Source: Campylobacteraceae bacterium (GTDB lineage Bacteria; Campylobacterota; Campylobacteria; Campylobacterales; Sulfurovaceae). From it: a DNA stretch of 40,243 bases. Where the stretch lies: assembly GCA_027080995.1 (NCBI GenBank), contig JALWNT010000046.1, forward strand, positions 1 through 40,243, read 5' to 3'. The position numbers were made by a program, and so were the translations under genes. The notes under the pieces are model-generated. The model was not told the DNA's origin. It worked only from the letters and a program-made list of their open reading frames with translations, and made no database searches. Positions 1-40,243 of this stretch are shown here, in pieces. Each line of letters opens with the position of its first letter. Position 1 is the stretch's first letter.

Positions 1-1108
1 GACGTCCCGAAGCGTCGGGCTCTCCCAGCCGGGTCTTGACCATCTCCACCCCGATCACTTCGCCGTGCTCGTTGCGCAATACCTCTTTGGGGGAGGTGTA
101 AAATTCAAACTCGACTCCCTCCTCTTTCGCGTTGATGTACTCTTTGCGCGATCCGGGCATATTGTGGGCATCGCGGCGGTAGAGACACTTCACTTCAGAG
201 GCCTTTTCGCGCAGTGCGGTGCGGACGCAGTCCATCGCGGTATCCCCGCCGCCGATGACGATGACCCGCTTGCCTTTGACATCGATCACTTCATCCAGGG
301 GCTCACCGAAGAGACGCTTTTGGACGTTGACCAGATACTCCATCGCCAGATAGCACCCTTTGGCATCCTCACCGTTGATCCCGGGGCGGCGCCCCTTGGT
401 GGCACCGGTTCCGAGGAAGACCGCGTCGTAGTTTTCGACCAGTTTCTCGAAGGGGATATCTTTGCCGATCTCCGTATCGAGATGAAAGACGGCTCCCGCC
501 TCCTCCAACTGGACGACGCGGCGCTGGATGACGTTTTTGTTGAGTTTGAAGCCCGGGATCCCGTAGGTCAGCAATCCGCCGGGACGACTCTGCCGATCGA
601 AGATCTCCACATCGATCCCTTCGCGCAAAAGGAAAGTGGCTACAGAGAGCCCCGCGGGACCCGCACCGACGATCGCGACTTTTTTGCCCACCTTCTCCGT
701 GGCGAAACGGGGACGCAAACCTTTTTTGAATCCCTCTTCGCTAATGAAGGTTTCGATGGAGCCGATGGTGATGGCGCCGTATCCGTCGTTGAGGGTGCAG
801 GAGCCTTCGCAGAGACGGTCGTGGGGGCAGATCCGTCCCATCACTTCGGGGAAGGGAGAGGATTCGTTGGAGAGACGGAACGCGAGCTCCAGGTCCTGCT
901 CCGCCGTACGTTTGAGCCAGTGGGGGATGAAGTTGTGCAGGGGGCAGCCGTTGTGGCAGTAGGGATCACCGCACTGGATGCAGCGATCGGCCTGTTCACT
1001 CGCTTTGTCACTGCGGAAGATCTCGTAGATCTCGTCGAAGTCCTTGATCCGTACGACCACGTCGCGTTTGACGGCGTCGATCCGTTCCAGGTCAAAAAAT
1101 CGTAACAT
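1..1108 (-). CDS. gltD: glutamate synthase small (beta) subunit, 3' end outside window
   Basis: NADPH-oxidising subunit of glutamate synthase; it passes electrons through FAD and Fe-S clusters to GltB in ammonia assimilation. About 369 codons are visible; the C-terminus lies beyond base 1. The start at 1108 is preceded by a GGAGGGAG-type ribosome site inside the end of gltB, only one base after the gltB stop, so translation is probably coupled. Visible motifs: an N-terminal Fe-S region with cysteines at about 43, 46, 51 and 55 (CIQCGDPYC then NGC), a second cluster (ICPHDRLCEGSC), the FAD-binding GAGPAGL loop and the NADPH-binding GGGDTAMD loop. This is the standard GltD domain order. Identification is firm; only the missing end is unseen. 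Confidence 0.95.
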   Translation of the reverse strand, partial: MLRFFDLERIDAVKRDVVVRIKDFDEIYEIFRSDKASEQADRCIQCGDPYCHNGCPLHNFIPHWLKRTAEQDLELAFRLSNESSPFPEVMGRICPHDRLCEGSCTLNDGYGAITIGSIETFISEEGFKKGLRPRFATEKVGKKVAIVGAGPAGLSVATFLLREGIDVEIFDRQSRPGGLLTYGIPGFKLNKNVIQRRVVQLEEAGAVFHLDTEIGKDIPFEKLVENYDAVFLGTGATKGRRPGINGEDAKGCYLAMEYLVNVQKRLFGEPLDEVIDVKGKRVIVIGGGDTAMDCVRTALREKASEVKCLYRRDAHNMPGSRKEYINAKEEGVEFEFYTSPKEVLRNEHGEVIGVEMVKTRLGEPDASGR

Positions 1109-1109
1109 C

Positions 1110-4100
1110 TTACTCTCCCTCCTCGATCATCTTGAGCGGCATCTTCATATCCTTGGGACGTACCAGCCAGAAATTGCGAATTTCGACCCGGAAATTCTCC
1201 AGAATCGCTTTGGCTTTTTCACTCTTGGTTTCATTGTAATAATCTTTGAGCAGCTTTTTGAGGTAATAGCGCTCGATGTCGGTATCTTCGGTGTCGATGC
1301 GAAGCACTTCGATCAGTTCGCGGTTGATGTTTTCGACGAATTCGTGGCACTCGTCGTAGACGAAAGCCGCTCCGCCGGTCATTCCCGCACCGAAGTTGAC
1401 ACCGGTACGCCCCAGAATCACGACGACCCCGCCGGTCATATATTCGCAGGGGTGGTCACCGGTCCCTTCGACGATGGCGATGGCTCCCGAGTTACGCACC
1501 GCGAAGCGCTCACCGACCCGGCCGGCGATGTAGAGTTTGCCGCCGGTGGCGCCGTAGAGGCAGGTGTTGCCGCCCAGGGAAAACTCTTCGCCGCTCAGAT
1601 CCCCGGTGATGACGATACGGCCGCCGTGCATCCCCTTGCCGATGTAGTCGTTGCCCGCACCGTGGACGCGGATGCTCACGCCGTTGATGAGGAAGGCTCC
1701 CAGTGACTGGCCAGTGGTTCCCTTGAGGTTGATGCAGATCGTATTGTCCGGCAAGCCTTTGTCTCCGTAGTATTTGGCGACGGTTCCGGAGATCAGGGTC
1801 CCGAAACTGCGGTTGAGGTTGCTGACCGCTCTCTCGACGACGACGTTGTCGTTGGGATTTTTGATCGCGGGCATCACTGCTTCGAGAATCTCTTTTTCGT
1901 ACTCGTTCTTGTCGAAGGGCTCGTTGCTCTCGACTTGACAGGTGTCGGGCCCGTCGAGACGCTCGAGGAGGCTCTCCAGGTCGAACTTCTTCGCAAATTC
2001 ATCCTCGATTACTTTGAGCAGATCGGTGCGGCCAATGATCTCCTGGAGGGAGCGGTACCCCAAAGAGGCGAGGATCTCCCGTACATCCTCGGCGATCAAT
2101 GTGAAATAGTTGATGACCCGCTCGACGCTTCCTTCGTAGTGCTCACGCAGCTTCTTCTCCTGCGTGGCGATCCCCACGGAGCAGCGGTTGAGGTGGCAGA
2201 TGCGCAGGATCTTACAGCCGATGACGGTCAGAGCACCGGTCCCGAAGGCGTAACTCTCGGCTCCGAAGATGGCGGCTTTGACGATATCGGCCCCGGTCTT
2301 GAGGCCTCCGTCGGTCTCCAGCTCCACAAAGCCGCGCAGGTTGTTGGCTTTCAGGGCGTTGTGGGCTTCGATGAGTCCCAACTCCCAGGGGTTTCCGGCG
2401 AATTTGATCGAACCGATGGGCGCGGCTCCCGTCCCGCCGTCGGCTCCGGAGATGATGATTTTGTCGGCGTAGGCTTTGGCGACACCCGCGGCGATGGTAC
2501 CCACCCCCGCGGTGGAGACCAGCTTGACGGCGATCTTGGCGTCAGGGTTGATCTGCTTGAGGTCAAAAATCAGCTGCGCCAGATCCTCGATGGAGTAGAT
2601 GTCGTGATGCGGCGGCGGAGAAATCAGCGTGATCCCCGGCACCGTATGGCGCAGCCGGGCGATCAGGGGTGAGACTTTGTGGCCGGGCAACTGGCCGCCC
2701 TCCCCGGGCTTGGCTCCTTGGGCGACTTTGATCTGGATCTCTTCGGCACTGCGCAAGTAGGCGGGAGTGACGCCGAAGCGCCCCGAAGCGATCTGCTTGA
2801 TCTTGGAGTTTTTGACGGTGCCGAAGCGTGCTTCATCCTCACCGCCCTCGCCCGAGTTGCTGCGCCCGCCGATGCGGTTCATCGCCTCAGCCAGACACTC
2901 GTGGGCTTCGGGGGAGATCGAGCCCAGGCTCATCGCCGCGGTGCAAAAACGCTTGAAGATCGCTTCGACCGGCTCCACCTCGTCGACCGGGATCGCTTCC
3001 CGGTCACTGCGGAACTCGAAGAAGTCGCGGATGAACTTCTTGTTCCGGGTTTCGATGCGGCGTTTGAGGACGGCGTAATCCTCTTTTTTCCCGCTGATGG
3101 CCGCTTTGTGAATCGCGTGGACCGTCGCCGGGGCGAAGTCGTGGTATTCGGCGCCGTCGATGTATTTGTAGAAACCGCCGATGTTGAGCGGGAAAATCCG
3201 GTTCGTCGTCTCCGGATCGAAAGCTTCGGCGTGGAAACGGCGGATGCGCTCCTCGATCTCGGCGTAGCCCAGACCCTTGAGCAAGGCGTTGGCTTTGGGG
3301 AAGCACTCGGAGACGATCTCATCCCCCAGTCCGATGATGTCGAAAAGCATGGAATTGCGGTAGCAGGAGATCGTCGCGATCCCCATTTTGGACATAATCT
3401 TAAGCAGACCGGCGTTGATTGCTGTGCGGACCTTTTTGAGGATCGGGGCAAGGTTGACGTCGGGGTTCTTGCGCCGTTCGATCTGCGCGACGGTCTGGAA
3501 GAGCATATAGGGGTGGATCGCCGAGGCGCCGAAAGCCAGCATCGCCGCGGCCGCGTGCGAATCGTAGACCTCTCCGGTCACGGCGACGATGCTCACCAGG
3601 TGACGAACTCCCGCATCGAGAAGCGCGTGGTTGAGCCGGCTGATGACCATCAGCATCGGCATCGTCATATTGTCGGGTGCGAGCGTATGGTCGTCAAGAA
3701 TGATGAGGCGGATTCCCTGATCCTTGACTTCCGAGACGATCTGATCGACCAGCTCGTGCAGGCTGGAGCGCAGATCGCTCTTGAAGCCCGTGTAGTAGCG
3801 TTTGGCTTTGTAGGTCGGATCGTATTTGGGATCGCTCTCCCGGCCGAACTCTTCGAGAATGATCAGCTTTTCGTAACTGAGGATCGGTGAAACCGTCTTG
3901 AGACGGCGTGCGTGTTCGGCGTCATCGGTAAGAATGTTGTGGATTTCGCCGAAGCCGGTATTGAGGCTCATCACCACGCGCTCGCGGATCGGGTCGATGG
4001 GAGGGTTGGTCACCTGAGCGAATTTCTGACGGAAAAAGTCGGTGAAGTTGCGCTGTTTGTCGCTGAAGGCCGCCAGGGGTGTATCGTCTCCCATCGAGGC

Positions 4101-5534
4101 GGTCGCTTCTTTGCCCTCTTTGACCATCGGTTCGATCACCTGCTCGATCACTTCGAGGGTAATGTTGAAGTAGCGCTGACGAGACTCCATCACCTCCGCG
4201 GGCGGAACGTCGACCGTGGAGAAGGGATCGTCCATATGCTCTTGGAGATAGACCATATTTTCCGTGAGCCACTGACTGTAGGGAAGCTTTGTCTTGAGGT
4301 AGGTGTCGATGTCCCGGCTTTTGAGGACGGTGCCGTACTTGAGATCCAGTCCCATCATCTCCCCAGACTGCAGACGTCCCCGCTCGACGATCTCTTCATC
4401 GGGAATCTGCAGCACCCCGTACTCCGAAGCAATCAGCAGGCGTCGATCTTTGGTGATGATGTATTTGGAGGGGCGCAGACCGTTACGGTCCAGGACGCAG
4501 CCGATGTAGCGCCCGTCGGTCATACTCACCGCCGCGGGACCGTCCCAGGGCTCGAAGCAGGTACTGGTGTACTCGTAGAAAGCCCGCAGATCGGCATCCA
4601 TATGCGGCGCGTTCTGCCAGGGAGCGGGGATCATCGCCCGGGCGGCTTTGAAAAAGTCGACCCCGTTAATGCGTAGAAATTCGAAGAAATTGTCCAGACT
4701 CGCCGAATCGCTCATCCCTTCCTGGATGATGGGCAGCAGTCGCTCCAGCTCTTCGGGGGTGAAGACATCGCTCTCCAAGTGCTCGCTTTTGGCCAGAGCG
4801 TTGAAACGGTTGGCGGTAACAGAGTTGATCTCTCCGTTGTGGGCGATCATCCGGAAAGGCTGAGCGAGCTTCCACTGCGGCAGCGTGTTGGTCGAAAAGC
4901 GCTGGTGAAAGAGGCAAAAAGCGATCTCGAAATCCTCATCCTGAAGATCGGTATAGAACTCTTTGATATGCGTCGGCATCACGAGTCCTTTATAGGAGAC
5001 GACGCTGGAGGAGAAGGAAGGAATGTAAAAGTCGGGATCGTCCGCCAATTTACGCTCGATCTCCTTGCGCGAGAGGTAGATCAGCGCATCAAAACGGCGG
5101 GTTCCCATCAGCGAGTCGGGAACGATAAAGAGCTGGGTGATCGTCGGCAATGTCTCGATCGCCTGCTCTCCCAGCGCATTGGTGTCGACAGGGACTTCAC
5201 GGCTGAAATAGACTGTAAGATCGTTGTTTTCACAGATCTCCCGGATCGTTTCGAGATCGTCGGGGTTTTTGTGGAAAACCATCGCCACGGCATAGTGCTT
5301 GGGCAAAACGACACCCTCTTTTTGCGCGACTTTGGCGAAGAATTTCCTAGGAATCGAAAGCAGCAGCCCGCTCCCGTCGCCAGTCTTGCCATCGGCGGCG
5401 ATCGCCCCGCGGTGCATCATTCTCGAAAGCGCCGTCACGGCATCGTCGAGGTTTTTGTGAGAGGGTTCGTTGTCGATGGAAGCCAGCAGTCCGAAACCGC
5501 AATTGTCCTTGAAAGAGGTATAAAGATCTCTCAT
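1110..5534 (-). CDS. gltB: glutamate synthase large (alpha) subunit
   Basis: Converts 2-oxoglutarate plus glutamine to two glutamates. The protein has 1474 residues, the usual length. It starts MRDLYTSFKDNCGFG, so the glutaminase nucleophile is Cys12 after an 11-residue propeptide that should be removed. Order: class II glutaminase domain, central domain, FMN-binding synthase domain (motif GGRSNSGEGGEDE), the 3Fe-4S cysteines at about 1107, 1113 and 1118 (CKILRICHLNRC), and the C-terminal glycine-rich beta-helix. It is first in a gltB-gltD operon. The start has AAGG seven bases upstream. Assignment is firm. Confidence 0.97.
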   Translation of the reverse strand: MRDLYTSFKDNCGFGLLASIDNEPSHKNLDDAVTALSRMMHRGAIAADGKTGDGSGLLLSIPRKFFAKVAQKEGVVLPKHYAVAMVFHKNPDDLETIREICENNDLTVYFSREVPVDTNALGEQAIETLPTITQLFIVPDSLMGTRRFDALIYLSRKEIERKLADDPDFYIPSFSSSVVSYKGLVMPTHIKEFYTDLQDEDFEIAFCLFHQRFSTNTLPQWKLAQPFRMIAHNGEINSVTANRFNALAKSEHLESDVFTPEELERLLPIIQEGMSDSASLDNFFEFLRINGVDFFKAARAMIPAPWQNAPHMDADLRAFYEYTSTCFEPWDGPAAVSMTDGRYIGCVLDRNGLRPSKYIITKDRRLLIASEYGVLQIPDEEIVERGRLQSGEMMGLDLKYGTVLKSRDIDTYLKTKLPYSQWLTENMVYLQEHMDDPFSTVDVPPAEVMESRQRYFNITLEVIEQVIEPMVKEGKEATASMGDDTPLAAFSDKQRNFTDFFRQKFAQVTNPPIDPIRERVVMSLNTGFGEIHNILTDDAEHARRLKTVSPILSYEKLIILEEFGRESDPKYDPTYKAKRYYTGFKSDLRSSLHELVDQIVSEVKDQGIRLIILDDHTLAPDNMTMPMLMVISRLNHALLDAGVRHLVSIVAVTGEVYDSHAAAAMLAFGASAIHPYMLFQTVAQIERRKNPDVNLAPILKKVRTAINAGLLKIMSKMGIATISCYRNSMLFDIIGLGDEIVSECFPKANALLKGLGYAEIEERIRRFHAEAFDPETTNRIFPLNIGGFYKYIDGAEYHDFAPATVHAIHKAAISGKKEDYAVLKRRIETRNKKFIRDFFEFRSDREAIPVDEVEPVEAIFKRFCTAAMSLGSISPEAHECLAEAMNRIGGRSNSGEGGEDEARFGTVKNSKIKQIASGRFGVTPAYLRSAEEIQIKVAQGAKPGEGGQLPGHKVSPLIARLRHTVPGITLISPPPHHDIYSIEDLAQLIFDLKQINPDAKIAVKLVSTAGVGTIAAGVAKAYADKIIISGADGGTGAAPIGSIKFAGNPWELGLIEAHNALKANNLRGFVELETDGGLKTGADIVKAAIFGAESYAFGTGALTVIGCKILRICHLNRCSVGIATQEKKLREHYEGSVERVINYFTLIAEDVREILASLGYRSLQEIIGRTDLLKVIEDEFAKKFDLESLLERLDGPDTCQVESNEPFDKNEYEKEILEAVMPAIKNPNDNVVVERAVSNLNRSFGTLISGTVAKYYGDKGLPDNTICINLKGTTGQSLGAFLINGVSIRVHGAGNDYIGKGMHGGRIVITGDLSGEEFSLGGNTCLYGATGGKLYIAGRVGERFAVRNSGAIAIVEGTGDHPCEYMTGGVVVILGRTGVNFGAGMTGGAAFVYDECHEFVENINRELIEVLRIDTEDTDIERYYLKKLLKDYYNETKSEKAKAILENFRVEIRNFWLVRPKDMKMPLKMIEEGE

Positions 5535-5587
5535 AAGCCAACCTTAATCTGTTTTTTAGTAGGGTCCGCAAACCCGTAAATCGCTAG

Positions 5588-5593
5588 ATTTTA
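5588..5593 (-). promoter_or_regulatory. putative -10 element of the gltBD promoter
   Basis: On the minus strand the sequence GGGTAAAATC lies about 55 bases ahead of the gltB start. The same GGGTAAAAT string precedes the GTPase gene (11175-11180) and glnS (13523-13528), which suggests a recurring -10. No clear -35 is visible, as is common in Campylobacterota. Confidence 0.4.
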
Positions 5594-5626
5594 CCCGAAA
5601 GTGGATTAGAGGCGGCTTTTTCATAA

Positions 5627-5654
5627 ATGAGGAATGAGGAATGAGGAATGAGGA
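5627..5654. repeat. four tandem heptamers ATGAGGA
   Basis: Four exact head-to-tail copies of ATGAGGA lie between divergent gltB and recO. The complementary heptamer TCCTCAT is repeated about 100 bases further on, so the two arrays are in opposite orientation and could pair in a transcript or extrude as a cruciform. Phase-varying copy number is possible but not shown. Confidence 0.85.
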
Positions 5655-5755
5655 ATTAGTTTTTGATCGGCGGTCAGTGGTTGACAGTGATGAATATTAT
5701 TGGTCATTTGGGAGCGTTTTTGGGAGCGTTTTAAAGCAACACAAACTGAAATCAC

Positions 5756-5797
5756 TCCTCATTCATTATTCCTCATTCCTCATTCCTCGTTCCTCAT
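5756..5797. repeat. tandem heptamers TCCTCAT, inverted relative to 5627-5654
   Basis: Six heptamer units, four of them TCCTCAT and two degenerate (units 2 and 5). The array is the reverse complement of the ATGAGGA array upstream. An open frame crosses it and gives a low-complexity Ser/Phe/Leu/Ile/Pro/His peptide, but this is not RecO-like and is taken as non-coding leader. Confidence 0.8.
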
Positions 5798-5798
5798 T

Positions 5799-5817
5799 CG
5801 AAATGCGGAGCATTTCG
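5799..5817 (+). promoter_or_regulatory. hairpin covering the recO ribosome site and start
   Basis: CGAAATGC (5799-5806), loop GGA, GCATTTCG (5810-5817): a perfect 8-bp inverted repeat. The loop and first base of the right arm form the GGAG Shine-Dalgarno of recO, and the last base of the right arm is the G of its GTG start. Folding would hide the start, so translational control is plausible; this is inference. Confidence 0.6.
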
Positions 5818-6434
5818 TGAAAGGGTTCATCCTCCGCCTCCAGCGGGCCAAAAACGAGGATCTCATCGTTACGATCCTGACCGAAAGGGCGATGAAGAGC
5901 TATTACCGTTTTTACGGGGCGCGGCATTCGATTTTGCAATTGGGGTACCTCATCGATTTCGAGGAGGAGGACGAAGGAGCACGCTTCATGCCAAGGCTTC
6001 GGCGAGTGAGTCATTTGGGATTTCCCTGGCTCTATCGGCGCAACCGCCTGATGGCCTGGCAGCAATTCGTACGGCTCTTCGAGCCGCATCTGCGCGATAC
6101 GGAGAGCTTGGAGCCTTTCTATTTCGAACTGCTCCTTGAGGCCGCCCGGCGCTGGGAGCGGCAAAACCCCAAGCGCATTGTCTGCGAGAGTTACCATCGG
6201 CTACTCAAACACGAAGGGCGCATCCACCCTCTCGACCGCTGCTACATCTGCGAAAAATCCCTCAATGAAGAGGTGGCGCTGATGCAAGCCCTCATCCCTG
6301 CCCACCCGGGCTGCATCTACGGCCCCTCCCTCCCCCGCCAAAAGCTCGAAAGCTTCTTCGAAAGCGGTAAATGCACCTGGCTAGAGGATTCGGAAATTGA
6401 TCTCATCTATTCTACAGTGTCGAAAGGATTGTAG
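5817..6434 (+). CDS. recO: DNA repair protein RecO, short Campylobacterota form
   Basis: RecO helps load RecA onto SSB-coated single-stranded DNA, with RecR (encoded here at 29.9 kb). The 205-residue protein begins (V/M)KGFILRLQRAKNEDLIVTI, which fits the OB-fold N-terminus, followed by YRFYGARHS and an alpha-helical domain. One CxxC pair is visible (CYIC), with two later single cysteines. I choose the GTG at 5817 because GGAG lies six bases upstream and family similarity starts there; the frame is open further upstream but that part is repeat-derived. The start is buried in a perfect hairpin. Divergent from gltB. Confidence 0.85.
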   Translation: MKGFILRLQRAKNEDLIVTILTERAMKSYYRFYGARHSILQLGYLIDFEEEDEGARFMPRLRRVSHLGFPWLYRRNRLMAWQQFVRLFEPHLRDTESLEPFYFELLLEAARRWERQNPKRIVCESYHRLLKHEGRIHPLDRCYICEKSLNEEVALMQALIPAHPGCIYGPSLPRQKLESFFESGKCTWLEDSEIDLIYSTVSKGL

Positions 6435-6568
6435 GTAGGATTTCACTCAAAAATTCCTATAGTTTTCATTCTTTTCGAACGAAAAAATCTACAGTGCAGG
6501 GAGGTTATGGGATTGAGATCAACAATTCTCAGCCTTTTGATAAAAACGAACGCTAGAATATGGTTGAA

Positions 6569-6747
6569 TATTGAACCAAAAATTTGTATTAGCCAGCACG
6601 CCATCTGCACCGATCATCGGCAGTATGGGCGATCTCGAAGCGAATGCTCAACGCACTTTCCAGGTGCGCCTGCACTTCTCTCCGACACCCCTGCACACCG
6701 AGCATCGACACATCTGACGCACTTTCTATTGCAAAATTTGGGTTCAA
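6569..6747. repeat. dispersed repeat family 2, copy C, with imperfect terminal inverted repeats
   Basis: This fills most of the 350-base gap between recO and the binding-protein gene. The left end begins TTGAACC at 6571 and the right end is GGGTTCAA at 6740-6747; the outer 40 bases of each end match imperfectly as an inverted repeat (about two thirds of positions by hand). Bases 6569-6650 align well with the reverse complement of 39006-39086. A short open frame crosses it but has no recognisable product. It looks like a small decayed mobile or repetitive element. Confidence 0.55.
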
Positions 6748-6750
6748 TTT

Positions 6751-6775
6751 TCCTTACCAAAAATTGAGGTAAGGA
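6751..6775 (+). promoter_or_regulatory. hairpin masking the ribosome site of the binding-protein gene
   Basis: TCCTTACC (6751-6758), nine-base loop, GGTAAGGA (6768-6775): a perfect 8-bp stem. The right arm contains most of the AAGGAGG purine tract at 6771-6777. A second purine tract (AAGGGAG) nearer the ATG stays free, so any control may be partial. Confidence 0.45.
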
Positions 6776-6787
6776 GGAAGGGAGAAA

Positions 6788-7591
6788 ATGAGGCGATTTT
6801 TTCATTTCCTTGCCGTTTTGTGCTTGATGGTACTGTTGACACATTCCTTCCTTTGGGGCAAGCTTCCCGATCGTCCTTTTCAGTGGGCAGACGACGAAGC
6901 TTTCAAACCGTTGATCTACCGCAACAGTACGGGGAAATCCGAAGGAATCTTCTACGATGTGCTGACGGAGGCTTTTCGGCGAATGAAGATTCCGCTGCGA
7001 TGCAAACTCTACCCTTGGACTAGGGCTCAAAAAATGGTCGAAGAGGGAAAAGCGGACGGGATGGTCACCGTAGCCACTGAAGCTCGCCGAAAACGCTTCA
7101 AAGCCACCGATCCGATTGTCGAAGTGGAAGAGTGGGTCTTTGTGAGCCGAGACAATCCCAGATACAAAGAGATCCTGAAGATCCGATCTATCAAGGATCT
7201 GAAACGCTTCACCCTGGTGGAGACGATAGGCAGCGGATGGTCCAGAGAGAACTTCAAAGGAATGAGAATCATTTGGGTTCCTACTGCCCAAAGTGCCCTA
7301 AACATGGTCGCATCCGGACGGGCAGACATCTATCTGATGAGCAATTACACCGGACCGTTCTTCGTCAAAGAACAGATACGAAAGGGAGGACCCCTACACG
7401 ATCGACTCAAAAAAATCGTATCGGGAACGCATCCTCTGACCAAAATAGACTATCAGCTTCTGATTCGGAAGAACTCTATGTATGTCGATATCATCGATCG
7501 GTTCAATAGAATTTTGCGTCAAATGTATCGCGACGGTACCTATGGAAGAATTCTGCAACAATACCGGATAAAAATGGAAGAGATTCGATGA
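6788..7591 (+). CDS. periplasmic solute-binding protein, family 3 (PBPb type)
   Basis: The 267-residue protein has a signal peptide (MRRFF then a hydrophobic core to about residue 24) and then the two-lobed binding-protein fold of polar amino acid ABC systems: GIFYDVLTEAFRRM, PWTRAQKMVEEGKADGM, and a second lobe ending in a YRDGTYGRILQQY-type tail. No permease or ATPase gene is nearby. The next gene, 64 bases on in the same direction, is a membrane GGDEF-EAL protein, so this protein may present a ligand to that sensor rather than feed a transporter. The ligand cannot be told from sequence. Its ribosome site lies beside a hairpin. Confidence 0.85.
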   Translation: MRRFFHFLAVLCLMVLLTHSFLWGKLPDRPFQWADDEAFKPLIYRNSTGKSEGIFYDVLTEAFRRMKIPLRCKLYPWTRAQKMVEEGKADGMVTVATEARRKRFKATDPIVEVEEWVFVSRDNPRYKEILKIRSIKDLKRFTLVETIGSGWSRENFKGMRIIWVPTAQSALNMVASGRADIYLMSNYTGPFFVKEQIRKGGPLHDRLKKIVSGTHPLTKIDYQLLIRKNSMYVDIIDRFNRILRQMYRDGTYGRILQQYRIKMEEIR

Positions 7592-7655
7592 AATCCCACA
7601 GAATCTCTCTTCGAACGGAGAAAACCTCCCTTCAAAATCTTGTGAGGAAAAAAGT

Positions 7656-9701
7656 TTGATCGCAATATCTACTCTTCAATCTTTCCCGTTTTTCAAAAGC
7701 AAACTGGCCAAACGCCTCAGTCTTTACATTTTTGCTATCACCGTTGCGACCGCCCTACTGGTCACCGCACTCCACGTCGTCTGGGAATTCCATCATGAAA
7801 AAGAACTACTTCGCAAAGAGTTCCGTCAGGTTGAAAAAGTCAATCTTCCCAGCATCAAAGCAAATCTGTGGATACTCGACATCCCCGCTTTGCAAACAAT
7901 CCTGGGAGGACTGCTTCACAATCGAAATTTCGTCTATTTCAAACTGACCGACGATCAAGGGAAGAGACTTCTAGAAGTAGGGAAACTCCCTCGTAAAAAT
8001 TTTCTACTTGAAAAAATACCTCTTTACCACGACAATGGCTATGGCAAGCAGATCTACATCGGTACACTCACCATGGTCGTCACCACCCGATACATTTATG
8101 AAAATATAATCCGCAATACACTGACTACTCTGGGGATTTTACTCATCACAATGCTCCTGACGGTGCTTTTCATACTCTTTCTGGTCTGGTCACTTATCTC
8201 GAAGCATCTTTTGGCTATTCAGAGCTATACGAACAAAATTCGTTTCGAGGAAGAGATCCCACCTCTGCAACTGGAGCGAAAAGAGAATCAATGGACACGG
8301 GATGATGCCTTGAGCTCTCTCGTCAATGCCATTAATAAAATGCAAAAAATGATCCGGGATTCCTACGCCCGACTGGAGTATCAATCCCTCCACGATCCTC
8401 TCACCGATCTCCCCAACCTCCGATCGCTCAGACTCGATCTTTCCCAACGCATCAAAGAGTGCGAGATAAGCGGAAACATCGCGGCACTTTACTTTATCGA
8501 TCTCGACTCCTTCAAAATTCTCAACGATTCGTTGGGGCATACGGTGGGCGATGCCGCTTTGACGGAAGTGGCCAAACGACTGAAACGGCTGGAAAATCGC
8601 GGAGTACGTGTGTATCGCATCGGGGGCGATGAGTTTCTGCTCCTGACAAAAGCATTAAGCAATAATCCGGAAAAAACCCGGGAACTCGCTCAAAAACTCG
8701 CCGAAGAGATCCGGGGTATTTTCGATGAAAAATTCGAACTTGACGGAAAGTCTTTCAAAATTACAGCCGGCATCGGTGTCAAACTTTTCCAAAAAGGGCA
8801 GGATATTGAAACGATCATCAAACATGCCGACAATGCCCTCTACAAAGCCAAAGAGAAGAACCGTAATGTAATCGCTTTTTTCCATGAGTGTATGCAATCA
8901 AGCACTGATAAAAAGCTTGAGATAGAACAATACCTGCATCATGCAATCCACAACGATGAATTTATCGTGCACTATCAGCCCAAATACGATCGGCATCGAA
9001 AACTCCGTTCCGCAGAAGCCCTCACTAGACTCCGACGGAAGGACGGGAGACTGATTCCTCCCGGGGAGTTTATCCCCTATGCGGAGGAGACAGGGATGAT
9101 TCTCGATATCGATCATCGGATCATCCCCAAGGTATTTAAATTTGTTCTCGAAAACCGATCAATAATGGAAAATGCAGGAATGGAGAGCATCGCAATCAAC
9201 ATCTCTCCCGCGCAGTTCATGATGGCGGATTTCGTCCAATTTATCGTTTCCGAAGCCAAACGCTTCTCCATCGATCCCCATTTTATCATTCTGGAAATCA
9301 CGGAAGAGACCGTCGTTTCCAATGCCGAATACGCTATGGAAACGATGCTCGAATTGAAACGCCATGGATTTCGATTTTCCATCGACGATTTCGGGACCGG
9401 GTATTCATCCTTACGCTATCTTATGAATTTTCCGCCCGACGAATTGAAAATCGATAAATCTTTCGTAGATCATATTCCCGAAAACGACCGCAGTGTCGCC
9501 ATAGTACGAACCATCATTACGCTTGCAAAAACTCTGCATCTTACGGTCGTGGCCGAAGGGGTCGAGAGAGAAGAGCAGTTCCGAACCCTTTATCGATACG
9601 GCTGTACTCTCTTCCAGGGCTACCTATTTTCCCGGCCCCTTCCTGAAGAAGAGTTCCTCCGCCTCCTCACAGAAAGGGGCTATGCTTCCGATCGAAAATG
9701 A
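7656..9701 (+). CDS. membrane c-di-GMP enzyme with GGDEF and EAL domains
   Basis: 681 residues. A TTG start is chosen because GTGAGG lies eight bases upstream. Order: membrane segment about 21-43, extracytoplasmic sensor about 45-152, second membrane segment about 157-180, linker, GGDEF domain about 240-410 and EAL domain about 420-670. The GGDEF motif (323-327) is intact, but the RxxD inhibitory site is replaced by NRGV (314-317). The phosphodiesterase residues are present: EAL 454-456, Asn515, Glu547, Asp577-Asp578, Lys598, Glu634, Gln654. Both synthesis and hydrolysis are therefore possible; which dominates is unknown. It is probably co-transcribed with the preceding binding protein. Confidence 0.95.
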   Translation: MIAISTLQSFPFFKSKLAKRLSLYIFAITVATALLVTALHVVWEFHHEKELLRKEFRQVEKVNLPSIKANLWILDIPALQTILGGLLHNRNFVYFKLTDDQGKRLLEVGKLPRKNFLLEKIPLYHDNGYGKQIYIGTLTMVVTTRYIYENIIRNTLTTLGILLITMLLTVLFILFLVWSLISKHLLAIQSYTNKIRFEEEIPPLQLERKENQWTRDDALSSLVNAINKMQKMIRDSYARLEYQSLHDPLTDLPNLRSLRLDLSQRIKECEISGNIAALYFIDLDSFKILNDSLGHTVGDAALTEVAKRLKRLENRGVRVYRIGGDEFLLLTKALSNNPEKTRELAQKLAEEIRGIFDEKFELDGKSFKITAGIGVKLFQKGQDIETIIKHADNALYKAKEKNRNVIAFFHECMQSSTDKKLEIEQYLHHAIHNDEFIVHYQPKYDRHRKLRSAEALTRLRRKDGRLIPPGEFIPYAEETGMILDIDHRIIPKVFKFVLENRSIMENAGMESIAINISPAQFMMADFVQFIVSEAKRFSIDPHFIILEITEETVVSNAEYAMETMLELKRHGFRFSIDDFGTGYSSLRYLMNFPPDELKIDKSFVDHIPENDRSVAIVRTIITLAKTLHLTVVAEGVEREEQFRTLYRYGCTLFQGYLFSRPLPEEEFLRLLTERGYASDRK

Positions 9702-9731
9702 ACGCTCCTTTTGGGATTGCCCGCGACTTCT

Positions 9732-11144
9732 CTATTTCGAAGGATTCTCCTCCGTCATCACCGGATGCTTATCGGAACTCTTTTCACCGAAAGGATTGAC
9801 AAACTGGTCATTAAGACGTCGAATTGCGGAGCGGGAATAATCGGCAATCTTATCAAGACGCTCTTGGGTACGACGGATCCATCCGCGGCTCCATGCCAGA
9901 AAAAGGGGACGATACCAGCGAGTCCGTTTCTCCAGAGCCCGGGAGATCTCCGGATCTTCCGAGGAGAGTTTTTTGATCATTCTTTTCGCGACGAATGCAC
10001 GGATTCTGAAATGAAAAATGAGCAAAAGCAACAGTGCACCCAGAGTCGCCCAGAGCAATCCGCCGCTTCCGAGAGACAACGTCCCGGAGAAAACCAAGAA
10101 AAGCAATCCTCCCGCCAGAAGCCCTGCGACGATCGCATCATAGAGAAGAACTCTTCTCCCCCAACGCCGGAGATTTTCCTGCAGGCGCGGAAGTGTTTCG
10201 TTTTTGATTTTCTTGGCGAAATCTTCCAGCGCTTTGGTGATCCGGTAGGCCCGTTCGATCTTGACCCCCTCCATCTTCTCCAAAATCTTCGCCATATCTT
10301 CGTCCCGCTTTCGTTTGAGACGCTCCGCGATTCCCGGATCGTCGATCGGTTGCATGGCACTTTCGTTGTAAACGGCGTAAAAAATTCCGGAGATGAGCCC
10401 CTCTTGAGAAAGTGCCCGCTGCCAGGAGCCGATGACATCTTCGAGGTTGTCTTCTCGGGCGGTCGTATCGATCTGATTGAGGATGTAGAGGATTTTGTCT
10501 CTGTCACGGTGCTCCACGGTGCCCGCGACCAAATGCTCCAGCGTATCACGCATGGCACCCGGTTCGGGATGACGTGCATCGAAAAAGATCAAGACAAGAT
10601 CCGACATTTCAATGATATGGCTGCTGATGCGCAAAATCGCGCTGCGCTGCCTGTCGGCATCAAAGCCCGGAGAGTCGATGAGGATCTTCCCCTTGATCCG
10701 TTCTGACGGAACCGTCTTAAGCTGCAAGTAGAGATTGACCCGGCTCCCCTCTCCTTTGTCCACCCGCTCCACCTCTTCGCTGATGTTGTAGAACGGAAAG
10801 CGCGGATCGGCATCCAGCGCGAGGCCGGGCAGTGTCGTGACCCGATCGCCCGTCCCGTAACAGATCACGGTAAATTTGTCGTCGACGGCCTGGTTGCCGC
10901 TTTGCTGTACCTCCATCCCCAGATAATTGTTGATAAAGGTCGATTTTCCCGAGGAGAAAGTCCCCAGCAGCGAAATCAGCGGCCACCAGGAGATCTTGGC
11001 GGTGTAACTCTCCTCCTCTCCCAGGATTCCCAATTTTTCCGCAACACTGTCCAGGACCTGATACTCCCGGATCACATCCAAAAGAATGGGATTTTCGGCA
11101 CTGAGATACTCTTTGAGCTTTTTGTAACGTTCCTCGGCTGTCAT
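9732..11144 (-). CDS. EHD/dynamin-like GTPase with two C-terminal membrane helices
   Basis: A 470-residue nucleotide-binding membrane protein. Motifs: P-loop GTFSSGKST (61-69), DSPG (157-160) and NQID (223-226). The stretch after the P-loop (LDADPRFPFYNI, then the lead into DSPG, then FFDARHPEPGAM) resembles eukaryotic EHD proteins more than classical bacterial dynamin-like proteins. Two hydrophobic segments at about 333-353 and 362-379 could be a hairpin anchor. A role in membrane remodelling is family-based inference. It lies downstream of glnS on the same strand with its own possible -10; the start has GGGAG upstream. It converges with the GGDEF-EAL gene. Confidence 0.8.
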   Translation of the reverse strand: MTAEERYKKLKEYLSAENPILLDVIREYQVLDSVAEKLGILGEEESYTAKISWWPLISLLGTFSSGKSTFINNYLGMEVQQSGNQAVDDKFTVICYGTGDRVTTLPGLALDADPRFPFYNISEEVERVDKGEGSRVNLYLQLKTVPSERIKGKILIDSPGFDADRQRSAILRISSHIIEMSDLVLIFFDARHPEPGAMRDTLEHLVAGTVEHRDRDKILYILNQIDTTAREDNLEDVIGSWQRALSQEGLISGIFYAVYNESAMQPIDDPGIAERLKRKRDEDMAKILEKMEGVKIERAYRITKALEDFAKKIKNETLPRLQENLRRWGRRVLLYDAIVAGLLAGGLLFLVFSGTLSLGSGGLLWATLGALLLLLIFHFRIRAFVAKRMIKKLSSEDPEISRALEKRTRWYRPLFLAWSRGWIRRTQERLDKIADYSRSAIRRLNDQFVNPFGEKSSDKHPVMTEENPSK

Positions 11145-11174
11145 CTGTGAGACTCCCTTCGATTGTTTGGATCG

Positions 11175-11180
11175 ATTTTA
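11175..11180 (-). promoter_or_regulatory. putative -10 element ahead of the GTPase gene
   Basis: GGGTAAAATCGATC on the minus strand, about 30 bases ahead of the ATG. It matches the string found before gltB and glnS. No -35 is evident. Confidence 0.4.
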
Positions 11181-11204
11181 CCCAAAGAGGGAAAGCATCA
11201 CCGT

Positions 11205-13496
11205 TTACTTCAATTCTCGATTCAACAGTTCGTTGACGACTTGGGGATTGGCTCTTCCCCCCGTCTCTTTGAGAACCTGTCCGACAAAAAAGCCCAAGAG
11301 CTTTCGATTGCCCTCCCGATATTGAGCGACCTTTTCGGGATGCTTCGTCAAAACTTCATCGACAATCGGAAGGATCTTTTGCGGATCGTTGATCTGTTCC
11401 CATCCCTTTTCTTCGACGATCTTCTCGGGGCGTTCACCGCTTCGCGACATCTCTTCGAAAATCTGCTTGGCGATCTTGACCGAGATCCTTTCTTCTTCGA
11501 TCATCTTTGTCAACTCCGCCAACTCCCCGGGACCGTAGCGAAGTTCTTCGGGCGAAACACTCTTCAACTCCCTGGCCACCTCATTGAGCAACAGATTGGC
11601 CAAGGTCGCAGGGACGGCGCCTCTTTTTATCCCCGCTTCGAAGAGAGAACGAAGTGCTTCATCCCGAGCCAGGGGGTTGGCCTGCTCTTCCCGCAAGCCC
11701 AAGTCCCGACGGTAGCGCTCGAAAATTTCTTGTTGGGCTTTGTCCAGGGGAGCGACTCTGCCCTCCTCTCCCAGCGGTTCTTTTTTGCCCTCTTTTTTGG
11801 ACTTTGTCTTTATCACTTTTTCCGGCACCCTTTTGGAGCTCTCTTCGCCTCTCTTGCTCTTTTTCGCCCAGGAATCCTTGAGGCTGACGATCCGGTTGAA
11901 GACCGGATGTTCGTCAGTGGAATCCACCGGATCGGGATAGAAGTATCCCTGCCGCTCGAACTGGAAGCGTTCGTCGGGCTTCTCTTCGATCACTGCCCGC
12001 TCTACAAGAGCCTTGTGGATGATCTTCAGGGACTCCGGATTGAGATCTTCGGGACCTTGGGGATTCTCCACCCGGAAAAGCCGATCGTAGAGCCGTATCT
12101 CCGCCCGGTAGCCTGTGGCGGCATCCACCCACTGGATGGCGCTTTTGACCTTGATGCCGCTGGTGTCGGCGCCGCTTTTGGAGTCGGGGTAATACTCGGC
12201 CCGGATTTCAGTGATTCTGCCGTCGTCATCCTTGATTATCTCTTTGCAGCGGATGATGTAGGCGTGGCGCAGACGGACCGGCTGATCGGGGGTCAGGCGA
12301 TAGTAGCCTTTGGGAGGATTTTCCGAAAAATCCTCCCGCTCGATATAAATCTCCCGGGAAAAGGGCAATTTACGGAAGCCTTCCCGGGGGACATCATGGG
12401 GGTAGTATGGGGCATCCAGCTCCTCGGCTCCCTCGTAATTCTCGATCACGACCTTCAGAGGATCCAGCACACACATGACCCGGGGAACCTTGGGATTGAG
12501 GTCGTCCCGGATGGCATGTTCCAGCTGGGCGACATCCACGACGGAATTGGCCTTGGAGATGCCGATACTGTTGCAGAAATTGACAATGGCTTCGGGGGTG
12601 TAGCCCCGACGACGGTAGCCGGCGATGGTGGGCATGCGGGGGTCGTCCCATCCGCTGACCTTGCCGCTGTCGACCAACTCTTTGAGTTTCCGTTTGCTCA
12701 AGACGGTGTAGTTCATGTTGAGCCGGGCGAATTCGTACTGATAAGGGCGCGGTGGACCCAGGCGGAGGGTGTCGAGGATCCAGTCGTAGATGGCCCGGTT
12801 GTTCTCGAACTCCAGCGTGCAAAAAGAGTGGGTGATCCCCTCGATGTAATCCGAAAGGCAGTGGGCGAAATCGTACATGGGATAGATGCACCACTCATCG
12901 CCCGTGCGCATATGGCGGGCGTGTCGGATGCGGTAGAGCAGCGGATCGCGCATCTGCATGTTGGGAGAACTCATGTCGATTTTGGCCCGCAGGACATGCT
13001 CGCCGTCCTTGAACTCCCCTTTGCGCATCCGTTCGAAAAGATCCAAATTCTCTTCGACGGAGCGTTCGGCGTAGATGCTGCGCCGCCCCGGTTCGGTGAC
13101 GGTGCCGCGATACTCCCGGATCTCCTCTTCGCTCAGGCTATCCACGTAGGCTTTGCCCCTTTTGATCAATTCCACCGCGTAGTTGTAGAGCCGCTCGAAA
13201 TAGTCGGAGGTGTGGCGTACCGGCCCATCCCACTCAAAGCCGAGCCAGTGGACCGCATCTTCAATGGCCTTGGCGTATTTCTCCTCTTCGGTCATGGGAT
13301 TTGTATCGTCCATCCGAAGATGGCAACGCCCGCCGAAATCCCGGGCGATCCCGAAATTGATGGTGATCGCCTTGGCGTGGCCGATGTGGGGGAATCCGTT
13401 GGGTTCGGGAGGGAAGCGGGTCACCACCTCCTCGTATTTGCCCGAGGCCAAATCCTCTTCCACGATCGCCCGCAAAAAATCTTTCTTCTTCTCCAT
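11205..13496 (-). CDS. glnS: glutaminyl-tRNA synthetase with C-terminal YqeY/GatB-type domain
   Basis: Charges tRNA-Gln directly with glutamine. 763 residues: class I catalytic domain about 1-340 with HIGH at 37-40 in PPEPNGFPHIGH and the KMSKS-equivalent VLSKRK at 265-270; beta-barrel anticodon-binding domain about 345-540; a very charged Lys/Glu linker about 541-585; and a helical YqeY/GatB-tail domain about 587-763. Such GlnRS-YqeY fusions are known in some bacteria (for example Deinococcus). Many Campylobacterota instead use GatCAB with a non-discriminating GluRS, so the gene may be of transferred origin. A free-standing yqeY is at 19.25 kb. The start has GGAG upstream. Confidence 0.95.
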   Translation of the reverse strand: MEKKKDFLRAIVEEDLASGKYEEVVTRFPPEPNGFPHIGHAKAITINFGIARDFGGRCHLRMDDTNPMTEEEKYAKAIEDAVHWLGFEWDGPVRHTSDYFERLYNYAVELIKRGKAYVDSLSEEEIREYRGTVTEPGRRSIYAERSVEENLDLFERMRKGEFKDGEHVLRAKIDMSSPNMQMRDPLLYRIRHARHMRTGDEWCIYPMYDFAHCLSDYIEGITHSFCTLEFENNRAIYDWILDTLRLGPPRPYQYEFARLNMNYTVLSKRKLKELVDSGKVSGWDDPRMPTIAGYRRRGYTPEAIVNFCNSIGISKANSVVDVAQLEHAIRDDLNPKVPRVMCVLDPLKVVIENYEGAEELDAPYYPHDVPREGFRKLPFSREIYIEREDFSENPPKGYYRLTPDQPVRLRHAYIIRCKEIIKDDDGRITEIRAEYYPDSKSGADTSGIKVKSAIQWVDAATGYRAEIRLYDRLFRVENPQGPEDLNPESLKIIHKALVERAVIEEKPDERFQFERQGYFYPDPVDSTDEHPVFNRIVSLKDSWAKKSKRGEESSKRVPEKVIKTKSKKEGKKEPLGEEGRVAPLDKAQQEIFERYRRDLGLREEQANPLARDEALRSLFEAGIKRGAVPATLANLLLNEVARELKSVSPEELRYGPGELAELTKMIEEERISVKIAKQIFEEMSRSGERPEKIVEEKGWEQINDPQKILPIVDEVLTKHPEKVAQYREGNRKLLGFFVGQVLKETGGRANPQVVNELLNRELK

Positions 13497-13522
13497 ACTT
13501 ACTCCGCCGTTTTAATTACGCT

Positions 13523-13528
13523 ATTTTA
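13523..13528 (-). promoter_or_regulatory. putative -10 element of glnS
   Basis: GGGTAAAATAGC on the minus strand, about 27 bases ahead of the ATG, implying a short leader of roughly 20 bases. Same string as before gltB and the GTPase gene. Confidence 0.45.
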
Positions 13529-13562
13529 CCCGATATTCATTCCAAAACATCGGAAAGAAATC

Positions 13563-14015
13563 TCAAGGATGCAACCGGGAAAAGTCTAACTTCGGATAGA
13601 GCTTTCGCAAGATCGCTTCGTCTTTTTTCCAGTAGGAGCCGGCTGCTTTACGCGAAAATCTTTTCATGGCTTCACGCGCCTCCTGCTTTCTTCCGAGAAG
13701 GAGCAGTGCGTAGGCTGCGTACTCTCCGGCGAAATCCTGGCCGATTCTCAGCGCTCTTTGCGCAGCGTTCAACGCCTGCTCGGGCTTACCGGCCAAGAGA
13801 TAATACCAGGCGGCTTTCGCCGAAGCCCCGTCCAAATCGACAATTTTGGCATACTCCTCGCAGTAGTTTCGTTTCGTCAAATCTCCCTGACGAAGCACAT
13901 AGATATCGCACTGCACCATCAGCTTCCCGGCGGCACATCCGCGGCAACTGACGTTCAAATCGGTGGCTTGCAGAGCGGAAAACACCCAAATCATCGATAC
14001 GATCTGCTTGAACAT
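13563..14015 (-). CDS. small secreted TPR/Sel1-like protein, function unknown
   Basis: 150 residues. The start at 14015 is preferred over an in-frame ATG 30 bases upstream because AAAGGAAA sits just ahead of it and the protein then opens with a clean signal peptide (MFKQIVSMIWVFSALQA). The mature part has four cysteines at 24, 27, 36 and 52 (CRGC then single cysteines), possibly disulfides, followed by helical repeats (AAWYYLLAGKPEQALNAAQRAL; YAALLLLGRKQEA-type). I do not recognise a named family. It lies between murF and glnS on the same strand, 66 bases upstream of glnS. Confidence 0.65.
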   Translation of the reverse strand: MFKQIVSMIWVFSALQATDLNVSCRGCAAGKLMVQCDIYVLRQGDLTKRNYCEEYAKIVDLDGASAKAAWYYLLAGKPEQALNAAQRALRIGQDFAGEYAAYALLLLGRKQEAREAMKRFSRKAAGSYWKKDEAILRKLYPKLDFSRLHP

Positions 14016-14089
14016 ATTTTTCCTTTTGAAAAAACGATTTTCCATGAAAGCAAAAGCTTGGCCTCGAACAGGCGTTCCATTGGGGAAAA

Positions 14090-14107
14090 GTTGGATGGCA
14101 ATCCCAC
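14090..14107. repeat. short hairpin repeat, GTGGGATTGC type, copy 1
   Basis: On the minus strand GTGGGATTGCCATCCAAC, a near-palindrome with one mismatch. Almost the same hairpin, GTGGGATTGCTATCCCAC, occurs at 25435-25452. It lies between murF and the small secreted protein gene and may act as a REP-like or mRNA-processing element. Confidence 0.5.
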
Positions 14108-14131
14108 ACTCCTAAACGTTCAATACTGCGC

Positions 14132-15556
14132 TCAGACGAAACTCGGGGCATCGTTGGCAAAGAGAATCAGATCTCCGGGCCGGGTCTCTTCGACAAGCAT
14201 CTCCTCCATCTGCGACTTTCTCTCCAGATGTCGGAGTTTTTCGGGAGAGACGACCCGTTGAAAAATCGCATAGTTCAAATCTCCCGTGACAATGATCCGG
14301 TCGAAAATTTCATTCGCCCGCTTTGCCACCTGTTCGTTGAGCTTCTCGTCAGCTTCCACCAACCCCGGAGAGATGAGGACCTTGCGCCCCGGCCAGGTGG
14401 ATGCCAACTCGAAGGAAGCCATCATTCCGTCGATGTTGCCGTTGAAACTGTCGTCGAGGATCACTTTGCCCCCGGCATCGATCCGCTGCAAACGATGGGG
14501 GACCGGCTCGATTCTTTTCAGAGCGCGGCGAATCTCTTCGGAGCTCATCTCCAGTGCTTTGGCGACATGAATCGCCGCAGCCAGATTGAGGGCGTTGAAA
14601 GCCCCCAAGATCTTGGCGCAGTAGCGCTCCCCTTCCAGGGTGAAACAGGTTCCCTCCAGGGTCGCCTCGATCTCTTCGATCTCCGGACCGAAAACATGTA
14701 TTCTCGGATCGGCCGAAGCATCGACCATGGCACTTTCGTGGACCCAAGCTTCGACAAGTCGGGGGGAGCGGAGGATCTCCAGTTTCGTATCCCTGATCTT
14801 TTCCAAAGTTTTGAAGTATTCGATATGGGCGGGACCGATCTTCCCCACCACGGCGTATTGGGGCCGGACAAACTCGGTGATCTCGGCGATATCTCCCTCC
14901 CCGCGGGCTCCCATCTCCACGACATAAATTTGCGTATCGGCAGGAAGGTCCTCGTTGACATCTTTCATCACCCCGCCCAGGGTATTGACCGAACGGGGGG
15001 TGGCATAGACCCGATATTTTTCCGAGAGTATCGTCGCGATGAAGTTTTTGATACTGGTTTTGCCGTAACTGGCGGTGACTCCCACCACCCTCAGATCGGG
15101 CATCGCCTCCAGACGTTTTCGTGCCCGGTTGCGAAAAGCACCGAAGAGCATCTTCTCGATGGCGACGGAGACGATCCAAGCCAGTAGAATGGGAAGAAAA
15201 GTGCTGTAGATTTGGAAGACTAAGACAAAAAAGAGTCCAAAGAGTCCCAAAGCCGCAAAAAAACGCTTGACCCGTCCGGTGAAAACCAACTTTTTATCGA
15301 TTTTCCGATACCAAAGGAGAAAAAGCGGCAGATAGAGCAAAGCGACGACAAAGCCGTAGCGGCCGTGACTGACGCCCATGACAAAATCGTAACTCAAAAA
15401 AGGAAGAAGAAAATAGAGATAGTTCCACCAAGGTTTGGTGTGATGGAAAATCACACGCTCCAATCGATAGCTGTACCACTGAAGTGTAGTGATGATGTAA
15501 TAGCCAAGCAGAGCGAGCATCAGAAAGTAAGCGATCAAATTCACGACGGTCAGCAT
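14132..15556 (-). CDS. murF: UDP-MurNAc-tripeptide:D-Ala-D-Ala ligase, membrane-anchored form
   Basis: Adds D-Ala-D-Ala to the peptidoglycan precursor. 474 residues. The first ~140 residues carry several hydrophobic segments (about 3-25, 45-60, 66-83, 98-117, 120-137), an extension typical of Campylobacterota MurF and absent from E. coli MurF. The Mur-ligase domain follows with ATP loop GVTASYGKTS (about 159-168), TPRSVNTLGG, VVEMGARGEGDI and the DDSFNGN motif. The last residues (LILFANDAPSFV) appear complete but short. Upstream on the same strand are an alpha/beta hydrolase and an L,D-transpeptidase, which fits a cell-wall cluster. Confidence 0.93.
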   Translation of the reverse strand: MLTVVNLIAYFLMLALLGYYIITTLQWYSYRLERVIFHHTKPWWNYLYFLLPFLSYDFVMGVSHGRYGFVVALLYLPLFLLWYRKIDKKLVFTGRVKRFFAALGLFGLFFVLVFQIYSTFLPILLAWIVSVAIEKMLFGAFRNRARKRLEAMPDLRVVGVTASYGKTSIKNFIATILSEKYRVYATPRSVNTLGGVMKDVNEDLPADTQIYVVEMGARGEGDIAEITEFVRPQYAVVGKIGPAHIEYFKTLEKIRDTKLEILRSPRLVEAWVHESAMVDASADPRIHVFGPEIEEIEATLEGTCFTLEGERYCAKILGAFNALNLAAAIHVAKALEMSSEEIRRALKRIEPVPHRLQRIDAGGKVILDDSFNGNIDGMMASFELASTWPGRKVLISPGLVEADEKLNEQVAKRANEIFDRIIVTGDLNYAIFQRVVSPEKLRHLERKSQMEEMLVEETRPGDLILFANDAPSFV

Positions 15557-15724
15557 GGATGGATCCTTGAGTGGAGTGAAGAGTGAAACTTTTTAATGAA
15601 GAGTTTCGGGCCGATACTTCGCAACACAATCTTATGCAAACGTGACTTTGGCCCCACCATATAGGTCTGATGCCCTGACGCCAAAAACAGTGCCGGCATT
15701 GCCGAATGCGGACTGGATGGATTT
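15557..15724. other. non-coding gap between the hydrolase gene and murF
   Basis: 168 bases without a credible gene. A short minus-strand frame is open but lacks a ribosome site and any recognisable domain. GAGTGGAGTGAAGAGTGAAA at 15571-15590 is an imperfect purine-rich repeat. The composition differs from the flanking genes and resembles repeat-derived DNA; no second copy is seen in this window. Confidence 0.4.
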
Positions 15725-16474
15725 TTAATCATTGGCACTTCCCGCCTCACCGCCACACTCTTTTTCTATGGTTTCGGCGATGCTTTTCGCGTTGGCGGGA
15801 TCAAGAAAAAAGTAGTGATCCCCCTCCATCCGATAGAGCTCGGCATCGGGGATCAATCCGGCGATTCGCTCCCCGGTCCAAAGAGGGGTCGCCGTATCCT
15901 TTTCACCCCAAAACAGTAGAGCTTTGCCGTGAACCTTCCCGAAATTCTCTTCGAACTCTTCGTTGACTGTCGCTTTGAACGTTTCGTACATCCCCGGATT
16001 CATCCCCTGTACGTCCGCACTGGCAAAAAGCGTACGTAATTTACCGAACCCCAGGGGTTTGAGCGCTTTGAAAAGGGCGATTTTCATCCGTACGGAAAAG
16101 GGCTTGGGTACGAGGATTCCCGCCGATGAGAGGAGGACCAGGCAGTCGGGATCCAGCAGCGTCGCGACTTTGCCGCCAAACGAGTGGCCCGCGACGATAC
16201 GTGGTGCGATTTTAAGTTCTCGGAGGAACTCTCGGACGATCCTTGCATAATCCTCCGTACTCAAAAAACGCTCGTTGGGACTCTTGCCGAAGCCGGGTAG
16301 GTCGAGGTAGAGGTGACGAAAATCGGGCAGCAGCTTTCCGAATGCCTGACGCATCAACTCTTTGTTACTCCCCCAGCCGTGGAGGAAAAGGATCGTCAGC
16401 TCCGACGAAGGATTGCGTACCTCGTACGCGATCGGATACTCCTCTCCTCTGTATCGACAATTGCGTATCGCCAT
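15725..16474 (-). CDS. alpha/beta hydrolase, cytoplasmic
   Basis: A 249-residue alpha/beta-fold hydrolase with no signal peptide. Visible features: oxyanion motif LFLHGWGSN (about 29-37), nucleophile elbow GHSFGG with Ser98, probable acid Asp193 (GEKDTATP) and His220 (GDHYFF). The substrate is unknown. It follows the L,D-transpeptidase gene with a one-base gap, so the two are surely co-transcribed, and murF lies 168 bases downstream. My recollection that related hydrolases sit beside murF in other Campylobacterota makes a wall-linked role plausible but unproven. Confidence 0.85.
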   Translation of the reverse strand: MAIRNCRYRGEEYPIAYEVRNPSSELTILFLHGWGSNKELMRQAFGKLLPDFRHLYLDLPGFGKSPNERFLSTEDYARIVREFLRELKIAPRIVAGHSFGGKVATLLDPDCLVLLSSAGILVPKPFSVRMKIALFKALKPLGFGKLRTLFASADVQGMNPGMYETFKATVNEEFEENFGKVHGKALLFWGEKDTATPLWTGERIAGLIPDAELYRMEGDHYFFLDPANAKSIAETIEKECGGEAGSAND

Positions 16475-16475
16475 C

Positions 16476-17768
16476 TCAACGCTCTTGCGACGGTGCCTTC
16501 TTCAAAGGCATAAGTTTGTCGAAGCCGTAGACATCGGGAAAGAAATGCAAACCCGAATCGTCGGCATACGCGGTGTAATAGGCGATGTGTACGGGCAACG
16601 GTCGCCGCAGACCCACCGTCTGCAGTTTCATCGTCGCCAACTTTTTCCTGATCGTCGGCCAATCGTCGTTGAGATAACCGTGGGTCGCCAGATACTCCAA
16701 CATCAACATGGGTTTGGCCAGGCGAATGCAACCGTGACTGTAGGCGCGGTAACTGTGTTTGAAAAGACTTTTGCGGTTGGTATCGTGCATATAAACCGAA
16801 TAGGGATTGGGAAACATGAATTTCACCCGTCCCAACGCATTACCCGCTCCGGGGAGCTGGATCAGTTTGAAGGGAAGTTCCCTCTTTTTCCATTCCGGGC
16901 GAAGATAACGGCGCCAATTCACGCTGCGGGGATCCACCCGCTCAGAATCGATGGTGTAATCCCTCAACACGATCATGCGCTTGCGTTTGAAATAGTTTCG
17001 ATTGCGCAACAGATGGGGAATCTCCTCCGCTCTGGCAATATTGTCCGGAACATTCCAAGTCGGGTTGAGGACGACGTATTTCATCGTCGCACTGAAGATG
17101 GGTGTCTGCCAATTTTTTCTTCCGACAATCACCGGAAAAGCGAAACGCAGTTGGCCCTCCTCGAAAAAACGGACTTTGAATTCGGGGACGTTGACCAGGA
17201 AATAACTTTCCCACCCTTTATCGCTCATCACCTTGGCCCGTTGCAAACTCATGAAAAGTTTGCGCATATTTTCTCCGGATACCGCTCCGTTTCGATAAAA
17301 CGCGAGAAGGCGGGCGAATTCCGGATCGGCAGGCAGATAAGGAGTCAGGATCTGCTCGATACTCTTTCCCGAGCGTAGATCGGAGAGGAGCGTCGAAGCG
17401 GAAACACGCTGGGTATAAAAACTGAAATGAGTATGGATTTTGTGAAGATTGCGCTCTTTTTCTATTTTTTTATACGCCGGAATATCGATACAGCTGTTGG
17501 CTAGATTTTTCGCGTAACCGACGAGAATTTTTGAGAGAAGAGCGGTATCCCGTTTGCGAAGATACTCTTGATAAAGGGGGGTCAATTGACAGCGGGACGC
17601 GTAGGCATCGGTCGCCAAAATACGTTCGAACTCCCGCCGCTGATCGGCACTCCAACCGTTGGCATCTCCGAGATGGGGACCGGTACAGCCACTTAGCCAC
17701 AGGAGCAAGAGCCCGGCCACTGTTGAGATCGTCCATGATCGCCTTCGGATACGTCGTCTGTTTTGCAA
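16476..17768 (-). CDS. L,D-transpeptidase, YcbB-like lipoprotein
   Basis: A periplasmic enzyme that forms 3-3 crosslinks or attaches proteins to peptidoglycan. 430 residues with an N-terminal Arg-rich segment, a hydrophobic core and a lipobox (LSGC, Cys28), so it is probably lipid-anchored. The YkuD catalytic domain spans about 186-360 with His328 (MHDT) and the active-site motif YSHGCIRL (Cys347). The ~160 residues in front match the scaffold region of the large YcbB/LdtD type rather than small ErfK proteins. It is first in a unit with the hydrolase. A second, much smaller L,D-transpeptidase is at 33.4 kb. Confidence 0.9.
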   Translation of the reverse strand: MQNRRRIRRRSWTISTVAGLLLLWLSGCTGPHLGDANGWSADQRREFERILATDAYASRCQLTPLYQEYLRKRDTALLSKILVGYAKNLANSCIDIPAYKKIEKERNLHKIHTHFSFYTQRVSASTLLSDLRSGKSIEQILTPYLPADPEFARLLAFYRNGAVSGENMRKLFMSLQRAKVMSDKGWESYFLVNVPEFKVRFFEEGQLRFAFPVIVGRKNWQTPIFSATMKYVVLNPTWNVPDNIARAEEIPHLLRNRNYFKRKRMIVLRDYTIDSERVDPRSVNWRRYLRPEWKKRELPFKLIQLPGAGNALGRVKFMFPNPYSVYMHDTNRKSLFKHSYRAYSHGCIRLAKPMLMLEYLATHGYLNDDWPTIRKKLATMKLQTVGLRRPLPVHIAYYTAYADDSGLHFFPDVYGFDKLMPLKKAPSQER

Positions 17769-17847
17769 AATATTCCTTCCTTTTGTCGAATGCTCTTGTA
17801 TAGATGTCCGTTTTAGGAAAAACAGAAATCCGTGTAGGCCCTTTTAT

Positions 17848-18081
17848 TCAAAAAAGCGTTTTGCCCTCTTTGTACTCAGACTCTTCGGTCTTATGTACGC
17901 AGAGCCCGCGCGCTTCAGAGATACGATCCGCGCAATCCCGGCAGAGATAACGATAATTTTCCAAATCGTAGTAGATCGTCTCCCCCTCCTTTAATTCGCG
18001 ATAGCACTCGGCGCAGTATCGGCTCACGCAGGTAAAAATTTTTTCGTTTCCCCTCTGTTGGACAAAATGACGGCCGTTCAT
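17848..18081 (-). CDS. small zinc-ribbon-like protein, function unknown
   Basis: 77 residues with two CxxC knuckles: Cys23-Cys26 (YCAEC) and Cys47-Cys50 (LCRDC), with extra cysteines at 18 and 61. The 20-residue spacing suits a treble-clef or zinc-ribbon fold. No membrane segment. Its ATG overlaps the TGA of the upstream TPR gene (ATGA), so translation is coupled and the two products may act together. I do not recognise a named family. Confidence 0.7.
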   Translation of the reverse strand: MNGRHFVQQRGNEKIFTCVSRYCAECYRELKEGETIYYDLENYRYLCRDCADRISEARGLCVHKTEESEYKEGKTLF

Positions 18082-18713
18082 CGTTGCAACTCTCCAATCA
18101 TCTTTTTTGCCTCCTCCAGATTCGGATCGAGATCCAGGGCTTTGCGGTATGCTTCGAGAGCCTCTTTGCGACGTCCGAGATCGTAGAGTGTGTTGGCGTA
18201 ATTGTAATGGTGGGGGGCATATTCCGGATCAAGGCGGATCGCTTCCCGATGTTCACGCAGCGCCTCCTCATCTTCTCCCAGCTTGTGCAACGCGTTGGCC
18301 AAAGAACCGTGCGCCAGATCGTCGTCGGGATCGATCCGCAGAAGGTGTTCATAGGTCTCTTTCGCATCGACGTAATCGTTCATCCGCATATAGACGACCC
18401 CCAGGCGGCGCAAGACTTCGGGATTCTCTTCGTCGAGGATCAGAGCACTCTGCAGCGCCTTCTTCGCTTCCAAATTGTCACCTTTTTCCAAAGATTCGTC
18501 AGCAATCTGCAAAAGCTCCTGCAGACGGCTCGTCGGCTCCTTGGCTCGAGCGAAAGTCTTATCGGGACGATTGATCTCCCCAATCCGTTCATCGGGGACT
18601 TTCGCCTCGTAGTCGATCCCTCGGCGGGGGAAGTCTCCCGAAAAAAGCTGACGAAAAAAGAGGTAGAAAATCACGCCGGCAGCCAACAAAAGCAACAGTT
18701 GGAAAAGTGTCAA
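18078..18713 (-). CDS. membrane-anchored TPR protein
   Basis: 211 residues: one N-terminal membrane helix (about 3-20, MTLFQLLLLLAAGVIFYLFF), a spacer with acidic and basic residues, then about four TPR units from residue 62 to the end (AKKALQSALILDEENPEVLRRL; AKETYEHLLRIDPDDDLAH; ALREHREAIRLDPEYAPHHY; ALEAYRKALDLDPN). Such proteins act as scaffolds; no partner is identified. It overlaps the zinc-ribbon gene by four bases and diverges from msrB. Confidence 0.8.
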   Translation of the reverse strand: MTLFQLLLLLAAGVIFYLFFRQLFSGDFPRRGIDYEAKVPDERIGEINRPDKTFARAKEPTSRLQELLQIADESLEKGDNLEAKKALQSALILDEENPEVLRRLGVVYMRMNDYVDAKETYEHLLRIDPDDDLAHGSLANALHKLGEDEEALREHREAIRLDPEYAPHHYNYANTLYDLGRRKEALEAYRKALDLDPNLEEAKKMIGELQR

Positions 18714-18779
18714 ATCCGATCCCTCATTTTATATGAATTTTTCCCTCCGACCATCGCCGGCAAAAAGTGAGGGGTATGG

Positions 18780-18785
18780 TATGAT
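18780..18785 (+). promoter_or_regulatory. putative -10 element of msrB
   Basis: GGTATGATAAG, with TATGAT at 18780-18785, about 33 bases ahead of the msrB ATG. No clear -35. An AGGAG ribosome site follows at the usual distance from the ATG. Confidence 0.4.
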
Positions 18786-18817
18786 AAGCCCGCTTAAAGA
18801 AAAATCAGGAGCCTTCT

Positions 18818-19219
18818 ATGCCCAAAATATCGCTCGACTCCGAAGAATTGCGCCGGCGTTTGACGCCCTTCGAATACCACGTCTGTTGCGAGCGGGGAAC
18901 GGAACCGGCCTTCCGTAATGAATACTGGGACAACAAAACCCCCGGTCTCTACCGCTGCAAGTGTTGCCGCAGCCCGCTCTTCTCGAGCGAAGACAAATTC
19001 GACTCGGGAACCGGCTGGCCCAGCTTCACCCGGCCGATCCGCAAAGAAGCCGTCAGTCTCCATCGTGACGATTCGCACGGAATGCACCGCACCGAAGTCC
19101 GCTGCGCCGCATGCGGCTGCCACCTGGGGCATGTCTTCCCCGACGGACCGGCTCCGACGGGAGAGCGTTATTGCATCAACAGTGCCTCCCTCGATTTCGA
19201 AAAAGAGGAAGGGGTATAA
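18818..19219 (+). CDS. msrB: peptide-methionine (R)-S-oxide reductase
   Basis: Reduces the R-form of methionine sulfoxide in proteins using thioredoxin-type reductants. 133 residues, normal for a single-domain MsrB. Zinc cysteines at 47/50 (CKCC) and 96/99 (CAAC), the family strings TGWPSF and [10 protein letters not shown], and the catalytic Cys119 in RYCINSASL are all present. No signal peptide, so cytoplasmic. Followed 31 bases on by yqeY in the same direction. Confidence 0.96.
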
Positions 19220-19250
19220 TGCCGAGCGAAAATCACCACAAAGGAAAACG

Positions 19251-19697
19251 ATGAGCCTCAAAGAACGGATCAAAAACGACATCAAAGAAGCGATGCGTGC
19301 CAAAGACACTCTCACCCGGGACACGCTGCGCAACCTCAGCGCCGCCATCAAACAGATCGAAGTGGACGAGCGTCGGGAGTTGAGCGACGCGGACGTCGAG
19401 GCGATCCTGATGAAATACCTCAAACAGCGTGAAGACGCCCTCGAGCAGTTTATCCAAGCCAAACGTGACGATCTGGTCGAAAAAGAGAAAGCGGAGATCG
19501 AACTCGTCCGTCGCTACCTCCCCGAACCGATGGACGACGCCGAACTCGAAGCGACTCTCAAAGAGATCATCGCCGACGTGAAAGCCGAAACGATGAAAGA
19601 GATGGGCAAAGTGATGGGCAAGGCCAAAGCGGTGATCGGCAGTCGTGCCGACGGCGGACGTATCAGCCAAGCTGTCAAAAAATTGCTCGGAGCCTGA
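19251..19697 (+). CDS. yqeY: YqeY/GatB-tail domain protein
   Basis: 148-residue helical protein homologous to the C-terminal tail of GatB and to the last domain of the GlnRS encoded at 11.2-13.5 kb. Its start is the ATG at 19251 with AAAGGAAAA ahead of it; the frame is open further upstream but overlaps msrB. Recognisable stretches: KERIKNDIKEAMRAKD, LRNLSAAIKQIEVD, RRYLPEPMDDAEL and the C-terminal MGKVMGKAKAVIGSRADG. Such domains help bind tRNA when fused; the role of the free form is unsettled. It is probably co-transcribed with msrB and is followed by a strong hairpin. Confidence 0.88.
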   Translation: MSLKERIKNDIKEAMRAKDTLTRDTLRNLSAAIKQIEVDERRELSDADVEAILMKYLKQREDALEQFIQAKRDDLVEKEKAEIELVRRYLPEPMDDAELEATLKEIIADVKAETMKEMGKVMGKAKAVIGSRADGGRISQAVKKLLGA

Positions 19698-19707
19698 TAA
19701 AGGAAGA

Positions 19708-19739
19708 GACTTTTTCGGGAGGAGGATTCCGGAAAAGTC
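19708..19739 (+). terminator. hairpin after yqeY
   Basis: GACTTTTTCGGGA (19708-19720), loop GGAGGA, TTCCGGAAAAGTC (19727-19739): a 13-bp stem with two G-T wobbles just after the yqeY stop. There is no clean T-run, only GGCTCTTTC, so it may be a weak terminator or a 3'-end stabiliser separating msrB-yqeY from the liv operon. Confidence 0.5.
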
Positions 19740-19831
19740 GGCTCTTTCGGGGGTTCTTTAAGTTTCGAGTAAGAGAGACGCTGTTACACTAAAGTTCGTT
19801 GAAAACGACATCATCAATCGAAGGAGTGAGT

Positions 19832-20956
19832 ATGAAAAAAACCTTGAGTATCGTCGCGGCAGCGGCACTGTTGAGCGGCCTCGCGATGGCCAAAGACGTC
19901 GTCGTGGGCGTCGTCCTGCCTCTGACCGGCCCCATCGCGGCTTTCGGTCAAACCAGTAAGGGCGGCCTCGACATCGCGTACGAGCAGAACCACAAGCTGA
20001 AAAACGGCGACAACGTCAAACTCGTCGTCCTCGACGACCGGGGCGACAAGGTCGAGGCGGCCACCGCCGTCAAGCGCCTGCTGAACAAGAACCACGCCAC
20101 CGTGATCCTCGGGGAAGTCGCTTCCGGCAACTCCATGGCGATGGCCCCCGTCGCCGAAAAAGCGCATACGCCGATGATCACCCACGCCTCTACCAATCCC
20201 CGGGTCACCAAAGGCAAGAAATACGTCACCCGCGCCTGCTTCATCGACCCCTTCCAGGGAGCCGTCATGGCCAAGTACGCCCTGGACAACGGCATGAAAA
20301 AAGCGGTCGTCGTCACCGACGCCAAGCAGGATTACTCCGTCGGTCTCTCCAAAGCCTTCAAAAAAGCCTTCACCGCCGGCGGAGGCAAAATCCTCAAAAC
20401 CGTCCTGATCAACTCCGGAGACAAAGACTTCAACGCCCAAGTCTCCACGATCAAAGAGATGCATCCCGACATCATCGCCTTCACCGGCTACTATCCCGAA
20501 GCGGCGCTGATGGTCAAGCAGGCTCGGGCGATGGGCGTGCAGACTCCCTTCATCGGTGCCGACGGTGTCGGTTTCCCCGAACTGGTCAAAATCGGCGGCA
20601 AAGCGGCCGAAGGATTTATGTACACCGACCACTTCAACGAAGCGGCCGCCAAGTCTCCCGAAGCGCAGGCGTACGTCAAAGCTTTCCATGCCAAGTACCA
20701 CAAACCGGCTGACTCCATGGGCGCTCTCGCCGCCGATGCCTACGGCATGATCCTCAACGCGATGAACGAGTGCATCGACGAGGGCAAAGCCCCCACCGAC
20801 AAAGAGTGCGTCAACGACAAACTCCGCCATACTCACGGCTACAAAGGCATCACCGGCGTCATCAACATCGACAAGAACGGTAACGCCGTCAAATCCGCCG
20901 TCATCAACGAAGTCAAAAACGGCAAATTCGTCTACAAAACCACCGTCAATCCCTGA
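19832..20956 (+). CDS. livK: branched-chain amino acid ABC transporter, substrate-binding protein
   Basis: Periplasmic receptor of the liv-type uptake system. 374 residues from the ATG at 19832, which has GAAGGAG upstream. The signal peptide MKKTLSIVAAAALLSGLAMA is followed at once by KDVVVGVVLPLTGPIAAFGQ, the typical start of the type I periplasmic fold (Peripla_BP_6). The usual family landmarks follow (LGEVASGNSMAMAPVAEKAHTP, GADGVGFPELVKI). First gene of livK-H-M-G-F. The ligand could be Leu/Ile/Val, other amino acids or a short amide; this cannot be resolved here. Confidence 0.9.
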   Translation: MKKTLSIVAAAALLSGLAMAKDVVVGVVLPLTGPIAAFGQTSKGGLDIAYEQNHKLKNGDNVKLVVLDDRGDKVEAATAVKRLLNKNHATVILGEVASGNSMAMAPVAEKAHTPMITHASTNPRVTKGKKYVTRACFIDPFQGAVMAKYALDNGMKKAVVVTDAKQDYSVGLSKAFKKAFTAGGGKILKTVLINSGDKDFNAQVSTIKEMHPDIIAFTGYYPEAALMVKQARAMGVQTPFIGADGVGFPELVKIGGKAAEGFMYTDHFNEAAAKSPEAQAYVKAFHAKYHKPADSMGALAADAYGMILNAMNECIDEGKAPTDKECVNDKLRHTHGYKGITGVINIDKNGNAVKSAVINEVKNGKFVYKTTVNP

Positions 20957-20977
20957 TCGGCGGCCGACGTTCGTCTC

Positions 20978-20991
20978 CCGGCTTCGGCCGG
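20978..20991 (+). promoter_or_regulatory. UUCG-tetraloop hairpin after livK
   Basis: CCGGC-TTCG-GCCGG, a perfect 5-bp stem closed by the very stable UUCG loop, 22 bases after the livK stop. With the larger hairpin next to it, it could block 3' exonucleases and keep livK mRNA more abundant than that of the permease genes. Confidence 0.6.
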
Positions 20992-20995
20992 AGGC

Positions 20996-21031
20996 TTCCA
21001 TCGGAAGGCTGTGCGCAGCTTTCCGATGGAG
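20996..21031 (+). promoter_or_regulatory. 16-bp hairpin between livK and livH
   Basis: The core arms are 20998-21011 and 21016-21029 around a four-base TGCG loop, with one internal G-T wobble, and extend by a T-A pair and a T-G pair outward. No T-tract follows, so it is more likely an mRNA-stabilising or attenuating stem than a full terminator. Confidence 0.65.
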
Positions 21032-21114
21032 ACCGGACTACGCAACGCCGCCGAGCGGAAAACTCCATTGAGTTCCCTGCGACGCGGATCCATTTCAGGT
21101 AACAGAGGACATCG

Positions 21115-22008
21115 ATGGATTTCACCACCTTTTTACAACAGCTCATCAACGGAGCGAGCTTGGGGAGTATGTACGCCCTGATCGCCATCGGATATACGAT
21201 GGTCTACGGAGTGCTCCGCCTCATCAACTTCGCCCACGGCGACATTATGATGGTCGGGGCTTTTTTCACCTATATGGGGACCGCCGCGGGGCTCCCTTTT
21301 TCTCTGGCGGTTCTGCTGGGGATACTGGGGTCGGTGATCGTCGGGGTTCTGACGGACAAGATCGCCTACAAACCGCTACGTGAAGCCCCCAAAATTTCCC
21401 TGCTGATCACCGCGATCGGTATCAGTTTTTTCCTCGAAAACCTCTTCAACGTCATCTTCGGAGGCGTCCCCAAGGCCTTCAGCGCCCCGGAGTATCTGAC
21501 CAAGGTCTTCCACCTCGGCAACGTCTACCTCCCCGTGACCGTCATCATCATCCCCATCGTCACGGTGCTGATCCTCTCCGGCGTTCTCTGGGTCCTCTAC
21601 CGGACCAAGTACGGGATGGCGATCCGAGCCCTGGCTTTCGACATCCCCACCGTCAAGCTGATGGGGATCGACGCCGATCGGATCATCTCCATCGTCTTCG
21701 CCCTCGGCTCCGCCCTGGCGGCGGTCGGCGGAGTCTTCTACGCCGTCAGTTACCCTTCGATCGATCCGTTGATGGGAGTCATCGTCGGACTCAAAGCCTT
21801 CGCCGCCGCGGTCCTGGGCGGGATCGGCTCCGTCACCGGAGCAGTCGTCGGAGGTTTCATCCTCGGATTTACCGAAATCTTCGTCGTCGCCCTCTTCCCC
21901 GAACTTGGGGGCTACAAAGACGCCTTTGCGTTCTTCTTCCTGATCCTGGTCCTGCTCTTTAGACCCACCGGTATCATGGGCGAAGATCTCGAACGTAGCC
22001 GTTTCTAG
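21115..22008 (+). CDS. livH: branched-chain amino acid ABC transporter, permease LivH
   Basis: Inner-membrane permease of the HAAT family. 297 residues, about eight hydrophobic segments. Opens MDFTTFLQQLINGASLGSMYALIAIGYTMVYGVLRLINFAHGD, the classic LivH N-terminus, and contains the EAA-like coupling region (RALAFDIPTVKLMGIDADRII). An AGAGG ribosome site lies ahead of the ATG. It is separated from livK by 158 bases holding two strong hairpins, and from livM by ten bases. Confidence 0.93.
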   Translation: MDFTTFLQQLINGASLGSMYALIAIGYTMVYGVLRLINFAHGDIMMVGAFFTYMGTAAGLPFSLAVLLGILGSVIVGVLTDKIAYKPLREAPKISLLITAIGISFFLENLFNVIFGGVPKAFSAPEYLTKVFHLGNVYLPVTVIIIPIVTVLILSGVLWVLYRTKYGMAIRALAFDIPTVKLMGIDADRIISIVFALGSALAAVGGVFYAVSYPSIDPLMGVIVGLKAFAAAVLGGIGSVTGAVVGGFILGFTEIFVVALFPELGGYKDAFAFFFLILVLLFRPTGIMGEDLERSRF

Positions 22009-22018
22009 GAGGATCGAC

Positions 22019-23047
22019 ATGAAAAACGCCATCATCAAACTTTTGCTCATTCTCCTGACGTTCGGAGTGATCGCCTGGGCGCATCGTACACTGGACTCCT
22101 ACACCCTGAGTATCCTCAACAACATCGGGATTTTCGCGATTTTGGCCCTAAGCTACAATCTGATCAACGGCGTGACCGGTCAATTCTCCCTCGAGCCCAA
22201 TGGTTTCGTCGCCATCGGGGCCTACGTGACCGCTCTTTTTCTGATCCCCGCCGCGGATAAGATCGATATGTTCGCCCTCGTCGATCCCGCTCCGCTCATT
22301 CTCGAGATGCACGCCCGCTTTCTGCCCGCAGTCATCGCAGGCGGGATCGCCGCCACCGTCGTCGCTCTGCTTCTGAGTGTCCCGGTCTTTCGTGTCCGGG
22401 GAGACTATCTGGCGATCGTCACACTGGGGTTCGGCTTCATCATCCGGATCTTTGCCCTGAACTCCCCCGCTTATACCAACGGGGCGATGGGGCTCAACGA
22501 CATCCCCGCCGACGCCAACTTTCTCTGGATCGGGGGAATCGCCCTCTTTACATTGATTGTCATGCTCCACATCGTCTACTCCAAATTCGGCCGCGCGATG
22601 AAAGCCGTCCGCGACGACGAAGACGCCGCCACGGCAATGGGGATCAACACCTTCCGGATCAAAACGACCGCCTTTATGACCAGCGCCTTCTTCGAGGGGA
22701 TCGGCGGCGGACTGCTCGCGTCGTTCCTGACGACGATCACACCGGATCAGTTCAGCTTCCTGCTGACCTTCCAGTTGCTGATCATCATCGTCCTCGGGGG
22801 TCTGGGAAGTATGACCGGCTCTCTGGTGGCGACGATCCTTGTGATGGGAAGTATGGAGTGGCTGCGTTTCCTCGACCAGGATATGGTGATCTTCGGGATG
22901 CATACCGGCGAACATCCCGGAATGCGAATGGTCGTCTTCGCCATCTTGCTGATCGTAATGATGCTCTTCGCCCGCAAAGGACTCTTCGGCGACCGGGAAT
23001 TGCCCGAATTCCTCAAGGCGAAATTCAAGCGAAAGGATGAGGTATGA
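22019..23047 (+). CDS. livM: branched-chain amino acid ABC transporter, permease LivM
   Basis: Second HAAT-family permease, partner of LivH. 342 residues with many hydrophobic segments. Family landmarks: SYNLINGVTGQFSLEPNGFVAIGAY, FRVRGDYLAIVTLGFGFI, the cytoplasmic coupling loop FGRAMKAVRDDEDAATAMGI, and the terminal LLFARKGLFG. It has a strong AGGAGG ribosome site, and its stop overlaps the livG start by four bases. Confidence 0.93.
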   Translation: MKNAIIKLLLILLTFGVIAWAHRTLDSYTLSILNNIGIFAILALSYNLINGVTGQFSLEPNGFVAIGAYVTALFLIPAADKIDMFALVDPAPLILEMHARFLPAVIAGGIAATVVALLLSVPVFRVRGDYLAIVTLGFGFIIRIFALNSPAYTNGAMGLNDIPADANFLWIGGIALFTLIVMLHIVYSKFGRAMKAVRDDEDAATAMGINTFRIKTTAFMTSAFFEGIGGGLLASFLTTITPDQFSFLLTFQLLIIIVLGGLGSMTGSLVATILVMGSMEWLRFLDQDMVIFGMHTGEHPGMRMVVFAILLIVMMLFARKGLFGDRELPEFLKAKFKRKDEV

Positions 23048-23820
23048 ACGACATCCTCCTCGAAGTCCGTAACGTCACGATGAAATTCGGAGGCGTCACC
23101 GCCATCGACAACCTCTCCTTCAAAGTCCCCCGCGGCAGTACCTACGGACTCATCGGCCCCAACGGAGCCGGAAAAACCACGATCTTCAACAACATCACCG
23201 GCAACTACATTCCGACCGAAGGGAGCATCATTTTCGACGGAGAAGACATCACCGGCACCAAACCCAACAAAGTGGTCGCCAAGGGAATCGCCCGGACCTT
23301 TCAAAACATTCGTCTCTTCAAAAGCATGACGGTCCTGCAAAACGTTCTCATCGGTTTCCACGACCAGATCCCCTACAGCTACTTCGAGGCGATCTTCCGC
23401 CTCCCGCGTTACCACCATCATGAAAAGCGGATCAAGGTCGAAGCGATGGGAATCCTCGAAGAGTTCGGGATCGCTCAGTATGCCGACAACGATGCGACGG
23501 CGCTCAGCTACGGCAACCAGCGCAAGGTCGAAATCGCCCGCGCCCTGGCCACCAAGCCCAAACTCCTGCTGCTCGACGAACCCGCGGCGGGGATGAACCC
23601 CATCGAGACCCGCGATCTCTCCGACATTATCCGAAAGATCAAAAAAGACTACGACCTGACGATCCTCCTCATCGAGCACGATATGAAATTCGTCAACGCG
23701 ATGTGCGACACCGTCACCGTCCTCGATTACGGAGAGAAGATTTTCGAAGGCAAGCCCGCCGACGCCATCGTCGACCCCAAGGTCGTCGCAGCCTATTTAG
23801 GAGATTTTACCCATGCTTGA
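23044..23820 (+). CDS. livG: branched-chain amino acid ABC transporter, ATPase LivG
   Basis: 258-residue ABC ATPase. Walker A GPNGAGKT (about 38-45), signature-equivalent LSYGNQRKVEIARAL, Walker B LLLLDEPAAGMN and the switch His in LLIEHDMKFV. The AAGMN string after Walker B is characteristic of LivG. Its start overlaps livM and its end overlaps livF by eight bases, so the subunits are translationally coupled. Confidence 0.95.
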   Translation: MNDILLEVRNVTMKFGGVTAIDNLSFKVPRGSTYGLIGPNGAGKTTIFNNITGNYIPTEGSIIFDGEDITGTKPNKVVAKGIARTFQNIRLFKSMTVLQNVLIGFHDQIPYSYFEAIFRLPRYHHHEKRIKVEAMGILEEFGIAQYADNDATALSYGNQRKVEIARALATKPKLLLLDEPAAGMNPIETRDLSDIIRKIKKDYDLTILLIEHDMKFVNAMCDTVTVLDYGEKIFEGKPADAIVDPKVVAAYLGDFTHA

Positions 23821-24505
23821 CGTCAAAAACCTCCAAGTCCACTACGGAGTCATCGCCGCGGTCCGGGGCATCGATATGCACATCGATACCAACAACATCG
23901 TCACCCTCATCGGATCCAACGGCGCGGGCAAGACGTCGACGCTACACGCCATCGTCAACTCGGTCAAAAAAAAGGGCCAAGTCCTTTTCGACGGCCGGGA
24001 CATCAGCAAAGAGCCCACCCACCGGATCATCCGCGAAGGTCTCACTCTCGTGCCCGAAGGGCGCCGGGTCTTCATCAATCTCAGTGTCGATGAGAACTTA
24101 CGGATGGGAGCGTTCAACAACGACGAAAACTTCGAACGCCTCCGCGGTGAAATGTACCGACTCTTTCCCCGCCTCGACGGCAAAAAACAGCAGCTCGCCG
24201 GCACCCTCAGCGGCGGGGAGCAGCAGATGCTCGCCATCGCCCGAGCCCTCATGGGCGAACCCAAACTCCTGATGCTCGACGAACCGAGCCTGGGTCTCGC
24301 TCCCAAAATCGTCGGCGAAGTCTTCGAGATCATCACCGAACTCAAAAAGAGAATCACGATCCTGCTCATCGAGCAAAACGCCTTTGCCGCACTGAAGATC
24401 GCCGACTACGGCTACGTCCTCGAAAACGGCTCCATCACCCTCGAAGGCAAAGCCTCGGATCTGATCGGTAACGACGAAGTTCGCAAAAAGTATCTCGGCG
24501 GTTGA
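23813..24505 (+). CDS. livF: branched-chain amino acid ABC transporter, ATPase LivF
   Basis: 230-residue ABC ATPase, the usual LivF length. Opens MLDVKNLQVHYGVIAAVRGI; Walker A GSNGAGKTS, then VPEGRRVFINLSVDENL typical of LivF, signature LSGGEQQMLAIARAL, Walker B LLMLDEPSLGLAP and LLIEQNAF with the Gln-Asn seen in LivF at the switch position. Last transport gene of the operon; an exporter gene follows after three bases. Confidence 0.95.
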   Translation: MLDVKNLQVHYGVIAAVRGIDMHIDTNNIVTLIGSNGAGKTSTLHAIVNSVKKKGQVLFDGRDISKEPTHRIIREGLTLVPEGRRVFINLSVDENLRMGAFNNDENFERLRGEMYRLFPRLDGKKQQLAGTLSGGEQQMLAIARALMGEPKLLMLDEPSLGLAPKIVGEVFEIITELKKRITILLIEQNAFAALKIADYGYVLENGSITLEGKASDLIGNDEVRKKYLGG

Positions 24506-24508
24506 GCC

Positions 24509-25405
24509 GTGCCCTCCCGACGACTTGCCGGCCATCTCTTCACCTTCGTCACCATCACAATCTGGAGCGTCGCTTTCGTCGGGAACAAAGTCCTACTGTC
24601 CCACCTGACCCCCCTCGAAATCATGCTCTACCGCTTTCTCCTCGCCTGGGGGCTGATGCTTCTGCTCTATCCCCGATGGCGCACCTTTCGCTCCTGGCGG
24701 GATGAAGGCTATTTCTTTCTGCTGGGCTTTCTGGGTATCTTCGTCTATTTTCTTCTTGAAAATTTCGCCCTACGCTTCACCCAGGCCGGCAACGTCGGCC
24801 TCTATATGGGAGCGATCCCCATCCTGACGGCTTTTCTGGCCCATTTTCTCGTCCGGGGAGAGCGCTTTCATGCGGCACTGTTGCTGGGATTTTTCCTCGC
24901 ACTGGCCGGGATGGGATTGATCCTCTTCTCCGAACGGCAGTTCACCCTCAGACTCCGGGGGGATCTCCTGGCCCTGGCCGGAGCTGCCACCTTCGCCCTC
25001 TACTCCGTCGCTCTCGAGAAAGCTCCACGCGGCTACCACTTTCTGCTTATCACCCGCAAAAGCTTTTTCTACGGGATCGTTCTGATGCTTCTGTCGCTCC
25101 CCTTTTCCGCGGAGCCTCTCCATCTCGACGCGCTAACCTTGCCTGCCGTCTGGCTCAATCTACTTTTTTTGGGACTCTTCTCCTCCGGCCTGGCCTTCAT
25201 CCTCTGGCAGCAGGGGATCGAGCGCATCGGCCCGGTTTCCGCCGGAAACTACATCTACCTGGTCCCGCTGCTGACGGCACTGACCGGCGTCATCGTGCTG
25301 AATGAGGAGATCACCCCCGCAATGCTGACAGGCGGCGCCCTCATCCTCCTGGGACTCTTCGTCGCCCAGCGACGTCCGGCTCCGGACAATCGGGACGTGG
25401 GATAA
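24509..25405 (+). CDS. EamA/DMT-family transporter
   Basis: 298 residues, about ten membrane helices in two five-helix halves, as in the drug/metabolite transporter superfamily. It opens SRRLAGHLFTFVTITIWSVAFVGNK with the family Trp-Ser and has the second-half signature FSSGLAFILWQQGIERIGPVSAGNYIYLVPL. The start is a GTG three bases after the livF stop, so it is probably part of the liv transcript. It may export amino acids or metabolites, but the substrate is unknown. Confidence 0.88.
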   Translation: MPSRRLAGHLFTFVTITIWSVAFVGNKVLLSHLTPLEIMLYRFLLAWGLMLLLYPRWRTFRSWRDEGYFFLLGFLGIFVYFLLENFALRFTQAGNVGLYMGAIPILTAFLAHFLVRGERFHAALLLGFFLALAGMGLILFSERQFTLRLRGDLLALAGAATFALYSVALEKAPRGYHFLLITRKSFFYGIVLMLLSLPFSAEPLHLDALTLPAVWLNLLFLGLFSSGLAFILWQQGIERIGPVSAGNYIYLVPLLTALTGVIVLNEEITPAMLTGGALILLGLFVAQRRPAPDNRDVG

Positions 25406-25433
25406 CATTCTGAAAATCTCGTTTGGTATGAAC

Positions 25434-25453
25434 CGTGGGATAGCAATCCCACG
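25434..25453. repeat. short hairpin repeat, GTGGGATTGC type, copy 2
   Basis: CGTGGGAT-AGCA-ATCCCACG, a perfect 8-bp stem with a four-base loop, 28 bases after the EamA gene. Nearly the same element is at 14090-14107. No T-run follows; it could still mark the 3' end of the liv-EamA transcript. Confidence 0.55.
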
Positions 25454-25577
25454 CTACTACTCTCTCCCACATCAAAAGCGATTTACGACAAAACCCACGA
25501 ATTGAAAGATTTATAGATGTCTCTCAAGAAAACTCAATTCTGTTTGGTACATTTGAAGTGACGTCAGTCCTTCGCGT

Positions 25578-25909
25578 TTTCTTTTTTCTTTGCTTCGTTT
25601 CTCTTTATCACCGCACCAGGCAACTACCTCAATTTTTGAGAGAGCGAGACGTGGTGAGATGTGTGCAAAAAAGTGCGAAGGATTCCCCGTAGGGAATTCG
25701 AGGATTTTGTTTGTGCGCAGATCGCCGCGTATTGCTCTCCCCGAAGGGTGCGGCACTTTTGCCCATATGCGGCGTTGGATTTCCTTGAATTAGCCTCCGG
25801 CTAGTCCTGCAAAAATCCGCCTTGCCTATGAACAAAATTGCCGCATCAAAAGTTTGAGGTAGTTGCCTGGTGCGGTGATATCTTTGTCGCGAAACAAAGA
25901 AAAAAGAAA
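25578..25909. repeat. MITE-like element, family 1 copy A, with 27-bp perfect inverted ends
   Basis: Occupies most of the 520-base gap between the EamA gene and the secreted hydrolase gene. 25606-25632 is the exact reverse complement of 25854-25880. Outside these, pyrimidine/purine stretches containing TTTCTTTTTTCTTTG and their complement extend the arms to roughly 55 bases. The interior (about 220 bases) has short open frames but no recognisable protein. Its left part aligns with 34035-34137 at roughly 70% identity, so it belongs to a dispersed family. No target-site duplication could be fixed by eye. Confidence 0.75.
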
Positions 25910-25927
25910 TGAAGAAAAAACCATCTA

Positions 25928-26668
25928 TTATCGCTTCAAATACCGATCAAGAAAAGCTTTGATATATCTGCCTGCCGACGGCAGTGTATAGGATCCGTGC
26001 CCCTGCCCGGGAACGACGAGCAGAGTCGGCAATTGCGCTTTGGCCGCATAGAGCTCGACGCTCTTTCGAGCGAAATCCCTCTGCGAACTGACGATCAGCC
26101 AGGGAGAATTGCTCTCCTCGACCGACTCCATCACCTCCTTTTTATTGAAATTCCCAGGTGATGCCGGAGAGAGAGTCACCACCGCTTTGGGTTCGAAATC
26201 GATCATCAAAGGGATCACCGCTCCACCCCCAAGAGAAGAACCGAAAAAGACCGGCTCCTCGATCTCGATATCTTTGCGCGCCTCCATCCGATCCATCCAG
26301 GCACGCAGATCGTCCGGGATTTTTCTGAAACCGATCCGTTTCGCATCCTCCGAGAAGTGTCCGGGCCTTACCCGGATCTTTTTCCCATGGCGCCTGTCCG
26401 AAGCCCCGTGCCCACGCAGATCCACCGCCAGTGTAGCGTAGCCTCGACGGCGCATCTGCGCTGCAAGATTTTCCCACATCCTATGGTCTGCACCGTATTC
26501 GTGGGCCATCAACGCCAAACGGTAAGGCGGCTTTCCTTTAGAGGGAAGATCAAGCCACCCTTTGAGGAGAAAACCGTCTTTACTTCGGAGTGTCACTATT
26601 TCCGAAGCCGACAAGACTCCAAGCGTGCAGACGAAAAAAATCAAAAACAGTTTTTCCCATCTCCTCAT
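25928..26668 (-). CDS. secreted alpha/beta hydrolase
   Basis: 246 residues from the ATG at 26668, which has AGGAG seven bases upstream; an ATG six bases earlier leaves almost no spacing. The signal peptide (MRRWEKLFLIFFVCTLGVLSAS) directs it to the periplasm. Alpha/beta-hydrolase landmarks: LMAHEYGADHRMW, VDLRGHGAS, nucleophile GSSLGG with Ser145, probable Asp198 (SSQRDF) and His224 (PGQGHGS). The overall pattern resembles dienelactone-hydrolase or acyl-peptidase-like esterases; substrate unknown. It is followed by the MITE-like element and preceded by the FTR gene on the same strand. Confidence 0.82.
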   Translation of the reverse strand: MRRWEKLFLIFFVCTLGVLSASEIVTLRSKDGFLLKGWLDLPSKGKPPYRLALMAHEYGADHRMWENLAAQMRRRGYATLAVDLRGHGASDRRHGKKIRVRPGHFSEDAKRIGFRKIPDDLRAWMDRMEARKDIEIEEPVFFGSSLGGGAVIPLMIDFEPKAVVTLSPASPGNFNKKEVMESVEESNSPWLIVSSQRDFARKSVELYAAKAQLPTLLVVPGQGHGSYTLPSAGRYIKAFLDRYLKR

Positions 26669-26715
26669 TTTCATTCTCCTGATAAACTTTTGGACACTTT
26701 TTCGACCCGGATCGA

Positions 26716-27054
26716 TCAGTGTTCGTGGGTCGAGACATACTCCGGAGTACAGAAGATTCCACAGTGACACTTCCCCTCTTCGGGAATCTCCTTTTCGATG
26801 GCGGGTTTGCAGGGACAGAGACGGTCGTCGGCACTGACATGATTGCCCTGCTCATCTTCGATGACCATGTAGCACGGACACCAACGCTTCCCGTAAAGTA
26901 TCTTGTGACGTGCCAGGCCCATCAAGACTCCTTCGGTTACATCATGATTTGGGTTGTAGACCCATCCGAACTGTTTGCAGACTTTGTCGGCGAATCTCTT
27001 CGTTTTGTCAAACTCTTTCAAAAACTCGTCGGAACTCATATCGATCTGTTGCAT
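26716..27054 (-). CDS. ferredoxin-thioredoxin reductase, catalytic subunit
   Basis: A 4Fe-4S protein that passes electrons from ferredoxin to a thioredoxin disulfide. 112 residues. The signature is plain: CPC (59-61), CPC (80-82), CHC (96-98), followed by Cys102. The gaps of 18 and 13 residues are longer than the 16 and 8 I recall for plant FTR. No gene for a variable subunit is nearby, which fits the single-subunit forms of anaerobic and microaerophilic microbes. It lies downstream of dnaK but beyond a strong terminator, so it probably has its own promoter. Confidence 0.9.
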   Translation of the reverse strand: MQQIDMSSDEFLKEFDKTKRFADKVCKQFGWVYNPNHDVTEGVLMGLARHKILYGKRWCPCYMVIEDEQGNHVSADDRLCPCKPAIEKEIPEEGKCHCGIFCTPEYVSTHEH

Positions 27055-27221
27055 CTTATTCTCCTCTCATCGTTCTATTTTTAAAATATAACTTTTTATT
27101 CCGACGATGCAAAGAGATGTTGTAGATATTGTGGAAAAAAATGAAAGATGGGAAATCTGGTGATCCATTCGGAAAACCGTCCAAAACGGTTCCCGATAAA
27201 ACAAGGAGTTTTACAGGAGGT

Positions 27222-27242
27222 AAAAAGGCAGCTTCGGCTGCC
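27222..27242 (-). terminator. intrinsic terminator of grpE-dnaK
   Basis: On the minus strand GGCAGC-CGAA-GCTGCC followed by TTTTT: a perfect 6-bp GC stem with a GNRA-type loop, starting five bases after the dnaK stop. Confidence 0.9.
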
Positions 27243-27246
27243 GCAA

Positions 27247-29127
27247 TTACTCGACTTCGGCGTCGATGACGTCGTCGTCGGAGGGTTTTTGCTGCTGAGC
27301 ACCGCCTTGCTCACCGCCGGCTTGAGCCTGGGCGGCTTGCTGGGTCAACTTTTCATTGTGAGCGTTGAGCTCGTTGACTTTGGCTTCGATCTGCTCTTTG
27401 GTTGCCTTTTCATTCTTCAGCAACTCTTCGAGCTCGGCCACGGTCTTCTCGGCCGCTGCTTTCAGTCCGGCTTCGACCTTTTCGCCCAGTTCGCCCAGGA
27501 CTTTTTTGGTCTGATGGACCAATGCATCGGCTTTGTTCTTCAACTCGACCAGTGCTTTGCGCGCTTCGTCCTCCGCTTTGTGTGCCTCGGCATCGGCGAC
27601 CATCCGCTGGATCTCCTCCTCGCTGAGTCCCGAAGATCCGGTGATCTTGATCTCTTGCGACTTGCCGGTGGCCTTATCGGTCGCGGAGACCGTCAGGATA
27701 CCGTTGGCGTCGATGTCGAAGGTCACCTCGATCTGAGGTACACCGCGGGGTGCGGGCGGGATACCGGTGAGTTCGAACATTCCAAGCGACTTGTTGTCTT
27801 TGGCAAACTCCCGCTCACCCTGCACGACATGGATGGTAACCGCCGGCTGATTGTCCTCCGCCGTCGAGAAGATCTGGGACTTCTTGACGGGGATGGTCGT
27901 ACCCTTCTCGATGATCTTGGTGGTCACGCCGCCCAGCGTCTCGATCCCGAGACTCAGAGGTGTGACGTCGAGCAGGAGTACATCTTTGACGTCTCCGGTC
28001 AGTACACCGCCTTGGATCGCCGCACCGATGGCGACGACTTCGTCGGGGTTGACCGACTTGTTGAGCTCCTTGCCGAAGTAGGCTTTGACCTTCTCCTGGA
28101 CCAGAGGCACCCGGGTCGATCCGCCGACCATGACGACCTCTTTGATCTCGCTCTTGCTCAGGCCGGACTCTTTGAGGACTTCGTCGATCTTGGTGATGGT
28201 CTTTTCGACCAAATCCTCGATCAGCGACTCAAATTTCGCCCGGGTGATCTTCATCACCAGGTGCTTCGGTCCGGTAGCGTCCGCGGTGATGAAGGGGAGA
28301 TTGATCTCCGTTTCGGTCGCGGTGGAGAGCTCTTTTTTCGCATTTTCCGCCGCTTCCTTGAGGCGCTGCAGCGCCATGATGTCGGCTTTGAGGTCGATGC
28401 CGTTCTCTTTCTTGAACTCTTCGACGATGTAGTCGATGAGCCGGTTGTCGAAGTCGTCACCGCCCAAGAAGGCATCTCCGCCGGTGGCCAAAACTTCTAC
28501 GACGCCGTCGCCGGTCTCCAGAATCGTCACGTCGAAAGTACCGCCTCCGAGGTCGTAGACGGCGATATTTTCGCTCTCTTTTTTATCCAACCCGTAAGCC
28601 AGAGCCGCGGAGGTGGGCTCGTTGATGATCCGCAGGACGTTCAGCCCCGCGATGGTTCCCGCCTCTTTGGTCGCTTTACGCTGCGCATCATTGAAGTAGG
28701 CGGGTACGGTAATGACCGCGTCGGTCACCGTGCTTCCCAGGTAAGCCTCCGCATCCTCTTTGAGTTTCATCAGGATTTTGGCGGAGATCTCCTGGGGCGT
28801 ATAAGTCTTCCCGTCGATTTCGATGGCGCAAGCGCCGTTGCGATCGACGACATGGTAGGGCAGACGCTCTTTGGCTTCTTTGGCTTTCTCTTCGTTACAC
28901 ATCAGACCCATGATCCGCTTGACGGAGTAGATGGTCTTTTCGGGGTTGGTGACCATCTGCCGCTTGGCGGGATCTCCGACGAGGACTTCACCTTTGTCGG
29001 TGAAAGCCACGACGGAGGGAGTCGTGTTTTTCCCCTCTTTGTTGGGGATGATTTTGGCTTCGCCATTTTCATAAACGGCCATTGCCGAGTTGGTGGTTCC
29101 GAGGTCTATTCCGATAGGTTTACTCAT
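27247..29127 (-). CDS. dnaK: Hsp70 chaperone DnaK
   Basis: ATP-dependent chaperone working with GrpE (next gene upstream) and DnaJ (30.9 kb). 626 residues, full length. The nucleotide-binding domain starts [18 protein letters not shown]; other landmarks are [43 protein letters not shown] and [11 protein letters not shown]. The substrate-binding domain and helical lid follow, ending in a Gln/Gly-rich tail and [10 protein letters not shown]. It is co-transcribed with grpE and closed by a strong terminator. Confidence 0.98.
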
Positions 29128-29224
29128 TTTTCTTTCTCCTTTTCTCGTTTCATTTGCTGATATTATAGTTCGTTTCGCTCAAAGCGAAGGCTACTCAGGT
29201 TGCTTTCGCTCTCCTTTTATCACC

Positions 29225-29776
29225 TTATTTCTTTGTCGTCACCATCGAAGGACGCAAAACGCGATCTTTGAGTTTGTATCCTTTCTGATAAACATCGACG
29301 ATCTCGTTCTTTTCATGCGCTTCGCTTTCGACTTGCTGAACGACCTGATGGACATGCGGATCGAAAACCCCTTCGTTCTCGATCGCTTCGACTCCATGCT
29401 TTTTCAAGACTTTGATGAGTTGCTCATACGTCAGAGCCATTCCTTCCTTGATCTTTTCCACCGCTTCGTCTCCTTCGATCTGATCGATCGTTCCCAGAGC
29501 ACTCTCGAAAGAGTCGACGACGGTGAGTAAGTCGGTTGCGAAGGATTCGTTGGCGAATGCGACGGCGTTGGCCTTCTCTTTTTCGAGCCGTTTTTTCATG
29601 TTTTCAAAATCGGCGTGGGCTCTTAGATACTTGTCTTTGGTCTCTTCGAGCTCTTTTCGACAGGCTTCCAACTCCTCCGATTCTCTCCCGTTTTCAGCTT
29701 GCGCTTCTTCGTTCACCTCTACGATTTTTTCGTCCTTTCTCTCTTCGCTCTTTTTTTGCTTCTTTTCTTTGCTCAT
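29225..29776 (-). CDS. grpE: nucleotide exchange factor GrpE
   Basis: Releases ADP from DnaK. 183 residues: a very charged N-terminal tail (Lys/Glu-rich), a long coiled coil (about 30-85, with YLRAHADFENMKKRLEKEK), then the four-helix part and beta-wing (GVFDPHVHQVVQQVESEAHEKNEIVDVYQKGYKLKDRVLRPSMV). It is first in grpE-dnaK. Other Campylobacterota I recall have hrcA directly in front; here the upstream gene is recR and the promoter carries a HAIR-like inverted repeat instead. Confidence 0.97.
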   Translation of the reverse strand: MSKEKKQKKSEERKDEKIVEVNEEAQAENGRESEELEACRKELEETKDKYLRAHADFENMKKRLEKEKANAVAFANESFATDLLTVVDSFESALGTIDQIEGDEAVEKIKEGMALTYEQLIKVLKKHGVEAIENEGVFDPHVHQVVQQVESEAHEKNEIVDVYQKGYKLKDRVLRPSMVTTKK

Positions 29777-29806
29777 AAGGTTCCCCCTTTCTGAAATTTC
29801 ATGTAT

Positions 29807-29837
29807 TATAGTGTATTGAGTAGTGAATTGTCAAGGT
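29807..29837 (-). promoter_or_regulatory. grpE-dnaK sigma-70 promoter overlapped by a HAIR-like operator
   Basis: On the minus strand TTGACA (29831-29836), 18 bases, TATAAT (29807-29812): both hexamers are exact consensus. Over the -35 and spacer lies CTTGACA-N7-ACTCAAT (29817-29837), matching 11 of 14 positions of the HspR-binding HAIR element (CTTGAGT-N7-ACTCAAG) with the right spacing. This suggests strong transcription repressed by an HspR-type regulator encoded elsewhere. No CIRCE element is seen. Confidence 0.75.
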
Positions 29838-29888
29838 TGAATCAGTGAAATATTTTATTATTCTTTAGTCTTGTTGGATCAAGAATCT

Positions 29889-30458
29889 TTAGATTTTGAC
29901 ACGGTCCTCCAGGGCCCGTGAGAGGGAAAGGAGGTCGATGTTTTCGAGTTCGACTCCGGTGGGAACCCCCTGAGCGATGCGGGTAAAGGTGAGAGAACGC
30001 CCCTCGAGACGACTCTCGATGTAGAGGATCATCGTATCGGCGGCAATGCCTGGGGGAAAAGCGAAAATCACCTCCTCCACCTCTTCGACCACCCGGCTGA
30101 GATGGTTTTCATCCAGATCCTCGAGCGAAGTGACGATGTAGTAGAGGCCGTCATAATGCCCGGAATCCTCCAAAGCGAAGATATCCCGAGCACTCTGGAC
30201 AACGCATAGTTTGCTCCGGTCCCGACTCTCATCGCTGCAGATCGTGCAGAGTTCATCCTCACTGAGAGCATGACATCGGCTGCACTTTCTAACGGTCGAA
30301 ACGGCATGCTCAATCGCGTGAGCCAGTTTGATCGCACCGAATCTATCTTCGTTTACGAGATGATACGCCAAGCGCAGCGCACTTTTTCTCCCGATACTCG
30401 GCAGTGTATTGAGCGCTTCCACCAGGCTTTCAAACGCATCGACTCTGTAGCGTCTCAT
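29889..30458 (-). CDS. recR: recombination mediator RecR
   Basis: Partner of RecO (and RecF) in loading RecA. 189 residues. Helix-hairpin-helix near the N-terminus (NTLPSIGRKSALRLAYHLV), Cys4 zinc motif at 59, 62, 71 and 74 (CSRCHALSEDELCTIC), a Toprim domain (CVVQSARDIFALEDSGHYDGLYYIV) and the C-terminal Walker-like segment (LTFTRIAQGVPTGVELENID). Its ATG overlaps the stop of the upstream Dabb gene by four bases. Confidence 0.96.
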   Translation of the reverse strand: MRRYRVDAFESLVEALNTLPSIGRKSALRLAYHLVNEDRFGAIKLAHAIEHAVSTVRKCSRCHALSEDELCTICSDESRDRSKLCVVQSARDIFALEDSGHYDGLYYIVTSLEDLDENHLSRVVEEVEEVIFAFPPGIAADTMILYIESRLEGRSLTFTRIAQGVPTGVELENIDLLSLSRALEDRVKI

Positions 30459-30757
30459 CGGGGGTCGGTTTCGTAATCCACGACTTTCGAGTATTCGGTG
30501 ACACCTTTGAGAAAATCGATCACTTCCCGATGTACGGGATGGTCCGCATACTCTCTCAAACCCTCTCGATCGTCAAAAACAGCCCTCAGACAGAGGTCCA
30601 TCGCCCGCTCCTCGTCGGCAAAGTTGATCCCCGTCTCCATTGAACGCAACGAAGGGACTCTCCCCATCAATCCGTCGATCATCTCTTGCGCCAGTTTCAG
30701 GTTTTTCTCCTTCTCCTCTCCCTCGAGAAATTTGATCATCACGACATGAATCACCAT
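30455..30757 (-). CDS. Dabb (stress-response alpha/beta barrel) family protein
   Basis: A 100-residue dimeric-barrel protein. It starts MVIHVVMIKFLEGEEKEKN and has the family His and Tyr/Asp strings (YADHPVHREVIDFLKGV). No catalytic role can be assigned; members range from enzymes to stress proteins. Translationally coupled to recR through an ATGA overlap, and divergent from dnaJ. Confidence 0.85.
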   Translation of the reverse strand: MVIHVVMIKFLEGEEKEKNLKLAQEMIDGLMGRVPSLRSMETGINFADEERAMDLCLRAVFDDREGLREYADHPVHREVIDFLKGVTEYSKVVDYETDPR

Positions 30758-30806
30758 GGCTGGTCCTTCTCAAATATTTTGGGAGATTATAACCAAACGC
30801 TCTCTT

Positions 30807-30812
30807 TATAAT
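30807..30812 (+). promoter_or_regulatory. putative -10 element of dnaJ
   Basis: Exact TATAAT 70 bases ahead of the dnaJ ATG, without an obvious -35. No HAIR-like repeat is visible here, so dnaJ may be controlled differently from grpE-dnaK. Confidence 0.45.
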
Positions 30813-30882
30813 ATGTTAGAATTCCGCCAAAACTTCTCCGAAATATTCAAAAAAATCCGAGAGAGCAGGAGTACGACAAAGC

Positions 30883-32004
30883 ATGCAAAACGTCGACTAT
30901 TACGAAATCCTTCAAGTAAGCCGGGACGCCACCGGCGCCGAGATCAAAAAAGCCTATCGAAAACTGGCTCTGAAATACCACCCCGATAAAAATCCCGGAG
31001 ACAAAGAGGCCGAAGAGCGCTTCAAGCTGATCAACGAAGCCTACGGAGTCCTCAGCGACGAAGAGAAGCGCAGCCTCTATGATCGCTACGGCAAAGAGGG
31101 GCTCGAGCGCCAGGGGGCCGGTTTTCATGCCGACAGTATGGACGACATCATGGACATCTTCAACTCCATGTTCGGCGGGGCATTCGGAGGCTTCGGCGGA
31201 GGGCAGAAACGCCGCGGATCCGGACTCAAGTATTCCCTCGACCTCGAAGTGGAGATGGACTTGAGCTTTCACGAAGCGGTCTTCGGTACGGAAAAAGAGA
31301 TCACTCTGCGATACAAAGTCCCCTGCCCCGCCTGCGACGGCAGCGGAGCCAAAGAGACTGCGACCTGCGACTACTGCGGAGGTCAGGGGCAGATCGTCAT
31401 GCGCCAGGGATTCATGACCTTCGCTCAGGAGTGCCCCCAGTGTCATGGAAGCGGCCGTATCGTCAAAGAGCGTTGCGGTGAGTGTCAAGGGCGAGGGTAT
31501 ATGGAGAAAGAGGAGACGGTACATCTGACAATCCCCGCCGGCATAGACAGCGGCAACCGCCTCCGTATTCCGGGCAAAGGCAACGAAGATCATCGGGGAC
31601 GGCGTGGAGATCTCTATGTTCTTTTCCTCGTCGAAGAGGATGAACATTTTGTCCGAGAGGGCAACAATCTTTACATCGAAGTTCCCGTATTCTTCACCCA
31701 GTGCATCCTCGGAGAGGAGATCAGTATCCCTTCCCTTGAAGGAGAACTTCCGCTGACACTCAAAGCGGCCACCCGGGATCGTGAGCAGTTTATCTTCCGG
31801 GGCAAAGGCGTCCCCGATGTGCACAGCAGACGCCGTGGAGACCTCATCGCTCAGATTAAAATGATCCTTCCCAAAAAGCTCGACGAAACACAAAAAGAGC
31901 TCCTCGAAAAACTCCAAGAGAGTTTCGGACTCGAAAGTCATCCGCACAAAAGCACCTTTGAAAACGCTTTCGACAAAATCAAAAAATGGATCAAAGGGAA
32001 GTGA
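30883..32004 (+). CDS. dnaJ: Hsp40 co-chaperone DnaJ
   Basis: Delivers substrates to DnaK and stimulates its ATPase. 373 residues, type I: J domain 1-70 with HPD at 33-35, Gly/Phe-rich linker about 92-107, four CxxCxGxG zinc repeats within about 148-205 ([32 protein letters not shown]), then the substrate-binding and dimerisation domains. It is transcribed alone and converges with hup. Confidence 0.97.
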
Positions 32005-32021
32005 AAATTATCAAGTAAGTA

Positions 32022-32049
32022 AGAAAAATTCGGTCGGGAAAACCGACCG
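32022..32049 (-). terminator. intrinsic terminator of hup
   Basis: On the minus strand CGGTCGG-TTTTC-CCGACCG, a perfect 7-bp stem, then AATTTTTCTT. It lies 20 bases after the hup stop, between convergent hup and dnaJ. Confidence 0.88.
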
Positions 32050-32069
32050 CAATGCAATGAGAGAGAAGT

Positions 32070-32345
32070 TTAGGCGACGACGTCTTTGACGGTTTTGCCG
32101 AACTTGAATTTGGGAGCGGTGTGAGCAGGTTTGGTATAGGTGCGGTCCGTACCGGGTACCTTGCCGCTCTTTTCAGGAACTTCCACTGTGCTGAAGGTTC
32201 CGAAGCCGACGAGGGTGACGCTCTTTTTCTGTTTGAGGGCTTCGGTGACCGCTTCGGTAAATGCCTTTATAGCTTTTTCAGCTGCGGCTTTGCTCTCGTA
32301 GCCCCCTTTCTCTTTGACCAGTTCGACGAATTCGTCTTTTTTCAT
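32070..32345 (-). CDS. hup: HU-family DNA-binding protein
   Basis: Nucleoid protein that bends and compacts DNA. 91 residues from the ATG at 32345 (AAAGGA upstream; the start MKKDEFVELV fits the family). In-frame ATGs further up give a non-homologous 17-residue extension over the promoter. HU landmarks: helical N-terminus, LVGFGTFSTVEVP, and an arm region in which the usual GRNPQTG is replaced by KVPGTDRTYTKPAHTAPKFKFGKTVK. It has its own likely promoter at 32370-32396 and, further upstream, a c-di-GMP riboswitch with a terminator. Confidence 0.93.
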   Translation of the reverse strand: MKKDEFVELVKEKGGYESKAAAEKAIKAFTEAVTEALKQKKSVTLVGFGTFSTVEVPEKSGKVPGTDRTYTKPAHTAPKFKFGKTVKDVVA

Positions 32346-32369
32346 ATTTGTGTCCTTTTCCATATTTGA

Positions 32370-32396
32370 TTGATACCCATTTATTATAGGTATCAA
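32370..32396 (-). promoter_or_regulatory. hup -10 element inside a perfect dyad
   Basis: TTGATACC (32370-32377) and GGTATCAA (32389-32396) form a perfect 8-bp inverted repeat with an 11-base centre. The centre holds the minus-strand TATAAT (32383-32388). The dyad could be an operator for an unidentified regulator or an RNA hairpin in transcripts coming from upstream. Confidence 0.55.
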
Positions 32397-32434
32397 CTTC
32401 TTATAAGGCGTTTAAAGCACAACGCCCACAGCCC

Positions 32435-32487
32435 AAAAAGCCGGAGGGGGAGGGGAACCGCACCCTTTCTCCCAGGATTTCTCCGGC
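32435..32487 (-). terminator. riboswitch-linked intrinsic terminator
   Basis: On the minus strand GCCGGAG (32481-32487) pairs with CTCCGGC (32440-32446), followed by TTTTT. Inside it, GGGAG/CTCCC and GGG/CCC extend the stem with bulges. It starts 17 bases after the aptamer and ends 90 bases before hup, which is the expected place for an expression platform. Confidence 0.8.
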
Positions 32488-32504
32488 ACTCTACACCGCA
32501 AAAT

Positions 32505-32589
32505 GCAACCCGGCTATCTCCCCTCTATCCGAATCCATAGGAGAGACCCGTGGCTTTCCGTCCCAGTCTCACGACAGGTTTGGCCGCGC
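32505..32589 (-). ncRNA. c-di-GMP-I riboswitch (GEMM-I aptamer)
   Basis: Minus-strand landmarks in order: GGCCAAACC; a hairpin CCTGTC-GTGA-GACTGG with a GNRA tetraloop (32563-32578); GGGACGGAAAGCC; a second stem closed by CTCTCC (32540-32545) and GGGGAG (32518-32523); and the conserved tail ATAGCCGGGTTGC. These match the core of Vibrio Vc2-type GEMM-I RNAs, including the GNRA loop that docks in the second stem. The closing helix P1 is weak by eye. It lies after the tRNA-Leu terminator and ahead of a terminator and hup. Confidence 0.82.
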
Positions 32590-32600
32590 TTATAATAAAT

Positions 32601-32647
32601 AAAAAAAGTTGGAATTTCCCTTAGAAACTGTTTGAATAGTTTTCCAA
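32601..32647 (-). terminator. terminator of tRNA-Leu
   Basis: On the minus strand TTGGAA (32642-32647) pairs with TTCCAA (32609-32614), with a further inner AAACT/AGTTT pairing, then C and TTTTTTT (32601-32607). It lies about 40 bases after the tRNA. The T-run leads directly into TATTATAAG, a possible -10 for the riboswitch transcript. Confidence 0.7.
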
Positions 32648-32685
32648 TTATATATTTTGGAGATAGGTGTCTGGAGAATTGTGTT

Positions 32686-32771
32686 TGGTGCGGCAGAGAG
32701 GATTTGAACCTCCACGGGCTTGCGCCCACCAGCCCCTCAAGCTGGCGTGTCTACCGTTCCACCACTGCCGC
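32686..32771 (-). tRNA. tRNA-Leu, anticodon GAG
   Basis: 86 bases with encoded CCA. Acceptor GCGGCAG/CTGCCGC, anticodon stem CCAGC/GCTGG around loop TTGAGGG (anticodon GAG, reading CTC and CTT), long class II variable arm GGGC-GCAA-GCCC, and T-arm GGAGG-TTCAAAT-CCTCT. The long variable arm confirms a leucine-type tRNA. CTC codons are common in the neighbouring genes. Confidence 0.97.
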
Positions 32772-32792
32772 GTGGAGAACGTCTTTCAACGT

Positions 32793-32812
32793 GGGCGGCA
32801 TTATAACCGCCC
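32793..32812 (-). promoter_or_regulatory. tRNA-Leu -10 element inside a GC dyad
   Basis: On the minus strand GGGCGG-TTATAATG-CCGCCC: TATAAT (32800-32805) lies within the 8-base centre of a perfect 6-bp inverted repeat, about 28 bases ahead of the tRNA. It could double as a stem at the end of the atpE transcript. Confidence 0.55.
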
Positions 32813-32828
32813 TACGCTTAAATCTCTC

Positions 32829-33137
32829 TTAGCCGAGGAAAGGGTTGGCGTAGAGAGCGATCAGTGCAATGACCAGAGTATAGATGACCTGTGCTTCGAT
32901 CATCGCCAGAGCGATGAACATCGTCGTCATCAGCTTACCGCCGAGACCGGGGTTGCGTGCTGTACCGGCGATCGTGGCCGCAGCGGTATGTCCCATACCG
33001 ATCGCACCGCCGAGAGCGGCAAGGCCGAGGCCGACACCGGCAGCGACGACGGAGTAAGCTTGGATCATACTCTGACCCTCTTCACCGGCGAGAGCAAAGG
33101 CACCGAGTGCGAGGAAAAGTGCAAAAAACTTTTTCAT
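32829..33137 (-). CDS. atpE: ATP synthase F0 subunit c
   Basis: Forms the rotating c-ring of the ATP synthase. 102 residues from the ATG at 33137 (AAGGAA upstream). An N-terminal signal-like segment (MKKFFALFLALGAFALAGEEG) precedes the two-helix hairpin: helix 1 with GLGLAALGGAIGMG, polar loop ARNPG (Arg61-Asn62-Pro63), helix 2 with the ion-carrying Glu81 (MIEAQVIY). No other atp genes are nearby, as is usual in Campylobacterota. No sodium-binding signature is obvious, so proton coupling is likely. Confidence 0.94.
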   Translation of the reverse strand: MKKFFALFLALGAFALAGEEGQSMIQAYSVVAAGVGLGLAALGGAIGMGHTAAATIAGTARNPGLGGKLMTTMFIALAMIEAQVIYTLVIALIALYANPFLG

Positions 33138-33411
33138 AGAAATTCCTTGTATCGAAAAATTCGGTTTTGGGTCCCGTCGACCGTCTTTTCGGATCCGTTC
33201 GGCTTGCGTAAACACATCGATGATGTGCCAACGGCGACATAAATGCCGTCCGTTTCCCTACTTATCACCCGAACAAAGACGCCAAAAGTATAATGAAAGC
33301 TCGATTAAATCCAAATTACATCGGAGAGAAAGAAAGATTCTTTCGAACTTTTGCGCTACAATCCCGAAAGAAAATTTCCTAAAAACGAACATCAGCAAAA
33401 GAAATATCCTT

Positions 33412-33957
33412 ATGAAAAAAATCGTCTTTTTCCTTTTTATCGCCGGGTTGACTCTGTGGGGCAAAAGCATCATCCCGCTGAGCAAAACAAAATTCAGAAT
33501 CGATTACGATAATGGAAAATCCCGAATCGCGGATCTCAAAGGCCGGGAATTTATCGTCGTCTCCGTACGTGAGCCGGGCAGTGACGGACGTTTCTATGCC
33601 GTGGACCGTGACGGAGTGGTCTGGTGGAGCGGACCGCTCACTTCGGGAGCCGATGATTTCAAAACTCCCTCCGGCATCTATCCGGTCCTCTACAAAAAAC
33701 GTCACCACATGTCGAAAAATTACCCCGACCCCTCCGGCGTCAATAATATGGATTACAGCATCTTCTTTACCCGTTACGGACACGCACTGCACAAAGGAAG
33801 CGTCAACTGGATGAGTCACGGCTGCATCCACATCGATCCCAAGGACATTCCCGTACTCTTTCGCTGGGCAAAACCCGGACGAACCCGCATCGTCGTCACC
33901 CGAAGCAGCTACATGCCTTTCGCCCGACACGATCTTTTGAAATTTCACATTCATTGA
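33412..33957 (+). CDS. small L,D-transpeptidase (YkuD/ErfK type), exported
   Basis: 181 residues from the ATG at 33412, which gives a proper signal peptide (MKKIVFFLFIAGLTLWGKS); the frame is open upstream but not protein-like. A YkuD domain covers about 47-165 with His127 (ALHKGS) and the active-site motif WMSHGCIHI (Cys138). The usual Arg after SHGCI is His here. It could crosslink peptidoglycan or tether lipoproteins. A TACAAT -10 candidate is at 33357-33362. The 274-base gap to divergent atpE holds nothing else I recognise. It is followed by an NlpC/P60 lipoprotein gene. Confidence 0.88.
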   Translation: MKKIVFFLFIAGLTLWGKSIIPLSKTKFRIDYDNGKSRIADLKGREFIVVSVREPGSDGRFYAVDRDGVVWWSGPLTSGADDFKTPSGIYPVLYKKRHHMSKNYPDPSGVNNMDYSIFFTRYGHALHKGSVNWMSHGCIHIDPKDIPVLFRWAKPGRTRIVVTRSSYMPFARHDLLKFHIH

Positions 33958-33985
33958 AATCCCACAGGGAAAATTCCGATTCGGC

Positions 33986-33991
33986 TATAAT
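33986..33991 (+). promoter_or_regulatory. putative -10 element of the NlpC/P60 gene
   Basis: Exact TATAAT (CGGCTATAATCC). Transcription would start at about 33998, so family 1 repeat copy B (34035-34137) would lie in the leader or early coding region of this gene. Confidence 0.5.
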
Positions 33992-33997
33992 CCTTAA

Positions 33998-34951
33998 ATG
34001 AACGAACATCGTCTCCTTCCTATCTTTTCATTACCAAAACCTTCGAATGACGTACGGGGAGTCTTTCCGCTCTTTTTGCGCACATCTTATTGCGTTTCGT
34101 CCTCTCAAAGTTTAAGGTATTTACTTGGTGCGCTAATAATGTTGAGTCTGATCGGATGGATCGCTGGATGCGGCCGCCGATACGACTATAGCGTCCATCC
34201 TCCCAAGGTCCTCTACAAAACTCCCTCCAAAGAAGCGCTGCACACACTTCTGGAAAAGCAGCTTGGCAAAGAGTACGTCTGGGCCGAAGAGGGGCCCGAC
34301 GCTTTCGACTGCTCCGGGCTCACCTACTACTGCTACGGCAGCATGAACGTCAAAATCCCCCGTGTCGCCCGCAAACAGGCCAAGGTCGGGCGCCTCGTCT
34401 CTACGGACAAACTCCAATACGGGGATCTGCTCTTTTTCGACACCACCGCGCACAAAACGGGCCAGATCACCCACGTAGGCGTCTACATCGGCGACGGAAA
34501 ATTCGAACATGCCGCCAACGAAAAGCAGGGAGTCAAGATCAGCTCCCTCTCCGATCCTTACTACCAAAGCCGCCTAAGGCTCGCCCGGCGCTACCTCCCC
34601 GACGAGAACGCCACCCTCCCCGGCTTCACCCCCCTCAAGCCTCTGGTCATCGCCTCCGGTGACCAAACCCCGGCCCGGTGTGAAAAATGTTTCCAGGCCC
34701 CCGCCAAAGTCACCGCCGAGCACGGCAATCAGTACATCCAGATCGGCTCCTTTCGCGGAGAGCCCAACCGCGCCTGGCTGGCCCACGTCAAAGCCGCAGG
34801 TTACGCCTACCGCACTCTCTACGAAGACGGGATGAAAAAACTCCTCGTCGGCCCCTTCCTCAGCCGCGAAGATGCTCTAAGCGTCCTGCCGACTGTCCAA
34901 AGGGAATTCAACCCCGGAGCTTTCCTGAAAAAATTGGAAACGAGGAAATAG
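33998..34951 (+). CDS. NlpC/P60 peptidoglycan hydrolase with C-terminal SPOR domain, lipoprotein
   Basis: Cleaves peptide bonds in peptidoglycan; the SPOR domain should target septal or denuded glycans. Up to 317 residues. A hydrophobic stretch ends in the lipobox IAGC; the NlpC/P60 domain follows with the catalytic Cys in DAFDCSGLTYY and the His in ITHVGVYIGDG; the SPOR domain covers the last ~75 residues (YIQIGSFRGEPNRAW). The start is uncertain. The ATG at 34139 gives too short a signal peptide with no positive charge. The ATG at 33998 sits at the predicted transcription start and gives a long pre-sequence. Part of the hydrophobic core (SLRYLLGALI) is encoded by repeat DNA. Confidence 0.85.
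   Translation: MNEHRLLPIFSLPKPSNDVRGVFPLFLRTSYCVSSSQSLRYLLGALIMLSLIGWIAGCGRRYDYSVHPPKVLYKTPSKEALHTLLEKQLGKEYVWAEEGPDAFDCSGLTYYCYGSMNVKIPRVARKQAKVGRLVSTDKLQYGDLLFFDTTAHKTGQITHVGVYIGDGKFEHAANEKQGVKISSLSDPYYQSRLRLARRYLPDENATLPGFTPLKPLVIASGDQTPARCEKCFQAPAKVTAEHGNQYIQIGSFRGEPNRAWLAHVKAAGYAYRTLYEDGMKKLLVGPFLSREDALSVLPTVQREFNPGAFLKKLETRK
34035..34137. repeat. dispersed repeat family 1, copy B
   Basis: Aligns base for base with the reverse complement of 25606-25709 at roughly 70% identity; shared strings include TACGGGGA and TTGGTGCG/CTGGTGCG. It ends within two bases of the ATG at 34139 and lies between the -10 at 33986 and the lipobox of the NlpC/P60 gene. Only one arm is present, so it is a partial or decayed copy. 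Confidence 0.7.
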
Positions 34952-34994
34952 ATATGAGAAATTATGATTTGCGTCGCTTTGCGAGGCTTTTCAA

Positions 34995-35396
34995 ATGAAA
35001 CCCCTCTCCCCAAACTCCCCCTGCCCCTGCGGCAATGGCCTCAAATACAAAAAATGCTGCCGCCCCTACCATCTGGGCAAAAGAGCCCCAGACGCACTAA
35101 TCCTAATGAAAAGCCGCTACAGCGCCTACGCGGCGGGCGATGCGCAGTACATCATCCGCACCACCCATCCCGAGTGCCCCGAATACGATACCGACCAAAA
35201 GCGCTGGAAAGAATCCATTTTGCAATTTTCCCGCTCGACACACTTCGTTCGCCTGACGATCCTAGAATATCTGCCGGGGGACAAGGAAGCTTTCGTCACT
35301 TTCCAAGCGGATTTCGGCGAAGGAGTTCTCCGGGAAAAAAGCCGTTTTCTGAACGTGAACGGACAATGGCTCTACCGTTCGGGAGAGTTTCATTGA
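34995..35396 (+). CDS. ychJ: YchJ family protein with SEC-C zinc motif
   Basis: 133 residues, close to E. coli YchJ in layout. The SEC-C-type metal motif CPCGNGLKYKKCC is at residues 10-22, followed by the YchJ body (LMKSRYSAYAAGDAQYIIRTTHP; SRFLNVNGQWLYRSGEFH). The NTF2-like fold and metal motif are known but the function is unsettled. It lies 43 bases after the NlpC/P60 gene. Confidence 0.9.
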   Translation: MKPLSPNSPCPCGNGLKYKKCCRPYHLGKRAPDALILMKSRYSAYAAGDAQYIIRTTHPECPEYDTDQKRWKESILQFSRSTHFVRLTILEYLPGDKEAFVTFQADFGEGVLREKSRFLNVNGQWLYRSGEFH

Positions 35397-35480
35397 TTAC
35401 CGCGCCAGCTCCCTTTTACCGAGCTTCAACTATAATAAGAGAAAATTGATCTCATTTGCAAAAAATTGAAAAGGAGAAGA

Positions 35481-36125
35481 GTGAGCCGTCATCTGATCAG
35501 CTGCCACGAATGCGACGAACTCTGCACCCTTCCTTCCGTGCTACGGCCGGGGCGCTACAAGTGTCCCAACTGCGGACATACCCTCTTTCGCCACTCCCCC
35601 GGGATGATCGAAAAACTCTATGCTATCCATATCGCGGCATTGATCCTTTTCCTTCTGAGCAATTGGTTCCCCTTTCTCACCTTCGAAGTTTTGGGCAACA
35701 GTTCCGAAGCCAATTTCACCACGGCGGTACAGTACCTCTACCAGGAACAGGATTATCTCCTGGCCGTCGCCTTGCTGATGACGACCATTATCGTGCCGTC
35801 GATACGCATCGTTCTTATTCTTCTTCTGGTCGCCCCGCTTCACCACGGCAGAGTCCCCCGCTTCGCCCCCTATTATCTCAAGACGATCGAAGAGATCACC
35901 CCTTGGGGGATGCTCGATGTCTTTCTTGTTGGGGTGCTGGTCTCCATCGTCAAATTGGTCAAAATGGGCTCCATCATTCCCGGCACATCTCTGTGGGCTT
36001 TCGCCGCGCTGATCCTCGTCCTCGCCTACGGCCAGACGATCTTCGATCCCCATCCACTCTGGGAACGGATCGAAAAAGCCCAAAAGGAGGGCGAAGCCGA
36101 ACGTTTCGCAAAGGCGAGAGGATGA
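35481..36125 (+). CDS. pqiA: PqiA-like membrane protein, first half
   Basis: 214 residues from a GTG at 35481 with AAGGAG just upstream (a TTG five codons earlier lacks one). A zinc-ribbon-like head with CxxC pairs at 8/11 and 28/31 (SCHEC, CPNC) is followed by four membrane segments. Contains the family string ITPWGMLDVFLVGVLVSIVKL. E. coli PqiA carries two such units in one chain; here each unit has its own gene. First gene of the Pqi lipid-transport operon; it overlaps the next gene by four bases. Confidence 0.87.
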   Translation: MSRHLISCHECDELCTLPSVLRPGRYKCPNCGHTLFRHSPGMIEKLYAIHIAALILFLLSNWFPFLTFEVLGNSSEANFTTAVQYLYQEQDYLLAVALLMTTIIVPSIRIVLILLLVAPLHHGRVPRFAPYYLKTIEEITPWGMLDVFLVGVLVSIVKLVKMGSIIPGTSLWAFAALILVLAYGQTIFDPHPLWERIEKAQKEGEAERFAKARG

Positions 36126-36751
36126 GAGCAGTCGATCGCAACCTGGGCAGCTGCCCCGTCTGCCATCAGCTCGTTCGCTTTCCCAAGCAGCGACGGGCCC
36201 AAGAGAACTACGCTCTTTGTCCCCGCTGCGGCAGCGAAGTGACGCTCCGCAAACCTGCCAGCTTGCAAAACACTCTGGCCCTGGTCATTGCCAGCATCCT
36301 CTTCTACGTACCGGCCAATCTCCTGCCGATGATGCATGTGCATACCTTCGCCGGTATCCAATCCGACACCATTATGAGCGGGGTTCTCTATTTTCTCGAG
36401 ACCGGCTCCTATCTGATCGGTTTCGTCATCTTCGTCGCCAGTATCTTCGTGCCGATTCTCAAGATGCTGATCCTGCTCTATCTCGTCTACAGTGTCCATC
36501 AGGGCCAAACGACCCGCCAAAAAGAGCGCCGGCGCCTCTATCTGCTGACCGAGGTGATCGGCCGATGGTCGATGGTCGACGTCTACGTCGTCTCCATAAT
36601 GATCGCGCTGGTCCATTTCGGCGGGCTGTCGGAGATCCGGGCGGGAATGGGAGCCCTCTTTTTCCTGCTCGTCGTCATCTTCACCATGCTGGCCGCCATG
36701 GCCTTCGACCCCCGTCTGATCTGGGACACCCCAAAGGAACACCATGCCTAA
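36122..36751 (+). CDS. pqiA: PqiA-like membrane protein, second half
   Basis: 209 residues. CxxC pairs at 11/14 and 33/36 (SCPVC, LCPRC) precede four membrane segments; the string TEVIGRWSMVDVYVVSIMIALVHF is typical of the second PqiA unit. It starts in an ATGA overlap with the first-half gene and overlaps pqiB by eight bases, so all three are translationally coupled. The two halves presumably pair in the inner membrane to support PqiB. Confidence 0.87.
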   Translation: MRAVDRNLGSCPVCHQLVRFPKQRRAQENYALCPRCGSEVTLRKPASLQNTLALVIASILFYVPANLLPMMHVHTFAGIQSDTIMSGVLYFLETGSYLIGFVIFVASIFVPILKMLILLYLVYSVHQGQTTRQKERRRLYLLTEVIGRWSMVDVYVVSIMIALVHFGGLSEIRAGMGALFFLLVVIFTMLAAMAFDPRLIWDTPKEHHA

Positions 36752-38375
36752 ATCCGAAGAACCCGTCGTGCGCCCTCCCGGCGAAGAGTACGTCAAAGAG
36801 GTGGTCTGGAGCGCCAAAAAACGACGCTTCTCCACCGTCTGGATCGTCCCCATCGTCGCGCTGCTCATCGGCGCGCTGCTGATTTATAAATCGGTCAGCC
36901 AAAAGGGTCCGACCGTTCAGATCAGCTTCAAATCCGCCGAGGGGATCGTCGCGGGCAAATCGGTCGTCAAATACAAAGACATCAAAGTCGGGAAAGTCAC
37001 CGACGTCCGATTCTCCGATGATCTCAAATCGGTCATCGTCACCGCCGAACTCAACAAAGAGATGAAGCGTTATCTCGGGAAAAAGACCCGCTTCTGGATC
37101 GTCAACGCCCGCCTCACGGCTCAATCGGTAGAGGGACTCGACACTCTCCTCTCCGGCGCCTACATCGGAATGGACCCCCACCCTTCCACCGAAAAGACTC
37201 TCTACTTCAAGGGGCTCGAAGAACCTCCCGTCATTCTCGACGACCTCCAAGGAAAACTCTTCATCCTTGAAGCCGCCGACAAGGGATCCCTGCAGATCGG
37301 CTCTCCCGTCTATTACAAGAAGCTCGAAGCGGGCAAAGTCACCTCGACTCGCCTCTCCAAAGACGGCAACCGGGTCCTCGTCGATGTCTTTGTCCGAGCC
37401 CCCTACGACAAGCTGGTACGCAGCACGACCCGCTTCTGGGACAGCAGCGGCATCGACGCCACCATCGGCCCCGACGGTGTGGAGATCCGCACTGCGTCGC
37501 TGACGGCGATCCTCTCCGGAGGGATCTGCTTCGGCAACTTCCCCGTCTTCGGAGAGGGGCACCCTGTCGAATCCAGACACCATTTCGTCCTTTTCAAAAA
37601 CCTCAAAGAGGCGAAAAAGATCAACTACAATCGTGAACTCTACTTCTGGGTCTATTTCGACGGATCGGTCCGGGGACTCAAAGAGGGAGCCCCCGTCGAA
37701 TTCCGTGGAGTCAAGATCGGCGAAGTGGTCAACTTCTTCCTGATCGGAGACGCCCAAAGCGCCGATTTCCGCATACCGATTCTCATCAAAATCCAACCGG
37801 AACGTTTCACCCTCACCGGAGAGAGCAATACCCAAAGCAGTCAGGTGGATGTAAAAATCTTCAAAACCCTCATCGACAAAGGATTAAGGGCCCAGCTCCA
37901 AAGCGCCAACCTCCTGACCGGCTCGCTCCTGATCGAACTCGACTTCCACCCCGACGCTCCTCCGGCACAGCTCAAAAAGGAAAACGGCCTCTACGTCTTC
38001 CCCTCCATCCCAGGAACTATCGAATCGCTCAAGTCCGACGCGCAAAAGATCCTGGACCGCATCTCCTCGATCCCCTTCGAGGAGATCGGCAGTCGGATCG
38101 ACTCTCTGCTCAAACAACTCGACGATGAGACCCTCCCGCAGCTCAACCACAGTATGAAACAGCTCAACAGCGACCTGCTGCCTTCGTTCGCCAAACTGAT
38201 CGAGCACAGCGATCAAACGGTCGAAGAGATGCGCAAAAACTACCTCGACGCCAACGCGGAGATCCACAAAAAAATGCTGAAGCTGCTCGATGAAATCACC
38301 CGGACAAGCCAATCCGTCAAAAATCTGACGGATTACTTGAACCGCCACCCCGAATCCCTGATACGAGGACGATAA
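36744..38375 (+). CDS. pqiB: PqiB-like MCE-domain lipid transport protein
   Basis: 543 residues: a cytoplasmic N-tail, one membrane helix (about 30-47), then three MCE domains at roughly 55-145, 168-270 and 300-400 (GIVAGKSVVKYKDIKVGKV; GSLQIGSPVYYKKLEAGKV; GLKEGAPVEFRGVKIGEV) and a long C-terminal helical region that in PqiB forms the central needle. It should make a hexameric tube between the inner and outer membranes to move lipids. It is directly followed by pqiC. Confidence 0.94.
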   Translation: MPKSEEPVVRPPGEEYVKEVVWSAKKRRFSTVWIVPIVALLIGALLIYKSVSQKGPTVQISFKSAEGIVAGKSVVKYKDIKVGKVTDVRFSDDLKSVIVTAELNKEMKRYLGKKTRFWIVNARLTAQSVEGLDTLLSGAYIGMDPHPSTEKTLYFKGLEEPPVILDDLQGKLFILEAADKGSLQIGSPVYYKKLEAGKVTSTRLSKDGNRVLVDVFVRAPYDKLVRSTTRFWDSSGIDATIGPDGVEIRTASLTAILSGGICFGNFPVFGEGHPVESRHHFVLFKNLKEAKKINYNRELYFWVYFDGSVRGLKEGAPVEFRGVKIGEVVNFFLIGDAQSADFRIPILIKIQPERFTLTGESNTQSSQVDVKIFKTLIDKGLRAQLQSANLLTGSLLIELDFHPDAPPAQLKKENGLYVFPSIPGTIESLKSDAQKILDRISSIPFEEIGSRIDSLLKQLDDETLPQLNHSMKQLNSDLLPSFAKLIEHSDQTVEEMRKNYLDANAEIHKKMLKLLDEITRTSQSVKNLTDYLNRHPESLIRGR

Positions 38376-38960
38376 ATGTACAAAAATACGGCTCTTCTGA
38401 GCGCCGCTCTGGCCGCCCTGCTCCTGGCGGGATGCAGCGGCAAATCCGACTACTACACCCTGCAACCCCGCCTGCTGCCCCACCACGAACTGCGCAGCAT
38501 CCAAACCGAACATATCGTCGGGATCGGAGAAGTGCAGGTCGCCGACTACCTGGACAAAAAAGAGCTCGCCACCCGCTTGGGTCACGGACGGATGCGGATC
38601 CGGCAAAACAGCCTCTGGGCCGGAGTGCTCAACCGAAACATCCAGAGGGTCCTGAAGGTCAATCTCTCCCAACTCATCCCCTCACGCACCTTCCTCGCCT
38701 ACCCCTGGGAAGAGCCCGTCAGCGACAGCCACCGCCTCTTCATCACCGTCGATCAGTTCGACGGCGACAGCAACGGCACCGTCACCCTGATGGGCCACTG
38801 GAGCCTCGTCGATCAGAGGGAAAACCGCCTCGTCACCGGCGAAGACTTCCGCCTCACCGAGCGGGGAGCTCCCGACACCGCGGGAATCGTCCAGACCCAA
38901 AACCGCCTCCTCGAACGCCTCAGCCGCATCATCGCGGGAAAAATACGTAACAAGATCTGA
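38376..38960 (+). CDS. pqiC: PqiC-like outer-membrane lipoprotein
   Basis: 194 residues with signal peptide and lipobox LLAGC (Cys20), then the ABC-type transport auxiliary fold (DYYTLQPRLLPHHE; VGIGEVQVADYLDKKELATR; VDQFDGDSNGTVTLMGHWSL). PqiC is the outer-membrane end of the Pqi bridge. Its ATG follows the pqiB stop with no gap. Confidence 0.9.
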   Translation: MYKNTALLSAALAALLLAGCSGKSDYYTLQPRLLPHHELRSIQTEHIVGIGEVQVADYLDKKELATRLGHGRMRIRQNSLWAGVLNRNIQRVLKVNLSQLIPSRTFLAYPWEEPVSDSHRLFITVDQFDGDSNGTVTLMGHWSLVDQRENRLVTGEDFRLTERGAPDTAGIVQTQNRLLERLSRIIAGKIRNKI

Positions 38961-39005
38961 TTCCCATTCGCTCCAATACCCATGACTCCGATAAATCGGT
39001 GCATG

Positions 39006-39086
39006 GAGCTTTCGCTTCGATCACCCATGCCGCCGATGATCGATGCCGGATGAGGTACTGGCCAAGGCATAGAACAGGGTTCAATA
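39006..39086. repeat. dispersed repeat family 2, copy D
   Basis: On the minus strand it begins TATTGAACC and, after a variable stretch, matches copy C (6569-6650) at about 80% over some 65 bases, including the shared core CGATCATCGGC and GAAGCGAA. It lies between pqiC and ychF, and its TTGAACC end lies nine bases from the ychF -10. Confidence 0.6.
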
Positions 39087-39094
39087 CCTTTGGA

Positions 39095-39100
39095 TATAAT
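39095..39100 (+). promoter_or_regulatory. putative -10 element of ychF
   Basis: Exact TATAAT (TTTGGATATAATG) 33 bases ahead of the ATG, with no clear -35. The sequence immediately upstream is repeat copy D. Confidence 0.55.
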
Positions 39101-39132
39101 GTCGCAAATTTTTCTATAGCAAGGATCGCCAT

Positions 39133-40236
39133 ATGGGCCTCGGAATCGGACTGGTCGGACTCCCCAATGTCGGGAAATCCACCACCTTCAACGCACTCAC
39201 CAAAGCACAAAACGCCGAAAGTGCCAACTATCCCTTTTGTACCATCGAACCCAACAAAGCGGTCGTCCCCGTTCCCGATCCCCGGCTGGACGAACTGGCC
39301 AAGATCGTCAATCCTCAGCGGATCCAGCACTCCACCCTCGACTTTGTCGACATCGCCGGCCTGGTCAAGGGGGCCAGCCAGGGCGAAGGGCTGGGGAACA
39401 AATTTCTCTCCAACATCCGCGAAACCGAAGTGATCCTCCAGATCGTCCGCTGTTTCGAGGACGAAAACATCACCCACGTCGAAGGATCCATCGATCCGGT
39501 CCGAGACATCGAAATCATCGAGACCGAACTGCTGCTGGCCGATATGGAGAGCCTGGAGAAACGCATCGCGGCCCTGCAGCGCAAAGCCAAAGGCAACGAC
39601 CGTGACGCCAAACTCCAACTCCCCGTCGCAGAAGCGCTGCTGAAGCATCTGGAGGAGGGCCAACCTGCCGCGACTTTCCCCGACGCGGAGAACGAAGCCT
39701 TCAAAACCCTGGAAAAAGAGCTGCGGCTGCTCAGCTCCAAAGAGATCATCTACGGCGCCAACGTCGACGAAGAGGGGCTCGCAGAAGACAACGAATATGT
39801 CCAGGCCCTCAAAGCCTACGCTGCAGAGCGCAACCGTGAAGTGATCAAACTCTGCGCCAAGATCGAAGAGGAGATGGTGGAGTTCGACGAGGAGGAGAAA
39901 AAAGAGATGCTCGAATCCCTCGGCGTCGAAGAGTCCGGCCTCGACCAGATCATCCGCAAAGGCTTCGAAAAACTGGGACTGATGAGCTACTTCACCGCCG
40001 GAGTCAAAGAGGTCCGCTCCTGGACCATTCGGCAGGGCACCACCGCCCCCAAAGCCGCCGCCGTCATCCACAACGACTTTGAAAAGGGGTTCATCCGCGC
40101 CGAAGTGATCAGCTACGAAGACTTCATCGCCTACGGCGGAGAAGCCGGAGCCAAAGAGGCCGGAAAGATGCGCCTGGAGGGCAAAGATTACATCGTCCAA
40201 GACGGCGACGTGATGCATTTCCGCTTTAACGTTTAG
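39133..40236 (+). CDS. ychF: YchF/Obg-like ATPase
   Basis: Universally conserved ribosome-associated P-loop ATPase of the Obg family that prefers ATP. 367 residues, complete. Motifs: G1 GLPNVGKST (about 9-17), PFCTIEPN (switch I), [10 protein letters not shown](Q)GEGLGNKFL (G3), coiled-coil insert, and C-terminal TGS domain ([40 protein letters not shown]). The start is ATG 39133. It is transcribed separately from pqi. Confidence 0.97.
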
Positions 40237-40243
40237 GCAAAGG

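Follow-up and report, generated by a model that had tools for sequence, protein, structure and literature searches.

The window, the whole 40,243-nucleotide stretch of DNA analysed here (G000:C46:1-40243), belongs to a genome, G000, of 1.97 Mb in 127 contigs. The source organism is a Nitratifractor (Campylobacterota); the named records with the HU closest to the window HU are Nitratifractor MAGs, and a genus mate, G011, which we take to be Nitratifractor salsuginis, has a single-contig genome of 2,101,285 bases. On the minus strand of the window, the gene order is ATP synthase subunit c, tRNA-Leu(GAG), a c-di-GMP-I (GEMM-I) riboswitch aptamer and hup, with dnaJ convergent from the opposite side. 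The tRNA-Leu gene (32686..32771, minus strand; found by ARAGORN and Rfam) lies directly upstream of the aptamer and serves as the locus marker in relatives, where it precedes hup in L074, L076-L079, L080, L081, and L086. The presumed target of the riboswitch, hup (32070..32345, minus strand), is an open reading frame for an HU protein of 91 amino acids that matches PF00216 over the full domain (residues 1-90 of 91; 82.7 bits against a cut-off of 22.4; E = 2.3e-23). An intrinsic terminator follows hup (32031..32049, minus strand; z -4.0 against shuffles), and dnaJ lies past it; this terminator argues against an antisense action on dnaJ, which we considered after PMC9943018.

The aptamer occupies 32501..32594 on the minus strand, where the initial annotation had recognized a GEMM-I core and proposed a scan with RF01051. 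That scan bears out the reading: the match at 32594-32501 covers the whole model and scores 53.4 bits against a curated cut-off of 35 (E = 7.9e-8, computed for a search of the 40 kb window with 4227 families). Bases that hardly vary within the class are retained, and alignment to the model places a G at 32584 (model position 11), an A at 32557, and a C at 32505, all on the minus strand, which we take to be G20, A47, and C92 in the numbering of Vc2. An A at the G20 position marks the cAMP-GMP (GEMM-Ib) type, and a G at the A47 position marks the c-di-GMP-I-GGC variant. Because the G, A, and C contacts are canonical, the window aptamer is, as judged from its sequence, a canonical c-di-GMP-I aptamer and neither the cAMP-GMP type nor the GGC variant.

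Structure points the same way. For each of the five hup-linked copies, the isolated aptamer core adopts the class structure at minimum energy. Among 32 Campylobacterota copies of the aptamer family, both partners changed in 14 of 21 pairs, with 96% paired, and the covariation of 0.465 (0.230 in shuffles) was equalled in none of 500 shuffles, so that P2 and P3 show compensatory changes in a test that scored the very alignment used to predict the helices. The genome of the window species holds four RF01051 copies, the hup copy and three others, all above the cut-off. It also holds 15 GGDEF matches, one of them within the window (8388-8867), and c-di-GMP signalling is therefore expected in this organism. 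The GGDEF match in the window lies within an open frame of 709 codons that probably encodes a diguanylate cyclase, on the aptamer's own contig.

The same order of tRNA-Leu(GAG), aptamer, and hup, which the initial annotation had suggested looking for in related genomes, is present in four more Nitratifractor species (G001, G002, G006, and G008), making five with the window species; the four relatives also appear as named records (L105, L103, L098, and L099). The distance from the end of the aptamer to the start of hup is 155-156 bases, and 113 in G008. hup follows five of the 75 aptamers with examined surroundings across genus, family, and order, those of these same five species. When 84 hup loci (76 from named Campylobacterota records) were searched with the R1 model, only the four known relatives gave significant E-values. 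When 150 genomes from the family were searched as DNA, the complete element turned up in G000, G001, G002, and G006 alone, and its 3' part in G011. The R1 model found no match in G005, G009, or N. salsuginis (G011). Decayed remnants of an aptamer at the N. salsuginis locus, or in G005 and G009, were rejected, since Rfam gave nothing there with E up to 5. The closest relative of the window species, G005, has tRNA-Leu followed by hup without the aptamer at two loci. These two loci, L074 (C9) and L086 (C181), differ from each other, and one encodes an HU identical to the window HU; they reflect either a real duplication or a mixed bin.

Since the aptamer is absent in G005, G009, and N. salsuginis, it is dispensable. 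Its carriers do not form a clean clade on the DnaK tree, for which one gain followed by losses would be the simplest history. Where the aptamer is kept, it is well conserved: between the window species and G001, G002, and G006, identity is 79-85% for the aptamer with its promoter and 78-79% for the platform, compared to yardsticks of 53-55% for hup third positions, 43-68% for the spacer between tRNA and aptamer, and 36-39% for the sequence 3' of hup. By this comparison of sequences, the association of aptamer and hup is real and selected, with conservation above the neutral level, but it is narrow, confined to five species of one genus.

Two putative promoters flank the switch, their positions read from the sequence only. 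The upstream one, TATTAT (32592..32597, minus strand), is a probable -10 element for the aptamer transcript, with a T-rich stretch upstream and a predicted start near 32585. All five carriers have a T-rich stretch and a -10-like motif at a similar distance ahead of the aptamer, the motif being TATCAT in G001 and G002, TATTAT in G006, and a weak TAGGAT in G008; the aptamer-free G011 also has TATTAT at the equivalent place. Because a start at TATTAT would place the RNA 5' end at the aptamer core or slightly ahead of it, there would be little room for a P1 stem, and by inspection no P1 pairing was recognized in the hup-linked aptamers. An AU-rich hairpin upstream of the aptamer, considered as a terminator for the tRNA, was rejected on inspection as not conserved.

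The downstream promoter is that of hup itself, with TATAAT at 32388-32383 (minus strand). The initial annotation had noted that hup has its own -10 downstream of the switch, and this motif is found in four of the five carriers. CTATAAT adjoins tRNA-Leu with or without the aptamer and is absent in G008; because it also occurs at aptamer-free tRNA-Leu loci, the hup promoter probably predates the riboswitch. An inverted repeat, TTGATACC...GGTATCAA (32396-32370, minus strand), spans the hup -10, and a related repeat is present in the aptamer-free hup promoter of L086; it is a possible operator. Given that TATAAT lies downstream of the hairpin described below, the window riboswitch can affect only read-through. 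In all four carriers with a downstream hup promoter, the predicted layout is one in which a read-through transcript is all that the switch can supply or hold back, and wherever that promoter remains, the window species included, the riboswitch would be a secondary input to hup. In G008, TANNNT occurs nowhere between aptamer and hup, and the hup leader must therefore include the aptamer or use an unrecognized promoter; in this species, hup may be expressed mainly through the riboswitch leader.

Between the aptamer and hup lies a terminator-like hairpin, GCCGGAG...CTCCGGC followed by TTTTT (32435..32487, minus strand), the candidate expression platform. The hairpin spans 32487-32440 and the T run 32439-32435, with the hup ATG at 32345, 90 bases past the T run, exactly as the initial annotation had it. 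The hairpin folds with -22.9 kcal/mol, but its z against shuffles is only -1.4, and 17 of 200 shuffles are as stable. In the window it is a candidate switch, with weaker T runs in three relatives and a missing hairpin in the fourth: G001 and G006 have TTTT behind a stem that is shorter or contains mismatches, G002 has TTCT, and no comparable hairpin or terminator was found between aptamer and hup in G008.

A candidate switching helix, suggested by folds, would pair GGGUU in the aptamer 3' strand (32511-32507) with AAUCC (32479-32475), spanning 32475..32511 on the minus strand. The window has this reduced form of a seven-pair version, GGGUUGC/GCAAUCC, that is present in G001, G002, and G006; in G002 and G006, the ligand-free minimum uses the longer helix and breaks the aptamer. 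Measured against shuffled platforms of 80 bases, competition with the aptamer is unusual in G002 (fraction 0.01) and G006 (0.03) and not unusual in G001 (0.15), G008 (0.57), or the window (0.62); for the window species, the fraction covers 0.62-0.99 over all comparisons. The alternative pairing is weak evidence because, by a back-of-envelope estimate, a seven-base match is expected by chance about once per four platforms.

Further toward hup, between the terminator and the hup promoter, alignments reveal a small conserved hairpin, GGCGTT...AACGCC (32407..32426, minus strand). This block is retained in the aptamer-free N. salsuginis, where G011 matches element positions 141-273. At that locus (L081), the stretch from tRNA-Leu to hup has TATTAT and the hup-proximal block and no aptamer; between the two lies another stretch, AATTTGTCGTGA...TTCACGACAATT, which is highly self-complementary and matches no Rfam family. 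We also considered a small open reading frame between aptamer and hup: its GTG frame is open in G001, but a one-base deletion shifts it in G006, so it is not conserved and was rejected.

The best reading of these features, and one we think probable, is that a canonical c-di-GMP-I riboswitch forms the leader of a second, upstream-started, c-di-GMP-gated hup transcript. RNA polymerase would start at the TATTAT promoter, past tRNA-Leu and ahead of the aptamer. With c-di-GMP bound, the 3' strand of the aptamer would be held in helix P3, the GCCGGAG...CTCCGGC hairpin would form, and transcription would end; with the aptamer unbound, its 3' strand and the 3' strand of the terminator would pair elsewhere, and some transcripts would continue into hup. 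c-di-GMP would lower the extra supply of HU (an OFF switch), with the basal supply coming from the downstream hup promoter. In G008, where neither a downstream promoter nor a terminator is recognizable, the main hup mRNA would itself carry the aptamer and be controlled directly by it through another platform. The aptamer, its contact bases, its conservation, and its position are observed; we infer for this model that the aptamer binds c-di-GMP, that transcripts read through into hup, that control runs in the OFF direction, and that the HU level responds. The OFF direction, in which c-di-GMP stops read-through, is a guess by analogy with classical logic, with chances about even or slightly better.

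A signal-controlled second transcript of hup is what the initial annotation had envisaged, and it remains the best fit. The aptamer class, its c-di-GMP-type contact bases, the hup neighbour, the second promoter, and the conservation in five species are supported; the hairpin as a working switch, the read-through, and the direction of control are hypothetical parts. The broader idea that c-di-GMP sets the amount of HU by means of the riboswitch, as an additional input in most carriers and as the main hup control in the G008 lineage, we advance tentatively, at somewhat less than an even chance.

Other readings of the locus have to be weighed against a gated hup leader. The aptamer and terminator could instead make a self-contained short RNA that acts elsewhere or sponges c-di-GMP, with hup transcribed only from its own promoter, and the good T run on the window terminator and the conserved TATAAT of hup would suit such an arrangement. 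The relatives argue otherwise: the T run is poor in G001, G002, and G006, the element is tied to hup in five of five species, and G008 still keeps the aptamer 113 bases from hup with neither a terminator nor a recognizable hup promoter, so that we regard a separate short RNA as unlikely. It is less likely again that the window lineage has only a relic of the switch, with a hairpin that now terminates regardless of ligand and shields the hup promoter from transcription of tRNA-Leu or the aptamer. Consistent with a relic, the window platform competes with the aptamer no more than chance, and G005 and N. salsuginis lack the aptamer, the latter retaining part of the hup-proximal block; a relic does not sit well with a window aptamer that keeps the near-invariant bases of its class and is conserved above the neutral level.

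The least probable of these readings, by far, is a variant aptamer with another ligand, either cAMP-GMP or the unknown ligand of c-di-GMP-I-GGC. Under lax filters, the GGC family (RF03167) does give the best match in the clan, but its 57.4 bits fall below the cut-off of 59, and the G that defines this variant is an A at 32557. For the cAMP-GMP type, an A is required at the equivalent of G20, and 32584 is a G.

A c-di-GMP-gated leader on hup would place a known riboswitch class on what is apparently an undescribed target. We found no report of a c-di-GMP riboswitch at hup in the open-licence literature, where the word HU itself is not searchable. Because HU shapes the whole chromosome, such a riboswitch would extend c-di-GMP control to global DNA packing; if this is true, control by c-di-GMP reaches beyond surface and motility genes, and switching between motile and sessile states would change how the chromosome is packed, by way of RNA. 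An effect of c-di-GMP on HU levels via RNA is plausible, and with a small locus and five naturally occurring variants that are not alike in promoter and terminator, the question lends itself to tests in vitro.

Within Nitratifractor and its family, the c-di-GMP-I aptamers away from hup, found in the same genomes, are of the same subtype, with C-G replacing G-C next to the core. Unlike the window copy, they mostly lack a comparable terminator directly 3'. Where neighbours of the other aptamers in the genus were checked, they include targets of the usual kind, a gene with a PilJ sensor domain (G000 and G009) and one for a cadherin-like surface protein (G008); the genes after the remaining two G000 aptamers have no Pfam match. 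Another unusual neighbour occurs in two species of a different genus of the family, where c-di-GMP-I aptamers lie 262-269 bases upstream of pdxJ, a gene of vitamin B6 synthesis (L043 and L045; G021:C81 and G030:C205). At L005, two c-di-GMP-I aptamers on opposite strands face away from each other, with about 170 bases between them, before divergent genes (G021:C37, 9102-9177 minus and 9350-9438 plus). Tandem aptamer matches spaced by about 100-150 bases occur in other genomes of the family, two of them double (G146:C6 400703/400851 and G152:C8 3664/3817) and one triple (G095:C204 1202/1305/1408).

The hup aptamer resembles Vc2 of Vibrio cholerae and RF01051 generally in sequence, fold, and ligand-contact bases, and the window also has a terminator-like hairpin downstream. 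It differs from other RF01051 riboswitches in its neighbour, which is hup and not a gene for motility, adhesion, or signalling; the hup group further has no recognized P1 and carries a second promoter between switch and gene. The c-di-GMP-I riboswitch Bc1 of Bacillus thuringiensis is reported to have a long, two-terminator expression platform (PMC11218506); the two systems share a class I aptamer followed by a long platform, and differ in gene and lineage. Direct binding of c-di-GMP to nucleoid proteins is reported for CdbA (PMC7156744) and H-NS (PMC10657408), and likewise for Lsr2 (PMC10808224). What these cases have in common with the locus described here is a c-di-GMP input to nucleoid or DNA-organizing proteins; in them the protein itself is the target of c-di-GMP, whereas here control would be exerted via RNA on the synthesis of HU.
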